Source of the DNA: Bdellovibrio bacteriovorus str. Tiberius | GTDB taxonomy: Bacteria; Bdellovibrionota; Bdellovibrionia; Bdellovibrionales; Bdellovibrionaceae | NCBI RefSeq assembly: GCF_000317895.1 | Contig: NC_019567.1 | Span: 248,001-312,000 of the forward strand | DNA: 64,000 bases | Direction: 5' to 3' | Shown: positions 1 through 64,000 of the stretch, piece by piece | How positions within the stretch are numbered: the stretch's first letter is position 1 | Layout of the letters: the number at the start of each line of letters is the position of its first letter | Made by a program: the position numbers and the translations under genes | The notes under the pieces: model-generated | Seen by the model: only the letters and a program-made list of their open reading frames with translations | Told to the model about the DNA's origin: nothing | The model's database searches: none

Positions 1-111
1 GTTGAGGTCATAGAAGCATTGCTAGCTGAGGGGTATCAAAAGGCAAAGAAGAGCTATCCTGAAGATATGAAGAAGGCTGAGAAGTCCAGTCGACCACTGT
101 CGGAGAAATAG
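1..111 (+). CDS. 3' end of a hypothetical protein (partial)
   Basis: An open frame enters from the left edge and ends with TAG directly before the ATG of the next gene, with no spacer. The visible 36 residues are charged and rich in Lys and Glu (ending RPLSEK). The zero-base spacing to the next gene suggests one transcript. Nothing in this fragment identifies its function. It most likely belongs to the same AT-rich accessory block as the genes that follow. Confidence 0.55.
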   Translation, partial: VEVIEALLAEGYQKAKKSYPEDMKKAEKSSRPLSEK

Positions 112-1119
112 ATGACTGAAGGTGATAAATCCTTCCAGGAGCTTTCAAGAAGGCACGATAAACTTGAGTGGCTTGTCGAAAAATTAAAATCCCATCGGTG
201 GCCAGTTGGCCCTAAACGACTATATTGGATCGATGCCCTTGCCAGGTTGTCTCAACGGGCGGGAACTCGAGAGCTGTTTGAGAGTGAGGATGGCAGCTTT
301 ATGCCTGAGAAGCCTTATCATGAACATAGCTATGCGTTTCAAAGAGATGCCCATCTTGAAGCATTCAATAACAGCTACGAAAATACTTTGAACAAAGTTT
401 TGGTAAGCAAAACAACTTCAGCCGATTTTAAAGTTCTAATTCTTGATGAATATCTGAAGTTTCTTGCCAGAAACCACTTTGCATTCAGCGATGCAAAGTC
501 GAACGCTCCATTGACAGCTGCATCGTTTCTATTTCCTGACATTGAACAACTAAAAGTCAGTTGGCTGCCAACTCTAGGTGAGAAAGAGTTAGTTGGTAGG
601 CTAAGAGAAGAGCGAATCAGGCTCGTGGCGGAGTCCAGAAATAAAAAACGTAAGGACGCCGTCAGAATTGGATATAAGGTTTCTCAAGCGGTACTTGGTG
701 ATCCATTCTTTCCGCTTTCGTTTAAATTAGTCATCCAGTTCATTATTTCAAACTCGTCCGGCTTAGATATGACCCAGCGCAAATCTCTTTTAGGTATGCA
801 GCTCTCAGACGTAGGCGATGAGATTTTCAAGTCCAAAAATTACGACCCTCACCAAGTTGATAATAGATCGAGGATTCAGTTTCAAAAGGACATAATCTTT
901 GCTTACTTTTATGGATGTCTGAGGAACTATGGATCGACTGAAGCAACTAACTCCTTGCCATTGGACTTTCAAATACTGAGTCAAACTTTGGCGCTGATTG
1001 AGGAGTTCCATCCCGATTATAAATTACGAATTACGGGCATAGACTCTATTAAAAGTATTGTGTCTGAATTTGATGAAAAGGCCCTTTCATATCGTTGGGC
1101 TGCCCCTCCAACTGACTAA
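112..1119 (+). CDS. Hypothetical protein, 335 aa, accessory island
   Basis: I do not recognise this protein. It has no signal peptide or membrane segment, so it is probably cytoplasmic. The N-terminus is charged and helical (LEWLVEKLKSHRWP), and a basic stretch, SRNKKRKDAVRIGYK, lies near residue 180. The ATG follows the preceding stop codon without a gap, so the two genes are probably co-transcribed, and the start is chosen on that basis. Base composition is AT-rich like the rest of 1-5343. It is followed by a 123-bp gap before a phage-type regulator. It could be cargo of the island, for example a defence or replication accessory, but nothing in the sequence decides this. Confidence 0.7.
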   Translation: MTEGDKSFQELSRRHDKLEWLVEKLKSHRWPVGPKRLYWIDALARLSQRAGTRELFESEDGSFMPEKPYHEHSYAFQRDAHLEAFNNSYENTLNKVLVSKTTSADFKVLILDEYLKFLARNHFAFSDAKSNAPLTAASFLFPDIEQLKVSWLPTLGEKELVGRLREERIRLVAESRNKKRKDAVRIGYKVSQAVLGDPFFPLSFKLVIQFIISNSSGLDMTQRKSLLGMQLSDVGDEIFKSKNYDPHQVDNRSRIQFQKDIIFAYFYGCLRNYGSTEATNSLPLDFQILSQTLALIEEFHPDYKLRITGIDSIKSIVSEFDEKALSYRWAAPPTD

Positions 1120-1242
1120 ATATATAATATTATTAGACTTTAATTCTGACTAAATTCGTTGGCCCCCTAATCCCACTCATTTAGCCAACCTACTGATTTC
1201 GATCTTATTGTTGATGCTGTTGTTTCAACATGGAGGTCAGTA

Positions 1243-1443
1243 GTGAGTCTTAAGAAATTAATTGAGCAAAAAGGCATATCCCAGATCCAGTTGGCATCTG
1301 AACTCGGAGTTTCAGATGCATCGATTTCAAAGTGGGTGAATTGGGGATTTCCCATTCCCCCTAAGCATCTTCACAAGGTTGCCAAGATACTGAATTGTGA
1401 AGTCGAAGTTTTAAAGAAATTGAAGTCTGGAGGTCATAAATGA
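1243..1443 (+). CDS. Small Cro/CI-like (YdaS-type) HTH regulator
   Basis: A 66-residue DNA-binding protein. Nearly the whole length is one helix-turn-helix: a first helix LIEQKGISQIQLASELG, a turn, then a recognition helix around SDASISKWVNWG. The pattern ISQ..LA..LGVS...IS.W is that of lambda Cro-superfamily and YdaS-like proteins, which control phage-like elements. It starts with GTG, supported by GGAGG six bases upstream. Its end overlaps the next gene by 4 bp (ATGA). Position at the head of the replication/integration genes suggests it controls them. Its operator is probably in the 123-bp gap before it, but I could not define one. Confidence 0.8.
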   Translation: MSLKKLIEQKGISQIQLASELGVSDASISKWVNWGFPIPPKHLHKVAKILNCEVEVLKKLKSGGHK

Positions 1444-1688
1444 AACTGACCCCATATCAAAAGACGACTCTTGGTAAAAATGTCGAACTTGGAATAATTC
1501 TATTGAGCATTATTGAAGAGCGAGCATTGAACCTGCAGAGCACTTTAGCACCGCTACTAAAGATGGACCCAGATTCTGTGGCGTTTAGAGATTATGTGAA
1601 CAATCTTGCGGGATACAACCAATTACTCAGCGTAATTCAGATCAACCTTCTTTGGAACGGCAATCCCAGTTCCATGAAAGTTCATTGA
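1440..1688 (+). CDS. Small hypothetical protein, 82 aa
   Basis: The start codon overlaps the stop of the preceding regulator (ATGA), a sign of translational coupling. The product is mostly helical, with a leucine-rich middle (ILLSIIEERALNLQSTLAPLL). It has no motif I recognise, no signal peptide and no membrane segment. Small proteins in this position of phage-like operons are often accessory to replication or regulation, but that is only an inference from context. Confidence 0.6.
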   Translation: MKLTPYQKTTLGKNVELGIILLSIIEERALNLQSTLAPLLKMDPDSVAFRDYVNNLAGYNQLLSVIQINLLWNGNPSSMKVH

Positions 1689-1696
1689 GGTGTGCG

Positions 1697-1930
1697 ATGA
1701 AAGTTGAAACGCTGTTGCTCCTAATGGAGCACGCAATGATGCGAATGCAATTCAAGGTTTTCCGTGGATACCAGCGCAAGATTCGCGAAAAGACAAACTA
1801 CGATTTAAAGGTCGATTTCACTGGGCTCGAAACCGCAATCGTAGCTTGTGAGCAGTTTCTGAATGTTTCAGAAGAATTAATTATAGCCGAAGATTCCGAG
1901 TATGGACGCTGGGGGAAGGGAACTCTATGA
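1697..1930 (+). CDS. Small hypothetical protein, 77 aa
   Basis: An earlier ATG at 1652 is in frame, but it would overlap the preceding gene by 37 bp. The ATG at 1697 has GAGG six bases upstream and lies just after the preceding stop, so I prefer it. The product begins MKVETLLLLMEHAMMRMQFK and is helical, acidic at the C-terminus, and without a recognised motif. It overlaps the next ATPase gene by 4 bp (ATGA), so regulator, two small genes and ATPase form one tightly coupled operon. Confidence 0.6.
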   Translation: MKVETLLLLMEHAMMRMQFKVFRGYQRKIREKTNYDLKVDFTGLETAIVACEQFLNVSEELIIAEDSEYGRWGKGTL

Positions 1931-3462
1931 AGAGAAATGGAAAGCAACAACAGATCAGAAGTAATCAGGCAAAAAAAGTAATTGATCAGATCTTGACCCA
2001 GGACAATATTTCTTTGATCAATCATCGAAGAACAGATGGATTTATTCGCGTGCAGTACGACGACGGTGTGGACATTATGCCGATTAGTGGTTCGTCGATA
2101 TTTGTGCAGCAAATAGCGTGGACACATTTCGAAACATCGCTTAGTGATGCCACAGTTAAGCAGATTCATCAGACTTTGAATGCTAATGCGATATTTGGGC
2201 GTGACGCTTCAGAGCTTAATAGTCGAGTCGCACATCATGATGGATCAATTTGGTATGACTTAGGAAGATCTGTTGTTCGCATTTCTTCGAACGGCTGGGA
2301 GATCGTTACAGATCCTCCCAACATCTTTAAGCGTTATTCCCAAGGCAAACGTCAGGTGATTCCTCAGCTTGGAGGAAACTACTGGGACTTGCACAACTTC
2401 TTCTTCATCACCCCAGAGCAGAGATTACTATTTGCGTGCTGGGTATTGGCGTCGTTTATTCCTGGCATTCCACATCCAGCTCTCGTTCTGCATGGAAGCC
2501 AGGGGGCTGCCAAGTCCTCTACCATGAAGGTGCTGCTAAAGTTGATTGATCCGTCCCAAAACGAAGATGCGCAAACCGACGATGAAAATCAGCTCTTGCT
2601 GAATGCCTCTCATCGACACGTCTTGCCGCTGGATAATCTGTCGATGGTTTCTCCAAGAATGTCTGACCTTCTTTGTAAGATCATCACGGGAAGTGGTCGC
2701 GTGAGAAGAAAGCTTTTTTCGGACGAAGATGAGGTTATTAATCAGCTTCAGAACGTGGTCATAATGAATGGAATAAATATTCCGGCATCACGTCCTGATC
2801 TATTGGACAGATGTACTACGATTAATCTTCAGAGAATACCGTCTGAACTGCGACTAGATGAAAAGACGTTGCGCGAGCGCTTCGATAGACAGCTCCCATT
2901 TATTCTGGGTGACTGTTTCACCCTAGTCAGCAAGGCGATGGCTCTCTATCCGGAAATTCAACTGACGAAACTATTTCGGTTGGCGGATTTCACAAAATGG
3001 GGAGCGGCCTTTGCGCAAGCTCTAGGACATTCAAAAGAAGAATTTATGGCGGCTTACCAGCAGAACCAGAATGATCTTACTGAAGAGTCATTATTGGCTT
3101 CACCGCTCGGTAGAGCGATTAAGTACTATATGGGCGATCATGAGGTTCTAGAGGGAACTCCTACGTCGATATTGATCAAGTTGAATGGAGTTGCGTATGA
3201 AGCTGGTGTAAATCCACGCGACCTTCCAGAAAATGCTTACAGCTTTGGACGACAATTCAATTCAGTTCAGACGAATCTTGAGCAATGCGGAATGCATGTT
3301 GAGTTCAAGCGATCTCGTGAACGAATTTATCGAATCTCAAATTCTTCAAAAGCAGGTGTCAGAAATGTCGAAACGTCGGTAGTTCAACAAACGCTGCCCC
3401 TTAACTCCGACGATTGCGACGTTTCCGACATGTTGCCTGAAGAAAACGGAGGTCCATCGTGA
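1927..3462 (+). CDS. Phage/plasmid-type P-loop ATPase (helicase-like)
   Basis: A 511-residue ATPase of the kind found in integrative elements and phage satellites, probably acting in replication initiation or unwinding. Walker A is HGSQGAAKSS, near residues 189-198. An acidic VLPLDNLS segment about 45 residues later resembles a Walker B/sensor region of superfamily 3-like helicases, and NVVIMNGINIPASRPDLLDR resembles the downstream sensor and arginine-finger part. The N-terminal 150 residues do not show a primase motif that I can recognise, so a separate primase, or host primase, would be needed. It lies between small helper genes and an excisionase/integrase pair, overlapping both neighbours by 4 bp. 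An exact family name would need a profile search. Confidence 0.75.
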   Translation: MKRNGKQQQIRSNQAKKVIDQILTQDNISLINHRRTDGFIRVQYDDGVDIMPISGSSIFVQQIAWTHFETSLSDATVKQIHQTLNANAIFGRDASELNSRVAHHDGSIWYDLGRSVVRISSNGWEIVTDPPNIFKRYSQGKRQVIPQLGGNYWDLHNFFFITPEQRLLFACWVLASFIPGIPHPALVLHGSQGAAKSSTMKVLLKLIDPSQNEDAQTDDENQLLLNASHRHVLPLDNLSMVSPRMSDLLCKIITGSGRVRRKLFSDEDEVINQLQNVVIMNGINIPASRPDLLDRCTTINLQRIPSELRLDEKTLRERFDRQLPFILGDCFTLVSKAMALYPEIQLTKLFRLADFTKWGAAFAQALGHSKEEFMAAYQQNQNDLTEESLLASPLGRAIKYYMGDHEVLEGTPTSILIKLNGVAYEAGVNPRDLPENAYSFGRQFNSVQTNLEQCGMHVEFKRSRERIYRISNSSKAGVRNVETSVVQQTLPLNSDDCDVSDMLPEENGGPS

Positions 3463-3707
3463 AAGACTTCCGTAGCGCGCAAAAATTGGATATAAACCCG
3501 CCAGACGATTGTTCTTTGAAAACTGAAGAGTGGATGACAACTGAAGAGGCTGCGGAATATTTGAAAATTCCAAAGGCTTCACTGTTGAACTTATCTAGTA
3601 ATGGCAAAGTCCCTTACTATAAGTTTCAACGACGAAATCGATATTTAAAATCTGACCTGTTGCGACTTCTTCTGTCTAACCGAAGAGGAGGTTTCAATGG
3701 GAATTAA
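3459..3707 (+). CDS. Excisionase-like HTH protein (MerR/AlpA type)
   Basis: An 82-residue protein whose C-terminal 55 residues form a winged-helix DNA-binding domain: MTTEEAAEYLKIPKASLLN, then GKVPYYKFQRRNRYLKSDLLR. This 'TTEEAA.YL.I....L..L...G.IP..K....R.RF...DL' pattern is the excisionase/AlpA domain of the MerR superfamily. Such proteins bend DNA at att sites to direct excision, or control integrase transcription. It overlaps the ATPase gene upstream by 4 bp and the integrase downstream by 11 bp, so it is co-translated with the integrase and is likely its recombination directionality factor. Confidence 0.8.
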   Translation: MKDFRSAQKLDINPPDDCSLKTEEWMTTEEAAEYLKIPKASLLNLSSNGKVPYYKFQRRNRYLKSDLLRLLLSNRRGGFNGN

Positions 3708-4791
3708 ATTCGACGAAAAAACAAAAACGTGGACGGCTTATTACAGCAAAAGGCATCCGATTACTCGGGTGCCAAAGAACTACAAACGTATAGGCCTGAA
3801 ATCCAAAGCCGAGGCAATGAAAGTTGAAAAAGAACTCGTTATTCAAATGAGTAACTACTTTCATCAAAAGATCGTTCCGAGCTGGCCAGATTTGGTAGCG
3901 GCCTATTTTAAAAGGGTAGATGAGCAGAATGAGATCATGAAAAGCACGATCTATAATCGTGAAAAGGTCCTTCGACACCATACTCTGCCCCTGTGGGAGA
4001 ATAAGCGCGTCGATCAAATCACGACTCAAGACATTCACAAGATTTTGAGTGATCGCCTCGGTAGTAATGCTGAAGCTCACAAGAAATTCTTTGTGAAATG
4101 TATCAAAGGTGTTTTGCAGTACGCAGTCGAAGAGGGAATTATTCTGCGGAACCCGACGCCTTTGATCAAGTTCAAGGTCAACGACAAGATCAAATCAGTT
4201 CTTAATGAGGAGCAGATCCTATTGCTTTTGAGGCGATCTCAAGAACTCGATTGGCATTGGTACCCGCATTATGCTGTGGCTTTATACACGGGCATGAGAA
4301 ATGGCGAGCTATATGCGCTCACTTGGGACAAAGTCAGTCTCGATAAACGTCAGATTCTAGTGAACTGTTCCTGGAGTAGCAAAGATGGATACAAATCAAC
4401 TAAGTCTGGCGATGATCGTATCGTGGAAATTCCAAAGCCATTATTGCCTTTATTGAAGGATCTAAAACTTCAGTCAGGCGGAAATGACTTTGTTCTTCCG
4501 CGCATGAGTAAATGGGATAAAGGAGATCAGGCCAGGGAGCTTCGTTTTTTTCTTAAGTCACTAGGTCTGCCTGAAATCAGATTTCATGACCTAAGAGCGA
4601 GCTGGGCGACTCTTTTATTAAGTAAGGGCGTGGCTCCGAGCAAGGTCATGGCTATGGGAGGCTGGAAAGACATGGATACGATGATGATCTACATGCGTAA
4701 AGCAGGCATTGATATTAGAGGGGCTACAAGCGTATTGGACGGCCTACAAACTCATGGCATTGAGTCTGGAAAGCTAATATCCTTCAAGTAG
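3697..4791 (+). CDS. Tyrosine recombinase (phage-type integrase)
   Basis: A 364-residue site-specific recombinase. An arm-binding N-terminal part (about 1-55) is followed by a core-binding SAM-like domain (about 60-160) and the catalytic domain (about 165-345). The catalytic set is visible: R201 in TGMRNGEL, a candidate Lys near 234-236 in KSTKSGDD, H297 and R300 in HDLR, W323 in the usual His/Trp position, and nucleophile Y332 in MIYMRK. All are present, so it should be active. The ATG has a strong GAGGAGG five bases upstream. It faces the right-hand boundary of the island, as is common for integrases next to their attachment site. Confidence 0.92.
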   Translation: MGIKFDEKTKTWTAYYSKRHPITRVPKNYKRIGLKSKAEAMKVEKELVIQMSNYFHQKIVPSWPDLVAAYFKRVDEQNEIMKSTIYNREKVLRHHTLPLWENKRVDQITTQDIHKILSDRLGSNAEAHKKFFVKCIKGVLQYAVEEGIILRNPTPLIKFKVNDKIKSVLNEEQILLLLRRSQELDWHWYPHYAVALYTGMRNGELYALTWDKVSLDKRQILVNCSWSSKDGYKSTKSGDDRIVEIPKPLLPLLKDLKLQSGGNDFVLPRMSKWDKGDQARELRFFLKSLGLPEIRFHDLRASWATLLLSKGVAPSKVMAMGGWKDMDTMMIYMRKAGIDIRGATSVLDGLQTHGIESGKLISFK

Positions 4792-4800
4792 AGGTCTGGC

Positions 4801-5343
4801 ATGGGAAATTTTGAAAGTAACGGGACTACAGAAAATTCTGAGATGTTCACACACTATGGTAATGCGGTTTGGCTAGCACAGAAGTTTGAAAAGTGCTTAG
4901 CTGCTGTTTTACAGGGAGAATTTGCTTTCGAGAATAAGGGTAAGCTTCCCTACGAGAAGTATCACGAAGAAATATCGAAGCTATATAAAAGTAATTTGGG
5001 TGAACTTCTGAGAAAATTGAAAAAGCAAACAACCGTAGATTCCGACATTGAAGAGTTGCTTCAAAATGCCCTTAAAAGACGAAACTACTTGGTTCACGAT
5101 TACTTCTATCATAATGAATCGAAGGCAACAGTCCCAGATGGTAGGCTAAGCATCGTTCAAGAATTGATTGAAGATCAGGCGACTTTTTTAAAGGCCATTA
5201 TGTGGGTCGATCAGCGTTGCAAAGAGGGCCTACTAAAAATTGGGGTCGATGCGGCGAAATTTGCGGAAATCGTAGAGAAAAATCGCCTAGCTGAGGTCGC
5301 CAAGTTTAGAAATGGTGAACCTATCGATCTATTGACAAAGTAA
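4801..5343 (+). CDS. HEPN-like hypothetical protein
   Basis: A 180-residue, helical, soluble protein 9 bp after the integrase. It contains R94-NYLV-H99 followed by DYFYH. The R-x4-6-H arrangement at the start of a helix is the catalytic signature of HEPN ribonucleases and HEPN-like nucleotide-binding proteins. The flanking pattern (a long first helix with LAQKFEKCL, then the RNYLVH helix) fits that fold. No antitoxin or nucleotidyltransferase partner is adjacent. It may be a defence or stability gene carried by the island. It is the last gene before the composition changes. The assignment rests on one motif and should be treated as tentative. Confidence 0.55.
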   Translation: MGNFESNGTTENSEMFTHYGNAVWLAQKFEKCLAAVLQGEFAFENKGKLPYEKYHEEISKLYKSNLGELLRKLKKQTTVDSDIEELLQNALKRRNYLVHDYFYHNESKATVPDGRLSIVQELIEDQATFLKAIMWVDQRCKEGLLKIGVDAAKFAEIVEKNRLAEVAKFRNGEPIDLLTK

Positions 5344-5376
5344 TGTAGTGATTTGTAGTCGGTCGGGAAAAAGAGC

Positions 5377-5418
5377 GTTGAAATCATTGGCGAATTTCAA
5401 CCTCCGCACTCCCTACCA
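5377..5418 (+). other. Candidate integration site (att) remnant
   Basis: GTTGAAAT at 5377-5384 and ATTTCAAC at 5394-5401 are perfect inverted copies around a 9-base centre, the layout of a tyrosine recombinase core site. The following bases end in ACTCCCTACCA at 5418, which resembles a tRNA acceptor 3' strand with discriminator and CCA. TTCAACC at 5396-5402 is placed like a T-loop. It is not an intact tRNA, because no matching 5' half precedes it. It lies 34 bp after the last island gene, where an attR would be expected. The left copy must lie outside the window. Confidence 0.35.
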
Positions 5419-5488
5419 TTCCTCTGTTCTTCTTAACTGCCGTTTATTCATACACTTAACTAGAAATTTGCTGGCTTTGTCGGGACGC

Positions 5489-5517
5489 GGATTATTGGGC
5501 ATCGAGCCCAATAATCC
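5489..5517. repeat. Perfect 12-bp hairpin
   Basis: GGATTATTGGGC at 5489-5500 is followed after ATCGA by its exact reverse complement at 5506-5517. No T-run follows, so it is not a simple intrinsic terminator. It could be a protein-binding palindrome, a transcript-stabilising hairpin or part of a dispersed intergenic repeat. A second, 7-bp hairpin (TCACCGC, loop CTTC, GCGGTGA) lies at 5532-5549. Confidence 0.6.
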
Positions 5518-5570
5518 TAAGCGGTCGACATTCACCGCCTTCGCGGTGAGAGCCTCCCGCATGCTCCACA

Positions 5571-5597
5571 CTAAAAAGTGCCGCTGGCACTTTTTAG
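5571..5597. terminator. Probable bidirectional terminator
   Basis: CTAAAAAGTGCC at 5571-5582 pairs perfectly with GGCACTTTTTAG at 5586-5597 around a 3-base loop. The stem has a GC-rich top and an A/T-run base, so it can act from either side. It sits between the rightward island genes and the leftward gene ending at 5678. Confidence 0.55.
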
Positions 5598-5677
5598 CGC
5601 GGGCACAACCTCGCCCCCTTTGTTTGTGCTGGGGGGGGCTTGCGCTTTGCGCTTGCCCATTGGGAAAGGGAGATTTG

Positions 5678-6355
5678 TTAGTGTGAGCCTTGGTCTTCTT
5701 TTGTTGTCGGGGCTTTGGCTGCTCTGGCTTCTGTTGGTTTTGCCAAGTGCTTTTCTGCTTTCTTGCAGGCGGCGTAGTCCTTTAGCAGGGTTTGCAGGGA
5801 GACTGCCGGTGATTTTTTGATGCCGGATTGGATGCCGGGGAAGACGGCTCCTAGTTTTTTCTCTACTTCGGGCATGAAGTCGTCGGCGCTTTTTCTGTTG
5901 TAGCTGATTTTGGCGGACAGGTCGGCGCACTCTTCGATTTTTTTAAGATCGAATCCGTAAGAACCTGAATCCACTTTTTCAATCAGTTCCTGGCAGATTT
6001 CACTGGTCTGTACGTCACAGGCGGTGGTTTTATTTTCGACTTGGAATTTGCATTCGGCCATTCCAAGTACGTCGCCTTTTTCATCCAGCTTGGTGTATTG
6101 CAGGTACACGCCGGTTTTATTTCTGTAGACCGTCGACACGTAGTCATTTTTCAGCGACACAATTTTCTTGAATTCAGATTTGGTCTTCTTTTCGTAGATT
6201 TCGTTGCCCGAGGATTTCACGACGGACTTGTACCCTTGAGCGACCATTTCGTCGTGGGTAAGGCCGAAGCCAAAGTCCTTCACCTGATTGGAATCAGCGA
6301 AAGTAAGTTGAGACACGAAAGTGGCGGCCATGCAGATTAAAAGTATTCTTAGCAT
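5678..6355 (-). CDS. Secreted hypothetical protein, 225 aa
   Basis: The first 20 residues (MLRILLICMAATFVSQLTFA) form a clear Sec signal peptide with an A-x-A-like cleavage region, so the protein is probably periplasmic. The mature part has five cysteines, including ECADL and KDYAACKKAEKH, that could form disulfides, and a Lys/Ala-rich C-terminus. I do not recognise a family. It appears to be a single-gene unit and is transcribed towards the hairpins at 5489-5597, which could end its transcript. Confidence 0.7.
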   Translation of the reverse strand: MLRILLICMAATFVSQLTFADSNQVKDFGFGLTHDEMVAQGYKSVVKSSGNEIYEKKTKSEFKKIVSLKNDYVSTVYRNKTGVYLQYTKLDEKGDVLGMAECKFQVENKTTACDVQTSEICQELIEKVDSGSYGFDLKKIEECADLSAKISYNRKSADDFMPEVEKKLGAVFPGIQSGIKKSPAVSLQTLLKDYAACKKAEKHLAKPTEARAAKAPTTKEDQGSH

Positions 6356-6471
6356 GACAAACTAATCGGCAGATTTCGGACGGGATTTGATACTCGACTA
6401 TAAGCCAGTAAAAAGGCAGACCAGTCCCTGATCTGCCCTTTCAACTTCTTACTATTGCCGGCGCGGGCTGT

Positions 6472-6756
6472 TTAGCAACCGGGCATGCAACCCTGGATGT
6501 TTTCACCCCAAGAGCAGCAAGCTGCAGCCTGAGTTTCAGCCGGGATCAGACTTTGAATGTATTGATTGTTGTTCGTTTTTTTCGGTTTTCTGCCGCCATA
6601 GCATTCGGCCACGCACTCGTAGTGATTGGTGTAGGCATCATCGATACAACCTTGATAACACCAGTAAGCCACGTTTTCTTTTGGTGGAATCCAGCCTGCC
6701 AAAGCCGTAGCGCTGAACAGAACCATAAGGGCCGTGTGGATAAGTACTTTGATCAT
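6472..6756 (-). CDS. Small secreted cysteine-rich protein, 94 aa
   Basis: The chosen ATG at 6756 has AGGAG seven bases upstream and opens a signal peptide (MIKVLIHTALMVLFSATALA). An in-frame ATG 33 bp earlier lacks both features. The mature product of about 74 residues has eight cysteines in a regular layout: WCYQGC, ECVAEC, a CC pair and GCMPGC at the end. This suggests a compact disulfide-stabilised domain outside the cytoplasm. No family is recognised. It is transcribed away from the HTH regulator at 6847, with about 90 bp between the two starts, so that regulator may control it. Confidence 0.72.
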   Translation of the reverse strand: MIKVLIHTALMVLFSATALAGWIPPKENVAYWCYQGCIDDAYTNHYECVAECYGGRKPKKTNNNQYIQSLIPAETQAAACCSWGENIQGCMPGC

Positions 6757-6846
6757 TTGATAACTCCTTGTTGGAATTAGAAATGTCAAAATTAGATACT
6801 TTTATCAAATATGTTTAAATTGGTATCCATTGGTGATACTAAATTT

Positions 6847-7617
6847 ATGAATATGGATCAAATTAGCCAACACACCGATGCCAAAAAGCTGCTTAAAAGC
6901 CTTCAAGAGGTTTTAAAATCCAAGAAGATCACCTATGCGGATCTGGCGCTTCAGATGGAAGTGTCTGAAGTCACAGTCAAAAGACTTTTCTCAACCCAGA
7001 ACTGCAACCTGCAAACGGTCTTTAAGATTTGTGATCTTGTGAGGATTTCATTCTTTGATCTGGCGGCACTCGCGAATCAGGATAAAGAAATCGACTATGT
7101 TCTAAGTGAAGAGCAGGAAAAGTTTTTTGCGGCGAATCCGGCCATGTTTGGAATTTTCAGAGCACTTCATCGCGGAGTCAGTCCCGACAAGCTGGCCGAA
7201 ATCTGGAAGCTTTCAAGTCAGAAGATGTTCAAGGTCCTTCGTAAAATCGAACAATTCGGATTGTTGGAAGTTCTTCCCGAAAATCAGGTTCGCATCAAAG
7301 CTGTTGGTAATATTCGCTTTCAACACAAAGGCCCCCTGGCCCGCGCGATTCTGCGACCGCAGATTATGCAGTTCCTGGATCACGTCGATGTGGTTTTAAA
7401 GAACAAAGATGTGTGCATGCATTCTGCTGAAGTGGAGCTTTCCAGAACAAGCATCACCGAGCTGGTGGAGGAAATTCATGCCCTCGGCGCGAAGTACCGC
7501 GCGCGAGCGTTGCGCGATAAAAATCTTTTATCAGCAGATCAACTGCAGTCTGTAAGATGGTTATATGCATTTGCGCCGTTTGAAACAAACTGGCAGCAGT
7601 ACGAACTAAAAGATTAA
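6847..7617 (+). CDS. XRE-family transcriptional regulator, 256 aa
   Basis: The N-terminal part (about residues 10-70) is a lambda-repressor-type helix-turn-helix: ITYADLALQMEVSEVTVKRL followed by NLQTVFKICDLVRISFFDL. The remaining 180 residues look like a second winged-helix and effector region (LAEIWKLSSQKMFKVLRKIEQFGLLEV) with no ligand motif I can name. The start is uncertain: ATGs at 6811, 6847 and 6853 are in frame and none has a strong ribosome site. It diverges from the cysteine-rich gene and overlaps the convergent AbrB-like gene by 3-4 bp at the stop codons. Confidence 0.78.
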   Translation: MNMDQISQHTDAKKLLKSLQEVLKSKKITYADLALQMEVSEVTVKRLFSTQNCNLQTVFKICDLVRISFFDLAALANQDKEIDYVLSEEQEKFFAANPAMFGIFRALHRGVSPDKLAEIWKLSSQKMFKVLRKIEQFGLLEVLPENQVRIKAVGNIRFQHKGPLARAILRPQIMQFLDHVDVVLKNKDVCMHSAEVELSRTSITELVEEIHALGAKYRARALRDKNLLSADQLQSVRWLYAFAPFETNWQQYELKD

Positions 7618-7856
7618 AGACCGGCTTCGGGCTCTTTCGGCTTTTCGGTTTCGGCAGTCCATTCAAGCAAAGACAGTTCAGATGTTTTTGTCCAATCAAC
7701 CTGTTTGCGGTTGATGATACGGATATTCACTTCGTCACCGTTCACAGTCCACAACAGGGTGTCGCCTTTGGCGATGCCCAAAGCCTGACGTACGCGCGCC
7801 GGGATTGTGGTTTGGTTTTTACGGGACGCTTTTGAAGTTGCACCTGATTTGCTCAT
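7614..7856 (-). CDS. AbrB/MazE-family DNA-binding protein, 80 aa
   Basis: The N-terminal segment KNQTTIPARVRQALGIAKGDTLLWTVNGDEVNI is a swapped-hairpin AbrB/SpoVT domain, as in MazE antitoxins and AbrB transition-state regulators ('Q.TIP..VR..L.I..GD.L'). The C-terminal tail is acidic with Lys-Pro repeats. The ATG at 7856 has GGAG seven bases upstream, and the longer in-frame extension is unsupported. No toxin gene is adjacent, so it is more likely a free-standing regulator or an orphan antitoxin. It overlaps the end of the convergent XRE regulator. Confidence 0.8.
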   Translation of the reverse strand: MSKSGATSKASRKNQTTIPARVRQALGIAKGDTLLWTVNGDEVNIRIINRKQVDWTKTSELSLLEWTAETEKPKEPEAGL

Positions 7857-7989
7857 TGATGTTCTCCGTCCCTTTATTTTAGGGGGCTGGGCTGCCATTG
7901 TCGCCAATAGTCTTGTTCCAAGCTTGTAAAACAATCCGTTGGTCTGTTTCTGAGGCACCCCGTTTGATCCGGACAACCTGTCTTCTTAT

Positions 7990-8475
7990 TTAAAAATATG
8001 TCGATTCCAGTCTTAGCAAAGCTTCTTTGCGTTCCAATCCTCCAGAGTATCCGCCCAGACTTCCGCTGGCGGCAATCACTCGATGGCAGGGGACTATGAT
8101 ACAAATCGGATTCTTGCCATTGGCGGTTCCTACAGCGCGAACCGCTTTTTCTTTTTTTATCCGGCGGGCGATGTCGGTGTAAGACACGGTCTTGCCGTAA
8201 GGAATTTTCTTAAGCTGCTTCCAGACAGATTCTTGAAAATCAGTGCCGGTAACATCCAATGGGACATCGAAATCCTGGCGCTGGCCTTTGAAGTATTCGG
8301 CAAGTTCGGTTTCGGTTTGCTTAAGAATCTTAATGGCACCGTCTTTCCCGGTAAGGGACGAGGCGAGTGGAATCCCCGCAGTCTTTTTCCAATATAGGGA
8401 TTGCAGGCCTTTTTCAGAGGCGACCAGATACAGATCCCCTAACGGGGAATTCATTTTCCATTGAAGCTGATTCAT
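7990..8475 (-). CDS. ogt: Methylated-DNA-protein-cysteine methyltransferase
   Basis: A suicide repair protein that takes methyl groups from O6-methylguanine or O4-methylthymine in DNA onto its own cysteine. The active-site motif IIVPCHRVI places the acceptor at Cys130. The preceding GKTVSYTDIARRI and AVRAVGTANGKNP match the HTH and Asn hinge of the Ogt/Ada-C/MGMT fold. At 161 residues it is typical for Ogt. The ATG at 8475 overlaps the stop of the upstream Ada-AlkA gene (4-bp overlap), so the two are co-translated. It supplies the O6-alkylguanine activity that the fusion protein lacks. Confidence 0.93.
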   Translation of the reverse strand: MNQLQWKMNSPLGDLYLVASEKGLQSLYWKKTAGIPLASSLTGKDGAIKILKQTETELAEYFKGQRQDFDVPLDVTGTDFQESVWKQLKKIPYGKTVSYTDIARRIKKEKAVRAVGTANGKNPICIIVPCHRVIAASGSLGGYSGGLERKEALLRLESTYF

Positions 8476-9911
8476 TTCTTTCTCCGGGTTTTCTTCAAGA
8501 CGTGGGAATATTCGCGCCACAATAAGGCGGCGACATAACCGCGCCATGGGCTGAAGCTTTCAAACTTGGTCTTGGGATGTTCGGCAATCGCACGAGCAAT
8601 AATCAAATCTGTGGCGGGAAAGGCGTCGGTGTGACGAAGAGCCTTTAATGCCATGTAACTGGCTGTCCACGGGCCAATCCCGGGAATGCTCAGGATCTTT
8701 TCCACGAAACTATCCACATCCTGGGTGGGTTCCAGCGAAAGTTCGCCGTTGATCAGGGCCCTGGAAAGGGCTACCAGAGTTTCTTTGCGGCGGGTGGTGG
8801 TTTTTAAACTTTTCAGATCTGTTTTAATCACTTGGGCAGGAGTCGGAAATAGGCGCACAGATTTTCCATCCCGCAAAAGTCCTGAGTCACTGCCTGCAAG
8901 TTCGATTAAATCATTTACCAGCGCGCGGCCCCGTTCAACACTCACGACCTGTCCCAGAATGGCAGCGACAACGACCTCAAAAGGATCCCAGGACGAAGGC
9001 AACCGGATGCCCGGATGTTTCTTCAGCAAGGCCTTCATGTCTTTGTCGGTTTCAAGCACGTTGGCGATAATCACCGGATCTGAATCCAGATCCAAAAGAC
9101 TGCGCACGCGGGATATGATCGTGTGCAAGGCTGTTGTGTCGGGGAAGTCGATTTCCAGTTTCACACAAGATTCATCAGGCAGGTCGCTCAGGGTGATCTG
9201 ACCTACTTTGCCGTTCACCTCGACGATTCTGTGCATGACGCCGCCTTCAAACCACTCCAGCTGTCCTACCGCGTGAGAGCGATAAAAGTGCAGCAGACCG
9301 TTGAAATCAAACGGGGGGCGATAAGCCAGACGGATACTTAGCGTGGATTCATTCTTCACTGGTTTTCGGCGGATCTCGGAGGGGCTTTTTTTGAAGCGCT
9401 CTTTAAAGGCATCGTTGAATCTGCGAATCGAGTTAAAGCCGGCCGCAAAGGCGACCTCGGTGATAGGCAGCGCCGTTTCGCTGATTAGCTGTCGAGACAG
9501 ATTCAGGCGGTTTTCAAATGAAAGTTGTTTCGGGGTTTTGCCGACCTCTTCGATGAAAAGCCGGCGCAAGTGACGAGCGCTCACGCCAAATAGTTCCGCA
9601 AATTGGTCTTCGTTGAATTCCAGAGTTTCAATTTTGTCGATCATCTTGATTGCACGACGGACCAAGGCAGATTTCCCAATCCAGGCCGGGGACTGGGGCG
9701 CACTTTCCGGGCGGCAGCGCAGGCACGGGCGATAACCCGCTTTTTCGGCGGCCAAGTGATTTGAAAAGAACTCGACGTTTTCACGTTTGGGTTTTGCAGG
9801 GCAAATTGGACGACAATAGATGCCTGTGGTTTTGACTCCGATAAAAAACTTGCCGTCAAAACGCGGATCCCGGGCCAGCATGGCATTATAGAAAATATCA
9901 TCCTTTTTCAT
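8472..9911 (-). CDS. Ada-type regulator fused to AlkA glycosylase
   Basis: A 479-residue fusion for the response to DNA alkylation. Residues 1-75 are the Ada zinc domain: Cys33, Cys37, Cys63 and Cys66 correspond to Ada's four cysteines, with Cys33 at the methyl-phosphotriester acceptor position. Residues about 85-185 form an AraC-type double HTH (VSARHLRRLF, ITEVAFAAGFNSIRRFNDAF). Residues about 190-479 are 3-methyladenine DNA glycosylase II: the HhH is IPGIGPWTASYMALKAL, followed by a candidate catalytic Asp in FPATDL. Methyl transfer at Cys33 should switch it into an activator, presumably of its own operon. The gene precedes and overlaps ogt. Confidence 0.93.
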   Translation of the reverse strand: MKKDDIFYNAMLARDPRFDGKFFIGVKTTGIYCRPICPAKPKRENVEFFSNHLAAEKAGYRPCLRCRPESAPQSPAWIGKSALVRRAIKMIDKIETLEFNEDQFAELFGVSARHLRRLFIEEVGKTPKQLSFENRLNLSRQLISETALPITEVAFAAGFNSIRRFNDAFKERFKKSPSEIRRKPVKNESTLSIRLAYRPPFDFNGLLHFYRSHAVGQLEWFEGGVMHRIVEVNGKVGQITLSDLPDESCVKLEIDFPDTTALHTIISRVRSLLDLDSDPVIIANVLETDKDMKALLKKHPGIRLPSSWDPFEVVVAAILGQVVSVERGRALVNDLIELAGSDSGLLRDGKSVRLFPTPAQVIKTDLKSLKTTTRRKETLVALSRALINGELSLEPTQDVDSFVEKILSIPGIGPWTASYMALKALRHTDAFPATDLIIARAIAEHPKTKFESFSPWRGYVAALLWREYSHVLKKTRRKK

Positions 9912-9984
9912 GACGCCAGTATAGCGTGGTTTTACGGCTGACTATAGCCATTTTCGGACATGGTCGATTGAGGTGCTTCTAAAA

Positions 9985-10023
9985 ACGAAAAGGGCCCTGG
10001 GTCGTGGCCCCAGAGCCCTTTCA
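9985..10023 (-). terminator. Intrinsic terminator of the beta-barrel gene
   Basis: On the minus strand, AAAGGGCTCTGGGG pairs with CCCAGGGCCCTTT around a short loop and is followed by TCGTTTTT. It lies 43 bp past the stop of the outer-membrane gene ending at 10066. Confidence 0.75.
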
Positions 10024-10065
10024 AGTCGAGTTTTGGCAATCAATAAGTCAGGTTCAATTCATCAG

Positions 10066-10584
10066 CTAGAAGTTGTATGAAAGCACGGCATTCGCAAAAT
10101 TATAGTGGTCTGCGGTTTTGTCGCTGAACCAGTTATAGATCGTCAGGTACTCGAAACCCACACCCCAAGTTGGATTGATGGTGTAGGTCGCTCCAATATT
10201 CAAAGTCGGTCCAAACAGGGTTTCATCATCTCCGGATGTTTGAATCTGATCCATGTTGGTCACCGCCACCCCTGGCGAAATGTAAAGATCCAGATCATTC
10301 TGGTCATACAGGTGAGACGCCACAAAGGCGCCCAGGGTGGTGCTTTCGGGTTTGTTCGCATCCGAGTTTTTCGTGGAGTGCATGAGCATGGCGCCCAACC
10401 CGAAAGTGCCAGTACGGCGCTCGTACTCAACGCCAAAGTTTACCGCGGCTTGAGTGGAGCCCAACAAGAGCTTTACGTTATTTGTTCCGTTTTTTATGTC
10501 TTCAGCAGTCTGGGCTTGAGCCAGAGTGGAAATGCCTGTCGCGATCAATAGGCCGGCAAATAGAACCATCAGATTCTTCTTCAT
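10066..10584 (-). CDS. Outer-membrane beta-barrel protein, 172 aa
   Basis: A Sec signal peptide (MKKNLMVLFAGLLIATGISTLAQA) is followed by alternating hydrophobic strands typical of a small 8-stranded barrel: FGVEYERRTGTFGLGAMLMH, LGAFVASHLY, LDLYISPGVAV, LNIGATYTINPTWGVGFEYLTIYNWF and NFANAVLSYNF. It ends in Phe, the classical last residue recognised by the BAM complex. AGGAG lies seven bases before the ATG. A single gene with its own terminator. The exact role is unknown. Confidence 0.82.
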   Translation of the reverse strand: MKKNLMVLFAGLLIATGISTLAQAQTAEDIKNGTNNVKLLLGSTQAAVNFGVEYERRTGTFGLGAMLMHSTKNSDANKPESTTLGAFVASHLYDQNDLDLYISPGVAVTNMDQIQTSGDDETLFGPTLNIGATYTINPTWGVGFEYLTIYNWFSDKTADHYNFANAVLSYNF

Positions 10585-10708
10585 GGTGTTTCTCCTTGTT
10601 GTGATTTTCTGATTGTGATTATACGGGAGAGGAGTCGGGGTCCCTCTGAAGAATGCAGGAAACAGAGGGACCCCTAGGATGCGTCATGGAGGTGACACAA
10701 ACCGTTTG

Positions 10709-10942
10709 TTAGGAAATTTTTTGGAAACGAGTCGGTGGATACTCGTACTTTTTTAGTAAAGTCATCAGTTTGGATTTCACTTCTTCTTCGTGAAGTTCGC
10801 ATTTCTGTTGAACCAATCCGAAGATGGCTTTGATGCTTCCGTGGGTGCTTTCGATTTCTTCCATGGACAGTTCATCCCACGCTGCACGCAGCTCGGCTTT
10901 TAAACTCTTCCAATTTTCTTTTGAGATTTGTTTGTTCATCAT
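10709..10942 (-). CDS. CsbD-like small stress protein, 77 aa
   Basis: The product MNKQISKENWKSLKAELRAAW begins like CsbD-family proteins ('I.G.WKQLKG.....WG.LT'), with a second half (DELSMEEIESTHGSIKAIFGLVQQKCELHEEE) that fits the family's 'L....G....L.G.IQ..YG.S..EAE' pattern. CsbD-like proteins are small soluble proteins induced by general stress in many bacteria. Their biochemical role is unclear. AAGGGG seven bases before the ATG at 10942 sets the start. The family match is by eye and moderate. Confidence 0.65.
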   Translation of the reverse strand: MMNKQISKENWKSLKAELRAAWDELSMEEIESTHGSIKAIFGLVQQKCELHEEEVKSKLMTLLKKYEYPPTRFQKIS

Positions 10943-11136
10943 TCTACAACCCCTTGGTATCTGTTGAATGACTAATGCAGGATCGGCTCCAACTGCGAGC
11001 ACAGCCTAAAATCGTTCTGACGAAAAACAGCCCAAATTTCGGGGCAAAAGTTCCCTTTCGTGAGGAGAAATTCCGACCAATTTGTATTTCGTTTTAGAAA
11101 TGGTGTCCTATTTTGCTACAGAATCGGACTCGAAGT

Positions 11137-12708
11137 TCAATATTTCCGCTGGACTGAAACCTGGCCATTTTTGCTGCGAACTCGTTCCAGTTCGGTCAGC
11201 AGAACGGCCATGCGGTCATAGGTGTCTACGGAATGCCCGCTCCAGGTGTTGCGCTCTTGGAGGGTGGGCTCTGGGGTCGGATATCCACCGCGCAAGTGGA
11301 GTTGGAATTTTTTACCCTTGGCGCTGAGTGAGTATTCGATGTCGCAGTTTAAAAGCTTTGTCATACGGCGGGCGCGCAAATAGGCGTGCGCCGCCCGTTT
11401 AAAGTGCCGTTCAAATTTGTCAGCGATGTCTTCGGATGTAAGTTCGATCTCGACGTCTTCGGCGGTATCGCTAACGGCTTCGGCAGATTCTGGTTCCTGT
11501 TCCGCGCTAAGCTCGGTGTCTTCTTCCTCGTCAGGGGCATTTTTCACAAAGATCAAACCTTGCGCAAAAATAGACCTTAAGGACTTAAACACATCCGGGC
11601 TTTTTCCCAAACGCTCGCAGAAAAGAGCAAAACCGGATTTCAAAAGCTCTGCATCCAAAGGTTCAAAGAACATTTCGGGGTTGAAGCTCTGTTCCTCCGA
11701 AGTCAGTGATTCATTCAGTTTCAGGATAGAATCAAAAACCAAGGCGTTCGAAAAAGGTCCGATATTGTGTTCGTCATCCTGTTCCGGACTCATCGAGGTG
11801 AAGTCGCGGCTAAAGAAGACCAAACCGCGTTCTCCAGCTTTCAAGCTGATGTTATAGCGAGGGTTGTATTTTTTGATCTCGTCGGTTTCAAGCAAAGCGG
11901 ATTCAAGTGGTGTCCGGCATTCTGTCACGATCAGATCATAGGCTTGAGTCAGCATCTCAAGCTTGAAAGAGTCTCTTCCTTTTTGCCCACGGAAATAACT
12001 GTTCACCCGGTCATGCAGGGAGGTGGCTTTGCCGACGTAAAGGATTTCACCCCATTGCGAGACATAGCGGTACACACCCGGCACCTTCGGCAGGTTCAGG
12101 CGTTTTTCCTTGGCCATTGGGTACTCATACTTGGTGCGTTTCTTCGGGGCTTCGGTGGATAACCAGGTCTGCATATCCACGAAAGTTGAAATGCCCTTGG
12201 CCTCAAGTTCTTTCACCAGGTGTTGCCAGATAATTTTCGTCGCTTCAACGTGGCTTGCGCCGCGCTTGAATTCACCCGAAGCATGACCAAAGTATCCGGC
12301 AAGTCCCTTGATTCCACGTGCAGGCAGGTTGGGGAAAAGTCGTTTGGCAATTTCATGGGTGCAGATGATTGGGAATTCGCTGCGCTCAAAAGTTTCAAAG
12401 GCCGCTTTCAGAAAGGGTCTTTCAAACTGGGCAAAGTGAATCACCGCCGGACGATCTTGAATATCCAGATACAGGCGTTCAAAGATTTTAGCCAGTGGTA
12501 TCGCACTTTCAAGTTCTTCCGCGGCGATCCCGGTCAGGGATAAAATGCGGCGAGGCACCGGGCGGTCCTCGGCTTGCGCGGAAAGCATGCTGTGAACTTC
12601 GTCTTTGTCAGACAATGACCAAGCCACTTCCAGAATGTCGGCAGCGCCGGGCTTGGCACCCGTGGTTTGTAAGTCCAAAAAGAAAACAGGAAGATCTTTT
12701 AAGAGCAT
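11137..12708 (-). CDS. DEDD exonuclease-like/GIY-YIG nuclease fusion
   Basis: A 523-residue two-domain protein. Residues 1-175 have the DnaQ/DEDD exonuclease layout, but key residues differ: motif I is D12-L-Q14 instead of D-x-E, motif II reads IHFAQFERPFL with Glu for Asp, and motif III (HVEATKII) is also altered. Residues about 205-295 form a UvrC/Cho-type GIY-YIG endonuclease: PGVYRYVSQWGEILYVGKAT, an Arg in DRVNSYF, a Glu in LESALLETDEIKKYNPRYN. The rest (300-523) has a long acidic linker and no named domain. The same architecture is known in other bacteria as a Cho/UvrC-like repair nuclease. It overlaps the helicase gene upstream by 10 bp. Confidence 0.85.
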   Translation of the reverse strand: MLLKDLPVFFLDLQTTGAKPGAADILEVAWSLSDKDEVHSMLSAQAEDRPVPRRILSLTGIAAEELESAIPLAKIFERLYLDIQDRPAVIHFAQFERPFLKAAFETFERSEFPIICTHEIAKRLFPNLPARGIKGLAGYFGHASGEFKRGASHVEATKIIWQHLVKELEAKGISTFVDMQTWLSTEAPKKRTKYEYPMAKEKRLNLPKVPGVYRYVSQWGEILYVGKATSLHDRVNSYFRGQKGRDSFKLEMLTQAYDLIVTECRTPLESALLETDEIKKYNPRYNISLKAGERGLVFFSRDFTSMSPEQDDEHNIGPFSNALVFDSILKLNESLTSEEQSFNPEMFFEPLDAELLKSGFALFCERLGKSPDVFKSLRSIFAQGLIFVKNAPDEEEDTELSAEQEPESAEAVSDTAEDVEIELTSEDIADKFERHFKRAAHAYLRARRMTKLLNCDIEYSLSAKGKKFQLHLRGGYPTPEPTLQERNTWSGHSVDTYDRMAVLLTELERVRSKNGQVSVQRKY

Positions 12709-15083
12709 GGCGCTTCGCTGTTTTTCCAGAAGGTTTCAAGGTCAGCCAGAATTTTTTGCGACACCAGTTCACGCGGGCTGTCCTTAAACCAGCCTTGGGG
12801 CATGGCTTCGGCGTAAACCGGATTCAAGAAGCGGCTGTCCATCAGGATGATCACACCCTTGTCGGTTTCAGATCGGATCACCCGGCCTGCCGACTGAATG
12901 GCTTTGGCCATGGCTGGATATACATAGGTATAGTTAAAACCGTTTTCTTTGCCATAGCGGCCGTCAAAGTAAGTGCGAATCTGTTCACGCTCAAAATCAA
13001 AGCTGGGTAACGCCGGTCCAATGACAAAGGCCCCGATCAGCATGTCGCCCGGGAAGTCGACCCCTTCAGAAAACACACCGCCTTGCACACCTAACAACAA
13101 GATAGGTTCGTTGGCGGCTTTCAGTTCTTCCAGATAGATTTGCACATCCAGCTGCTTCATGTCGCGTTCCTGGCGAAGCACACGCAGATGCGGCACCTGC
13201 AGTTGTTTTTCAACTTGTGCTAAAAACTCAAAACTTGGGAACAGGGCAATGTAGTTTCCAGCCTTCACGCGTGTGACCCGGGAAATGACCTCGGCCACTT
13301 TGCCCGAACTGACCACGCGGTCGCTCAGTTTAGTTGAAATCTGCGGGATGATCATCAACTGACGGTTTTCAGGGCTGAATGGTGACTGGAATTCCAGGGT
13401 TTTGGAGCTTTCCAGATCAAACCCCAAAAGTTCCTGATAGTAAGTAAATGGTTTCAGGGTCGCTGAAAATGCCACGACGTTCTTAAACTGCTTATAGGCG
13501 ATCTTTAGCTGCTCAGAGGCATCGCAACAGGTGACTTTCAGCATTTCCGTGAAACGGCTGTTTTGATAAGTCGTAAAGAATTCCGGCCCCCTGTATTCCA
13601 GGGCGGCAATAAAGTCGCTCCACAGATTCATCAGGCGCAGCATCGGATCACGGGTGATGATTTCGGTTTCGCTTTCAAGGTATTCCGTGGTCAGGGCGCG
13701 AATCGAACGCTCATGATCCAGGAAAGGTTCAATATCAATGTCGACTTTGCGGGAACCGCCGTCTTCGCCATACTCTTGTATCAGCGACTTGGCTTTGCGG
13801 ATCAAGGACCCGGCTTGCAAAGAAAACGTCGGCGGCAGCTTTGTGAAATCACCTTCCAGAATATCCAGTTCCTGCACACTCAAAGATGGCGAGAAATAGT
13901 CCTGCGCCCGGCTGGGCAGATTGTGAGCTTCATCAATCACCAGATTGGGTTTTTCGCCGGCTTCCAGTAAAGGTTCGGAAAGACGGCCCAGCAGACTGCG
14001 CGGGGCGAAGGCATAGTTGTAATCACCAATCACGACGTCAGCACGCTCGATGGCTTCGACGGAAAGTTCAAACGGGCAGACTTCGAACTCTTTGCCCATT
14101 TCGACAAGCTTTTCCTGAGTCAGTGTGCGCTTTTTGGAAAGTTTGTTCACCAGATCGTGCTCGGCAAGTTTGGTGTAGTATTCGCGCGCAAATTCGCAAT
14201 AACCCGGATTGCACAGGGTTTCCGCCTTCAGGCACATTTTGCTTTTTGCCGTCAGGGTCAAAGAACGGATCTTACTGCCTTGTTCCTGCAGTTTTTCCAC
14301 CGCTTCTTCAGCGACGATGTGCTGTGAGTTTTTCGGAGTCACATAAACGGTCTTTTGCCCGCGCGACAAAGAGTCCTTCAAGTTGGGATAAAGCACACCC
14401 ACGGTTTTTCCAAGGCCCGTCGGGGCCTGCACCAGCAACGGGTGTTCATCGGCCACCTGGGCTTCGATGCTTTCAATCAGCTCGCGCTGACCGGGCCGCG
14501 GGGTCGCAAACGGGAAGGACATTTCTTCCGCCATTTTCTGACGGGCTTTGAAAAGCTTTTCTTTGACCTTGGTTTCTTCAACCAGTTCATCCAGGCGCAA
14601 AGCCAGCCACAATTCATAGTGGGCGATGTCCAGCTCCACGCGCAGATCCATGGATTTGAAATTGCGTGAAGAAACCAGATGCAGATTCAAAAACGGAATG
14701 CGCCCGGTTTCCTTGTAGTGAAAGTATCCATACGTGCGCAGCTGCCAGATGTAGGGATGATTGTCATCAGCACGAAGCTTGCGCCAAAGTTCTTCGACAT
14801 CAAAAGCAGTTTTGATCTCTTCAATCTGCACCGGGTTTTCAGTGATGCCATCGGCACGTCCGGAAATATGGAATTCATAAGGCCCGGCCTCAAAAACCCA
14901 GCTCATTTTCTTTTCCGGAGTATAGTCGTCAAACTCGCGCTGCCGGCGGCGCTGAATGGCCATATGGATTTCCTGCCCGCTCATCGGAGGGGCGCCATAG
15001 CCGGAATGCAGCTCGATGCTTCCGCGTCGAGGGCAGGGCAGGGCAAATTGTCGGACATCCAGGGATACTTTTCTCACCCTCAT
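12699..15083 (-). CDS. PD-(D/E)XK nuclease / XPD-DinG-type helicase
   Basis: A 794-residue enzyme. The N-terminal 150 residues resemble a Cas4/RecB-like nuclease: GRADGI with D78 and EEIK with E89-x-K91. The helicase core follows: Walker A APTGLGKT at 220-227, a cluster of Cys284, Cys291, Cys296 and Cys336 placed as the Fe-S ligands of XPD/DinG helicases, a DEAH box at 384-387, and motif VI in AIQSAGRVIRS. It should unwind DNA 5'-3' and may cut it. It is first in an operon with the DEDD/GIY-YIG protein, so the pair probably processes damaged or foreign DNA. No clear ribosome site precedes the ATG at 15083, so the start could be later. Confidence 0.88.
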   Translation of the reverse strand: MRVRKVSLDVRQFALPCPRRGSIELHSGYGAPPMSGQEIHMAIQRRRQREFDDYTPEKKMSWVFEAGPYEFHISGRADGITENPVQIEEIKTAFDVEELWRKLRADDNHPYIWQLRTYGYFHYKETGRIPFLNLHLVSSRNFKSMDLRVELDIAHYELWLALRLDELVEETKVKEKLFKARQKMAEEMSFPFATPRPGQRELIESIEAQVADEHPLLVQAPTGLGKTVGVLYPNLKDSLSRGQKTVYVTPKNSQHIVAEEAVEKLQEQGSKIRSLTLTAKSKMCLKAETLCNPGYCEFAREYYTKLAEHDLVNKLSKKRTLTQEKLVEMGKEFEVCPFELSVEAIERADVVIGDYNYAFAPRSLLGRLSEPLLEAGEKPNLVIDEAHNLPSRAQDYFSPSLSVQELDILEGDFTKLPPTFSLQAGSLIRKAKSLIQEYGEDGGSRKVDIDIEPFLDHERSIRALTTEYLESETEIITRDPMLRLMNLWSDFIAALEYRGPEFFTTYQNSRFTEMLKVTCCDASEQLKIAYKQFKNVVAFSATLKPFTYYQELLGFDLESSKTLEFQSPFSPENRQLMIIPQISTKLSDRVVSSGKVAEVISRVTRVKAGNYIALFPSFEFLAQVEKQLQVPHLRVLRQERDMKQLDVQIYLEELKAANEPILLLGVQGGVFSEGVDFPGDMLIGAFVIGPALPSFDFEREQIRTYFDGRYGKENGFNYTYVYPAMAKAIQSAGRVIRSETDKGVIILMDSRFLNPVYAEAMPQGWFKDSPRELVSQKILADLETFWKNSEAPCS

Positions 15084-15183
15084 AAATAATCATAATCGGG
15101 GCGTAATAGCGACCCATGGCGTTCCACGTTAAGTGGCTGATTCCTGTAATGACAATCGTGAGTGGGCCCCTTAACCTGATTCC

Positions 15184-16119
15184 ATGAGGTTGTTTTCGGT
15201 TCTTTTTTGTTTATTTCTAGTCAGTCCGGTTTATGCCGAAGAACCTCAAAATCCGCCCACACAGCCAAAACCCGGCGTCGTTCAGGAATCCATGGCCGTG
15301 GGCAGGGTTTATCTTGAAGACACTCGAGCGAGTTTGTCCAATCGAGTGATCCGTCTTTCTGAAAGCGTCGATGCTTTATTCGGAAACACCCGTGCAGATG
15401 ACGCCCGTAATACCAGTACCCTGCGCGTGTCGCAGACCTATTATGTCCGTGACGGCGAATTGGGTTCCGAGGACATGTCGACATCTTTAAATCTTTATTT
15501 GCCGAACTTTCAGAAGTGGGAAAAAAGCATCCGGGACAAATACTTCTCGCGTAAAGACACCGGCGAGGAAAGCGGTCTGGATACCGAGGAACAGGCCCAG
15601 CGGTACTGGGATCTGAACACCGAGGCGGGATTGGTTGTGACCATTCCGGTGAATTACTTTGTGAAGCTGCGTCTGCGCCGAAACTTCCTGCTGGGAATCT
15701 TTGAAAACTCGTTCTATGAGGAGTTCCGCTGGTCCAAAAAAGACGAATGGGAAGAAACCACGTCTTTGACCACGGATTATGCTTTCAATCGTGATTTGCT
15801 ATTTCGATTTATCAACGAAGCCAATTGGGCGATGACCAATGAACGATTCGGAACTCATCACGGGCCGTCGTTGATTCAGACCTTCACTGCGGATTCGGCT
15901 TTGTCCTATGACTTCCGTTTTAACACCAAGATGGAAGGTTATTCCCTTTACGGCGACAGTCTGGTGCTGTCGTCAACTTACACGCAAAGAACCAGCATCG
16001 ACTGGATTTACCTGAAAACCACGCCCGAAATCGCCTGGGCCCGCAAAGATGACTTTGCCCCGGTCATGACGCTTTATCTGAAAGTGGATTTGATTTTCGG
16101 GGACGAAGGAAAAGATTAA
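15184..16119 (+). CDS. Secreted, probably outer-membrane protein, 311 aa
   Basis: Residues 1-18 (MRLFSVLFCLFLVSPVYA) are a signal peptide. After a Pro-rich linker (PQNPPTQPKPG) the protein shows alternating strand-like segments (TLRVSQTYYVRDG, LVVTIPVNYFVKLRLRRNFLL, AFNRDLLFRFINEANWAM, LVLSSTYTQRTSIDWIYL) that suggest a beta-barrel. No conserved family is evident. It stands alone between the divergent helicase operon and a convergent binding-protein gene, whose stop overlaps its own by 4 bp. Confidence 0.7.
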   Translation: MRLFSVLFCLFLVSPVYAEEPQNPPTQPKPGVVQESMAVGRVYLEDTRASLSNRVIRLSESVDALFGNTRADDARNTSTLRVSQTYYVRDGELGSEDMSTSLNLYLPNFQKWEKSIRDKYFSRKDTGEESGLDTEEQAQRYWDLNTEAGLVVTIPVNYFVKLRLRRNFLLGIFENSFYEEFRWSKKDEWEETTSLTTDYAFNRDLLFRFINEANWAMTNERFGTHHGPSLIQTFTADSALSYDFRFNTKMEGYSLYGDSLVLSSTYTQRTSIDWIYLKTTPEIAWARKDDFAPVMTLYLKVDLIFGDEGKD

Positions 16120-16871
16120 AGCTTGTGTTCGCTGATGCCTTTGCTTTTCAGCAGGGCTGGCCAGGAGCCATCAGTCAGTACCAAATCAATCAGACGGTTC
16201 ATTTCCACGGTGGAAATAGGGCTTTTTTCGCGGCTGATTAAAACACCTAATTCGTAAAGCTGATCGGGCTTTTTGGAAACCAGAATCTTGTCACGATCAT
16301 CAGGATGTTTGCTTAGATAAATATCCAGATATTCTTTGGCAATGACGGCAATGTCGGCACGTTTCATCACGACCGAGCGGATGTTGCCGTCGGGAGTGTT
16401 GGTGAATTCAACGTTGAATCCTTTTAAGGCTTTGTTGCTGGTGGACAGTCCCAGGAAACCATAGTGGTAGCCCTGCATGCCCTTGATGGTTTTGCCCTTA
16501 AGTTCGTTGAAGAAATTTTGATCCTTGGCGCGTTCTTTGTTGGCGACAAAGACCTCAGCGCCAAAGCGGAAGATCTTACTGGTGTCGACCTGCTCGTTGC
16601 CCCAACCCCAGGATTTGCTCTCAAAAGCAATGATTTGATATCGCCCGGATTTCATATCGTGGTATCTTCGGGTGGACGTCGTAGGTACAAAGATGAATTG
16701 ATACTTGCTCTGCTTTTTGTTTAGTAATGCGATAAAGTCCAGCGTCAGGCCTTCGTAGCGGCCGCTGGAGTTGATCACATAAGGTGGAAATTCATAACCA
16801 CCGACATGGACTTCCACAGGTTTTGCCCATGCGGAAAAACTGAAAAGAAGCAGAAATAAAGTGAACTTCAC
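16116..16871 (-). CDS. Periplasmic solute-binding protein (family 3-like)
   Basis: The GTG at 16871 is chosen because AAGG lies eight bases upstream and it opens a signal peptide (VKFTLFLLLFSFSAWA). Earlier in-frame starts would run into the divergent ppiC gene. The mature protein starts VEVHVGGYEFPPYVINSSGR and contains YEGLTLDFIALLNKK, the pattern of amino-acid-type (family 3) binding proteins ('..PPY....G...G...D....'). No transport permease or ATPase is adjacent, so it may work with a distant transporter or act as a sensor. 251 residues is normal for the family. Confidence 0.8.
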   Translation of the reverse strand: MKFTLFLLLFSFSAWAKPVEVHVGGYEFPPYVINSSGRYEGLTLDFIALLNKKQSKYQFIFVPTTSTRRYHDMKSGRYQIIAFESKSWGWGNEQVDTSKIFRFGAEVFVANKERAKDQNFFNELKGKTIKGMQGYHYGFLGLSTSNKALKGFNVEFTNTPDGNIRSVVMKRADIAVIAKEYLDIYLSKHPDDRDKILVSKKPDQLYELGVLISREKSPISTVEMNRLIDLVLTDGSWPALLKSKGISEHKL

Positions 16872-16922
16872 ATTTACGACCTTAAGGAACCTTTGAGTGA
16901 TCGTCAAATTAAAAGGGACAGT

Positions 16923-17195
16923 ATGAAAATCAGAGCCAGTCATATTTTGGTAAAACATCAGTATGAAGCCGAAGACATTCTGCGTGCGCTGAAAAGTGGA
17001 AAGACTTTTGAAGAACTGGCGCGGAAGTATTCTCAGTGTCCTTCGGCCCGTGCTGGGGGGGATTTGGGCGTTTTCGCCGAAGGCCGCATGGACGAGGTTT
17101 TTGAAGAGGCGGCTTTTGCTCTGAAAGTGAACGAGACAACCCCGCAGGCAGTGCGCACCCGATTTGGATATCACATCATCAAACGAACGGAGTAG
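16923..17195 (+). CDS. ppiC: Parvulin-type peptidyl-prolyl isomerase
   Basis: A 90-residue single-domain parvulin that catalyses cis-trans isomerisation of Xaa-Pro bonds. The family pattern is complete: IRASHILVKHQYEAEDIL, then FEELARKYSQCPSARAGGDLG, then FGYHIIK at the end, with the conserved His in SHIL and in YHII. It has no signal peptide, so it is cytoplasmic like E. coli PpiC. AAAGGGA four bases before the ATG supports the start. Only 2 bp separate its stop from the NhaC-like antiporter start, so the two are co-transcribed. Confidence 0.93.
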   Translation: MKIRASHILVKHQYEAEDILRALKSGKTFEELARKYSQCPSARAGGDLGVFAEGRMDEVFEEAAFALKVNETTPQAVRTRFGYHIIKRTE

Positions 17196-17197
17196 GC

Positions 17198-18484
17198 ATG
17201 AGACCCTTTCTTCCACTGCTGACCTTCATTACGGTCTTTTTGGGAAGTGGATTCTATTATCTGTGGCAGGGAGTGGACTTCGCTTTCTATCAATTGCCTT
17301 CTCCGGTCGCTACATTACCGGCGGTGATTCTGGCTTTCGTTCTTATGAAGGGAACCTTTGACCGAAAGTTGACAACATTCATGCAAGGCCTTGGGGATTT
17401 TAACGTTCTTACGATGTGCATGATCTATTTGTTGGCGGGGGCGTTCGGTTCCGTGGTGAAGGCCATTGGCGGAGTTGATGCCACGATTTACTGGGGATTG
17501 CAGGTGATTCCCGAAAGCCTGATGATTCCAGGTTTCTTTTTCCTGGCAGCGCTGATTTCAACGGCGATTGGAACCTCGATGGGAACTATTTCTGCCTTAG
17601 CTCCGATTGCCCTGGGGCTTTCCTCTGCTGGAGGCCTGGATAAGACCCTGGTGTTTGGTGCGCTTGTCGGAGGCGCCATGTTCGGGGACAACCTGTCCTT
17701 TATTTCCGATACCACGATTGCCGCCACACGTTCGCAAGGGGCTTCGATGCGTGACAAGTTCCGGGTGAACTTCGCCATCAGTCTGCCGGCGGCTGTTCTG
17801 ACAATGATTCTTCTGTATTTCACGGTAAAATCAGGAACCGCAGTGCCGGTGAATTCGGCAGAGCTTTACAAAGCTCTGCCGTACGCGGTGGTTTTGATTC
17901 TTGCTTTGTTGGGTATGAATGTATTCTTGGTGCTGATGTTGGGAATAGTTTTGGCCGGAGCACTGGGATTGTTCTTTGCCGATTACACTGTTTTGCGCCT
18001 GGGCCAGGACATCTATGCTGGCTTTAAAGAAATGCAGGAGATTTTTCTGCTTTCAATGGTCATGGGTGGCCTGGGCCAGATGATGAAAGAGCAAGGGGGC
18101 ATTCAGACCCTGAAGTCCTTGCTTAAGAAGATGCAGTTCCGAAATGCGCGGCTGGAAAAAATGTGGTCAGAATTCAGCATTGCCCTTTCGGTGTCTTTGG
18201 CAAACTTTGCCGTCGCCAATAATACGGTCGCCATTATCATCACCGGGGACCTGGCCCGCGAGGTTTCCAAGGCCGAAGGCGTTCCCCCGGCACGCAGTGC
18301 AAGTATTCTGGATATATATTCCTGTGTAGTCCAAGGGGTGATTCCCTATGGAGCGCAGATTCTGCTGGCCAGTCAGATGGCAAAAATTTCGCCGATGGAT
18401 CTGGCCGGAAGTATTCATTATTGTTATCTGTTGGGCGCGCTTACATTTGTTTCGATGGTGTGGCGCAGTCGCCGTACGACCTGA
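17198..18484 (+). CDS. NhaC-family Na+/H+ antiporter-like protein
   Basis: A 428-residue inner-membrane protein with about 11-12 hydrophobic segments. The most telling stretch, GALVGGAMFGDNLSFISDTTI followed by AATRSQGASMRD, matches the NhaC/ArsB-like ion-transporter signature 'GGA.FGD..SP.SDTT..A', with acidic Asp residues in the membrane expected to bind the cation. NhaC-type proteins exchange Na+ for H+ or transport organic anions, so the substrate is not certain. GGAG lies five bases before the ATG. It follows ppiC by 2 bp. Confidence 0.85.
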   Translation: MRPFLPLLTFITVFLGSGFYYLWQGVDFAFYQLPSPVATLPAVILAFVLMKGTFDRKLTTFMQGLGDFNVLTMCMIYLLAGAFGSVVKAIGGVDATIYWGLQVIPESLMIPGFFFLAALISTAIGTSMGTISALAPIALGLSSAGGLDKTLVFGALVGGAMFGDNLSFISDTTIAATRSQGASMRDKFRVNFAISLPAAVLTMILLYFTVKSGTAVPVNSAELYKALPYAVVLILALLGMNVFLVLMLGIVLAGALGLFFADYTVLRLGQDIYAGFKEMQEIFLLSMVMGGLGQMMKEQGGIQTLKSLLKKMQFRNARLEKMWSEFSIALSVSLANFAVANNTVAIIITGDLAREVSKAEGVPPARSASILDIYSCVVQGVIPYGAQILLASQMAKISPMDLAGSIHYCYLLGALTFVSMVWRSRRTT

Positions 18485-18598
18485 TGTCCATCATCCTTAA
18501 GGCACTTTGTCGTATACTGTTTTAAAGCAGGGGATTACCTTCCGTTGGATTTCTTCGGACTCTTCCGAAAGAATTATCAAAGTATAAAGGGGAATCTC

Positions 18599-19402
18599 AT
18601 GTCATTGCTTAGAAATGTCATCGTTGTCTGGGCCGTTGTGGCTTCATGGACTGCTCAGGCCGCGGAAGTCGTTAAAGACAATTCGTTTCTGATTGAAGAG
18701 GCTTACAATCAGGATCCAGGCGTGGTGCAATTCATCCAGTCTTATCAGTACATGGATCCTTCCAACGAATGGACTTACAACTTTACCAACGAAATTCCCA
18801 TGGGAAGCATGGATCACCAGTTTTCCTATGTGATTCCGGTGATGAAACTGAATGGGGCGGAAGACGACACCAATATCGGGGATGTTCTTCTGAACTATCG
18901 TTATCAGCTTATGAATACGGACCTGATTGCGATCGCACCCAGATTCACGCTGATTGTTCCCACTGGCGACTATAAAAAAGGCTTTGGCAGCGGGGTTGCG
19001 GGCTTTCAGTTTAATCAGGCGGTCTCTGTCACCCTGAGCGATCGATGGACCAATCATTGGAATGCCGGATTCACATTCACGCCGGATGCGAAAAATTCGG
19101 CAGGCGATACAGCCACCGTGTTTGGATTTAATTTCGGAACCAGCGTGATTTATAACGTCACCCCAAAAACAAATCTTTTGTGTGAGTTCGTCATGAACAG
19201 CAACGAAGTGGTTGTTTCCCAAGACGCCAAAGCTACCGAGCAGACTTATTATGTGGTGCCCGGAATTCGCACGGCCTTTGATGTCGGTGAAGAAACCGAG
19301 ATCGTTCCGGGCGTGGGAGCCCTGCTGGGACTGGGGCCTTCTGCGGTGGAACATGAGCGCGGTGTGTTCGTTTATCTGTCCATCGAATCCAAGCTTTGGT
19401 AG
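18599..19402 (+). CDS. Outer-membrane transporter-like protein, 267 aa
   Basis: The start at 18599 has AGGGG six bases upstream and opens a signal peptide (MSLLRNVIVVWAVVASWTAQA). The mature N-terminus, VKDNSFLIEEAYNQDPGVVQ, precedes a series of amphipathic strands (FSYVIPVMKL, IGDVLLNYRYQL, FTLIVPTGDY, WNAGFTFTPDA, NLLCEFVMNSNEV) ending in YLSIESKLW with a terminal aromatic. This is a beta-barrel of the type annotated as phenol-degradation or generic transporter-like outer-membrane protein. The substrate is unknown. It stands alone. Confidence 0.75.
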   Translation: MSLLRNVIVVWAVVASWTAQAAEVVKDNSFLIEEAYNQDPGVVQFIQSYQYMDPSNEWTYNFTNEIPMGSMDHQFSYVIPVMKLNGAEDDTNIGDVLLNYRYQLMNTDLIAIAPRFTLIVPTGDYKKGFGSGVAGFQFNQAVSVTLSDRWTNHWNAGFTFTPDAKNSAGDTATVFGFNFGTSVIYNVTPKTNLLCEFVMNSNEVVVSQDAKATEQTYYVVPGIRTAFDVGEETEIVPGVGALLGLGPSAVEHERGVFVYLSIESKLW

Positions 19403-19555
19403 CAGGGCCTGAGGCCTGTAAACAAACAAGCCTCGTGGTTGTTTCATTCACAATTTGCACACTTGTGGACAACCTGATGAAAAAAGTTTTTACACCAGAA
19501 AAAAGATTAAATTCCTAATGTGAGTCGACCGAAGACCTCTGTGAACGGAGGTCCC

Positions 19556-20842
19556 ATGGTAGGAACCACAAAAATCACCAAGTTGCTATCGTTGTCAGGT
19601 CTGTTGGCAGCACTTTTGACCCTGGCGGCATGTGCGCCAGCAAACGATTTCCCAGCCATTGATGAAACCGGCAATGAAAGTGCATCGATCGTTCCGCCGA
19701 CCACAGATGTGGAAGCTCCGGAAGAAGCCGGTGGCGATACCGGCCCGGGCAGTGGCAGTACTGTGACCAGTCAGAAGCTGTTGCTAAATCAGGCGATGAC
19801 TTTGCGTTATGAAAAATCCGGCATCCTTGAAAACAAAGTGGAACTGCCTGCGGGAACTCAAATCGAAGTTCCGTCCAACTATGAAGTCAAACATCTGGAT
19901 TACCGCACTTCCAGCGGGGCGCTGGAAAGATCCAGCACTGGTTTCTTGTATCCGGTGAAGATTGTGTCGGTGACCAACGCGTTTAAATCGCAGTTCCCAC
20001 AAAGCAAGATTGATGAAATCAACAAAACTTCGGGTGGACTGTTTGTGTTTGCTTCGATTGTCGGAAACCTGGAAGGCACCGAAGGAAACTTTGCCGTGGT
20101 TCAGGCAGCCACGGCCGGAGAAGGCTTTTTGAAGCACTATCAGCCGAACGGAAAGCCCAAATTCAATTACGTCACCTCGGTCACCAAACGTTTTGGTGTG
20201 AAACTGAACAAGGGCCTCGATCCGGCTTCAATGACGACCGCTCAGCGTGAAAAGTATCAGAGCATATTCGCAGAATTGCAAAAAGCGGTGAACCGCGAAG
20301 TGGCCACGCCGAAATCGTACCTGATGGTGGATAAATCCATCGCCACCCAAAGATCCATCGACTTTGAAAAATCAGGGGTGATCACGACCACCGGTGCTTG
20401 GAGTATTGCGACTCAGGGCACAGCGGTTCGTCACGGTTTTTCGAATGTGCCTTGTGCTGAATTTCAGTCAGAGCTTTTGCGCCAGGCTTATCAGCGCGCG
20501 GGGTATCGCGTGACGGATGACTTTAATAAGACCAAAGGCAATCAGTTGATCTGGTCCAGCACTGCCGCCGTGGTGAACTATTCCATGGCGCTTTATAAGG
20601 CCGGCTGGATTGCCTGGGATTCCACAAAGTACAAACCGATTCTGGGTGCGATCATGATGAACGGTGCTGGATATACTCCGGGGCACACTTATATTTCAGG
20701 CAGCAATGACGGTTTGATCATCGTGGATAACGGCGCCCCGCAGGGCCGGGATTTAAGAAAGACAACAGACAAGACGATTTCCATCATGTTCCAAGTGGGG
20801 GTGTTCTTCCTTCCTCCGGGAATCAACCCGCCCGCTTGGTAA
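19556..20842 (+). CDS. Lipoprotein with NlpC/P60-like C-terminus
   Basis: The ATG at 19556 (GGAGG four bases upstream) opens a lipoprotein signal peptide with lipobox LAAC. A Thr/Gly/Ser-rich linker follows. The C-terminal 160 residues contain NVPCAEFQSELLRQAYQRAGY, with a cysteine at the start of a helix, and later TPGHTYISGSNDG, a Gly-His on a strand. This is the order of catalytic Cys and His in NlpC/P60 or CHAP-type peptidases that cut peptidoglycan peptides. The match is weak and based on these two motifs. A role at the cell wall would be reasonable. The end overlaps the convergent transporter gene by 20 bp. Confidence 0.65.
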   Translation: MVGTTKITKLLSLSGLLAALLTLAACAPANDFPAIDETGNESASIVPPTTDVEAPEEAGGDTGPGSGSTVTSQKLLLNQAMTLRYEKSGILENKVELPAGTQIEVPSNYEVKHLDYRTSSGALERSSTGFLYPVKIVSVTNAFKSQFPQSKIDEINKTSGGLFVFASIVGNLEGTEGNFAVVQAATAGEGFLKHYQPNGKPKFNYVTSVTKRFGVKLNKGLDPASMTTAQREKYQSIFAELQKAVNREVATPKSYLMVDKSIATQRSIDFEKSGVITTTGAWSIATQGTAVRHGFSNVPCAEFQSELLRQAYQRAGYRVTDDFNKTKGNQLIWSSTAAVVNYSMALYKAGWIAWDSTKYKPILGAIMMNGAGYTPGHTYISGSNDGLIIVDNGAPQGRDLRKTTDKTISIMFQVGVFFLPPGINPPAW

Positions 20843-21710
20843 GCGTCAGCACATTTCCCAGCAGGCACAGAACCACACCAAGGACGATGTAAGGCGTCCA
20901 CTGGAAGTTCTCAAAGAAGCTGGAAAGTGTCAGAGCAATCACCGGAGAAAGCACGCTGGTATAGGCGGCTTTCTCCGCTCCAATTCTGCCAGCCAGCGAC
21001 AGATAGGCACCAAAAGCAATCACTGATCCGAACAAAGCCAGATAGAAAAGGGCGCCAAGGAAACGCGCATTCAGCGGGATGCTTAGATCATGCCCCAAAA
21101 ACAAGGCGATGACCAAAGTGAACAGGCTGCCGTAAAGCATGCCCCAGGTGTTGGTGACCACCACTGGAATTTTTTGCTGATAGCTTTTTTGCGCAACCAT
21201 ATTTCCCAAGGATGCCGACAGGGTTGCCAGGAACCCCACCAAAAGACCCCAGATGGTTTTTGAGCTGGGATCAAAATTCAGAATCTCGTTCAGGAAAATA
21301 AAGATGATCCCCACACCACCCAGAAGTGATCCCCAGATCACATTGGGTGTGATGGGTTTTTTAAAGAACAGGCGCATGCCGAACATGTTGTAATAAACCA
21401 GTGCAGTGAAACTTAATGCCACCATTCCGGAACTGATCATGGTTTCAGCGGTATAGGTCAGCATATAGTTGATGGAAAACATCAAAACACCCTGGCCCGC
21501 GAACAGCAGATGATCTTTTTTGGAATACTTCAGGTTTTGTTTTTTCCAAAGGCAGAAGGCCCACAACAATCCTGCCGCCAGCAAAAAGCGCCAGAACACC
21601 GAAGTCACCGGTGATGCCGCATCAATCTGGAAGGTGATAACAAGCCAGGTGGATCCCCAGATCAGGGTGCAAATTGCGTATAAAATCAGATTCTCAAACC
21701 TTGCAGACAT
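20823..21710 (-). CDS. EamA/DMT-superfamily transporter
   Basis: A 295-residue inner-membrane protein with ten predicted helices in two repeats of five. Repeat one begins LILYAICTLIWGSTWLVITFQI, with the W-G-S/T-x-x motif typical of EamA proteins. The second repeat begins near TIWGLLVGFLATLSASLGNM. A final helix YIVLGVVLCLLGNVL matches the usual '..G..LI..G' end. Such carriers export metabolites or amino acids, but the substrate cannot be predicted. It overlaps the convergent lipoprotein gene by 20 bp. Confidence 0.88.
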   Translation of the reverse strand: MSARFENLILYAICTLIWGSTWLVITFQIDAASPVTSVFWRFLLAAGLLWAFCLWKKQNLKYSKKDHLLFAGQGVLMFSINYMLTYTAETMISSGMVALSFTALVYYNMFGMRLFFKKPITPNVIWGSLLGGVGIIFIFLNEILNFDPSSKTIWGLLVGFLATLSASLGNMVAQKSYQQKIPVVVTNTWGMLYGSLFTLVIALFLGHDLSIPLNARFLGALFYLALFGSVIAFGAYLSLAGRIGAEKAAYTSVLSPVIALTLSSFFENFQWTPYIVLGVVLCLLGNVLTLTKRAG

Positions 21711-21860
21711 GGACGGAATTTAGCAGAAGGTCCAAAGAGGGTCACCGGATTCCTGTTGAATCGCAGTTTGGTTCATGAATCTTGTCAAAATTCCATAAGT
21801 CTTCTGCCGAAGGGCTTCGTGAAGGCGGATAATGGTGCTGTTAAAACAAAGGAGCATCTT

Positions 21861-22415
21861 ATGGAACCGCAAAGATCGAACTTTGAAAAAACACCCAAAC
21901 AGATTCCTAAACAAGAGAAAGTCTCGAAAACCATACAACGCCCTGAAGAAAAACCTGTGGTGCTGGCTGAAAGCGAAACTTCGCCCGCACAGTGGGTGTG
22001 TATGGTTGTGGGCGTGGCTTTTGTGCTGGTCGGAATGGCGGGCTTTGTTTTGCCAAACTTGTTTGGAATGCATCTGGGCTGGACCCATAACTTGGTACAC
22101 ATCTTCTCGGGTGTGGCAGCACTGTGGTTTGGGGTGAATAATTCACTGATTTCAGCCGAGCGCTTCAGTTACATCTTTGGGGCTATCTATGGAATGCTGG
22201 GGCTTGCCGGGTTCTTGTTCGGCTCCAACACCACGATGATTCCGCCAATGATGGACTATGATTCCTTCTGGTGGCGTTTGATTCCAGGATATCTTGAACT
22301 GGGAACTGCCGATCATATCGTGCACATTCTGATCGGGGCGGCGTTTGTGATCGGAGCCTGGTTGACGGCCAGAAAACTGGATCGTATGGCTCCGAAGGGA
22401 ACCACCTGGCATTGA
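21861..22415 (+). CDS. Membrane protein, DUF4383-like, 184 aa
   Basis: GGAG lies six bases before the ATG at 21861. After a charged N-terminal region of about 50 residues (many Lys, Glu, Gln and Pro), four hydrophobic segments follow: VCMVVGVAFVLVGMAGFVLP, LVHIFSGVAALWFGV, YIFGAIYGMLGLAGFLFG and IVHILIGAAFVIGAWL. The repeated motif HN(L/I)VH..(S/I)G.A, also present as DHIVHILIGAA, resembles the DUF4383 family of small integral membrane proteins of unknown function. It stands alone. Confidence 0.7.
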   Translation: MEPQRSNFEKTPKQIPKQEKVSKTIQRPEEKPVVLAESETSPAQWVCMVVGVAFVLVGMAGFVLPNLFGMHLGWTHNLVHIFSGVAALWFGVNNSLISAERFSYIFGAIYGMLGLAGFLFGSNTTMIPPMMDYDSFWWRLIPGYLELGTADHIVHILIGAAFVIGAWLTARKLDRMAPKGTTWH

Positions 22416-22423
22416 TTTAAGAA

Positions 22424-22452
22424 ATAAAAAAAGCCCCGGTTGTCCGGGGCTT
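22424..22452 (-). terminator. Intrinsic terminator
   Basis: AAGCCCCGG at 22431-22439 and CCGGGGCTT at 22444-22452 form a 9-bp stem. On the minus strand the stem is followed by a T-run, ending transcription of the GcvH-like gene. It can also serve the convergent membrane-protein gene. Confidence 0.85.
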
Positions 22453-22463
22453 GATCTGAAGGA

Positions 22464-22871
22464 CTAGTCTTCGTCCTCATCTTCGTAATCGTCGTCTTCA
22501 TCATCATCATCGTCGTCGTCATCATCTTCGTCTTCATCGTCCTCATCAGCTTCTTCGTCAGCCTCGATGCGGATCAACCAGCCCTCTTCATAAGGGTCTT
22601 CCATGATCAAAGATGGATCGTCAATAACCTGAGAGTTCACTTCCACCACAGTTCCAGAAACCGGAGTGTAGATGTCCAGTGGCCCGTCGTCAGTTTCCAA
22701 AGTGCCGATCACAACATCTTCTTCGACCTGTTCATTTTCTGCAGGCAAGTCCACAGAAGAAATGGATTCGAAGTCTTCAAGACCGTCTTCGTTGATACCG
22801 ATAGTGATGAGTCCATCTTCCTTTCGGATCCACAGATAGCCCATAAAATTTCTTACGTCGTCAGATGCCAT
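22464..22871 (-). CDS. GcvH-like protein lacking the lipoyl lysine
   Basis: A 135-residue protein with the lipoyl-domain fold of glycine-cleavage H protein at residues 8-104: VDLPAENEQVEEDVVIGTLE, then LDIYTPVSGTVVEVNSQ, then EDPYEEGWLIRIE, aligning with E. coli GcvH without gaps. At the lipoylated Lys (ESVKA in E. coli) it has Asp62 in ETDDG. The only lysine in the whole protein is Lys17. So it cannot carry lipoate at that position. Residues 104-135 are almost entirely Asp and Glu. It is downstream of glnA on the same strand. It is therefore probably not the glycine-cleavage carrier. A scaffold or regulatory role is possible. Confidence 0.85.
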   Translation of the reverse strand: MASDDVRNFMGYLWIRKEDGLITIGINEDGLEDFESISSVDLPAENEQVEEDVVIGTLETDDGPLDIYTPVSGTVVEVNSQVIDDPSLIMEDPYEEGWLIRIEADEEADEDDEDEDDDDDDDDDEDDDYEDEDED

Positions 22872-22905
22872 ATTCTTTCCTTATCTAAATACTGAATCTA
22901 GTCCA

Positions 22906-22929
22906 GTGGTGCGAGCAAGCTCGCACCAC
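22906..22929. repeat. Perfect 11-bp palindrome, REP-like
   Basis: GTGGTGCGAGC at 22906-22916 and its exact reverse complement at 22919-22929 are separated by only AA. It lies between the stop of glnA and the start of the GcvH-like gene. There is no T-run, so it is more like an intergenic repeat or an mRNA-stabilising hairpin than a terminator. Confidence 0.6.
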
Positions 22930-22954
22930 ATCCTCCGCGTGGCGGGGGGCGCGA

Positions 22955-24367
22955 TTAGCAATCGTAGTACAAATGGAACTCGTAGGGAACCGGTCTTTGC
23001 TGAACCGGACGCACTTCTTTGTCGATTTTGTACTGAACCCAGGTTTCGATCAAGTCATCCGTGAAAACATCGCCTTTTTTCAGGAAGCTGCAGTTTTTCA
23101 TCAGATGATTCAAGCTTTCTTCCAAAGTGCCCGGAACAGAAGGGATCGCCGCTGCTTCTTGAGGAGGCAGGCCGTAGATGTCCTTGTCCAGTGGATCACC
23201 TGGGTTGATCTTGTTGATGATACCGTCAAGACCCGCCATCAGGATGGCTGCTTCCGCCAGGTAAATGTTGGCAGATGGATCTGGAGTACGGAATTCAATG
23301 CGTTTTGCCTTCGGATTTGGACCGGAGTTCGGGATACGCATTGCCGCAGAACGGTTTTTGAAGCTGTAAGCCAGTTTTGTCGGAGCTTCAAAGCCCGGAA
23401 CCAGACGCTTGTAAGAGTTGGTTGTCGGGTTGATGATACCGCAAAGAGCCGGAGCGTGTTTCAAAACACCACCGATATAGTACAAAGCCATTTCAGAAAG
23501 GCCTGCGTATTTATTGCCAGCAAACAGGTTTTTTCCGTCTTTCCACAGGGACATATGGATGTGCATGCCGGAACCATTGTCGCCGAAGATCGGTTTTGGC
23601 ATGAAGGTCACAGTTTTACCGTAGCGTTTCGCCACGTTTTTCACGATGTATTTGAACCACATCATCTTGTCGCCCATATTCAGAGCGGTGTCGAAGCGGA
23701 AGTTGATCTCACCCTGGCTGGAGGCAACTTCGTGGTGATGACGTTCCACTTGCATGCCGCATCTTTCAAGCTCAAGGCAGATTTCGGTTCTTAGATCCTG
23801 CTGGGAATCTGTCGGCAGGGCCGGGAAGTAACCTTCTTTAGGGCGGATTTTGTAACCCAGGTTTTTACCGCCCTCGTCGCGTCCGGTGTTCCAGACAGCT
23901 TCGTCACTGTCGATCATATAGAAGGCAGAGTTGTTGGTTTGTTCGTAACGAATGTCATCAAAGATGAAGAACTCCGCTTCCGGACCGAAGTAAGCCGTGT
24001 CAGCAATACCGGTGGACTGCATGTAAGCAATGGCTTTTTTCACAACTTGGCGAGGGTCACGGTTGTAGGCTTGAAGTGTTTCAGGAAGGCAGACATCGCA
24101 GATCAAGGACAAGGTTGGAACCTGCATGAACGGGTCCATCATTGCAGTGGATGGATCCGGCATGATGATCATGTCTGACTCTTCGATGCCTTTCCAGCCG
24201 CGGATGGAGCTTCCGTCAAAGCCGTAGCCTTCTTCAAAAGCTTCAGCAGTCAGTTGGTGCAAAGGCACAGTCAGGTGCTGCCAGGTTCCGAGCATATCGC
24301 AGAACTTCAGATCCACCATCTTGGCGCCTTTTTCATTGGCGAACTTCAAAACATCTTTACCGGTCAT
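22955..24367 (-). CDS. glnA: Glutamine synthetase, type I
   Basis: The enzyme makes glutamine from glutamate, ammonia and ATP. At 470 residues it matches the GSI-beta subunit length. Visible motifs are the beta-Grasp entry [11 protein letters not shown], the metal-site EAEFF, the ATP-site [25 protein letters not shown] and the adenylylation loop [11 protein letters not shown] with Tyr398 at the regulated position, so control by GlnE-type adenylylation is likely. GGGAGG six bases before the ATG at 24367 sets the start; a longer in-frame reading would run into glnB. It is 34 bp downstream of glnB in one operon. Confidence 0.97.
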
Positions 24368-24401
24368 CGTGAGCCTCCCTGGGGGGTTAAAAAAGCATAA
24401 T

Positions 24402-24740
<339 letters not shown>

Positions 24741-24787
24741 CTACTTCTTTGTTCGGGAAAACGAACTTCTAAATTTGGATTTTCAAA

Positions 24788-24815
24788 AGGATAGCAAAGG
24801 AACTCAGGAATGCAA
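24788..24815 (-). promoter_or_regulatory. Candidate sigma-70-type promoter for glnB-glnA
   Basis: On the minus strand TTGCAT (-35) and TATCCT (-10) are separated by 16 bases, about 50 bp before the glnB start. Each matches the consensus at four of six positions. This is a visual match only. Confidence 0.3.
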
Positions 24816-24992
24816 AAACTAGAAAGGTCATTTATTTTTTTTAATTTCGTAATAACGCAGACCAGTAAGTGTCACTCCTTGGAAAAAAAGAAAAAGCGCT
24901 GCCAATGCGGCTTGCGGTGCCATGTGGTTTTTGGTACACACGGGACCTCATTTTCGGAAAATCAAACTTTGTTGTCGTACTCGGGGGGGATA

Positions 24993-25595
24993 ATGACTAC
25001 AACGCGTTTTTTCGTTTACGGTTCTTTTTGCGAGGGCATGGTCCATTTCGGCAAGATCCAGAATTTCGTGGAATCTTCAGTATTTGCAAGGGTTAAGGCG
25101 ACAGCCTACCGCTTGAAAGTGGGTTTCCCGGCGATGGTCAAAGGGGGATCTGACCTGGTTCCGGGACAACTGATTGAGCTTAAGGGATCCGATCTATTGC
25201 TGAGCCTGATGGATGAATTCCACGGCTACAATCGCCTGGATCCGGACAAGAGCCTTTACTCCAGAGAAGAGATCGAAGTGCATCCGGAAGGCATGTCCGC
25301 TCCGGTGAAAGCTTGGATCTATTTCCTGAATCCTCTGAAGCTGCCGGTGAATGCCACCGTGATTTCAGGCGGCGACTGGAGACGCTCCATGGAAGAACAG
25401 CCGGTGCTGACTTCCAAACTGAGTGACAAGCAGGTCACTTATATTCAGAGACTGGGTCGCTCCTCTGGCCGGGAGATTGTACCGATTGATTTGACGCTCT
25501 ATCGCGAGCTGATGAATCTTGAGCTGATCGTCGATAAAGGTCGTCGACTGGCGCTGTCCAAACTGGGCCAAGAGGTTTACAGACACCTTGCTTAA
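24993..25595 (+). CDS. Gamma-glutamylcyclotransferase-like protein
   Basis: A 200-residue soluble protein. The start MTTTRFFVYGSFCEGMVHF contains the YGS/T substrate loop of the GGCT/AIG2 fold ('F.YGTL..G'). Further features are VPGQLIELKGSDLLLSLMDEFHGYNR, where the Asp/Glu of LMDEFHGY matches the conserved acidic catalytic region, and YSREEIEV. Family members remove 5-oxoproline from gamma-glutamyl peptides or amines; the substrate here is unknown. GGGGG precedes the ATG by 3-4 bases. The end overlaps trmL by 8 bp. Confidence 0.82.
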   Translation: MTTTRFFVYGSFCEGMVHFGKIQNFVESSVFARVKATAYRLKVGFPAMVKGGSDLVPGQLIELKGSDLLLSLMDEFHGYNRLDPDKSLYSREEIEVHPEGMSAPVKAWIYFLNPLKLPVNATVISGGDWRRSMEEQPVLTSKLSDKQVTYIQRLGRSSGREIVPIDLTLYRELMNLELIVDKGRRLALSKLGQEVYRHLA

Positions 25596-26070
25596 TTCTC
25601 AGAAACTTTTCCGCATTGTTCTTATCGAGCCCGAAATCCCGCAAAACACCGGAAATATCGGGCGCACGTGTGTTGGTACCAACTGCGAACTGCACATTGT
25701 GGGAAAGATGGGCTTTGAGATCAACGACACCAACTTGAAGCGGGCGGGGCTGGATTACTGGCCTCACCTGACGTGGTATCGCCACGAAACCTTCGAGGAC
25801 TGGTGGAAACACGTCGAAGATCCATCCCGCATCTGGCTTTTCACCACCAAGACCCAGCGCACCTATTTTGAACCTCAGTATCAATCCGGAGATTGGTTCG
25901 TTTTTGGTAAAGAAACGAAGGGTCTTGATCCTGAATTCCTGCAAAAGCACCCGGAACAAACCGTCACCATTCCCATGATCGGTGAGGGCGCGCGTAGCCT
26001 GAATCTGGCTACCAGTGTGGCGATCGCCGCTTACGAGGGGCTTCGTCAGGTTCAATTTTCATTGCGATAG
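25588..26070 (+). CDS. trmL: tRNA (cytidine34/uridine34-2'-O)-methyltransferase
   Basis: A SPOUT-class enzyme that 2'-O-methylates the wobble base of tRNA-Leu. The 160 residues include all three SPOUT motifs: IVLIEPEIPQNTGNIGRTC at the start, FVFGKETKGLDPEF in the middle, and MIGEGARSLNLATSVAIAAYE as the trefoil-knot SAM site. The TTG start overlaps the end of the preceding gene, with AGAGG at a workable distance, suggesting translational coupling. The length is typical. Confidence 0.94.
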   Translation: MLNSQKLFRIVLIEPEIPQNTGNIGRTCVGTNCELHIVGKMGFEINDTNLKRAGLDYWPHLTWYRHETFEDWWKHVEDPSRIWLFTTKTQRTYFEPQYQSGDWFVFGKETKGLDPEFLQKHPEQTVTIPMIGEGARSLNLATSVAIAAYEGLRQVQFSLR

Positions 26071-26201
26071 TTTAAGGCTTTAGTCGAGGTCGCCTCATAA
26101 GAAAGTCTTAGAAATACTTAGTAAAATCGCGTCAATGACGCATCCAGAAATTGCCCCCTTACCTTGCCGCTTATGTCAATTTGGGTCTATCCTCATAGGC
26201 T

Positions 26202-28868
26202 ATGGTTACACAAATTTTGACAAAAATGTTCGGAACGAAGCACGACCGTGAGATGAAAAAGATCCAGCCTACTGTGGATCGTATCAATGCCCTGGAACCT
26301 CAGATGGCAGCTCTTACGGATGATCAACTCAAAGCCAAGACTCCTGAATTTCAAGAGCGTCTGAAGAAAGGCGAAACAGTTCACGATATCCTGCCGGAAG
26401 CATTTGCGGTCTGCCGTGAAGCCTCTAAGCGTGTATTGGGAATGCGCCACTATGACGTTCAGTTGATCGGTGGTTATGTTCTGAATCGCGGCAACATCGC
26501 CGAGATGAGAACGGGTGAAGGTAAAACCCTGGTGGCAACACTGCCGGTTTATCTGAACGCTCTTACTGGCCGTGGTGTGCACGTAGTAACTGTGAATGAT
26601 TACCTGGTTCGTCGTGATGCCGAACACATGGGTCGTCTTTACGGCTGGCTGGGTCTTACCACTGGTATCATCGTTCACGGTCTGAACGATCAGCAGCGCA
26701 AACAGATGTATGCTTGTGACATCACTTACTGCACAAACAACGAACTGGGCTTTGATTATCTTCGCGACAACATGAAGTTTGATTTGAACGACTATGTTCA
26801 AAGACCTCACTATTATGCCATCGTCGATGAGTGCGACTCCATTCTGGTCGATGAAGCGCGTACCCCGCTGATCATTTCCGGTCCTGCGGAATCCTCCACG
26901 GACAAATACTATGCTGTGAATCAGATCATCCCGCACCTGAAGCGCGATGTTCATTTCAACATGGAGGAAAAATCCAAAACAGCTTCCCTGACTGACGCCG
27001 GAAACGCGAAAGTCGAAGAGCTGATGGGTCTTTCCAATCTTTACGATCCTCAAAACATCGAGATCCTGCACCACGTGTATCAGGGTTTGAAAGCTCACTA
27101 TCTGTATCGTCTTGATGTGGAATACATGATCAAAGACGGCGAGATCGTGATCGTTGATGAATTCACCGGTCGTTTGATGCCGGGTCGTCGCTGGAGCGAT
27201 GGTCTGCACCAGGCCATCGAAGCCAAAGAAGGCGTTGAAGTTAAGTCTGAGAATCAGACTTTGGCGACCATCACCTTCCAGAACTACTTCCGTATGTACG
27301 ACAAACTGTCGGGCATGACGGGTACAGCTGATACTGAAGCTGTCGAGTTCAAAAAAATCTACAATCTTGACGTGAACGTGATTCCGACCAACCGTCCGAT
27401 TCAGCGGGCCGATCAGGAAGACGTGGTTTACAAGTCTGAAAAGGCGAAGTTCAAAGCCATCACTGCCGACATCAAAGAACGTATGGCCAAGGGTCAGCCG
27501 ATTCTGGTGGGTACTGAATCCATCGAAAAATCCGAAGCTTTAAGTTCTTTCCTGCGCAAAGAAGGCGTTAAGCACGAAGTTCTGAATGCGAAACACCACG
27601 AACGCGAGGCGGAAATCATCGCTCAGGCGGGTCGTAAGGGTGCAGTGACCATCGCCACCAACATGGCCGGTCGTGGTACTGACATCATGCTGGGCGGTAA
27701 CGCCGACATGCTGGCAAAAGCGCAGGTGGGTAACGATGATTCTCCGGAATTCGCGGAAGCGGTTCTGAAAATCAAACCTCAGGTCGAAGCGGAGCGCGCG
27801 GAAGTTCGCTCTGTCGGTGGTTTGTACATCATCGGTACTGAACGTCACGAATCCCGCCGTATCGACAACCAGTTGCGTGGTCGTTCCGGTCGTCAGGGTG
27901 ATCCGGGCGAATCCAGATTCTATCTGTCCCTGGAAGACAAATTGATGAGAATCTTCAACGGTGAGCGCATCCAGAAGATCATGGAAATGCTGAACATCCC
28001 TGAAGATGAACCAATCACAGCAAAAATGGTGACCAACGCGATCGAAGGCGCTCAGCGCAAGGTCGAAGGCCACAACTTTGATATCCGTAAAAACCTGATG
28101 GAATACGACTCTGTGATGAATGCACAGAGAAACGCGATCTACGGCATGCGCCGCAAGGTTCTGGAAGGTCAGGAAATCGAAAGAACCACTTTGGACTGGC
28201 TGGGTGATGTTGTTTCCAATCTTTTGGACACTCACATTCCTGAAGGCGGCAAAAAAGAAGAGTGGAGCCTGGAAGGTCTTAATAACTCCCTGGCACAAAG
28301 CTTCGGTTTCAAAATCGATTTCACGACTATGGCGGTGAACACTGAAACTGTCACAGACGGCGTGAAATCCGGCGTGAAAGAAGTTTGGGATCGTCAGAAA
28401 AATTCCATGGGTCCGTTCTTTGAACAGGTTCAGAAAATGATCCTTCTTCAAAGCATCGATCATCACTGGAAAAACCACTTGTACGTGATCGACAAACTGA
28501 AAGAGGGTATCTCTTTGCGTGGTTACGCTCAGAAAGATCCTTTGATCGAGTACAAAAAAGAGGCGTTCAAAGCCTTTGAAACCCTGAACAACACCATCAA
28601 GTCTGATGCGATCGAAAAAGTGATGCGCGTTCAATTGGTGGCTCAGCAGAACGAGCAGGAAGTTTTGGAAAGCCTGCGTCCGGAAGAAGCAGACCTGGAT
28701 GAATTGGATTATTCATCTCCAAGCGAAGCGGACATCGGCCACAGCCTGCCAGAGACTGAAGATGCTCCAAAGCGCAAGATGACCTTCCAAAGCGGCCCTC
28801 GTGACGACCGTCCGATGAACCGTGAAGAGCGTCGTCGTCAGGAAAAAGACACGAAGGGAAAAAGATAA
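26202..28868 (+). CDS. secA: Preprotein translocase ATPase SecA
   Basis: The motor that pushes preproteins through SecYEG. The 888 residues have the normal order: N-terminal [20 protein letters not shown], Walker [18 protein letters not shown]-type [20 protein letters not shown], the preprotein cross-linking domain, the second motor domain with [14 protein letters not shown] and [20 protein letters not shown], and the helical scaffold/wing. The C-terminus ends in an Arg/Lys/Glu-rich tail without the usual CxCx8CH zinc motif, so SecB contact by that element would be missing. The ATG at 26202 gives the standard N-terminus. Confidence 0.97.
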
Positions 28869-29651
28869 TTGGCTTCTTGTCCAAGTTGCCACCAGCCGGT
28901 AGAGATTCTTGATAAGCATCTGGGGACTCTTTTCACGTGTTCCCACTGCAATGCGGTTTTCTTTGTCGACTGGAATGGACAGCCAGAGTTGGCACAACAC
29001 GAGCCGGAGCCAGAAACTCCGGCCGAGTCGTTTTCAGAGCCTGCACAAAGCTTTCAAAACGGCACCGACTTCCAGGGTGGACAGGAATTTGTCCCTTATA
29101 CTCCCGATAATTCAATCCCGGAACAATCCTATCAGGATCAGCCGTATTCCAGCGATCCGCAGTATGCTGAGCAGGCTTACGAGCCTTCTCAAGATCCGGG
29201 GATGAATGCGCCTCCGCAGGACAATGTTTCTTACTCTGAACCTGTCGAGGTTCCGGGTGACGTCCCTCCAGCGGAAGAAGCCCCCTACGATTTCAGTCAG
29301 ACTTTGGATTCGGTGAATTCTCAGCCGATGGCAGAACCTGCACCGATGTCTTCAGACACGGCGGATTTTTCTGATGTCACTGATTTTGCCAACGCCGACA
29401 CGGCGGTGGGCCCACTGGCTTACACGGTCACGATTGATGGGATTGAATCCAGTCGTTTGGTGACCCAGCTTCGCGAGGCGATGACTGATTCCCGCTTTGG
29501 CTGGGATGTGACGGATCTGCTGTCGCACGTGGGCGGCGGAAGGCTTGTATTACGTGGGCTGACCCCGGCTAAAGCATCTGTCCTTATCAACCGAATAAAG
29601 TATCTGCCTTTTAAAATTTCCTGGAGGCAAGATGTCCTGTCTGGTTCCTAA
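28869..29651 (+). CDS. Zinc-ribbon protein with disordered middle, 260 aa
   Basis: It starts with TTG directly after the secA stop. Residues 4-27 form a zinc ribbon with CPSC (C4, C7) and CSHC (C24, C27). A long low-complexity region rich in Pro, Glu, Gln, Ser and Tyr follows (about 40-175). The C-terminal 80 residues (AYTVTIDGIESSRLVTQLREAM to VLINRIKYLPFKISWRQ) look like a folded alpha/beta domain with no name I can give. No signal peptide: cytoplasmic. Adjacency to secA, and secA's lack of its own zinc tail, make a link to secretion worth testing, but there is no direct evidence. Confidence 0.7.
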   Translation: MASCPSCHQPVEILDKHLGTLFTCSHCNAVFFVDWNGQPELAQHEPEPETPAESFSEPAQSFQNGTDFQGGQEFVPYTPDNSIPEQSYQDQPYSSDPQYAEQAYEPSQDPGMNAPPQDNVSYSEPVEVPGDVPPAEEAPYDFSQTLDSVNSQPMAEPAPMSSDTADFSDVTDFANADTAVGPLAYTVTIDGIESSRLVTQLREAMTDSRFGWDVTDLLSHVGGGRLVLRGLTPAKASVLINRIKYLPFKISWRQDVLSGS

Positions 29652-30237
29652 AATTTCGTTAAGCTTTTTGACAATTCTTTTGTCTGCTTCCGTGGCTTTG
29701 GCCAGCGGGGGGGAAGAGCATGGCGGAGGCCACGGCGAAAAAAAGGAAGCGGCCCCGAAAGAGGTCAAATCCCGCGAAGAAAGCTATGGCGTGGTTCAGG
29801 CGCGGGTGGCGGCTTTGGAAGCCAAGATCAAGGCCGGGGAAACTGAAATTCAGAAACTGATTCTGGAAAAACAGCACACCAAGGACCCCGCCAAGGTGAA
29901 TGAGATTCTGGGCCACATGATGACCTTGCACAAGGACATGGCAAAGAATCTTAAAGACTACGACAAAGAAAGAACTTTGCTGAAATACCGCTATCCTGAA
30001 AAGGGTCTGGCGGATAAGCGCGAATACGAGCGCATTGATTTAAAGACCATCGAAGAAATGGAAAATCAGATGAGCCTGGGTTCATCCGTGAAACGCACCC
30101 TGAAGAAGGTTCGCAGTCAGTACGACACACCGGAAGATGTAAAAAAGGTGGAAGCCTCTGAGGCTGCTGACGGGCATAAAAAGTCCGCCCCTCAGGCCCC
30201 GGCCAGTCTGACCGATCCGGTCATCCTGAAAAAATAA
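29632..30237 (+). CDS. Periplasmic coiled-coil protein, 201 aa
   Basis: The ATG at 29632 (GGAGG four bases upstream) lies inside the end of the preceding gene, a 20-bp overlap. It opens a signal peptide (ISLSFLTILLSASVALASG). A His/Gly-rich segment (GGEEHGGGHGE) follows, which could bind metal, then a Lys/Glu heptad region (VVQARVAALEAKIKAGETEIQKLILEKQ) predicted as coiled coil, and a Pro/Ala tail. No family recognised. Probably part of the secA-zinc ribbon operon. Confidence 0.72.
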   Translation: MSCLVPKISLSFLTILLSASVALASGGEEHGGGHGEKKEAAPKEVKSREESYGVVQARVAALEAKIKAGETEIQKLILEKQHTKDPAKVNEILGHMMTLHKDMAKNLKDYDKERTLLKYRYPEKGLADKREYERIDLKTIEEMENQMSLGSSVKRTLKKVRSQYDTPEDVKKVEASEAADGHKKSAPQAPASLTDPVILKK

Positions 30238-30323
30238 AAAACCCTGTCCCAGTTTGAGACAAAAGAAAGTTGCTCGCTTTCGAGGAACGGGCGAAGCTGG
30301 TACCTTAGAAGAATGGGGGAAGT

Positions 30324-30767
30324 ATGCTCCGATATGCGGCTATACCGTTGATTTCGCTTGGCCTGATGCTGTCTGCCTGCCAGACATCCATGCTGAAGCA
30401 GTTTGAAGAAATCACGCCAGGAATGGAAAAAGACGACGTTCTGGATCTGATGGGAAGCCCCACCCAAACTCAAAGATTTCATGGCAAAGACCGTTGGACT
30501 TATGTGTTCTATGATAAGCGCATCAAGTTTGTGAAAGAAGTGCAGTTCTTTGAAGGCAACGCCATCTATGTTGGTGATATCTGGCAGCCGCCGGCAGAAA
30601 AGAATGCCGTGGCTCTGGATTCATTGAACGATCGCAAGAACCGCGAGATCGACGAACAGATTGCCCGCGATGTTGAAGGTCACCGTCGTTCCTATGATGA
30701 GTATGAAAAGAAATCAAAGGGCGAGGACAAGGTTCGTTATGTTCCGGATTTCGAGCCGGTTCGTTAA
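30324..30767 (+). CDS. BamE/SmpA-like outer-membrane lipoprotein
   Basis: A 147-residue lipoprotein with lipobox LSAC at residues 16-19. The mature part (FEEITPGMEKDDVLDLMGSPTQ, then GKDRWTYVFYD, then KEVQFFEGNAIYVGD) follows the SmpA/OmlA (BamE) pattern: 'I..GM....V...LG.P', then a W-x-Y strand, then 'V.F.....V'. BamE helps assemble outer-membrane barrels with BamA. The C-terminal 50 residues, charged and rich in Arg and Asp, are an extension. A broader 'SmpA/OmlA domain lipoprotein' label is safer than bamE itself. Confidence 0.75.
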   Translation: MLRYAAIPLISLGLMLSACQTSMLKQFEEITPGMEKDDVLDLMGSPTQTQRFHGKDRWTYVFYDKRIKFVKEVQFFEGNAIYVGDIWQPPAEKNAVALDSLNDRKNREIDEQIARDVEGHRRSYDEYEKKSKGEDKVRYVPDFEPVR

Positions 30768-30775
30768 GGCAGGTT

Positions 30776-31468
30776 TTACTGACCCTGGGGCAATACCAGG
30801 GGTTCACCCAAGACAGAGATCACTTCATAACCGGTGATCTCTAAAGTGTCTGAAGCATCTTTTCCATAAAACTTCACGCCGGTCCAAGCCCACTCGCGCG
30901 GCCATTCATCCACGACATTGCGGAAGAAGATTTTGCCACCTTCACGAATGCCGGGGGCGGTGATGTCGAATTCAAAGTCACTGACCGGGCTTGCAAAGAT
31001 CCGTGCAAACGGAATCGGGAAGGCTGCGATGTGATTCTGATCATCGCTGACCACGCAAGGAATTCGCACGACCATCTTCGGAATTTCACCGGAAATCGCC
31101 ACGCCTTCTGCCGAGAACAAAAGATCCACGGTCGGATAGCGGTCACACACAAATACGCGGGACCCGGCAGGGCTTTTCATCAGGAACAGACCCAGCTTGA
31201 TGCCGGGGCCATCGCTGAACTGATCCACTTCGACATTTTTTAGAATCTGGTATTTGAAGGCTTTTTTAAATTCTTCAGGGGATGCTTCGCTCAAATCGAA
31301 ACTGTCAGAGATCGTGCCCACCGAACTTAATCCACCGTCGGAGGCGACTTTGCGTTTCGGCGAAAGTTTCTCGTTCAGAGTGTGCAATATAAACGGAAGA
31401 GCCGCCATCAGTAAGATCAGGCTCATCATGCGCGACATTTTTTGTGGCGGTGACTTTTGTCTCTTCAT
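30776..31468 (-). CDS. Membrane-anchored hypothetical protein, 230 aa
   Basis: A basic N-terminus (MKRQKSPPQKMSR) and one hydrophobic helix (MMSLILLMAALPFILHTL) suggest a signal anchor with the rest in the periplasm. The C-terminal part is strand-rich (GIKLGLFLMKSPAGSRVFV, VAISGEIPKMVVRIPC, DFEFDITAPGIREGGKIFF) and contains two cysteines, likely a single immunoglobulin-like or beta-sandwich domain. No family is recognised. It is 1 bp downstream of the matrixin-like lipoprotein gene, so the two are one operon and their products may act together. Confidence 0.65.
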   Translation of the reverse strand: MKRQKSPPQKMSRMMSLILLMAALPFILHTLNEKLSPKRKVASDGGLSSVGTISDSFDLSEASPEEFKKAFKYQILKNVEVDQFSDGPGIKLGLFLMKSPAGSRVFVCDRYPTVDLLFSAEGVAISGEIPKMVVRIPCVVSDDQNHIAAFPIPFARIFASPVSDFEFDITAPGIREGGKIFFRNVVDEWPREWAWTGVKFYGKDASDTLEITGYEVISVLGEPLVLPQGQ

Positions 31469-31469
31469 A

Positions 31470-32126
31470 TTAATACTCGCACTTTATTGTATCACGATCC
31501 GCCTGAGTCAGGGTGTTGCGGATTGTGTCTGAACTTAGAATACTCCACATAACGCTGGCTATGGTGTTGTCGCGGTGTTTGAGACCCAACACATGTCCCA
31601 GTTCGTGCACCATCAAACTTTCCAGATGCACACCCGAACCCATAGACGGGGTGTCGTAAGTAAAGAAGTTAAAGAACTGATCGTTCAGAATCAGATCCGC
31701 TTCATAGATCTGGTTCGAGCGCCAGTACAGGGTCGTTAAAGCCTGATAGTTCTTTTTCGGAGCTTCCTGCCAGGGCCACGCTGTCAGGACGTGTACGGTG
31801 CTTTTGGCATCCTTGGCGGCGGCGTTGGCCTGGGAATCTGTCACGTGACTGAAGGTGAACAAAGTCATCCCGGCAGCGTCGTTCCAGTGCTGGGCGGCTT
31901 TGTTAAGCGCATCTTCGTATTCAGCCGGATAGCTGCTGTGAAGTTTTAATTTTACCGGAATGTTGGATTTCCAGGAAACACGCTGACCGTAAGAGTTCTG
32001 TACGAATCCGCAGTCGGCTTGATTTTCACTGGCTAATAGATCGTCGTCGCCGGGCCCAAGATTGGGGCCTTTTTCGCAGGCGCACAAAGATAGAAGGGTG
32101 AAAGAAAGGACGATCCACTTGAACAT
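31470..32126 (-). CDS. Matrixin-like zinc metalloprotease lipoprotein
   Basis: A 218-residue lipoprotein (lipobox LCAC, residues 14-17). The C-terminal part has the full metzincin zinc motif in MVHELGHVLGLKHRD, i.e. HExxHxxGxxH, followed by VMW, a candidate Met-turn. Upstream, SNIPVKLKLHSSYPAEYEDALNKA and HWNDAAGMTLFTF match the start of peptidase M10A (matrixin) catalytic domains. It has no obvious pro-peptide cysteine switch. It should be an outer-surface or periplasmic protease. It is followed by the anchored protein ending at 30776. Confidence 0.87.
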   Translation of the reverse strand: MFKWIVLSFTLLSLCACEKGPNLGPGDDDLLASENQADCGFVQNSYGQRVSWKSNIPVKLKLHSSYPAEYEDALNKAAQHWNDAAGMTLFTFSHVTDSQANAAAKDAKSTVHVLTAWPWQEAPKKNYQALTTLYWRSNQIYEADLILNDQFFNFFTYDTPSMGSGVHLESLMVHELGHVLGLKHRDNTIASVMWSILSSDTIRNTLTQADRDTIKCEY

Positions 32127-32192
32127 ATACTTGTCAGTTTACACGAGTTTTATACGCGCAACCTGACAAGAAATGAATACTCGACCTAGGAC

Positions 32193-32717
32193 CTATCTAT
32201 AGAAGGACGCGATGTCGTCGTCGTTGCGAATATACGTTTTGAAATCTGGGGACACATAGCTGGACTCATGGATTTTGCCCATTGGACAATTTTCCAAGCC
32301 CGCCAAGGTTTCGCCATTCCAGCCACAAGCCCCGACATACCAAGCCATCTGGCTGTAATCGACTTTGTAAGCAACAACGACAGACCCTTTAAAGATCGCC
32401 ACAACTTCTTCCAAAACAGTTTTACCGTCAGCGTGATAGTCACCTTGCAACACAGTGTCCATCCAGATGAAGGCTTGCTTGTCAGAGATGCGCTCAAGTC
32501 TTTCGAACTGGAACTTTGTCAGGAAGGAATCACGCACACCGTTGGTGTAGATGATTCTTTCGCGGTAAGGCTTTGCGCATTCTGCAGATTTGCAGACGGT
32601 TTTGTAGTCTTCGATCAAGTCATAGAATTTGTTCGCGCCCACGAATTGCTTGTCAGCAAAGGCATTGAAGGAAATCAGATTTACGGCCAACAAAAGGCCC
32701 GTCATCAGCTTTTTCAT
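32193..32717 (-). CDS. Secreted hypothetical protein, 174 aa
   Basis: GGAG lies seven bases before the ATG. The N-terminus (MKKLMTGLLLAVNLISFNAFA) is a signal peptide. The mature protein has four cysteines (VCKSAECAKPY, GACGWNGE, ENCPMG) that may form two disulfides and a strand-rich middle (VLEEVVAIFKGSVVVAYKVDY). No recognised family. It is monocistronic between the protease and ligase genes. Confidence 0.7.
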   Translation of the reverse strand: MKKLMTGLLLAVNLISFNAFADKQFVGANKFYDLIEDYKTVCKSAECAKPYRERIIYTNGVRDSFLTKFQFERLERISDKQAFIWMDTVLQGDYHADGKTVLEEVVAIFKGSVVVAYKVDYSQMAWYVGACGWNGETLAGLENCPMGKIHESSYVSPDFKTYIRNDDDIASFYR

Positions 32718-32793
32718 AAAAAGTCTCCGTTTAGGTGGACCTTGTATAACTCCGGCCCGGGAGTTTGTATAATTTAAAATGCGGAACTGCTGG

Positions 32794-34290
32794 CTAGATA
32801 CTTTGATTCACCGTTTCCGCAAGGACGCGTTTCAGGATCTTGCCACTGTCGCCTTTGGGAAGGCTTGGCAAAAACACGAAATGCTTGGGAATTTTGAATT
32901 TAGCAAGGTTCTGAACGCAGTGCTGGTGCAGGGTTTCCGGCGTCAGGTCATTGCTGCTGCGAACCACAAAGGCCTTTCCAACCTCGCCCCATTTGTCGTC
33001 CGGAACGCCAATGACGGCGGCTTCCAGAACCCCTGGGTGGGTGCGCAGTATCTGCTCAACCTCTGGAGGATAAACATTTTCGCCGCCGGAAATGAACATG
33101 TCTTTTTTGCGGCCAACGACGTAGTAATATCCTTCTTCATCGCGACGGACCAGATCACCGGTGTATAGCCAGCCTTCCTTGATGGTGTCTTGCGTGGCCT
33201 TTTCGTTGTGCCAGTAGCCCTGCATGATCATCGGACCGCGCAATAACAATTCGCCCACCTGATTCGCTCCCAGTTCGCGGCCTTCGGGGTCGACAACTTT
33301 GGCTTCAGTATAGAAATTAGGAAAACCGATAGAGCCGATTTTGCGAAGGGCGTCTTCTTCATTCAAAGAAAACACATTCGGGCCAAACTCGGTCAGGCCG
33401 TAACCCTGGCGCACCGGAACGCCTTTTTGATCCCAGGTCTTGATCAGCTCCAAAGGCATGGGTTCGCCGCCGACAATGGCATAGCGGATGTTTTCTAAGT
33501 TGGTGTCGGTGAAGCGCGGGGATCTTGCCATCATTTCCATGGTGGTCGGAACGCCAAACAGCAATGTCGCTTTTTCTTTTTCACTTAAAGACAAAATCTG
33601 TTCAGCGTCGAATTTTTTCAAGAACACGACTTTGGCACCACGATGAATGAACGGCGTCGTCAAAACATTCCAGCCACCGGTGTGGAAGAACGGCAAAAAG
33701 ATCACCGTGCAGTCGGTTTGCGAGATATTTAATCGCAAGGTTGTGTTGATCGAGTTCCAGAAGATCATTTTGTAAGTCAGGATGGCGCCTTTCGGGGAAC
33801 CAGTTGTGCCTGACGTGTAAAGGATCATCGCCGGGTCATTTTCCTTGGGCACAAAAGGAACTTCCCCCTGTGCTGGCGGGCTTAGCAGGTCCGCAGCGAA
33901 GCTGTCTGGTCCCTGCATTAGATAGTGTCTGGTGCCGGGAAGGTTTTCGACGATGTCGCGATACGTTTCCTGGAACAGAACCAGCTTTGGGGAAGAGTCG
34001 GTGATGATGTGGTTGACCTCTCGCTGGGTCAGTCGGAAGTTGACTGGAACCATGATGGCACCCAGGCGTTGCAAGGCAAAGAACAGGAACACATATTCCA
34101 GCTCGTTGGTGGCCAGAACCGCCACGCGATCGCCTTTGCAGATGCCAAATTTTTCGTGCAGCACGTGTGCTCCGGCATTGGCCAGATCAAAAAATTCAGC
34201 ATAGGACAATTCACGGCCCGTATCGCCATCTTTAATGGCGATATTTTTCGGTGAATAAAGCTTCCAGCGTTTCAGCCAATCCAGTTCCAT
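32794..34290 (-). CDS. Long-chain acyl-CoA ligase (AMP-forming)
   Basis: It activates a carboxylic acid, probably a fatty acid, to acyl-CoA through an acyl-adenylate. The signature motifs are present: ILYTSGTTGSPKGA (P-loop), YGLTEFG, YTGDLVRRDEEGYYYVVGRKKD and the C-terminal PKGDSGKILKR with the catalytic Lys. At 498 residues it has normal length. AAGG precedes two adjacent ATGs at 34293 and 34290; the second has better spacing. It is 17 bp downstream of the KAS III-like gene, so both belong to one operon for acyl-chain use. Confidence 0.92.
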   Translation of the reverse strand: MELDWLKRWKLYSPKNIAIKDGDTGRELSYAEFFDLANAGAHVLHEKFGICKGDRVAVLATNELEYVFLFFALQRLGAIMVPVNFRLTQREVNHIITDSSPKLVLFQETYRDIVENLPGTRHYLMQGPDSFAADLLSPPAQGEVPFVPKENDPAMILYTSGTTGSPKGAILTYKMIFWNSINTTLRLNISQTDCTVIFLPFFHTGGWNVLTTPFIHRGAKVVFLKKFDAEQILSLSEKEKATLLFGVPTTMEMMARSPRFTDTNLENIRYAIVGGEPMPLELIKTWDQKGVPVRQGYGLTEFGPNVFSLNEEDALRKIGSIGFPNFYTEAKVVDPEGRELGANQVGELLLRGPMIMQGYWHNEKATQDTIKEGWLYTGDLVRRDEEGYYYVVGRKKDMFISGGENVYPPEVEQILRTHPGVLEAAVIGVPDDKWGEVGKAFVVRSSNDLTPETLHQHCVQNLAKFKIPKHFVFLPSLPKGDSGKILKRVLAETVNQSI

Positions 34291-34307
34291 CATTACCTTC
34301 TCGTGGA

Positions 34308-35318
34308 TTAAGTGTCGTATCCCCATTCCAGAGCCAGTGCAGCCATGCTCATACCACCGCCAGAGCCCAACATAAAGACCAAGTCGCCTTTTTTCATTTT
34401 TTTCTGGTTGGCTGCATCCGCCACCGCCATGCCGATGCTGGCAGAGCCGGTATAACCAAAGCGGTCCATCACGTAGTGAGCGCGATCCCGCGGCAGCTCC
34501 AATTTATCCAGCGTTTCGTAAATGCTTTGCACGTTGAACTGGGTGATGAAGAAGTGCTTGATATCAGAAGGCTTCTTCTGGATGCGATCCAACAAAATAT
34601 TAGTCAGACGCGGCCAGTGAATGCCGTTGGTTTCAGGGGGAATGCGTTTAGGGAAGGTCAGCAGGTGACCTTTGTTTTCTACAACCTGGTGGGTGACCGG
34701 CTGGGCGGTGCCTCCGGCATAGATGCCCATATAGTCATGATACTGACCATCGGTGTACATCTGACTGTCGATGAATCCTGAATTGTCTTTGGATGGCTGC
34801 AGAATCACCGCACCCGCGCCATCGGCGAACAGGGAGGCAATTTTGTAATCATCAAAGTTCAGATACTTGGACATCGCATAGGCGCCCACCACCAGAACAT
34901 TTTTGTATTTGCTGTCAGCGAAAATATATTTGGAAGCGATATCACAACCCACAACAAAACCCGCGCACGCGGTGTTGATGTCATAAGTTCCTGCATTCAC
35001 TGCACCCAGGCGGTAAGCCACCACCGAGGCGGTGGACGGGGAAAGATAATCGGGTGTGTCGGTAGAGACAATAATAAGATCCAGATCTTTCGCCGTGATG
35101 CCGGCGGTTTTCATTGCCTGTTCGGCAGCGGGCAGAATCAAATCAGACGTGCGCTGATCTTCAGTCATCCAGCGGCGTTCCTTGATGTTGCGGTTTTCCG
35201 CTAGGAAGGTTCCGATGTCTTTTTTGTAAAGATCATTGAAATATTGATTGGTGATCACACGCTCAGGCGCGTACATCCCGGTCCCTGCAATTGTCGCTTT
35301 TCTTGTCGTTGTCATCAT
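34308..35318 (-). CDS. 3-oxoacyl-ACP synthase III (FabH)-like, altered active site
   Basis: A 336-residue thiolase-fold protein. The nucleophile is kept: Cys118 in DINTACAGFV. But at the usual His of FabH (PHQAN) it has Thr259 in FFITQFN, and at the usual Asn (GNTSAAS) it has Tyr289 in GYTGSAS. So the Cys-His-Asn triad is not complete and decarboxylative condensation may be lost or use another mechanism. The C-terminus GSGGGMSMAALALEWG follows the family. Two adjacent ATGs follow AAAGGA; either could start. It heads an operon with the acyl-CoA ligase and diverges from an SDR reductase. Confidence 0.85.
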   Translation of the reverse strand: MMTTTRKATIAGTGMYAPERVITNQYFNDLYKKDIGTFLAENRNIKERRWMTEDQRTSDLILPAAEQAMKTAGITAKDLDLIIVSTDTPDYLSPSTASVVAYRLGAVNAGTYDINTACAGFVVGCDIASKYIFADSKYKNVLVVGAYAMSKYLNFDDYKIASLFADGAGAVILQPSKDNSGFIDSQMYTDGQYHDYMGIYAGGTAQPVTHQVVENKGHLLTFPKRIPPETNGIHWPRLTNILLDRIQKKPSDIKHFFITQFNVQSIYETLDKLELPRDRAHYVMDRFGYTGSASIGMAVADAANQKKMKKGDLVFMLGSGGGMSMAALALEWGYDT

Positions 35319-35462
35319 TTAATCCTTTGCGATTTCGCTTATCTACAATTCAATTTCGCAACTTTGGCAAGAAAAGAAATTTAGAGCATTAACTCTATAC
35401 TCCGAGCGAAAAAGTGCTTTTTCCTTTGACGGACCGGGGGCCTGTCGGGGTACTTCAAGTGC

Positions 35463-36212
35463 ATGACAAATATTAATTTCGATTTCAAAAACAAAAATGC
35501 CATCGTAACCGGCGGAGCGTCCGGAATCGGTTTTCAAATCACTAAAAGCTTTTTGGAAGCCGGTGGAAATGTTTCCATCTGGGATTATTCTGAAGCAGCT
35601 TTGCAAACTGCCAAATCTGAATTTGCAAAATACGGATCTCAGATTCACATCGCGCAAGTTGATGTGGGCAATCGTGATTCCGTAGCGAAAGCCGCGGCGT
35701 CTTTGCCATGGGCTGTGGATATTCTTGTGAACAACGCAGGTATCACCCGCGACAAATCTTTTGCAAAGATGTCACCTGAAGACTGGGATGCGGTCATCAA
35801 TACCAATCTGACAGGTTTGTTCAACGTCACAAAATCTGTTTTGGAAAAATTCAATCCGAACTCCAGCAGCAAACGCATCATCAATATCGCGTCTGTTGTG
35901 GCGCTTTACGGAAACTTCGGTCAGACCAATTACGTGGCGGCAAAAGCCGGTGTGATCGGTATGTCCAAAACATGGGCGAAGGAACTGGGTCGCAAAGGTT
36001 TCACTTCCAATGCGATTGCTCCGGGGTTTATCGCCACGGCAATGACCAAAGCGATGCCGGCTGAAGTGCTTGACGGCATGAAGGCGAAAGTTCCAGTGGC
36101 GCGTTTGGGTGAAGTGGAAGACATCGCCAATGCATGTCTGTTCCTGTCCAGCGAGCAGGCGGGTTATATCAACGGCGCGGTGATCAGCGTTGATGGTGGT
36201 TTGGTTCTTTAA
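35463..36212 (+). CDS. SDR-family 3-oxoacyl reductase (FabG-like)
   Basis: A 249-residue short-chain dehydrogenase that probably reduces a 3-oxoacyl thioester with NAD(P)H. Motifs: the cofactor loop TGGASGIGFQI, NNAGITRD, a catalytic Ser in INIASVVALYG, and Tyr-x-x-x-Lys in TNYVAAKAG. The C-terminus has INGAVISVDGGLV, typical of FabG and PhaB. It is divergent from the KAS III-like gene and 34 bp upstream of a hydrolase, so it fits a local acyl-chain pathway. It could alternatively act on other ketones. Confidence 0.9.
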   Translation: MTNINFDFKNKNAIVTGGASGIGFQITKSFLEAGGNVSIWDYSEAALQTAKSEFAKYGSQIHIAQVDVGNRDSVAKAAASLPWAVDILVNNAGITRDKSFAKMSPEDWDAVINTNLTGLFNVTKSVLEKFNPNSSSKRIINIASVVALYGNFGQTNYVAAKAGVIGMSKTWAKELGRKGFTSNAIAPGFIATAMTKAMPAEVLDGMKAKVPVARLGEVEDIANACLFLSSEQAGYINGAVISVDGGLVL

Positions 36213-36246
36213 TGATCTGACAACTTTTTTATAAGGAGTGACTTCG

Positions 36247-37248
36247 ATGAGATTTCTGTTCTTGGCTTTGAGTGTCTTGGTATCAGGTTTCTTTGTGTCC
36301 TTGGAATCTTTGGCAAAGGCTGAAGCATTCAAAGGCTTCGTTCAGGTTGCTCCGCAAAAAGAGTTGTTTGTGGATTATGTTCCCGCCAAAGAAAAACAGC
36401 CCACGGTTGTTTTGATCAATGGCCTGACTTACAGCACCCGTCAGTGGGATTCTTTTGTGAATGCTCTGCTGGCAAAAGGTCTCGGCGTTTTACGCTATGA
36501 TCCGATCGGCCAAGGGCAGACGTTGCTGAAATATGCGCCGGTGGTGGCGCCGATTCCGGTGCAGGATCAGGTCGCTGATCTTAAGGCGCTTTTGGAGAAA
36601 ATGAATTTAAAAGGTCCTTACAATTTAGCAGGACTGTCTTATGGCGGTGGTGTGGCTGCGGGCTTCACCGCCGCTTATCCATCTCTGGTAAAAAATCTGA
36701 TCATGATGGCGCCGTTCACGCGTCCGCTGGATGGTCAGGATCAGTGGATCCGTGCGCAGATCTGGGCGACTCGCCAGATCTTCCCGTTTAATAAAATGTC
36801 GGATGATGATTTGTATGATTACTATCTGCATCAGATCATCTATGCGACTTATCCGCAGGCAGAACCCATTGTGCTTGAAAATCCATTCAAACTGGAAGCC
36901 ACCTTCCGTCTGGTTCAGGGTATTCGCAAATACCGCCCTGTCGATCTGACAGATTCCATTCCGGCAAAGTCACTGCATTTGTTGATTGCGCGCCAGGATC
37001 AATACATCAACACCAGTGTGCTGGACGAATACTGGGATGCAGTTCCGGAAAAAGCCCGCGCCAGTCGTTTGTATATCAATGGTTCCGAACACAAGATGGT
37101 GGAAGCGGTTCCGAATTTCACGGCAGCCTGGGTTTATCAGATCGTTACGGGTAACAAAAAACTTTCTGAAGGCCGCGACTTTGAAGGTTATCCGTTCCGC
37201 GGTGAAGTTCGCAGCGGGCAGGAAGAAATTCAGGTGGGTCGCGAATGA
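36247..37248 (+). CDS. Secreted alpha/beta hydrolase, 333 aa
   Basis: The ATG at 36247 has AGGAG eight bases upstream and opens a signal peptide (MRFLFLALSVLVSGFFVSLESLAKA), so this is a periplasmic or exported enzyme. The fold is visible: oxyanion-side VVLINGLTYSTRQWDSF, nucleophile Ser in GLSYGGG, and a C-terminal His in GSEHKMVEA. An Asp in ARQDQYIN is the likely acid. It may be an esterase or lipase. Its stop overlaps the start of the next hydrolase by 4 bp, so the two are co-translated. Confidence 0.87.
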   Translation: MRFLFLALSVLVSGFFVSLESLAKAEAFKGFVQVAPQKELFVDYVPAKEKQPTVVLINGLTYSTRQWDSFVNALLAKGLGVLRYDPIGQGQTLLKYAPVVAPIPVQDQVADLKALLEKMNLKGPYNLAGLSYGGGVAAGFTAAYPSLVKNLIMMAPFTRPLDGQDQWIRAQIWATRQIFPFNKMSDDDLYDYYLHQIIYATYPQAEPIVLENPFKLEATFRLVQGIRKYRPVDLTDSIPAKSLHLLIARQDQYINTSVLDEYWDAVPEKARASRLYINGSEHKMVEAVPNFTAAWVYQIVTGNKKLSEGRDFEGYPFRGEVRSGQEEIQVGRE

Positions 37249-38021
37249 TTCACCATGAAATCGTCGACGGACTGGTTCCGGAAAGTGTTTTCTTCATCCA
37301 TGGAAATCTGGCTTCCAATCGCTGGTGGTATCCGGCGCAGGAGTTCTGGGAAAAACACGCGGCAGGAAAAAGCTATTCCGGTTCTTTGATTTACGCTGAA
37401 TTCCGCGGGTGCGGTAAAAGTGCCGCTCCCAAAGACAGCAGTGAAGTTGACATGCACCTGTTTGCCGAGGATTTCATCGCGTTGCTTAAGAACTTGAATA
37501 AGGGTCCGTATCACCTGGTGGGTCATTCCACCGGGGGGCTGATTGCGGCGCTGATGTTGTCAAAAGCACCCACTCTGTTTAAAAAAGCGGTTCTGCTGGA
37601 TCCTGTCGGGGCACAAGGCGTCACGTTTGATGCTTCGATGATCACCGCGTTTGAGCAGATGAAGCAGGACCGCGCGCTGACGGCGGCAGTGATTGGATCC
37701 ACGATTCATAATAATAATCCTCAATCCCAATATTTTCAGGAAGTGGTGGTGGCGGACGCCTATAAGGCTGTGCAAACCATCGGTCACTGGGTGCTTAAAG
37801 CCCTTGATGGGCTTGATGTTCGCGAGGATTTGAAGTCCGTGGAACATGAAGTTCTGGTGCTGCACGGGGAGCACGACAAGCTGCTTTCTGAGGGTGATTC
37901 TCAAGCTCTGGCGGCTCTATTTTCGCGTGGTAAATTTGCGCAAATTCCTGACTTAGGACATTGTCCAAATATCGAGAATCCTGAAACCTTTGTGAACATC
38001 ACTCGGAGTTACCTGTTTTAG
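37245..38021 (+). CDS. Alpha/beta hydrolase, 258 aa
   Basis: No signal peptide: cytoplasmic. Motifs of the fold: VFFIHGNLASNRWWYP (oxyanion HG), GHSTGGLIAAL with the nucleophile Ser, VLHGEHDKLL with the acid, and PDLGHCPNIENPE with the His. This set is seen in esterases and ring-cleavage hydrolases (MhpC/BioH-like), and the substrate is unknown. It is translationally coupled to the secreted hydrolase before it (ATGA). The two are similar in fold but the first is exported, so they may act on the same class of ester on either side of the membrane. Confidence 0.88.
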   Translation: MIHHEIVDGLVPESVFFIHGNLASNRWWYPAQEFWEKHAAGKSYSGSLIYAEFRGCGKSAAPKDSSEVDMHLFAEDFIALLKNLNKGPYHLVGHSTGGLIAALMLSKAPTLFKKAVLLDPVGAQGVTFDASMITAFEQMKQDRALTAAVIGSTIHNNNPQSQYFQEVVVADAYKAVQTIGHWVLKALDGLDVREDLKSVEHEVLVLHGEHDKLLSEGDSQALAALFSRGKFAQIPDLGHCPNIENPETFVNITRSYLF

Positions 38022-38169
38022 TGATGGCGTGGCGCATTGCGCCGCGCAATTTCAACTCGACCGGGTCGGCTTAATAGGTTGCCCATCAGCCTGTTTTCGG
38101 TTAGTTATCGTTTAATATATTACAATACTGTGACAAAACTACTTTGCGTCCCCCAGGGAGTGCCAACCT

Positions 38170-38706
38170 ATGTCTGAGCCTAGAGATGAGTATAACCGTA
38201 GTGGTCTGCTGGCGTTTGCCTTTTCAATGGTATTCGTCTGTGCATTCTTCGTTTACATCGTTGCGATCAATAAAGGTGTTGATCTTGGCGAAAACGTTGT
38301 AGATCCAAATGCCCCTGCAGTAGAGGGTGCTATTCCTGTCTTCGATATCACCAAAGTTCAGGATCCTTGGGTTTCCACTCCAGAAATGGTTACTTACGGT
38401 AAGAAGTTCTACTCCACAAACTGCGCTATGTGCCACGGTAACGAAGGCAAAGGCGACGGTGCTGCGGGTGCATCTTTGAATCCAAAACCACGCAACTTGG
38501 TTGAAGGTAAATGGACTCAAGGTGAAGGCGTTATCGCTCACTTCAAAGTTTTGCAAAATGGTATCAAAGGTTCTTCCATGGCGGCTTACTCTCATTTCAA
38601 GCCGGCTGATCGTTGGGCTGTGATCCATTTCATCGATTCTATCACTGAAAATAAATCCAAAGACGATCCTGCTAAAGTTGCTGAGTTTGCAAAAACCGCA
38701 CAATAA
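38170..38706 (+). CDS. Membrane-anchored cytochrome c
   Basis: First gene of the oxidase operon. Residues 12-35 (LLAFAFSMVFVCAFFVYIVAIN) are a membrane anchor. Haem c is bound by CAMCH in TNCAMCHGNEGKGDGA, and a Met in SSMAAYSHF is the likely sixth ligand. 178 residues. It presumably passes electrons from a quinol oxidoreductase to CoxB's cytochrome domain, or is itself an oxidase subunit. GGGAG nine bases upstream supports the start. The gap to the next gene is only 15 bp. Confidence 0.9.
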   Translation: MSEPRDEYNRSGLLAFAFSMVFVCAFFVYIVAINKGVDLGENVVDPNAPAVEGAIPVFDITKVQDPWVSTPEMVTYGKKFYSTNCAMCHGNEGKGDGAAGASLNPKPRNLVEGKWTQGEGVIAHFKVLQNGIKGSSMAAYSHFKPADRWAVIHFIDSITENKSKDDPAKVAEFAKTAQ

Positions 38707-38721
38707 TTAAGGGTTTAATTA

Positions 38722-39600
38722 ATGCTTGCCAATGAGCTGGTATTGAAAACAAGAACAATGGGAACGGTGCTTACAACGGCCGTTCTTGTTTTGTTTTCAG
38801 CAGGTGCTCAAGCCTACGACGGCAAGCCGGCTCCGAAGGTTGCCAGCGAGCAGCCCAAAGAGCTTGAAGGCGTGGGTATCGACGAAAAGTTGGGTTCTAA
38901 AATCGACCTGACTTTGAAAGTGAAAGACGACAATGGCCAGGAAGTGGCGCTGGGGTCTTTCTTCGACGGTAAACATCCGGTGATCATTTCGCCGGTGTAT
39001 TTTTCCTGTCCGGGTCTTTGCAACTTCCATTTGAACGGTCTGACAGACGCGCTCAAGTTGATGGAAAAAGATTGGACGATTGGTAAGAAGTTTAAGCTGC
39101 TGTCTGTGAGTTTTGACTCAAAAGAGACTCCCGACTTGGCGGCAAACAAAAAACAGACTTACATGAAGCTGTATGACCGTGCCGGAGCTGAAAAAGAATG
39201 GCACTTCATCACGGCGGACGAGTCCACAGTGCAGGCTTTGACGCAGGCTCTGGGATTCAAGTTCAGATGGGACGAGACGGCTCAGGAATGGGCACACGCT
39301 TCAGCGGCGATTGTGATCACGCCGGACGGAACGATCTCGCGCTATCTGCCGGGGATTATGTTTAATCCTCAGGACATCAAGATTGCTTTGAACGAAGCGA
39401 CCGATGGCAAAATCGGAACCTTCGTCGACAGCTTGGTGCTTTATTGTTTTAAGTATGACCCACATCAAAGCAAGTACACGCTTGTTGCCTTCAACGTAAT
39501 GAAGATGGGCGGAGCGGTGATGGTTTTGGTGATGGTAATTTGGTTATTGCCTGTATGGATTCGCTCTCGCAGAGAGCAGAACAATACGGCGGGGAGATAA
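38722..39600 (+). CDS. SCO1/SenC-type copper chaperone
   Basis: A thioredoxin-fold protein that delivers copper to the CuA site of CoxB. The copper ligands are Cys in SCPGLC (CxxxC) and a His in EWAHASAAIVITPDG. Residues 1-35 form a signal sequence (TVLTTAVLVLFSAGAQA) and an unusual C-terminal helix MGGAVMVLVMVIWLLPVWI anchors the protein, so it is tethered at the C-terminus. 292 residues. Located between the cytochrome c gene and coxB, as in many cytochrome oxidase operons. Confidence 0.9.
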   Translation: MLANELVLKTRTMGTVLTTAVLVLFSAGAQAYDGKPAPKVASEQPKELEGVGIDEKLGSKIDLTLKVKDDNGQEVALGSFFDGKHPVIISPVYFSCPGLCNFHLNGLTDALKLMEKDWTIGKKFKLLSVSFDSKETPDLAANKKQTYMKLYDRAGAEKEWHFITADESTVQALTQALGFKFRWDETAQEWAHASAAIVITPDGTISRYLPGIMFNPQDIKIALNEATDGKIGTFVDSLVLYCFKYDPHQSKYTLVAFNVMKMGGAVMVLVMVIWLLPVWIRSRREQNNTAGR

Positions 39601-39606
39601 AGGTAC

Positions 39607-40563
39607 ATGATGTGGTTTAATATTGCGAAGGCCCAATCCTTCATGCCCACGCAGGGAACCGAGATTGCGAAGCAGGTCGACAATCTTTATGGATTCTTGC
39701 TTGTAACAAGTTTGATCGCCTGCGTCCTTGTGATCGGTGGGATGATCTATTTCGTTTGGAAATACAGACGTAAGTCTCCAAACGACAAAACAGCCTATAT
39801 CTCTCACAACACAGCGTTGGAGTTCCTGTGGTCATTCATTCCACTGGTTATCTTCCTGGCTGTGTTCGGTTGGGGCTGGTACATCTATCACCAAATGCGT
39901 GCGATGCCTGAAAATGCGTTGGAAATCAACGTGATCGGCAAGCAATGGGCTTGGGAAGTTGAATACAAAAACGGTTACAAAACCGTGAATGAAGTGGTTG
40001 TGCCTATCAATCAGGACGTCAAAATTCTTTTGACGGCTGCAGATGTGCTACACTCCTTCTATGTTCCGTCTTTCCGTATTAAACAGGATGCGATCCCGGG
40101 CCGTTACACGGCTTTGTGGTTCAAAGCTGACAAGCTGGGTGAATTCCACCTGTTCTGTACTGAGTATTGCGGTACTTCTCACTCCGGCATGATCGGTAAG
40201 TTGAGAGTTGTTTCCCGCGAAGACTTCGACAAATACCTTGAGCAAGGTCAGGAAGAAAGATTCCTGCCACTGGCTGAAAAAGGTAAAAAATTGTTTGCGG
40301 TTAAAGCCTGCGCGTCCTGCCACGCGGTGGATCACCCGGGAGCAATGGTCGGTCCTTCTTTGTTCCAGAAATTCGGTCACGAAGAAGTTATGGATGACGG
40401 CACCAAGATCATGTTCGACGAAAACTACATTCGCGAATCCATCCTTGAGCCAAATAAACACATCGTTAAAGGCTTCCCTAAGGGCGTAATGCCCACCTTC
40501 CAGGGTCAGCTGAACGAAAACGAACTGAGTGCTCTTGTCGAGTACGTCAAGAATCTGAAGTAA
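39607..40563 (+). CDS. coxB: Cytochrome c oxidase subunit II, caa3-type
   Basis: Subunit II receives electrons at the CuA centre. Two N-terminal membrane helices (about 20-50 and 75-95) are followed by a cupredoxin domain. The CuA ligands appear in FHLFCTEYCGTSHSGM (two Cys, His, Met), plus an earlier His in VLHSFYVP. A C-terminal cytochrome c domain with CASCH (ACASCHAVDHPGA) and Met ligand in GVMPTFQG makes this a caa3-type enzyme. 318 residues. It is 6 bp after sco and 10 bp before coxA. Confidence 0.94.
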   Translation: MMWFNIAKAQSFMPTQGTEIAKQVDNLYGFLLVTSLIACVLVIGGMIYFVWKYRRKSPNDKTAYISHNTALEFLWSFIPLVIFLAVFGWGWYIYHQMRAMPENALEINVIGKQWAWEVEYKNGYKTVNEVVVPINQDVKILLTAADVLHSFYVPSFRIKQDAIPGRYTALWFKADKLGEFHLFCTEYCGTSHSGMIGKLRVVSREDFDKYLEQGQEERFLPLAEKGKKLFAVKACASCHAVDHPGAMVGPSLFQKFGHEEVMDDGTKIMFDENYIRESILEPNKHIVKGFPKGVMPTFQGQLNENELSALVEYVKNLK

Positions 40564-40573
40564 GGAGTTGAGC

Positions 40574-42181
40574 ATGGCGAACACTAAAGCTCACGGCGAC
40601 AACTATATCAATTTTGAAAAAGGCATCTGGTCCTGGCTGACTACTGTCGATCATAAACGTATCGGTTTGATGTACTTCATCACTGTTATGTTCTTCTTCC
40701 TTATCGGTGGAATCATGGCTTTGTTGCTTCGTTTGGAGCTTTTTGCTCCGAATGCGGCTCCGAACGTGGGTCAGATCCTGGCAAACGGTGACGTTTACAA
40801 TCAGGTGATGACGTATCACGGGGCGATCATGGTCTTCATGGTTATCGTTCCTGGTATCCCGGCGATCCTGGGTAACTTCTTCCTGCCTTTGCAAATCGGC
40901 GCGAAAGACGTGGCCTTCCCAAGAATCAACCTGCTGAGCTGGTACTGCTTCATGGCGGGTGCGATCCTGGCGATTGCAACTTTCTTCACTACTAAGATCG
41001 ACACGGGTTGGACGTTCTACACTCCATATTCTATCAGAACGGGTACAGCGACGGCGATGATGGTTCTGGCAGCCTTCATCATGGGTATGTCCTCCATCCT
41101 GACAGGTCTGAACTTCATCGTGACCGTGCACAAGCTAAGAGCTCCGGGCATGACCATGCACCGTATGCCTTTGTTCATCTGGTCTTTGTATGCCACAGCG
41201 ATCCTTCAGATGTTGGCGACTCCGGTTCTGGGTATCACATTGCTTCTTTTGGCAGTGGAAAGATTCCTGGGTATCGGTATCTTCGATCCTAAACTGGGTG
41301 GTGACCCGGTATTGTTCCAGCACTTCTTCTGGTTCTACTCTCACCCTGCGGTTTACATCATGATCATCCCGGCAATGGGTATCATCTCTGAGCTGATCAC
41401 GACCTTCTCCAAAAAAGTCATCTTCGGTTACACGGCGATTGCATACTCTTCTTTGGGTATCGCGGCGGTGTCCTTCTTCGTTTGGGGTCACCACATGTTC
41501 GTATCCGGTCAGTCTGAAACTACCGGTATCGTGTTCTCTTTCCTGACAATGCTGGTTGGGGTTCCGACAGCGATCAAGATGTTCAACTGGGTTGCGACGT
41601 TCTACAAAGGTTCTGTGGAATTCCGTTCTCCGATGTTGTACGCCCTGGGCTTCATGTTCCTGTTCGCCATCGGTGGTGTGACAGGGGTTATGTTGGCTAC
41701 ACTTCCAATCGACGTTCACTTCCATGACACTTACTTCGTGGTAGCTCACTTCCACTACGTGATGGTGGGTGGTACTTTGATGGCGTTGATGGGTGGTTAC
41801 TACTACTGGTTCCCGAAAATGTTCGGCAAGATGTACAACGAAACCACAGCTCGTATTTCCTTCGTGTTCATCTTCATCGGTTTCAACGTGACCTTCTTCC
41901 CTCAGTTCATCCTGGGCGCGATGGGTATGCCACGTCGTTACTTCGATTACATCCCGGCTTACGAGAATCTGAACAAGATCTCCACAGTGGGTTCCTGGTT
42001 GATCCTTATCGGCTTCCTGGTTGGTCTGTACACGATCGTTCAGGGTCTGATGAAGGGTGAAAAAGCTCCGATGAATCCTTGGGGCTCCAAAACTTTGGAA
42101 TGGCAGACGTCCTCTCCACCTCCACACGACAACTTCAGTGTTGAACCAGTAGTAACAGCGGGGCCTTATGAGTACAGATAA
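40574..42181 (+). CDS. coxA: Cytochrome c oxidase subunit I (A2-type haem-copper)
   Basis: Catalytic subunit reducing O2 to water and pumping protons. Twelve membrane helices in 535 residues. The haem a His is in VMTYHGAIM. The active-site helix reads FFWFYSHPAVYIM, with Tyr-Ser in place of the helix-VI Glu; that is the A2 class, where the Tyr-Ser pair takes the Glu's role. CuB ligands are in VWGHHMF and haem a3 and a ligands in FVVAHFHYVM. AGGAG six bases before the ATG at 40574 is preferred to the TTG two codons earlier. Confidence 0.95.
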   Translation: MANTKAHGDNYINFEKGIWSWLTTVDHKRIGLMYFITVMFFFLIGGIMALLLRLELFAPNAAPNVGQILANGDVYNQVMTYHGAIMVFMVIVPGIPAILGNFFLPLQIGAKDVAFPRINLLSWYCFMAGAILAIATFFTTKIDTGWTFYTPYSIRTGTATAMMVLAAFIMGMSSILTGLNFIVTVHKLRAPGMTMHRMPLFIWSLYATAILQMLATPVLGITLLLLAVERFLGIGIFDPKLGGDPVLFQHFFWFYSHPAVYIMIIPAMGIISELITTFSKKVIFGYTAIAYSSLGIAAVSFFVWGHHMFVSGQSETTGIVFSFLTMLVGVPTAIKMFNWVATFYKGSVEFRSPMLYALGFMFLFAIGGVTGVMLATLPIDVHFHDTYFVVAHFHYVMVGGTLMALMGGYYYWFPKMFGKMYNETTARISFVFIFIGFNVTFFPQFILGAMGMPRRYFDYIPAYENLNKISTVGSWLILIGFLVGLYTIVQGLMKGEKAPMNPWGSKTLEWQTSSPPPHDNFSVEPVVTAGPYEYR

Positions 42182-42833
42182 TACAGTTCACGGCGCTCAC
42201 ACAGCACACGTAGCTCACCACTTTAAAACGGCTGAGCAACAGTATTCCTCTGGTAAAGAGGGTATCTGGTTGTTCATGCTGACAGAGATCCTGATGTTCG
42301 GTGCGATCTTTGTTGGGTATGCTATCTATCACAACATGTATCCAGCGATGTTCGCTGAAGGCGCATCTTCCCTAGATTGGAAGATGGGTTTCGTGAACAC
42401 CCTGGTTCTGATCTTCTCGTCCTTCACAATGGCGATCTCGATTTCCTTCATCCAGAAGAACGAGCAGAAAAAAGCGGTCCTTGCCCTGGCAACGACAGTT
42501 CTTTGCGGCGCGATCTTCATGGTGATCAAGTACTTCGAATACCAGCATAAATTCCACCTGGGTCTGTTCCCGGGTAAATTCCTGGATGTCGCGAAAGTGG
42601 GCGCAGAGCACGCAAACCTTGGTTTGTACTTCGGCTTCTACTACGTAATGACAGGTCTGCACGGTATCCACGTATTGTTGGGTATGGGTCTGATCACTTG
42701 GTGTTTGATCCGCACTATCCGCGGTGATTTCCACAGTCAGTACTGGATCGTTGTTGAAGGTGTTGGTTTGTTCTGGCACATCGTCGACTTGATCTGGATC
42801 TTCCTATTCCCTCTTCTTTATTTGGTGGGGTAA
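42168..42833 (+). CDS. coxC: Cytochrome c oxidase subunit III
   Basis: A 221-residue inner-membrane protein with five helices beginning at FMLTEILMFGAIFVGYAIYHN. The family's core elements are visible: WLFMLTEILMF, a HGIHVLLGMGLI stretch and the end VGLFWHIVDLIWIFLFPLLYL ('YWHFVD.VW...F...YL'). Shorter N-terminal helices match the five-helix form found with caa3 enzymes. It overlaps coxA by 14 bp and ends 3 bp before coxD. Confidence 0.94.
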   Translation: MSTDNTVHGAHTAHVAHHFKTAEQQYSSGKEGIWLFMLTEILMFGAIFVGYAIYHNMYPAMFAEGASSLDWKMGFVNTLVLIFSSFTMAISISFIQKNEQKKAVLALATTVLCGAIFMVIKYFEYQHKFHLGLFPGKFLDVAKVGAEHANLGLYFGFYYVMTGLHGIHVLLGMGLITWCLIRTIRGDFHSQYWIVVEGVGLFWHIVDLIWIFLFPLLYLVG

Positions 42834-42836
42834 CAA

Positions 42837-43172
42837 ATGGCTCAACATAACGACAACAACCCGAATGTTCTTCATCCGCACATCACTCCACTGGCAACTT
42901 ACTTCAAAGTTGCCATGGCGTTGTTCGGTCTGACTTTCCTGACAATCATCGCCCACCACTTCAGAGCAAATCTGGGTGCTTTGGCGGCGCCGGTGGCGTT
43001 CCTGATTGCTTTGGTGAAAGCGACTCTTGTGTGTCTTTGGTTCATGCACTTGAAAGATGACACCAAAATCAACCGTTTCGTATTTGCTTCCGGCTTCTTC
43101 TTCCTGGCGCTGCTTTTCGTGATTTGTGCTATGGATATCGCGACACGCGTACTAGAAGTCAGCCCACTATAA
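42837..43172 (+). CDS. coxD: Cytochrome oxidase subunit IV-like protein
   Basis: A small 111-residue membrane protein with three helices: ATYFKVAMALFGLTFLTIIA, LAAPVAFLIALVKATLVCLWFMHL and FVFASGFFFLALLFVICAMDIA. The MHL-x-D pattern in FMHLKDDTKINRF is typical of bacterial subunit IV of caa3 and bo3 enzymes, which helps assembly of CuB. Location after coxC and before ctaB confirms the role. The name coxD follows operon convention. Confidence 0.88.
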   Translation: MAQHNDNNPNVLHPHITPLATYFKVAMALFGLTFLTIIAHHFRANLGALAAPVAFLIALVKATLVCLWFMHLKDDTKINRFVFASGFFFLALLFVICAMDIATRVLEVSPL

Positions 43173-43179
43173 GATCATC

Positions 43180-44058
43180 GTGTTACGTTTATACGCAGAT
43201 CTTACCAAGTTTGGCATAGTCGTTTTCTCAGTCCTTGCGGGACTGGCCGGCTATGCCACTGGTTTCCAGATTGAAAATCCCTTTGATTGGAAAATCTTCC
43301 TTGAAGCTCTGCTGGGGATTTACTTCCTCAGTTCCGGTTCGCTGGCCCTGAATCAGGTGCAGGACTGGAAGCTTGATCAAAAAATGCCCCGTACAGCCAA
43401 GCGTCCGATCCCTTCCGGTAAAATCAAACCGGCAGCGGCGGGCATTCTTTCTGTTGGTCTGTTGCTGGTGGGTTTGAACATTCTGTTCAAGCTGGAGCCA
43501 GTGGCCGGCTGGGTGGGTTTGTTCTGCGTCTTCCTTTACAACGGTCCTTACACTTTATGGTGGAAACGCCGTTGGGTGTTTGCAGCCGTTCCGGGTGCGA
43601 TCCCGGGCGCTTTGCCAGTGACCATCGGTTACGCGGTGGCAAATCCGGATATTTTCAACTCTGAATCTTTGTATCTGTTCCTGATCATGTTCCTGTGGCA
43701 GATGCCGCACTTCTGGGTGCTGGCGATCCGTTACAAGGATGACTATGCGGCCGGAGGTATTCCAACCTTGCCGGTGGCTTTGGGGATGGAAAAAACCATG
43801 TTCCAGGTCGGTCTTTACACCTTCGTGTATGTGGGTGTGGCTTTGGCGGCGCCGATGTTCGTTCACGCCAGCTGGATGTTCGTACTTCTGACATTCCCGT
43901 TTGTGTTCAAGGTTCTGCAAGAATTCTATCGATACTATAAGTCCAATGGGACCGAACGTTGGTTGGCCTTCTTTATGTGGCTCAACGTTTCGATGCTGGT
44001 GTTCATCATCATTCCAGTCATCGACAAATGGAACTTCCTCTTTATTCATCATAATTAA
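43180..44058 (+). CDS. ctaB: Protohaem IX farnesyltransferase (haem O synthase)
   Basis: A UbiA-fold prenyltransferase that farnesylates haem b to haem O. Aspartate motif one appears in SLALNQVQDWKLDQKMPRTA (NxxxDxxxD), followed by KRPIPSG. The second site is YKDDYAAGGIPTLPV. About nine helices in 292 residues. It starts with GTG. No haem A synthase (ctaA) is nearby, so the haem A step would have to be encoded elsewhere. It ends the oxidase operon, before a terminator. Confidence 0.92.
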   Translation: MLRLYADLTKFGIVVFSVLAGLAGYATGFQIENPFDWKIFLEALLGIYFLSSGSLALNQVQDWKLDQKMPRTAKRPIPSGKIKPAAAGILSVGLLLVGLNILFKLEPVAGWVGLFCVFLYNGPYTLWWKRRWVFAAVPGAIPGALPVTIGYAVANPDIFNSESLYLFLIMFLWQMPHFWVLAIRYKDDYAAGGIPTLPVALGMEKTMFQVGLYTFVYVGVALAAPMFVHASWMFVLLTFPFVFKVLQEFYRYYKSNGTERWLAFFMWLNVSMLVFIIIPVIDKWNFLFIHHN

Positions 44059-44062
44059 GACG

Positions 44063-44186
44063 GGCTGTTGAAAACGGCCCAATCGACTGCGTTGTTCGGG
44101 GGACCTCCTTCGCTCCGACGTGCTTGGAGCACGCCTCCGCTTCGAAGGGACCCCTCCGCCTTGCGCTTGAACCGTTTTGAACAGCC
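44063..44186. repeat. Imperfect terminal inverted repeat element
   Basis: GGCTGTTGAAAACGG at 44063-44077 and CCGTTTTGAACAGCC at 44172-44186 are inverted copies differing at one of 15 positions. The 94 bases between are rich in GGACC and CTCC. The layout, ends without a gene inside, is that of a small non-coding repeat such as a MITE or a structured RNA hairpin. No copy was noticed elsewhere in the window. Confidence 0.55.
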
Positions 44187-44251
44187 TGGTTTTGCGGGGA
44201 GGAGGGAGGGCTGGCCTTCGGCGTCGCCCTTTTTTTGGGGCTTTGCCCCTT

Positions 44252-44279
44252 GCCCCCAAATGGGGGGATTTATTTTTTG
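44252..44279 (+). terminator. Terminator of the oxidase operon
   Basis: CCCCC at 44253-44257 and GGGGG at 44262-44266 form a stem around AAAT (the G-run has one extra base), followed by GATTTATTTTTTG on the plus strand. It overlaps the end of the convergent transferase gene. Confidence 0.6.
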
Positions 44280-44926
44280 AATTCGTCTGGGGTGTCGATT
44301 TGTTTGAAGGGGTGAGCCTTTTGGAAGGCTTCCAGCTTCAGGCAGTTGTTGTTGATCTTTACCAAGGTTGGGAATTTGGTGATGTCGGCTTTGTAGCGTT
44401 GAGATGTTAAAAGCTGCGGGATTAGGAAGACATCGGCCATGGTGATTTCATCACCGAAGCTGTAAGTTCCCGAGAATTCTTTCAGGGTTGTTTCAAGAAC
44501 TTCAAGTCCCTGATAGATCCAGTGCTGGGCCCATTCGTCTTTCTGGTCCTGATCGTAGCCGTGTTTGCCGGTCAGATACTTCAGGGTTTTCAAATTGGCC
44601 ATCGGGTGCATGAAGGAATTAATCACCTCGCACACTTGGCGGATGCGGGCACGCTTGTAAGCATCTTTCGGCATCAGTGGGGTTTGTGGGAAGACCTCAT
44701 CCAGGTATTCGATGATGGCAAACGATTCCGGGATGATCTTGCCGTCGTGAACCAGGGTGGGAACGCCGCCCAGAGGATTGATGGCTTTGTATTCGGGGGT
44801 CAGTTGTTCGCTCTTCAGCAGATTGATGGGCTTGTATTCAAAGGCCAGACCCTTGTGGTGCAAAGCCAGGCGAACACGGTACGAAGTGGAACTTCGAAAA
44901 TAGTTGTAAAGTACTATCGAGGACAT
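44270..44926 (-). CDS. maiA: Zeta-class GST / maleylacetoacetate isomerase
   Basis: A 218-residue glutathione transferase. The N-terminus SIVLYNYFRSSTSYRVRLAL has the zeta-class motif SSxSxRVR, which binds glutathione. INPLGGVPTLVHDGKIIPES follows, with the cis-Pro. The C-terminal helical domain ends in YSFGDEITMADVFLIPQL, the usual 'GD.IT.AD....PQ' motif. MaiA isomerises maleylacetoacetate in tyrosine breakdown; the next enzyme, FahA, is two genes away on the other strand. AGGAG seven bases before the ATG at 44926 sets the start. Confidence 0.88.
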   Translation of the reverse strand: MSSIVLYNYFRSSTSYRVRLALHHKGLAFEYKPINLLKSEQLTPEYKAINPLGGVPTLVHDGKIIPESFAIIEYLDEVFPQTPLMPKDAYKRARIRQVCEVINSFMHPMANLKTLKYLTGKHGYDQDQKDEWAQHWIYQGLEVLETTLKEFSGTYSFGDEITMADVFLIPQLLTSQRYKADITKFPTLVKINNNCLKLEAFQKAHPFKQIDTPDEFKK

Positions 44927-44990
44927 ATACTGACTCCTATTGAGCCTCACATTTCATTCTGCTTTTGATTTTCAGTCAAAGGACTTTTCG

Positions 44991-45716
44991 ATGCCCAATC
45001 GCTTTATCTTTTCTCTGCGTTTTTCTTCTAAAGTGTTTTTGAAAATGGCAGTTTTGGCGTTTGCCATGATCGTTTTCATGACCTTGTTCCGACTGAATCT
45101 CTATTTCTTGTCAGTGTTTCATGCGACTCCGGATGCGGCGTTTGTTGAAATTGCCCAGTCCTTCCTGGCCGGCTTTCGTTTTGATCTTTTGATTTTTGGT
45201 TTTCTTTTTATCCCGCTTTATTTCCTGGTGATGATTCAGGCGGTTTTGCAGAAATGGCCGCGCGCCGGGTTTTTGTTCTATAAGGCATATTTCACGGTTG
45301 TCTGGTTCCTGATCTGTGCGCTGACGTTTGTGGACTTCTTCCATTTCGCAAAGTACGGAAAGCGCATGCGCTTTGCAGATTACAATTCCTGGAACATGCA
45401 AAGCTGGCTGGAACAGTTCCAGTCCTTGCCGCAGAACCAGTCCTGGATCTTCTGTATCATCACAGTTCTTTTGTTCAGCCTTGGATACATGCTGGTGAAA
45501 AGCCTTAAGTTCGGGGAGTGGAAAGACGAGTATTCCCCGCAGGCCGGGTCGAAGTTTGAAACCTTGTGGCGTGTGCTGCTTCCATTGGTGCTGATTGTTT
45601 TGGCCGCTCGTGGAACCGTTGAAGCACACCACCTGGCTTTGGAGCACAGCGAGGTGTCGCTGGATAAGGTTATAAACGAGATGGCACTAAATGCTGTGTG
45701 GTGTTTTGATAAGTAA
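44991..45716 (+). CDS. Orphan LtaS/MdoB-like membrane domain, 241 aa
   Basis: AAAGGA seven bases before the ATG at 44991 supports this start. Five membrane helices: LAFAMIVFMTLFRLNLYFL, FDLLIFGFLFIPLYFLVMI, FTVVWFLICALTFVDFFHFA, IFCIITVLLFSLGYML and LLPLVLIVLAARGTVE. The pattern F.FDL...G, YN.W.. and the end HLALEHSEVSLDKVINEMALN match the N-terminal membrane domain of LtaS/MdoB-type sulfatase-fold phosphoglycerol transferases. The catalytic sulfatase domain that should follow is absent: the gene stops at the junction. It may be a natural truncated partner or a remnant. Confidence 0.7.
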   Translation: MPNRFIFSLRFSSKVFLKMAVLAFAMIVFMTLFRLNLYFLSVFHATPDAAFVEIAQSFLAGFRFDLLIFGFLFIPLYFLVMIQAVLQKWPRAGFLFYKAYFTVVWFLICALTFVDFFHFAKYGKRMRFADYNSWNMQSWLEQFQSLPQNQSWIFCIITVLLFSLGYMLVKSLKFGEWKDEYSPQAGSKFETLWRVLLPLVLIVLAARGTVEAHHLALEHSEVSLDKVINEMALNAVWCFDK

Positions 45717-45770
45717 TTCAAATTATGGGACTATTTGAGGGCTTCAATGAAAGCCTTTAGGAGGATTAAA

Positions 45771-46328
45771 ATGAAAAAGTTGGCTCTAACAGTGATGGCG
45801 GCTTTGGGTATGATGTCATCCGTTGCGATGGCAGATATTGATTATGGTTTGGAAGTGGGTATTCGTCAGCAGTCCGGTGAAGTGGATTCTGATCTGGCTT
45901 CTGTAAAATCCCAAATGGGTTTCCAGTTCGGGGCAACAGCTCATTTCCCGATTTCCGGTGCATGGCACATGCGCACAGGTCTGCTTTACACTCAAAGACC
46001 GGTGGTTGTAGAAACCGATGCAACAGGTGATGAAAACAAGATCAGCATGAACTATCTGGATGTTCCGGTGGCTCTTATGTACAAATTTGAAGAATACGCG
46101 GGCGTGTTTGCCGGTGTTTCTTTGGGTCTGAACCTGGACAGCGATGCTGAAGTCGGCAAAGTGAACGATGTTAAATCTCCACTGACTCCGATCATCTTCG
46201 GCGCAAGCTTCAAATTTGCCCCGCAATTGGGCGCGACTTTGTATTATGAAACTGCCAGCGGTGATGCAGCTGACGGTCTGAAAAACTACCGCGCAGTGGG
46301 CGCGAACTTGCAGATCACTTTTGACTAA
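45771..46328 (+). CDS. Outer-membrane beta-barrel protein, 185 aa
   Basis: AGGAGG six bases before the ATG at 45771. A signal peptide (LALTVMAALGMMSSVAMA) is followed by eight or so amphipathic strands: IDYGLEVGIRQ, MGFQFGATAHFPIS, WHMRTGLLYTQR, ISMNYLDVPVALMYKF, YAGVFAGVSLGLNLD, TPIIFGASFKFA, LGATLYYETA and YRAVGANLQITFD. The pattern is an OmpA/OMP_b-brl-type small barrel of the PorT-like type. Length normal. Function unknown. Confidence 0.82.
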   Translation: MKKLALTVMAALGMMSSVAMADIDYGLEVGIRQQSGEVDSDLASVKSQMGFQFGATAHFPISGAWHMRTGLLYTQRPVVVETDATGDENKISMNYLDVPVALMYKFEEYAGVFAGVSLGLNLDSDAEVGKVNDVKSPLTPIIFGASFKFAPQLGATLYYETASGDAADGLKNYRAVGANLQITFD

Positions 46329-46351
46329 GATTTTTTGAAATAGGATACGAC

Positions 46352-47332
46352 GTGAAATTAGGTTCTCTTAAATCGTCTCAGGGTATGGATGGTGAATTGT
46401 GTGTGATCAGCCGCGATCTGAAGACTGCGGTGAAAGCCACAGCGATTGCATCTTCCCTGCGTGAGGCGATGGAAAAATGGTCCGAGAAAGAAGCTTCCCT
46501 GAAGAAACTTTCTGACGATCTGAATGCGGGCAAAGCGACCGGTGCTTTTGCCGTTAAAGAAGGTGATTTCCACTCCGCGCTTCCGCGCACGTGGTTATTT
46601 GCTGATGGTTCTGCTTTTATCTATCACATCAAGCTTGTGCGCATGGCGCGCAAAGCTCCGCTGCCAGAGACTTTGAGCACCGTTCCCCTGATGTATCAGG
46701 GCGAATGCGGCCAGTTTCTGGCGCCAACAGAAGACATCCCTCAGCGTGATTTCGCGCACGGGACGGATTTTGAGGGTGAAGTGGGTGTGGTGACTGATTT
46801 CGTGCCGATGGGTGTGACGCCTGATGAAGCTCTAAAGTACATCCGTTTGTATGTTCTGATCAACGACGTGTCTTTGCGCGGCCTGATCCCTGAAGAACTG
46901 GCCTCTGGTTTTGGCTTTTTCCAAAGCAAGCCGGCATCGGCTTTGGCGCCATTTGCAGTGACTGCAGATGAGCTGGGTGAAGCACTGAAAGACGGGCGCA
47001 TTCATCTGCCGCTGAACGTGAAATACAATGGTGAATTCTTTGGTAAAGCCAATGCGGGCGCCATGCACTTCCACTTTGGTCAGTTGATTGCCCACGCGGC
47101 AAAAACCCGCAACCTGGCGGCTGGTTCTGTGATCGGCAGTGGAACTGTTTCCAATGAAGATCATGCCAATGGTTCAAGCTGTCTGGCGGAAAAACGCATG
47201 ATTGAACAAATCGAGACAGGTGCGATCAAAACGCCATTTATGAAGTCCGGCGACACCGTTGAGATGGAAATGTTCAACGCTCAAGGTGAAAGCATCTTCG
47301 GACGAATCTTCCAGAAGGTGAAGGCCGTTTAA
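46352..47332 (+). CDS. Fumarylacetoacetate hydrolase-family protein
   Basis: A 326-residue enzyme starting with GTG (AGGA six bases upstream). The FAH domain (about 90-320) shows the metal-site pattern: TDFEGEVGVVTDFV with acidic ligands (E-x-E type), YVLINDVSLRGLIP, KPASALAPFAVT, MHFHFGQLIAH, and GSGTVSNEDH. Family members hydrolyse C-C bonds of fumarylpyruvate or fumarylacetoacetate. A tyrosine-pathway role is supported by a MaiA-like enzyme nearby. No homogentisate dioxygenase gene is in the window. Confidence 0.86.
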   Translation: MKLGSLKSSQGMDGELCVISRDLKTAVKATAIASSLREAMEKWSEKEASLKKLSDDLNAGKATGAFAVKEGDFHSALPRTWLFADGSAFIYHIKLVRMARKAPLPETLSTVPLMYQGECGQFLAPTEDIPQRDFAHGTDFEGEVGVVTDFVPMGVTPDEALKYIRLYVLINDVSLRGLIPEELASGFGFFQSKPASALAPFAVTADELGEALKDGRIHLPLNVKYNGEFFGKANAGAMHFHFGQLIAHAAKTRNLAAGSVIGSGTVSNEDHANGSSCLAEKRMIEQIETGAIKTPFMKSGDTVEMEMFNAQGESIFGRIFQKVKAV

Positions 47333-47360
47333 GCCTTCACCCGTTCTTTCGGGCCCTTGA

Positions 47361-47930
47361 TTAAAGGGCCTGAATCACTCCACAAGCAATACGCGCACCA
47401 GAGTTTCCTGCCGGTTGGGATTTCAAATCATCCTTGTCCGCGTGAATAACCACGGCTTTACCGATGATGCTTTCCACACCTGGCTTCATGGTCATGCCTT
47501 TGATCACCAGAGTTGTGATGGCTTTGGACTTGTTGTCGGCAATCAGATTTCCCATGTCACCCACATGGCGTCCATGACCGTCGTGACCTGCGTGAGATCC
47601 CTTGGTCGGATTGAAGTGGCCACCGGCTGAAGAAAAGTCTGCAGCAGAGCAATCGCCTTTTTCATGGATATGGAATCCGTGAGGACCTGGTTTGATTCCT
47701 TCAACCATGGTTTCGATTTTCATTTCGCCATCACCTTCGGTGAAGTGAATGATGCCTTTCAGTTTGGAACCTTTGGTGGTTTTCAGAACGGCCTGGGCTT
47801 TTTGCGGAGCGGCTGTCGCCGTCGGGGTTGGAGTGGAATCAGCAGGGGCTGGAGCTTCCGCCTTCTTGGATTTATGCATACAAGAAGTCATCGCAACGGC
47901 CAACAAACTGACAAGCAACATTTTCTTCAT
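47361..47930 (-). CDS. sodC: Cu/Zn superoxide dismutase lipoprotein
   Basis: It converts superoxide to H2O2 and O2 in the periplasm. 189 residues, with signal peptide and a lipobox-like MTSC near residues 14-17, so lipid-anchored. Copper and zinc ligands: GPHGFHIHEKGDCSAADF, AGGHFNPTKGSHAG, GRHVGDMGNL and a C-terminal KAVVIHADKDDL, with GNSGARIACGVI carrying the second Cys of the disulfide. Complete for the family. AAGGGGA five bases before the ATG. An inverted repeat (GGCCCTT/AAGGGCC, 47352-47370) spans the stop codon and may end transcription. Confidence 0.95.
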   Translation of the reverse strand: MKKMLLVSLLAVAMTSCMHKSKKAEAPAPADSTPTPTATAAPQKAQAVLKTTKGSKLKGIIHFTEGDGEMKIETMVEGIKPGPHGFHIHEKGDCSAADFSSAGGHFNPTKGSHAGHDGHGRHVGDMGNLIADNKSKAITTLVIKGMTMKPGVESIIGKAVVIHADKDDLKSQPAGNSGARIACGVIQAL

Positions 47931-47987
47931 AGGGATCCCCTTTCAGTATTGTGCTGAATATTGTCACTGATCCCCTTATTGATGTCA

Positions 47988-48110
47988 TCAGCCATTCGCC
48001 AGATAAGCAATAATACCGACCACGATGAATGTGGTCAGATAGAAATAAATTACCACACGTCCTAAACGAATTTTCGGAGCCAAAATAGCTCTGGTTTCAA
48101 GAGTCGTCAT
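47988..48110 (-). CDS. Small membrane protein, 40 aa
   Basis: A short gene in the gap between sodC and the alpha-2-macroglobulin gene. The ATG at 48110 has GGGAGG five bases upstream. The product begins MTTLETRAILAPKIRLGR, basic and soluble, followed by one hydrophobic helix VVIYFYLTTFIVVGIIAYLA, ending in NG. The basic residues before the helix predict N-terminus in the cytoplasm. Such single-helix proteins often adjust a larger membrane complex. It is 57 bp upstream of sodC on the same strand, so it may share that transcript. No homologue known to me. Confidence 0.6.
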   Translation of the reverse strand: MTTLETRAILAPKIRLGRVVIYFYLTTFIVVGIIAYLANG

Positions 48111-48352
48111 AGTGACCTCCCTTTACTAACCACCATTTTCTCATGGTTTTGTGTGAGCTCACCAATAGATAAAAACTAATCACCTCATAGAGAAAATCTT
48201 ACGTCTCTGCCTTGTGATTTTGAGATGAGAACGAATACGGAACTAAGTCCAGTTTTGAGAATGAAAGCCCTTTGAGAACGTCGGCATAGGGCATCAACCA
48301 GTGACCTGAATGAAAGCCACAGACAAGCTTAAGAGGCCAGAAGGAGTCATCT

Positions 48353-51300
48353 ATGATCAGTTTGTTTTTCTCTCTTCTAACCACGGTGTCTTTTGCTCAG
48401 CAAAAAGTGCAGGTGCAAACCTTCACGCCACAGGGGTTTGTAAAATCTGTCGAGCAAGTGCGGGTTGAATTCAATCAACCGATGGTCAGATTTGGCGAGA
48501 TCAAACTGGATTCACCAGTGCAGAGCTCTTGCTTTGACGTCAAAAAAGGACAAGGCCGCTGGATCGACACCAAGAACTGGGTGTTTGATTTCACCGAGCC
48601 AATGGCCGGCGGGCAATCTTGTGAAGTGAAAGTCCAAGGTCAGACTTTTAGTTTCAACACCGGCGGACCGCATATTAAGAACATCTTCCCGCAAACATAC
48701 CGCAATGTGGATCCCGAGCAGAGCTTTGTGGTCTTTGTTGATTCTGCAGTAAAAACCGAATCCCTGGCTGCGGGTGTTTACTTTGTGATTGAAGGACTGG
48801 GGGATCGTGTTCCGGTACAAGTCATCACCGGTGGTGAAGCCACGAAGACTTATCAGGCGGCAGAAAGCGAATACAAGTACGAAAAAGAATTGTTCAAAGG
48901 GGACTATGTCGTTCTGAAGGCACAGCGCCCATTCCCCGCAGGGGCACGGGTCAGTCTGGTGTGGTCGAAAGCAGTGCAGTCACCTTCGGGGTATGCTTCG
49001 AAAGAAGATGAAGTTTATGAATTCAATGTGCGTGAGTCATTTAAACTGTCTTTCAACTGTGATCGTGAAGCTGCGAACCGCCCTTGTGTTCCCTTGATGG
49101 GGATGCGCCTGAATTCTTCGTCCGCATTTTCGGCGAAGCTGGCGCAAGAAATTTATATCCAGTCCGCCGACGGGAAGAAAATCAAAGCCACGAATCTGGA
49201 TGCAGCCTCAGGGAGCAAAGACACTGTCAGTTATTTGGAATTCAAGGGGCCTTTTGCCGCCAATAGCCAGTACACCGTTGTGATTCCGGCAAAAATGAAG
49301 GACGAGGATGACCGTCTTTTGTCCAATCAATCTCAGTTCCCGTTGAAAGTAAAAACAGGGGACGACCCGTCGCTGCTTAAGTTTGCCTCCACCTTCGGGG
49401 TGATCGAATCCGGTCCTGGAGCCGCGATGGCTGTGACTTTGCGTCGCGTGGAAAAGTCTGTGGACACTCAGTTTGCAGGCTGGACGGGGCAATTGAAGGC
49501 CAATGACTTTAAGTCCGTCATCAAAGCGCTGGGCGAGGTGATGCGCAATTCTTACGGCGAAGAAGCCATGAAAAGCTGGCAGGGAAAAACCACGCAGAAG
49601 ATCAAAGTCGATAAGCCAGCCAAAGCCACGGACCTTGAGGTCGTGGGAATTCCTTTGAAGGCTGCGGGTTTCTATGTGGTGGAAATGAAAAGCCCGCTCT
49701 TGGGGCAAAACCTTCTGGATCAGAAGAAACCTTTTTATGTGCGCTCGGCAGGGCTTGTGACGAATATGTCCGTGCATGTTAAGCACACTCGCAACGAAGC
49801 CTGGGTGTGGGTGACAGAGCTTAAAACCACTAAAGTGGTCGCGGGCGCTAAGGTGTCCATCTTTGATAACGCCGGAAATGTTATTTCCAGCGCGACCACG
49901 GATGCGCGGGGCTGGGCTTCATTTAAGTTCGCAAAACCTGTTGATGATTGGGCGACTGATCCGCAAAGCAGTTTCTATGGTGGCTTCTTTGCCATGGCGG
50001 AAAAAGGCGAGGACTTCAGTTTCACGCACACCAGTTGGGATAAGGGGATTGAATCCTGGCGCTTCCAGATTCGTTCAGGTGACACGGATTCCCCATGGCT
50101 GGGCCACGCGGTTTTGGACCGCACTTTGCTAAAGCCGGAAGAAAGGCTTTCAGCAAAGATCGTTCTGCGTAAGACCAGCCTTGCTGGCTTCTCTTTACCG
50201 GCAGGGAATGAATGGCCGACCCGTCTGACGGTGGCCCATGATTCGGGCCTTCAGACTTTCAAATTGCCCCTGACCTGGAACAAACAAACCGGGGTGGCTC
50301 TTTTAACCTGGCCGGTGCCGGCGGGTGCGAAGCTGGGTCGTTGGACCCTGACCTTGGAAAAAGACACACCAGCCATGAGCATTGCAATCGGCGACGTGGC
50401 AGTTGAAAACTTCCGTGTGCCTTTAATGCAGGTAAGACTGGATGGAACAAAACCTGTTTATGTGCAGGAAAAGAACATTCCCGTGCAGGTGTCAGGGACT
50501 TATTTTGCCGGTGGCCCTACCGGGGAATTTCCAGTGAAGATGCGCTGGAACGTTGAGCCCGGATATTTCTCGCCACAAAACGAAGACTTCCAGGAATATG
50601 CTTTCGCCAACGGTGCTGTCAGTGAAGGTCTGTTCCGCCAAGGGGAAGAAGAGATTCAGCGTCACGTCCCACAAAGTGGCACGCGTGATTTCAAGCTGAA
50701 CAAACAAGGCGTGGCCCAGGAATCCATCTCGGGAATTAAGTATGCAGCAGCTCCGCAGAATCTGCGCACTGAAATTGAATACAAAGACCCGAATGGCGAA
50801 ATTCAATCCCTGAGCCGCACATTCCCCCTGTGGTCTTCATCTTTGGTTCTGGGGATGAAATCCCGCGGCTGGTCCGCAACCCCGGATAAGGTCGAATTTG
50901 ACGTGGTCGCCCTGGATCTGCAGCAGCGCCCGCTGAAAAATCAGAATGTTCAGGTCGATCTGTATACCAGTCGTTATTACACTCATCGTAAGCGTTTGGT
51001 GGGTGGCTTCTATGCCTATGAAGATTTCCGTGAATACAAAAAGGTGGGCGAGCTTTGTCGCGGGGTTACGGATGCAAGCGGACAGTTCCTGTGCAAGGGA
51101 AAAACCAAGGTCTCCGGGTCCGTGATTGCCGTGGTGTCGGGAAAAGATACCCAAGGCCGCGCAAGCTACAGCAATGTCACTCAATGGATTATTCGTCCCG
51201 GTGAAAATCAGTGGTTTGGATCTGAAGACAATGACCGTGCCGATCTGATTCCATTTAAGAAAACCTATGAACCGGGCGAAACAGCCGAGTTCCAGCTGCG

Positions 51301-53821
51301 CACGCCATTCCCGCAAGCCAAAGTTCTGGTGACCGTCGAGCGTGATGGCATTTTGCATTCAGAAGTTATCGACGTCAGCGGTGACAGTCCGGTGATTCGT
51401 GTTCCGATCAAAAAGGAGTACGCTCCGAATGTGGTGGTGTCGGCCTTTGCGATCCGGGGACGACTGGCTGATCCAAAACCAACCGCTTTGGTGGACTTGG
51501 CCAAGCCCGCTTACAAACTGGGTCTTGCGCAGATCAAAGTGGGCTGGAAAGAAAACACTTTGAAAGTCGCGGTGGCTACGGACAAAAAGACTTACAGTGC
51601 ACGTCAGAAATCCCAAGTCACAATCAGCGTGAAGGACAGTCAGGGGCGCCCGGCATCCAAAGCAGAAGTGGCTTTGGTGGCGGTGGATGAAGGACTGCTG
51701 GCTTTGCGTGACAATGATTCCTGGGATCTGCTGTCGTCGATGATGCGTTTGCGCCCGCACACGGTGCAGACCGCGACCTCGCAAACCCAAGTGGTGGGTC
51801 GTCGTCACTTTGGTTTAAAAGCCGTTCCTGTCGGCGGTGACGGTGCCGGGGGGCTTCGCCGCGAGCTGTTTGATACTTTGCTGTACTGGAACCCGAGCGT
51901 GCAACTGAACGCCAAAGGGGAGGCGAAAGTGGATATCAAACTGAATGATTCCACCACCAGCTTCCGCATTGTGGCGGTGGCCCTGCAGGGACAGGATCAG
52001 TTCGGCACGGGCTGGACATCCATTCAGTCGTCTCAGGATGTCATGATCATGCCGGGGCTGTCTTCGGTGGTTCGTGACAGCGATGAATTTCAGGCAGGCT
52101 TCACGGTCAGAAACGCCTCGGACAAAGTTCAGGATCTGAATTTGAATCTGGCCGTCACGCCAAATGCGGGGACGCATCCGGCGCAGGCGCTGCGTTTGGC
52201 GGCGGGTGAAGCCAAAGAGATCTTCTGGAAAATAAAAGTTCCGGCCGGGGCTTCCCAACTGGAGTACATCTTAAGTGCACGCACGGCTGACGGTCGCGCA
52301 GTGGATGAGATCAAAAAGACCCAGCAGATTCTTCCGGTGCGAGTGGCAAGAATTTATCAAAGCGAATTTGGCAACTGGCCTGATTTCAAGAAGCTTTCTT
52401 TGCAACAGCCTGGCGGGGCGGATCCTGCCAAAAGCTCGATCGTTGTTGAGTTGAACAGTTCATTGGGTGGTTCCACGGAGGGCATTCGCGAATTCTGGAA
52501 GAACTATGTGTATTCATGTCTTGAACAGCAGGTTTCAAGAACCGTGTCCTTGAATGACAAGAAGGCCTGGCAGAAGCTTGAAGAAAAGCTTGATACCTAT
52601 TTGGATGGCAACGGGCTGCTGCGCTACTTCCCCGGTAATGCCGTTTCCGGAAGTGTCAATCTGACGGCTTATGTATTGAATATCGCGCATGAAGCAGGCT
52701 TCACTTTCGGCGATGAACATGAAAACCGCATGCTGGATGCGATGAATGCTTATGCAGAAGGCCGCTTGCGGGAAAGCCATGAAGCCGACCGCGCCGACAG
52801 TGTTCTTAAAAAGATCACAGTTATGGAAACTCTGTCCCGCTATCGCCGTTTGAATGTCGCCACCATCCCGGCGGTGGAGTATTCACCGAATCAGTGGCCG
52901 ATGTACACATTGATTGAATGGTATCAGATTCACCTGTGGGAAAAAGATGTCCCGGGGCGCGAACAAACTTTGAAGGACATTGAATCCATTTTGCGCAACA
53001 GGTTTTATTTCTCGGCCAAACGTTTGCAGTTTAAAGACGAGCGTTTGGAATCCATGCCATGGCTGATGCGTGATTCAGAAAGCTCGGTCTTGCGTTTGAT
53101 TCTGACCATGATGAAGCTTCCACAGTGGCAGTCTGACATTCCTCGCCTTTATCAGGGGGCTTGGTCTCTTCAACAGGAAGGGGCTTGGGCCCTGACCTCG
53201 GACAACGCCTGGGGCGCGATCGTGATGAGACGCCTGCAAGAACACTATGGCAAAGAAAAAGTCGAAGGCACCTTCGTGGCCGAGCTTGCCGGCGCGTCCG
53301 AAAAGTACGCTTGGTCCAAGGGAAGTTCTGGTTCCTTGAGTCTTCCTTGGCGCCAGGACAAAGCCGAGCTGAAAATGGATCAGCAGGGTGCGGGTCGTCC
53401 GTGGATCACGGTTTCAGTCAAAGCCGCTGTCCCGGTGAGCAAAGCGGTCTTCGCCGGGTTTAACGTCGAAAAAATCATCACAGCAGTTGAACAGAAAGAA
53501 AAAGGCCGCTGGAGTGTGGGTGATATCGCCAAGGTGCAGTTGAAGGTCAAAGCCAAGGCACCTCAGACATGGGTGGTGGTGGAAGATCCTATTCCAACCG
53601 GCGCCAGTGTGATTCAGGCTTCTTATGCCACTTCGGTTGAAAGAAAGGCTGAACTGATTCGTTTCTACCATTCCTGGTTCCCGCAAGAAGAACAGGTGAT
53701 GGAATACACCCTGCGCATCAACCAGTCAGGAACCTATGTGCTGCCAGCTCCACGAGTGGAAGCCATGTACAGCCCCGATCTGTTTGCTGAATTGCCAGAA
53801 TCCGTATGGAGCGTGCAATGA
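48353..53821 (+). CDS. Bacterial alpha-2-macroglobulin (YfhM-type)
   Basis: A very large (1822 residues) protease trap. It opens with a signal peptide (MISLFFSLLTTVSFAQ), probably exported to the periplasm; no lipobox Cys is visible, unlike E. coli's lipoprotein form. A series of beta-sandwich MG domains is followed by the A2M family's central KTYSARQKSQVTISVKD and VALVAVDEGLLALRD. The thioester motif is Cys1389-LEQ in YVYSCLEQQVS. It is thus able to cross-link a protease that cuts its bait region. The stop overlaps pbpC (ATGA). AGAAGGAG six bases upstream sets the start. Confidence 0.93.
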   Translation: MISLFFSLLTTVSFAQQKVQVQTFTPQGFVKSVEQVRVEFNQPMVRFGEIKLDSPVQSSCFDVKKGQGRWIDTKNWVFDFTEPMAGGQSCEVKVQGQTFSFNTGGPHIKNIFPQTYRNVDPEQSFVVFVDSAVKTESLAAGVYFVIEGLGDRVPVQVITGGEATKTYQAAESEYKYEKELFKGDYVVLKAQRPFPAGARVSLVWSKAVQSPSGYASKEDEVYEFNVRESFKLSFNCDREAANRPCVPLMGMRLNSSSAFSAKLAQEIYIQSADGKKIKATNLDAASGSKDTVSYLEFKGPFAANSQYTVVIPAKMKDEDDRLLSNQSQFPLKVKTGDDPSLLKFASTFGVIESGPGAAMAVTLRRVEKSVDTQFAGWTGQLKANDFKSVIKALGEVMRNSYGEEAMKSWQGKTTQKIKVDKPAKATDLEVVGIPLKAAGFYVVEMKSPLLGQNLLDQKKPFYVRSAGLVTNMSVHVKHTRNEAWVWVTELKTTKVVAGAKVSIFDNAGNVISSATTDARGWASFKFAKPVDDWATDPQSSFYGGFFAMAEKGEDFSFTHTSWDKGIESWRFQIRSGDTDSPWLGHAVLDRTLLKPEERLSAKIVLRKTSLAGFSLPAGNEWPTRLTVAHDSGLQTFKLPLTWNKQTGVALLTWPVPAGAKLGRWTLTLEKDTPAMSIAIGDVAVENFRVPLMQVRLDGTKPVYVQEKNIPVQVSGTYFAGGPTGEFPVKMRWNVEPGYFSPQNEDFQEYAFANGAVSEGLFRQGEEEIQRHVPQSGTRDFKLNKQGVAQESISGIKYAAAPQNLRTEIEYKDPNGEIQSLSRTFPLWSSSLVLGMKSRGWSATPDKVEFDVVALDLQQRPLKNQNVQVDLYTSRYYTHRKRLVGGFYAYEDFREYKKVGELCRGVTDASGQFLCKGKTKVSGSVIAVVSGKDTQGRASYSNVTQWIIRPGENQWFGSEDNDRADLIPFKKTYEPGETAEFQLRTPFPQAKVLVTVERDGILHSEVIDVSGDSPVIRVPIKKEYAPNVVVSAFAIRGRLADPKPTALVDLAKPAYKLGLAQIKVGWKENTLKVAVATDKKTYSARQKSQVTISVKDSQGRPASKAEVALVAVDEGLLALRDNDSWDLLSSMMRLRPHTVQTATSQTQVVGRRHFGLKAVPVGGDGAGGLRRELFDTLLYWNPSVQLNAKGEAKVDIKLNDSTTSFRIVAVALQGQDQFGTGWTSIQSSQDVMIMPGLSSVVRDSDEFQAGFTVRNASDKVQDLNLNLAVTPNAGTHPAQALRLAAGEAKEIFWKIKVPAGASQLEYILSARTADGRAVDEIKKTQQILPVRVARIYQSEFGNWPDFKKLSLQQPGGADPAKSSIVVELNSSLGGSTEGIREFWKNYVYSCLEQQVSRTVSLNDKKAWQKLEEKLDTYLDGNGLLRYFPGNAVSGSVNLTAYVLNIAHEAGFTFGDEHENRMLDAMNAYAEGRLRESHEADRADSVLKKITVMETLSRYRRLNVATIPAVEYSPNQWPMYTLIEWYQIHLWEKDVPGREQTLKDIESILRNRFYFSAKRLQFKDERLESMPWLMRDSESSVLRLILTMMKLPQWQSDIPRLYQGAWSLQQEGAWALTSDNAWGAIVMRRLQEHYGKEKVEGTFVAELAGASEKYAWSKGSSGSLSLPWRQDKAELKMDQQGAGRPWITVSVKAAVPVSKAVFAGFNVEKIITAVEQKEKGRWSVGDIAKVQLKVKAKAPQTWVVVEDPIPTGASVIQASYATSVERKAELIRFYHSWFPQEEQVMEYTLRINQSGTYVLPAPRVEAMYSPDLFAELPESVWSVQ

Positions 53822-55836
53822 GAAAGAAACTGATCTGGGCACTTGCAGGGACCGGGTTGCTGGGTGGCGTGGCCGGTGTAGCCCTGTTTGCCAGCACGGT
53901 GCCGTCACTGCCAGTCTATGAGTCGGTGAAAAAGTCCTATGTCAGTTCTGATCTTTTTCTGGTGGACCGTCATGGCAAACCTTTGCATCAGTGGCGCCAG
54001 GATCTGAAAGAGCGCACATTGCTGTGGGCGGATCATAAGGATATTGCTCCGGCCATGACCACGGCATTATTAAAATCCGAGGATAAAAACTTCTTCCGTC
54101 ACTGGGGTGTGGATCCGGTGGCGATGGCGGCTTCGGTGTACCAGCGCAGTGTGAAGGATTCTCCGCGCGGGGCCAGCACCATCACCATGCAGCTTGTGAA
54201 GCTGCTTCATCCCGATAAAAGAACCTGGCGGGGGCTGTCCGGAAAAATGCGCCAGTCTTTGGCGGCCCTCAAGCTTGAAAGCCAATGGAGCAAAGAACAA
54301 ATTCTGGAAAGCTATCTGAATCTGGTCAGCTTCCGCGGTGAACTGCGCGGGGTGAACGCGGCGTCGTGGATGATGTTTGGAAAAAGTGCGGCGGATCTTT
54401 CCCGTGTGGATGCGACACTCTTGTCTGTCCTGATTCGTTCACCAAACTCTGAAACAGCCCAGTGGGAAAAGCGCGCCTGCTGGCAGGAACCGGATCTTTG
54501 TGCGACTTTCAAAGACAGCATCAGCCGCATCCAGCCGCAGAAAATGATTTCACAGAATCAGCAGGCTTTGCACCTGGCGCAGCGGTTTTCCAAAGATGGC
54601 CGACGTGGGCAGATTCAGACAACCCTGGATCGTGATCTGCAAAGCTATATCCAGGAACAGATCACCTCCCAGATTCGCAGACTGCAGGCGCAGAATGTAA
54701 ATGATGCCGCGGTGATTGTGATTGAAAACCGCACCGGTGAAGTCTTTGCCTATGTCGGGGGATCCGGGGATCTGTCCAGTGCCCCTTATGTCGACGGGGT
54801 GCAATCCTTAAGGCAGGCGGGCTCAACTCTAAAACCATTTTTGTATGCCACGGCATTTGAAAAGAAACTTTTGAAAGCCGAATCCTGGCTTGAAGATTCC
54901 GCTGTGGATATCGTCTTTGACCGCGGGGTTTACAAACCCCAGAACCACGACCGCCAGTTCTATGGCTGGGTGATGGTGAAGACGGCTTTGGGATCTTCGC
55001 TGAATGTCCCCGCGGTGAAAGCATTTAAGCTTTTGAATGACGAATCTTTCTGGGGAAAATTAAAGGCACTTAATTTCAGAGATCTTGAAGAACCCGAACA
55101 CTATGGCCCCGCCTTGGCGCTGGGGGTGGCGGACGTGACCTTGGAAGATCTGGCGCAAGGTTATCGAACCTTGGCACAGGATGGATTCTTGTCGTCGTTA
55201 AAATTTGAACCTTATCAGGAAATTGCCGAAGCCACGGAAGTGTTTGAAGCTTCCAGTGCGCGCGAAGTGAAAGAAATTCTGGCAGACAATCAGAACCGCG
55301 CTTTGGGGTTTGGTCTGGATTCGGCATTGGCCTTGCCCGGAGCGGCAGTGAAAACCGGAACCAGCAAAGACATGCGCGACAACTGGTGTGTGGGCATGAA
55401 TGACCGTTTCACCGTCGGTGTGTGGGTTGGAAACTTCAGCGGGGAACCCATGTGGAATGTGATGGGCGTCAGTGGCGCCGCCCCGATCTGGAAACGCACC
55501 ATGATCTGGTTGCAGGATCACTATCCTTCAGAAGCCAGAATGGCTGAAGCCGTTCCCGTCAAAGAGTCCATGCCTGAAGCTTATCCGGGGGCGCGCATTT
55601 TGTATCCTCAAGACGGTATGGTGCTGGCGCTGGACCCGGCGATCCCCGCGGGAAATCAGAAGATGCCGCTGCTGGTGGAAAATTCTTTAAAGAAAGATCT
55701 TTACTGGAAAATCAACGAGGATAAAAAAATAAAGGCGACCGATTCTTATCTGTGGTCGCCTTCACTGGGCCGTCACCACTTTGTGCTTTATGAAGGAGAC
55801 AGCAAAGTGGCCGAGGTTTCTGTTCTGGTGAAATAA
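53818..55836 (+). CDS. pbpC: Penicillin-binding protein 1C
   Basis: A bifunctional class A enzyme: glycosyltransferase (about 60-240; SEDKNFFRHWGVDP and GASTITMQLVKLL) and transpeptidase (about 290-560; S336TLK in RQAGSTLKPF, the SSLN motif, and KTGTSKD). A C-terminal domain of about 90 residues follows, as in the PBP1C family. A membrane anchor near residues 6-26 (IWALAGTGLLGGVAGVALF). It polymerises and cross-links peptidoglycan. ATGA overlap and a ribosome site within the A2M gene show that the two are co-translated: A2M may protect the cell when PBP1C repairs breached wall. Confidence 0.94.
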   Translation: MRKKLIWALAGTGLLGGVAGVALFASTVPSLPVYESVKKSYVSSDLFLVDRHGKPLHQWRQDLKERTLLWADHKDIAPAMTTALLKSEDKNFFRHWGVDPVAMAASVYQRSVKDSPRGASTITMQLVKLLHPDKRTWRGLSGKMRQSLAALKLESQWSKEQILESYLNLVSFRGELRGVNAASWMMFGKSAADLSRVDATLLSVLIRSPNSETAQWEKRACWQEPDLCATFKDSISRIQPQKMISQNQQALHLAQRFSKDGRRGQIQTTLDRDLQSYIQEQITSQIRRLQAQNVNDAAVIVIENRTGEVFAYVGGSGDLSSAPYVDGVQSLRQAGSTLKPFLYATAFEKKLLKAESWLEDSAVDIVFDRGVYKPQNHDRQFYGWVMVKTALGSSLNVPAVKAFKLLNDESFWGKLKALNFRDLEEPEHYGPALALGVADVTLEDLAQGYRTLAQDGFLSSLKFEPYQEIAEATEVFEASSAREVKEILADNQNRALGFGLDSALALPGAAVKTGTSKDMRDNWCVGMNDRFTVGVWVGNFSGEPMWNVMGVSGAAPIWKRTMIWLQDHYPSEARMAEAVPVKESMPEAYPGARILYPQDGMVLALDPAIPAGNQKMPLLVENSLKKDLYWKINEDKKIKATDSYLWSPSLGRHHFVLYEGDSKVAEVSVLVK

Positions 55837-56244
55837 CTAGATGTCATAATGGAACAAAACCGGAACCTGCATGTCCGGGTGAACGCTTTGTTTCACCGGG
55901 CAGGTCATGGCGATTTGTTCCAGTTTTTTTCTGTAGTCGTGCGGGATGCTTTGAGGCATGTGCAAGACGACGTTCAGCTTCACGATACGGCGCGGGTTCA
56001 CACCCATTTCTTTTTCCACTTCAAAGCGGGCGCCTTTAAGTTCCACACCGTCTTTGTCAGCGGCAATCGCCATCACCGTCATCATGCAACTGCCCATGGC
56101 GGCACCCACAAGATCCGTCGGAGAAAATGACTCACCTTTGCCGTTGTTGTCTTTAGGGGCGTCAGTTTCCAGCGCGGCACCGGACGGGCCGTGTTTGATT
56201 TCACTGTGTTTGTGACCTTGATAGACTCCGGACATTTTAACCAT
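55837..56244 (-). CDS. OsmC/Ohr-family peroxidase-like protein
   Basis: A 135-residue thiol-dependent peroxidase fold. The two catalytic cysteines are present: GSCMMTVMAIAAD (peroxidatic) and MTCPVKQSVHP (resolving). The Arg/Glu set that assists is likely in SFSPTDLVGAAMGS and RIVKL. These proteins reduce organic hydroperoxides with thiols. It is convergent with pbpC with no gap. AGGAG seven bases before the ATG. The subfamily (OsmC vs YhfA) cannot be fixed by eye. Confidence 0.88.
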   Translation of the reverse strand: MVKMSGVYQGHKHSEIKHGPSGAALETDAPKDNNGKGESFSPTDLVGAAMGSCMMTVMAIAADKDGVELKGARFEVEKEMGVNPRRIVKLNVVLHMPQSIPHDYRKKLEQIAMTCPVKQSVHPDMQVPVLFHYDI

Positions 56245-56296
56245 GGGGCAACTCCTGTGAAGTTAACATGGCCTCAAATCGGGAGCCGGTCAAATC

Positions 56297-56800
56297 TTAG
56301 GACGACATTTCCTCGATAATCTTGCGCAGTCTCATCTCAGAGGATTTAGACATATCCGCATAGATTTTGCGAAGGTGAGAGGATCTCACAGCATCGTTTT
56401 TGGAGGACTTCATTTCCCGGCCGAACTTCAAAGCTGCACAGACGCTTTCAATCACGACTTTACGCTTTGAATCCTTGGTGATGAAGTCAAAGGCACCCAA
56501 AGAAAGAGCTTCCAGGGCGCGGGAATGATCACCGTGAGCAGTCAGCACCACAAACGGAGTCATCTGACCCAGTGAGCGCACGTAAGCCAAAAACTTAAGA
56601 CCGTTCATGTGGGGCATTTCAATATCAGACAAGATGGTGTCGAATTCCTGGGCTTTGACGAATTGAAGGGCGGCAGAGCCGTCTTCGGCTTCCACGATTT
56701 CATCCACAAATTCTTTTAAGAAATGCTTCAACAGCTCTCGGATATCGGAATCGTCCTCGACGATGAGCAATCGGCTTTTCTCTTCTTGTGGCGCAGCCAT
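56297..56800 (-). CDS. Single-domain response regulator
   Basis: Residues about 10-125 are a CheY-like receiver: LLIVEDDSDIRELL with the acidic pair, phospho-acceptor Asp in ILSDIEMPHMNGL, Thr in FVVLTAHGD and Lys in FDFITKDSKRK. The C-terminal 40 residues are helical and basic, with no DNA-binding motif. It is therefore a phosphate shuttle or protein-interaction regulator, not a classical transcription factor. It lies 11 bp downstream of the hybrid kinase, in one operon with it and the Hpt protein. Confidence 0.92.
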   Translation of the reverse strand: MAAPQEEKSRLLIVEDDSDIRELLKHFLKEFVDEIVEAEDGSAALQFVKAQEFDTILSDIEMPHMNGLKFLAYVRSLGQMTPFVVLTAHGDHSRALEALSLGAFDFITKDSKRKVVIESVCAALKFGREMKSSKNDAVRSSHLRKIYADMSKSSEMRLRKIIEEMSS

Positions 56801-56811
56801 CCTTGGTTCTC

Positions 56812-59800
56812 CTACAGAGAGTATTTGTTAATGACTCCCAACAGGGTGTCCTTCTTAAACGGCTTGGCGATGTGATCGTTGCAGCCGGCCCGTAAGGATT
56901 TTTGCCGATCTTCCGCCAAAGCATGCGCTGTTAAGGCGATGATAGGAACCGGAGGCTTGTGACTTTCCTTTTCCCATTCACGGATACGATCAGTGGCCGC
57001 GTAGCCATCCATTTCGGGCATTTGCACGTCCATAAAGACGATGTCAAACTCACCTGACTTTATCTGATCTATGGCTTGAAGTCCATTCTCTGCTTCAATT
57101 ATTTCAAACGGTTCGTTCTTAAGATAATGCGTGAACAGTGTGCGATTGTCCTCGGTGTCATCAGCAATCAGGATCTTCACCTTGTGATTCGGGTCACGCG
57201 GCTTCGGGACAAAATCCAGTTCAGGGGTGCGCATTGGCACCGGCATATGGTTCACCGGGTTGTAAATCTGTTCGCGATACGGAATCGTGAAGAAGAAGGT
57301 CGTTCCAGAGCTTGGACGGCTCTTAAACCAGATCTGACCACCCATCAGCTCCACCAGGCTCTTGGAGATCGCAAGACCCAGCCCCGTGCCGCCATACTTT
57401 CGGGTGACGGAGTTGTCGGCTTGAGAAAACTTCTGGAAGATCATGTGCTGGCGATCATCGGGAATACCAATGCCCGTATCGGTAACACTGATAAGCAGGG
57501 TGTCTTTTTTGGACGGATTTTTACCAATGACCAGACGCACCTGGCCCTTGTGGGTGAATTTGATCGAATTCCCGATCAGATTGATCAGCACCTGACGAAG
57601 TTTCGTCGGATCGCCCATCAGGTGAGGCGAAACTCCCGGAGCAATTTCGCAAATGCAGTTCAGACCCTTTTCAAGGGCGCGGGGTTTCATCATATCCTCA
57701 ACGTCAGCAATCAGCTTGGTCATCTCAAACGGAATGTTTTCGATAGAGACTTCACCGGCTTCGATTTTGGAAAGATCCAGAATATCATTAATCAAAGACA
57801 TCAGAACTTCACCGGCTTTGCAGAAGATCGTCACATAGTACTTTTGATCGGCATCAAGCCGTGTCTCTTTCAAAAGTTCCGCCATCCCCATAATTGCGTT
57901 CATTGGTGTGCGGATTTCGTGACTCATCTGAGCCAGGAATTCAGACTTGGCCTGAGAAGCCTTCAGCGCTTCGTTCTTGGTGGTGATCAGGGATTGTTCG
58001 ACCCGGCGAAGCTCGGTGATGTCCTGAGTGGTCACGTACATGAACAGGGCATTGCCATAATCATCGTATTCGGTACGGCCCTGACAGCGCACCCAGATCA
58101 GGTCATTGGAGTCCTGCTTTTTCATGCGCAGGTCCACATGGAAAGGGGCGATGTTCTTGTGCGCCTCAGCCAGTGCCTTATCAAAGACCGGCAGATCCTC
58201 GGACAAAATCAAAGACCGGAACAAATCATAGCTGGGAACCACGTTGTCCGGAGTTAAACCCAGCAGGTGGAATTCCTCTTCTGACCACAGGCATTTGCCG
58301 GTGCGGATGTCCCAGCGGAATGAACCGGTTCGGGAAAGGGACTGGGATTCTTTCAGCAGGTCTTCCTTCAGCTTCAGTTCTTTTTCAATTTCCTTTTTCC
58401 AGCGCATGTCGGTGCCCATCATGGCCAGCAGGACCTTGTCTTTGCTTTCCGTGTTCACTCGTGCCCAGGAAACTTCCAGCGGCACGCGTTCACCGGTGAT
58501 TTTCTTTAAAGAAGCCTCGGCCGTGTGGGTGGATTTGTTGGCATCGCGCTCCCGCAATGAGTTTTCAATCACGGAATAGTCGGTTTCAAGCCACAGGCTT
58601 AAATCGCTGCTTTTCAGGGTGTGGGCCGGGGCGCCAGTCAAAGACTGTGCGGTGGGATTGAATCCACGCACGCGGAAGTTCTTGCGCAGACTGTCTTCAA
58701 CGTCCTCCACTTCGACAATGAAAAAAACCTCGTTCAAAGAATAGACTACGTTTTCCAGGAAGTCGCGGGCGGCCTTGGTTTTGCGGAAGTCTTCGCGAAC
58801 CTCGTCGAACTTTTGGTAAAGCTCTTTGTATTCTTCCTCTTCCGGTGTGGGCATGACTTCGCTGAAGTTGTGGGACTTCAGTTTGTCCATGCCGTCAGCC
58901 AGAACCTGGGAAGGGAAGAACATGCGGCGATAAACCAACCAGGCTCCGGCCAGGGCTAAACTCCACAGCAGGAAGCCGCCGATAAAGAACCATGGCAGCT
59001 TGTAAGAAAGTGGCGCCAGGCTTTCATTCAGATCCATTTTGCTGATGATGATCCAGTCCGTGTTGTCGGCAACATTCACGCGGCCCGCGGACTGCAGGCT
59101 GCGGGTGCCCATATAGTCTTCGCTGGAATCAAAGGCCACGCCTCGTTCCATATAGCGGCGAACTTGATTGGGCGGAAGAATCAAAGACAACGAAGCCGAG
59201 CGGGATCGTTCGATGCTTTCCAGAGCGGCCCGAGAATCCTCTTGCTGACGCACCTTTTGAAGGAATTGATCAGGACTTTCCAAATACAAGCGCGGGTTGT
59301 TGCGCACAAAACCGTCCGTGCCGAAAGCGACGATTTCGCCGGTCATGCCCAGTCCCAGCTCTTTCCATTTGCGGTTGTGGCTTAAGATCTGATCAATGCG
59401 TTCCAAAGAAAGCTGAAACACCAGAGTCCCGACAAAATTGGTCTGATCAAAAAGGGGCATCGTCAGGAACGCAGCAGGCGTGTGCCAGAAATGACTGATC
59501 GGGGTGAAATCAAAATACTTGCTGGCGCCCTTGGGCGCGTTCAGGGACCAGCGATAAGCTTGCGCCAGACGGGAATTTGAAAGCGGGCCGGAAATTAGAT
59601 TGTCCCCCAGTGCCAGGGACTTGGCTGCTGAATAAGCCACGGTGCCGTTGGGCTCAATCAGCAGAACGTCGCTCAGTTGGGATCGTTCCAGGACATCAAA
59701 AAGTTTGGAATGAAGACCTTCATAGCTGCGGAAATAGTTCAGGTCTGAAAACCCGTTGACCGATGCCAGCTGAGGCAGGGGGCGGCTTTGGGTGCGAGCA

Positions 59801-60207
59801 CTTTGTTGAAACTGATATTGTAAAAACAGGGGCAGGGCCGTGAACTGTTCCAGAATTCGGGGATAGTCAGAAATCTGAGAGGGATTGCGTTCTTCCATCT
59901 CTTTGCGCCAGGCCGTGGGCTTTCCGTTAGCGCGAAGCCAGTTCTGCATCTGCTGGTATTCTTGGGGATAACGGCGCAGGAACTGCAGGATCGGAGTATA
60001 TTCCGAAGTCAGCACCAGGGCATTCTTCAGATAGGCAAATTCTTTTTGAATTTCGTCTGATTTGAAGTCGCGAATCTGCACCAGGCGTTCGCGGGTGCTT
60101 TGTTCCAGCGAAGAACTGCCCATCTTGTAACCGACTGTTCCGGCAATGAGCAAAGTGCCCAGTACCAGAACTGAGGTAAAAAGAAACAAGCGGTTCTTGT
60201 GGTTCAT
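56812..60207 (-). CDS. Hybrid sensor histidine kinase
   Basis: An 1131-residue membrane kinase. TM1 (about 8-27), a large extracytoplasmic sensor of about 380 residues (dCache-like in layout), TM2 (about 407-430; FFIGGFLLWSLALAGAWLVY). Then two PAS-like domains (about 480-600 and 620-740), HisKA (MSHEIRTPMNAIMGM), HATPase (NLIGNSIKFTHKG, DTGIGIPDD, GGTGLGLAISKSLVE) and a C-terminal receiver (ILIADDTEDNRTLF, VFMDVQMPEMDG). Phosphate should move His to Asp and then through the Hpt protein 6 bp upstream to the receiver downstream. The ligand is unknown; a binding lipoprotein is divergently encoded. Confidence 0.94.
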   Translation of the reverse strand: MNHKNRLFLFTSVLVLGTLLIAGTVGYKMGSSSLEQSTRERLVQIRDFKSDEIQKEFAYLKNALVLTSEYTPILQFLRRYPQEYQQMQNWLRANGKPTAWRKEMEERNPSQISDYPRILEQFTALPLFLQYQFQQSARTQSRPLPQLASVNGFSDLNYFRSYEGLHSKLFDVLERSQLSDVLLIEPNGTVAYSAAKSLALGDNLISGPLSNSRLAQAYRWSLNAPKGASKYFDFTPISHFWHTPAAFLTMPLFDQTNFVGTLVFQLSLERIDQILSHNRKWKELGLGMTGEIVAFGTDGFVRNNPRLYLESPDQFLQKVRQQEDSRAALESIERSRSASLSLILPPNQVRRYMERGVAFDSSEDYMGTRSLQSAGRVNVADNTDWIIISKMDLNESLAPLSYKLPWFFIGGFLLWSLALAGAWLVYRRMFFPSQVLADGMDKLKSHNFSEVMPTPEEEEYKELYQKFDEVREDFRKTKAARDFLENVVYSLNEVFFIVEVEDVEDSLRKNFRVRGFNPTAQSLTGAPAHTLKSSDLSLWLETDYSVIENSLRERDANKSTHTAEASLKKITGERVPLEVSWARVNTESKDKVLLAMMGTDMRWKKEIEKELKLKEDLLKESQSLSRTGSFRWDIRTGKCLWSEEEFHLLGLTPDNVVPSYDLFRSLILSEDLPVFDKALAEAHKNIAPFHVDLRMKKQDSNDLIWVRCQGRTEYDDYGNALFMYVTTQDITELRRVEQSLITTKNEALKASQAKSEFLAQMSHEIRTPMNAIMGMAELLKETRLDADQKYYVTIFCKAGEVLMSLINDILDLSKIEAGEVSIENIPFEMTKLIADVEDMMKPRALEKGLNCICEIAPGVSPHLMGDPTKLRQVLINLIGNSIKFTHKGQVRLVIGKNPSKKDTLLISVTDTGIGIPDDRQHMIFQKFSQADNSVTRKYGGTGLGLAISKSLVELMGGQIWFKSRPSSGTTFFFTIPYREQIYNPVNHMPVPMRTPELDFVPKPRDPNHKVKILIADDTEDNRTLFTHYLKNEPFEIIEAENGLQAIDQIKSGEFDIVFMDVQMPEMDGYAATDRIREWEKESHKPPVPIIALTAHALAEDRQKSLRAGCNDHIAKPFKKDTLLGVINKYSL

Positions 60208-60213
60208 AGGCTC

Positions 60214-60519
60214 CTACATCGGGACGTAATGGATCTCGATATTCAGAAAGTGAATGCGCATTTTCTTCACAAGGTCAGGCAATGGAGCTGCATCGTTTTT
60301 CTTTGCGGCAACTTCCATTTGAGCTGCAAGGTCGCTGAGTTCGGCAAAGCCGTAGCCAGCAGCGGCACCTTTAATTTTGTGAGCCATTTGCGCGATGGAC
60401 TGGAGATCATTTTTCTCCACGAGGGCGCTAAGGGACTCAATGTCCTTCTTCCGATTCTCAATAAACTGAGGAATCAGATCTTGTAGATCAGCATCGATTT
60501 CAACCTTCACCTTAGACAT
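60214..60519 (-). CDS. Hpt-domain phosphotransfer protein
   Basis: A 101-residue four-helix histidine phosphotransfer protein. Active-site His in QMAHKIKGAAAGYGFAEL, the family pattern 'AH.LKG.....G...L'. No catalytic domain, as expected. Of two ATGs (60525, 60519) the second has better spacing to AGGAGG (8 bases). It is first in the operon, before the hybrid kinase and the receiver, giving all parts of a His-Asp-His-Asp relay. Confidence 0.9.
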   Translation of the reverse strand: MSKVKVEIDADLQDLIPQFIENRKKDIESLSALVEKNDLQSIAQMAHKIKGAAAGYGFAELSDLAAQMEVAAKKNDAAPLPDLVKKMRIHFLNIEIHYVPM

Positions 60520-60644
60520 TTCCATGCCCTCCTTATCCTCGAAAACAGCTCATGTTTACAATCCATATTAGTTTATGACAGTGTTTATTGCATACATTTA
60601 ATACCAAGAGTAAATTCGATGAGAAATCTGTTAGGAGAAGCACC

Positions 60645-61538
60645 TTGTTGAAGTTTTTTCTTGTCGTCCTTTTCCCGTTTCTTTTGATTACATGCACGTC
60701 ACAAAAGGAATTGGGAAGCCGCGAAAAGCCAATTCAGTTTGCACTGGTTCCGGGCCAGGATTCCGCCGTGCTTATGGAGAATGGAAAGCTGCTGGAAAAG
60801 TGGATTCTGGAAAAATCCGGACTGCACGTGCGCATGCAGGTGCCGGTCAGTTACGTGGCGGTCGTGGAGGCCATCGGTTCGCAACGAGTGGATGTGGCGA
60901 TCTTAAACACTTTTGGTTATGTGCTGGCTCACGACAAGTACGGTGCGCAGGCAAAATTGATTGGAGTGAACCGTGGTATTTCGGAATACTGGGGTCAGAT
61001 CATCACCGCCGATCCGAAAATCAAATCTTTGAATGATCTGCAGGGCAAGAAGTTTGCGTATGTCGATCCCGCTTCAACTTCAGGCTACGTTCTGCCGGCG
61101 AAGCTTTTTAAAGATCACAACATCAAATTGGGTGACACGGTTTTTGCCGGCAAACACGACAGCGTGGTGACGATGGTTTATCAGGGCCGGGTGGATGCTG
61201 GGGCGACTTATCACACTCCTTCTGAAGACGGTGTTCTTCAGGATGCGCGCCGACTGGTGAAAGCGCAGTTCCCGGATGTTTATGAAAAAGTGCGTATTAT
61301 TCAGAAGACCGACTCCATTCCCAGTGATCCAGTGGTCTTTCGCAAAGACTTTCCGGTCGAAATCGGGGCCCGTTTGATCGCGGCGCTGAAAAGCTTCTCG
61401 TCCACTCCGGATGGGGCCAAGGCGCTGAAAAACCTCTATCATCTGGAGGGATTCAAGGATAGCTCGGACAAAGACTATGAACAGGCCCGGAAAATCCTGC
61501 TGGAGATCAGTCAGCAAGTTCAAGAACCTGCAAAGTAA
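60645..61538 (+). CDS. PhnD-type substrate-binding lipoprotein
   Basis: A 297-residue binding protein of the phosphate/phosphite/phosphonate family. It starts at a TTG, with AGGAG seven bases upstream. A lipoprotein signal with lipobox LITC follows. Family pattern: IQFALVPGQDSA, VPVSYVAVVEAIGSQRVDVAIL, YGAQAKLIGVNRG, LQGKKFAYVDPASTSGYVLPAKLF, and DSIPSDPVVFRKDF. No phnC or phnE transporter genes adjoin. It diverges from the Hpt-kinase-receiver operon with about 125 bp between, so it may feed the sensor rather than a transporter. Confidence 0.86.
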   Translation: MLKFFLVVLFPFLLITCTSQKELGSREKPIQFALVPGQDSAVLMENGKLLEKWILEKSGLHVRMQVPVSYVAVVEAIGSQRVDVAILNTFGYVLAHDKYGAQAKLIGVNRGISEYWGQIITADPKIKSLNDLQGKKFAYVDPASTSGYVLPAKLFKDHNIKLGDTVFAGKHDSVVTMVYQGRVDAGATYHTPSEDGVLQDARRLVKAQFPDVYEKVRIIQKTDSIPSDPVVFRKDFPVEIGARLIAALKSFSSTPDGAKALKNLYHLEGFKDSSDKDYEQARKILLEISQQVQEPAK

Positions 61539-61560
61539 TCAGTGACTTACGGTCTTTTCG

Positions 61561-61589
61561 CACTCGACCTTGAAAAAAGAGGCCGAGTG
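61561..61589 (+). terminator. Possible terminator after the binding protein gene
   Basis: CACTCGACCT and AGGCCGAGTG form a 10-bp stem with one mismatch around an A-rich loop, followed by GGGTTTAAT. It is 22 bp past the stop. The T-run is short, so the call is weak. Confidence 0.4.
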
Positions 61590-61756
61590 GGGTTTAATGA
61601 CCTAATGAGCCGCGCAACATTCGCAAATCTTATTCTAAGATTCTGTTGCAGCAGAGAAATTCTGCTGAAGGCCTAGTTTTACCTTTTTAGTTCCCCGTAC
61701 TTTTTCGAAATTCAAATCAACTTAAAACAAACGCTCTTATTCCTTTAGGAGGAGTT

Positions 61757-62173
61757 ATGAACAACAACAACAGCACTGAGCCTCGTATTTTAGTCACTGA
61801 TCAGGATTTCCATCGTCTGTCTGCATTGGTTTCCCAGGTGGAAGGCCCTTTTGCCGAAGCATTGGAAGAAGAACTGAGCCGCGCCAACGTGATCGCCCAA
61901 AAAGAAATCCCTAAAACCGTGGTGACGATGAATTCCCGCGTGCAATTTCTGGATGAAGTTTCCGGTCAGGAAAGTGAAATGACTTTGGTATATCCGCAGG
62001 ATGCCAAACTGGAAGAAGGCCGTCTGTCGATTCTGGCGCCGGTGGGTATTGCACTTTTGGGCTTGAGTGTGGGGCAGGAGATCAACTGGAAGCTTCCAAA
62101 TGGACAAAGCAAAAAACTGAAAGTACAGGCGGTGACTTACCAGCCGGAAGCTTCAGGAAATTTTGATCTTTAA
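61757..62173 (+). CDS. rnk: Rnk/GreA C-terminal-domain protein
   Basis: A 138-residue protein related to Rnk, the nucleoside diphosphate kinase regulator. An N-terminal coiled/helical part (FHRLSALVSQVEGPFAEALEEELSRANV) is followed by a GreA/GreB-type FKBP-like domain: VTMNSRVQFLDEVSGQESEMTLVYPQDA, ILAPVGIALLGLSVGQEINWKLPNGQ. That pattern is typical ('V.MGS.V.......G.......VGP.....G.IS..SP.G.AL.G...GD'). It may bind RNA polymerase. AGGAGG precedes the ATG by 4-5 bases. The stop overlaps the convergent gene by 4 bp. Confidence 0.85.
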   Translation: MNNNNSTEPRILVTDQDFHRLSALVSQVEGPFAEALEEELSRANVIAQKEIPKTVVTMNSRVQFLDEVSGQESEMTLVYPQDAKLEEGRLSILAPVGIALLGLSVGQEINWKLPNGQSKKLKVQAVTYQPEASGNFDL

Positions 62174-62550
62174 TCTTTAAGCTCTCGGCACACGAGAGCT
62201 TTCTTTTCTTCGTTCTTGGTATAGGTGGCTTTGAATTCACGGCCACCTTGCGAATAGGAAAGCTGCGCATCGACGCGAACGTCTTTCGAATTCCACATTT
62301 GCACATAAGTTTGGTTGTCCAAAAGCGGAATCTGATAAACGCGGGCGGGGGTGCTTTCCACCACCACCAGGTTTTGCAGCAGATCGATTTTGCCCATCTG
62401 CATGTTTTCTGCAGGATCAAAATACTTCTTCATGCGAATGGAGGAAAAGTTTCCGTACTCGCCGTCGAAGCGGCAGTTGTAGACGGAGCTTTCGTCAGCT
62501 TTCGCGGTGACAGCACTTGTGATGATTAAACCCAGAAGCCAGATTCTCAT
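62170..62550 (-). CDS. Secreted hypothetical protein, 126 aa
   Basis: The ATG at 62550 opens a signal peptide (MRIWLLGLIITSAVTAKA), though no strong ribosome site is seen. The mature protein has two cysteines (VYNCRFDGEYG and ALVCREL) and strand-like segments (VVVESTPARVYQIPLL, AQLSYSQGGREFKATYT), likely a small beta-sandwich or lipocalin-like fold with a disulfide. No family is recognised. Confidence 0.65.
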   Translation of the reverse strand: MRIWLLGLIITSAVTAKADESSVYNCRFDGEYGNFSSIRMKKYFDPAENMQMGKIDLLQNLVVVESTPARVYQIPLLDNQTYVQMWNSKDVRVDAQLSYSQGGREFKATYTKNEEKKALVCRELKD

Positions 62551-62675
62551 ATAAATCTTATCGTGTTTCAGGCCTTCGGGCTTAACGCCCGGCAACTGGC
62601 CTATGGCCCAGTTTCAAAGTCTTGACGGCGGAATATCTGCGGCGCATTTTGAATGAATCCCAGAAGGAGTCACTG

Positions 62676-63656
62676 ATGCGTGTAATTGAAATCACCCAAC
62701 CCGGCGGACCTGAAGTTTTACAAGTGCGCGAGCGTTCAAAGCCTGAACCCTCCGCCACCGAGGTGTTGATTGAAATTCACGCAAGCGGCGTAAATCGCCC
62801 GGACTGCGCGCAAAGGCAGGGAAGCTATCCTCCGCCCGCGGGGGCTTCGGATATTCCGGGGCTTGAAGTTGCGGGTAAAATCATCGCAGTCGGAGCGGAT
62901 GTCACTCGCTGGAAAACGGGCGACATGGTGTGTGCGTTGGTGACCGGGGGCGGTTACGCGGAATACGTGGCGGCTCCGGAAGGACAGTGTTTGCCGATTC
63001 CGGAAGGCATGAGTCTGATTGAGGCCGCCGCTTTGCCGGAAACCTTCTTCACTGTCTGGACGAACCTGTTTGAAAGCGGTCGCCTGCAAAAAGGCGAAAG
63101 CGTTCTGATTCACGGAGGCGCCGGCGGCATCGGCACCACGGCCATTCAAATGGCGTCCTCCATGGGGGTAAGGGTCTTTACCACTGTGGGAAAAAAAGAA
63201 TCCGTGCAGATCTGTCAGGAGCTGGGGGCCGAGCGTGTAATCCTTTATAAGGAAGAGGATTTTGTCAGCGTGGTGAAATCACTTACGGCGGACAAGGGTG
63301 TGGATGTGATTCTGGATATGGTGGGTGGTGATTACTTCACTCGAAACATTGAAGCGTTGGCTGTGCAGGGGCGTCTGGTTCAGATCGCAACCATGCAAGG
63401 GGCGAAGGTGGAACTTGATTTGCGCAAGGTGATGTTTAAGCGTCTGACTTTGACGGGTTCAACCCTGCGCGCACGTCCAGTGGCGGAAAAGTCCCGCATT
63501 GCCGCGGCGTTGTCGCAGAATATCTGGCCGCTGTTGAATAAAAATCAAATGCGCCCTGTGATTTATAAAGTCTTGAAACTGGAACAGGCCGCTGAGGCCC
63601 ACGCGATGATGGAAGCCAGTCAGCACACCGGAAAGATTGTGCTGACGGCCCGTTAG
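62676..63656 (+). CDS. NADPH:quinone oxidoreductase (zeta-crystallin type)
   Basis: A 326-residue medium-chain reductase that lacks the zinc of alcohol dehydrogenases. N-terminal MRVIEITQPGGPEVLQVRER and ASGVNRPDCAQRQGSYPPP, then the NADPH loop IHGGAGGIGTTAIQMASSMG, and VILDMVGGDYFTRN. The C-terminal AHAMMEASQHTGKIVLT ('A..H..ME...H.GKIVL') completes the quinone-reductase group (QorA/PIG3-like). It reduces quinones or related electrophiles. AAGGAG six bases before the ATG at 62676 sets the start. Confidence 0.92.
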   Translation: MRVIEITQPGGPEVLQVRERSKPEPSATEVLIEIHASGVNRPDCAQRQGSYPPPAGASDIPGLEVAGKIIAVGADVTRWKTGDMVCALVTGGGYAEYVAAPEGQCLPIPEGMSLIEAAALPETFFTVWTNLFESGRLQKGESVLIHGGAGGIGTTAIQMASSMGVRVFTTVGKKESVQICQELGAERVILYKEEDFVSVVKSLTADKGVDVILDMVGGDYFTRNIEALAVQGRLVQIATMQGAKVELDLRKVMFKRLTLTGSTLRARPVAEKSRIAAALSQNIWPLLNKNQMRPVIYKVLKLEQAAEAHAMMEASQHTGKIVLTAR

Positions 63657-63662
63657 ACAAGA

Positions 63663-64000
63663 CTATTCCAAGTGCTCTCTTTGACGGGAGCTCTTGTCAC
63701 ATTTGCCGGTGAAGGCATGATTCACAGCGCGCTGTTTCGGCGCGTTTTCAAAGAAGCGGCGCAGACCCGGCACATTCACTTCAATCATTTGTTTCATCTG
63801 ATTCTGGGACGGGGAATGAGTCGTGCCCATTTCAAAGAGCAAAGACCACACGCCGTGTTTCCAGTAAGCATAGTCTTCAAAGGCACCGTCGGCGGCGTAA
63901 AGAAGTTCTTTGGAGTTTCCGACTTCATAACCGCTTTCCACCACCGCATCTTTTGAAAGACCGATGAAGGTGCTGTCGTATTCAGTTTTGGTGTCACGGG
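63663..64000 (-). CDS. Zinc carboxypeptidase (M14 family), 3' part
   Basis: An open minus-strand frame runs off the right edge; the 5' end is outside. The visible 112 residues contain LLYAADGAFEDYAYWKHGVW and LLFEMGTTHSP. The first is the substrate-binding 'Y.A.G...D..Y' part and the second carries the catalytic Glu (FEMG) of M14 carboxypeptidases. The end, FFENAPKQRAVNH and a Lys/Arg-rich tail, follows the fold. The zinc ligands (HxxE and His) would be upstream and are not visible, so activity cannot be checked. Confidence 0.8.
   Translation of the reverse strand, partial: RDTKTEYDSTFIGLSKDAVVESGYEVGNSKELLYAADGAFEDYAYWKHGVWSLLFEMGTTHSPSQNQMKQMIEVNVPGLRRFFENAPKQRAVNHAFTGKCDKSSRQREHLE

Follow-up and report, generated by a model that had tools for sequence, protein, structure and literature searches.

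The Locus and Its Genes

The window analyzed here, a 64,000-nt stretch of Bdellovibrio bacteriovorus str. Tiberius (NC_019567.1), harbors a short gene encoding a protein related to GcvH, the H protein of glycine cleavage. The conserved lipoyl lysine is the raison d'être of H proteins. It is missing from the present protein, which ends in a strongly acidic tail and which we named pseudo-GcvH. A first-pass annotation of this DNA had reported the open reading frame (ORF) without naming a strand; the ORF is real and lies on the minus strand (table 1). It starts with an ATG codon, preceded by the ribosome-binding-like site AAGGAAAG, and the N-terminus of the 135-aa product is MASDDVRNFMGYLW. The corresponding position in the genome of the strain is C1:270542-270832, beside glnA.

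The position downstream of glnB and glnA given in the first-pass annotation is correct. Pseudo-gcvH is on the same strand as glnA, 83 nt away from it. No terminator was found on that strand between the two genes, and a terminator-like hairpin is located just 3′ of pseudo-gcvH; this hairpin is a consensus match, and the number of such matches found in the region is not above chance. From these features, glnB, glnA, and pseudo-gcvH look like one transcription unit. The divergent gene on the other side of glnB has no match in NCBIfam.

Table 1. Coordinates of the Features of the Pseudo-gcvH Locus in the Window
Feature	Position	Strand	Remarks
Intrinsic-terminator-like hairpin ending glnB-glnA-pseudo-gcvH	22431..22452	minus	9 pairs, 7 of them G-C; T-rich tail
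Pseudo-gcvH gene	22464..22871	minus	135 aa; GcvH fold, lipoyl lysine missing, acidic tail
Acidic tail	22467..22562	minus	Residues 104-135; predicted disordered
Folded GcvH-like domain	22563..22871	minus	Residues 1-103; Pfam GCV_H and AlphaFold2
Hairpin-tip codons	22680..22697	minus	Residues 59-64 (E-T-D-D-G-P); Asp62 in place of the lipoyl lysine
glnA, type I glutamine synthetase	22955..24367	minus	Upstream in the probable operon; TIGR00653, 657.6 bits, over cut-off
glnB, PII signalling protein	24402..24740	minus	Opens the probable operon; best PII model of NCBIfam at E = 3.3e-52, short of the cut-off of that model
Divergent gene ("ggct")	24996..25595	plus	Gamma-glutamylcyclotransferase-like by our reading of the sequence

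A GcvH Fold without the Lipoyl Lysine

The Pfam GCV_H domain (PF01597) matches residues 14–110 of pseudo-GcvH (E = 1.2e-23; 83.7 bits for a cut-off of 22.2). The alignment with T. maritima GcvH contains no gap across residues 12–112, in agreement with the gap-free lipoyl domain noted in the first-pass annotation. In an AlphaFold2 model of pseudo-GcvH built with 31 orthologues, residues 11–100 form a confident barrel, with block pLDDT means of about 89–94. Strands 54–60 and 63–68 form a hairpin with its tip at residues 61–62, and the tail is of low confidence and presumably disordered. The nearest solved structures retrieved by Foldseek are all H proteins, the closest ones at 1.1–1.7 Å (1.1 Å for the bovine H protein, 3klr). 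The predicted structure shows that pseudo-GcvH retains the barrel-sandwich fold and the hairpin.

At this hairpin, the segment ETDDGPLDIY of pseudo-GcvH aligns with ESVKAAADVY of T. maritima GcvH, placing Asp62 opposite the lipoyl lysine. The protein contains a single lysine, Lys17, as had been reported together with Asp62, and no cysteine. We inspected 63 pseudo-GcvH sequences. The residue at the lysine position is Asp in 39, Gln in 11, Glu in six, Ser in three, Asn in two, and Gly and Thr in one each; none of the 63 has a lysine anywhere at positions 59–64. A sequencing error at Asp62, which the first-pass annotation had named as a possible flaw, is ruled out, as 62 relatives also carry a residue other than lysine at this site.

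A new conserved motif, E-T-D-x-G-P-L, occupies the hairpin tip in the pseudo-GcvH group. Gly63 is found in 61 of the 63 sequences, and Thr60, Pro64, Leu65, Asn27, and Glu45 in most of them. His12, Glu13, Ala30, Leu34, and Gly35, which are invariant in the GcvH set, are mostly replaced, as is Gln31, which is common in that set. Two other positions, counted from the lysine site, are retained: Glu at K−3 (50/63) and Gly at K+11 (63/63). We take these residues to be recognized by lipoylation enzymes, so that a contact between pseudo-GcvH and these enzymes is possible. Among members of the order outside the family, conservation of the tip is average (mean of 2.73 bits vs. an overall mean of 2.70), which weakens the case for a docking role of the tip.

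The Acidic Tail

The first-pass annotation described the last ∼32 residues as nearly all acidic. Indeed, 29 of the 32 residues at positions 104–135 are Asp or Glu, for a net charge of −29. Among the ORFs of 60 aa or longer in the window, none of the others exceeds 27% acidic residues at its C-terminus. Nearly all tail codons are of the GAN type. Because they are a mixture of GAT, GAC, GAA, and GAG, selection seems to act on charge and not on a DNA repeat. All 32 Bdellovibrionaceae sequences carry such a tail, 24–42 residues long and 69–91% acidic, and its sequence itself is variable. Order-wide, 24 of the 63 sequences are devoid of it, though the domain is conserved; in some of these, the C-terminus is a short segment similar to the beginning of the GcvH C-terminal helix. 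Judging from the sequences, the tail is a later, lineage-specific addition, present throughout the family and missing in many relatives within the order. The ancestral function therefore does not need the tail.

Distribution, Phylogeny, and Selection

The spread of pseudo-GcvH was assessed by a genome-wide search with a profile built from the family. Every one of the 44 genomes searched within the strain's family encodes the protein, as do no fewer than 29 of the 41 genomes covering the remainder of the order and a single genome from another part of the class. This search returned no comparable score from beyond the class. One contig labelled Streptomyces griseus (L025) bears a locus from Bdellovibrionaceae, evidently through mislabelling or wrong binning of the public record. 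Further short GcvH-like paralogues occur in other classes of the phylum (L148–L150, family f19, and L154, family f16), and in three of them a lysine occurs within the unusual sequence EGEKQN.

In a phylogenetic tree of 48 rows, from which the lysine-site columns were left out, pseudo-GcvH forms one clade (support 99/99) apart from the lysine-bearing GcvH. A sister relation to its own true GcvH is absent from the best tree, though the AU test does not formally reject it (p-AU 0.12). At the nucleotide level, dN in the domain is 0.03–0.21 and dS is close to saturation at roughly 1.4 or above; by this estimate, the domain is under strong purifying selection. The 62 relatives and the low dN/dS rule out a pseudogene. 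These data show that the Bdellovibrionales possess, in pseudo-GcvH, an ancient GcvH paralogue that evolves on its own, lacks the lipoyl lysine, and coexists with true GcvH.

True GcvH and Lipoate Supply

The genome of the strain, a single contig that is 100% complete, contains three GCV_H genes over the cut-off, including pseudo-gcvH. The canonical gcvH adjoins gcvT (both within C1:658780-660241), with gcvP close by (669151-670422). The third gcvH (L002, C1:2627873-2628229) encodes a lysine-bearing protein much diverged from the canonical one (branch 0.7); it is directly followed by a gene for a Fur-like regulator and lies away from gcvT and gcvP. Pseudo-gcvH is not encoded with gcvT or gcvP either. 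The first-pass annotation had proposed checking for a separate true gcvH, and had considered that glycine cleavage might need pseudo-GcvH if there were no second GcvH. A true gcvH is present beside gcvT and a third, lysine-bearing copy exists in addition, which rules out pseudo-GcvH as the sole GcvH of the cell.

Ten genomes of the order encode true GcvH and P protein without pseudo-GcvH; glycine cleavage therefore does not require pseudo-GcvH. A genome of the family, G237 (94% complete), encodes pseudo-GcvH and has no P protein, T protein, true GcvH, LipA, or recognizable LplA. As it does have E2 proteins and yet misses LplA, an assembly gap is possible, and we attach little weight to this genome, which is at most suggestive of an independence of pseudo-GcvH from glycine cleavage.

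Concerning lipoate, the genome of the strain encodes the lipoate ligase LplA (L177, C1:2579777; 345 bits, over the cut-off) and a biotin ligase, and has no match for LipA. Elsewhere in the group, LipA does occur (G216 and G206). With LplA and no LipA match, the strain is a lipoate scavenger, presumably living on the lipoate of its prey. Published modelling of B. bacteriovorus describes it as a lipoate auxotroph that needs external lipoate (PMC7529429).

Gene Order and the Proposed Nitrogen Link

Across the order, secA-trmL-ggct is repeatedly found divergent from glnB-glnA-pseudo-gcvH. A glnA gene is adjacent to or near pseudo-gcvH at 12 of the 32 family loci and, for the remainder of the order and class, at 19 of 31. 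The glnB-glnA-pseudo-gcvH arrangement is thus old and recurrent, and some members of the group plausibly co-express pseudo-gcvH with glutamine synthetase (GS).

Among 31 searched genomes of the family, 20 encode type I GlnA nowhere and have only a GSIII-like protein, located elsewhere; 16 of these 20 are also without a PII protein. Many of the GlnA-less genomes are metagenome assemblies, in which single absences are weak, and the pattern over the 20 genomes matches the local gene order. The GSIII-like protein carried in place of type I GS by these 20 genomes (those of loci L011, L015, L016, L018–L024, L026, L027, L029–L034, L036, and L037) is about 750 aa long. In genomes lacking type I GlnA, pseudo-gcvH stays in place and is equally conserved; in most genomes without glnBA it neighbors the divergent ggct gene, usually facing it directly. 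As pseudo-gcvH is kept where GS and PII are absent, these proteins are not necessary partners. We rejected an obligate GS/PII partner on the basis of the 16 genomes that keep pseudo-gcvH and lack both, and consider type I GS or PII unlikely as obligatory partners. The tie to nitrogen status proposed in the first-pass annotation is not supported as a core function, and the link is probably incidental.

A Proposed Role for Pseudo-GcvH

The first-pass annotation viewed the protein as a lipoyl-domain scaffold unable to carry lipoate that may serve as a regulator, a decoy, or a binding platform. Apart from the nitrogen tie, the core of this view stands: the existence of an order-wide conserved paralogue with a new conserved hairpin motif makes it well supported that the scaffold has no means of carrying lipoate at the canonical position and is kept for a non-catalytic role. 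The sequence by itself fits a regulator, a decoy, and a platform alike. As to what this role is, we tentatively favor, at slightly below an even chance, a non-lipoylated H-protein paralogue acting as a small protein-binding adaptor, whose tip docks a partner and whose tail adds electrostatics. Pseudo-GcvH would have left lipoate chemistry to become a small, non-catalytic protein. The hairpin that formerly presented the lipoyl-lysine (E59-T60-D61-D62-G63-P64) would dock directly on a putative partner protein. In Bdellovibrionaceae, the disordered Asp/Glu tail may add electrostatic binding, by attraction or repulsion, or may tune the contact made by the tip.

The main rival to the adaptor is a dummy H protein, which would hold on to LplA or otherwise regulate lipoylation or glycine cleavage as a decoy. 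It would compete with apo-GcvH or E2 domains for LplA, or for the P and T proteins of the glycine cleavage system, and would regulate the use of scavenged lipoate. The fold is the same as that of GcvH complexed with LplA and LIAS in solved structures (3a7a and 8ugo), Glu K−3 and Gly K+11 are retained, and the presence of LplA with no LipA match, together with the auxotrophy deduced from modelling (PMC7529429), indicates that lipoate supply matters. However, the GcvH-invariant residues around the barrel are replaced, the ten genomes mentioned above combine GcvH and P protein without pseudo-GcvH, and G237, despite its possible assembly gap, keeps pseudo-GcvH with neither the P and T proteins nor true GcvH, LipA, or a recognizable LplA. 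We consider such a decoy rather unlikely. Pseudo-GcvH might instead be a regulatory subunit or adaptor of GS or PII whose gene, third in glnB-glnA-pseudo-gcvH, is expressed together with the other two. This would fit the operon-like order, for which numerous genomes from several families show gaps of about 5–130 nt, and the placement here of a terminator-like hairpin directly after pseudo-gcvH and none between it and glnA. It is made improbable by the conservation of pseudo-gcvH in the family genomes devoid of type I GlnA and, for most of them, of PII. Furthermore, conservation extends to the entire block secA-trmL-(glnBA)-pseudo-gcvH, so that the adjacency may be plain synteny.

Alternatively, the tail could be the working part of a general acidic chaperone or nucleic-acid mimic that binds basic proteins, ribosomal or DNA-binding, in which case the barrel would simply carry it. 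The maintenance of its acidic character in all family members in spite of a varying sequence, and the similar tails of lysine-less GcvH-like proteins of Desulfobacterota, are in line with this possibility, as is the tuning of eukaryotic DNA-binding proteins by acidic D/E repeats (PMC10250230). We give it little credence, since the ancestral function must lie outside the tail, given the tail-less sequences with a conserved domain. Finally, the nearly uniform GAN-type codons would allow lengthening of the tail by repeat slippage, as in a decaying gcvH duplicate with a repeat expansion at its end. Such a relic is scarcely credible given the retention in 44 of 44 genomes, a dN far below dS, residues invariant across families, and the mixed tail codons.

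If pseudo-GcvH is an adaptor or has another non-catalytic role, an old, universally retained lysine-less paralogue in a predatory lineage would represent a second, cofactor-free use of the lipoyl-domain scaffold. It is a genuine variation on a familiar fold, a cofactor domain without its cofactor site kept across a whole lineage. Family profiles show it only as GcvH, and genome-based models could consequently miscount it as a lipoate acceptor. As Bdellovibrio is genetically tractable, the function of pseudo-GcvH is open to direct testing.

Comparison with Known Systems

In the literature searched on Bdellovibrio GcvH, glycine cleavage, lipoate, glnA, or glnB, or on lysine-less GcvH, we found no description of pseudo-GcvH. 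It shares with GcvH (PF01597; TIGR00527) the fold, the hairpin length, and residues Pro70, Gly73, Asn79, Asp92, and Trp98. Unlike GcvH, it lacks the lipoyl lysine of the ES(V/T)KA tip, and its acidic tail stands where GcvH has a C-terminal helix. It scores below the cut-offs of the GcvH equivalog models (73.3 vs. 115.85 for TIGR00527; 80.4 vs. 117 for PRK01202). Two other sets of GcvH-related proteins are likewise filed apart from GcvH, TIGR03077 (not_gcvH) and NF045810 (GcvH_rel_desulf). Pseudo-GcvH belongs to neither, with 48.4 bits for a cut-off of 144.05 and 45.6 bits for a cut-off of 150, respectively.

LbpA of the sHdr sulfur-oxidation pathway is similarly a GcvH-like paralogue recruited to another task. 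In contrast to pseudo-GcvH, which has neither a lysine at the tip nor any cysteine, LbpA carries lipoate and has two conserved cysteines along with an invariant lysine (PMC6067878).

A further parallel comes from GcvH-like proteins of Desulfobacterota and related bacteria, identified in Candidatus Adiutrix, Desulfobacca, and Thermodesulfatator relatives (L038–L080). These proteins also lack the lipoyl lysine in its usual context and have an acidic C-terminus, but their hairpin sequence and neighborhoods differ from those of the Bdellovibrio protein. From their sequences, the neighboring genes look like lgt, fabD, or moaA, and we saw no neighbor shared between these loci and the pseudo-gcvH loci. 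The Desulfobacterota proteins are not sister to pseudo-GcvH in the tree, though the AU test does not reject a common origin (p-AU 0.24). It is an even call, in our opinion, whether pseudo-GcvH represents a new family of non-lipoylated H-protein-like adaptors, in which a swinging-arm domain would have been converted into a pure protein-interaction module with an acidic tail, with a comparable combination of lysine loss and acidic tail in Desulfobacterota.
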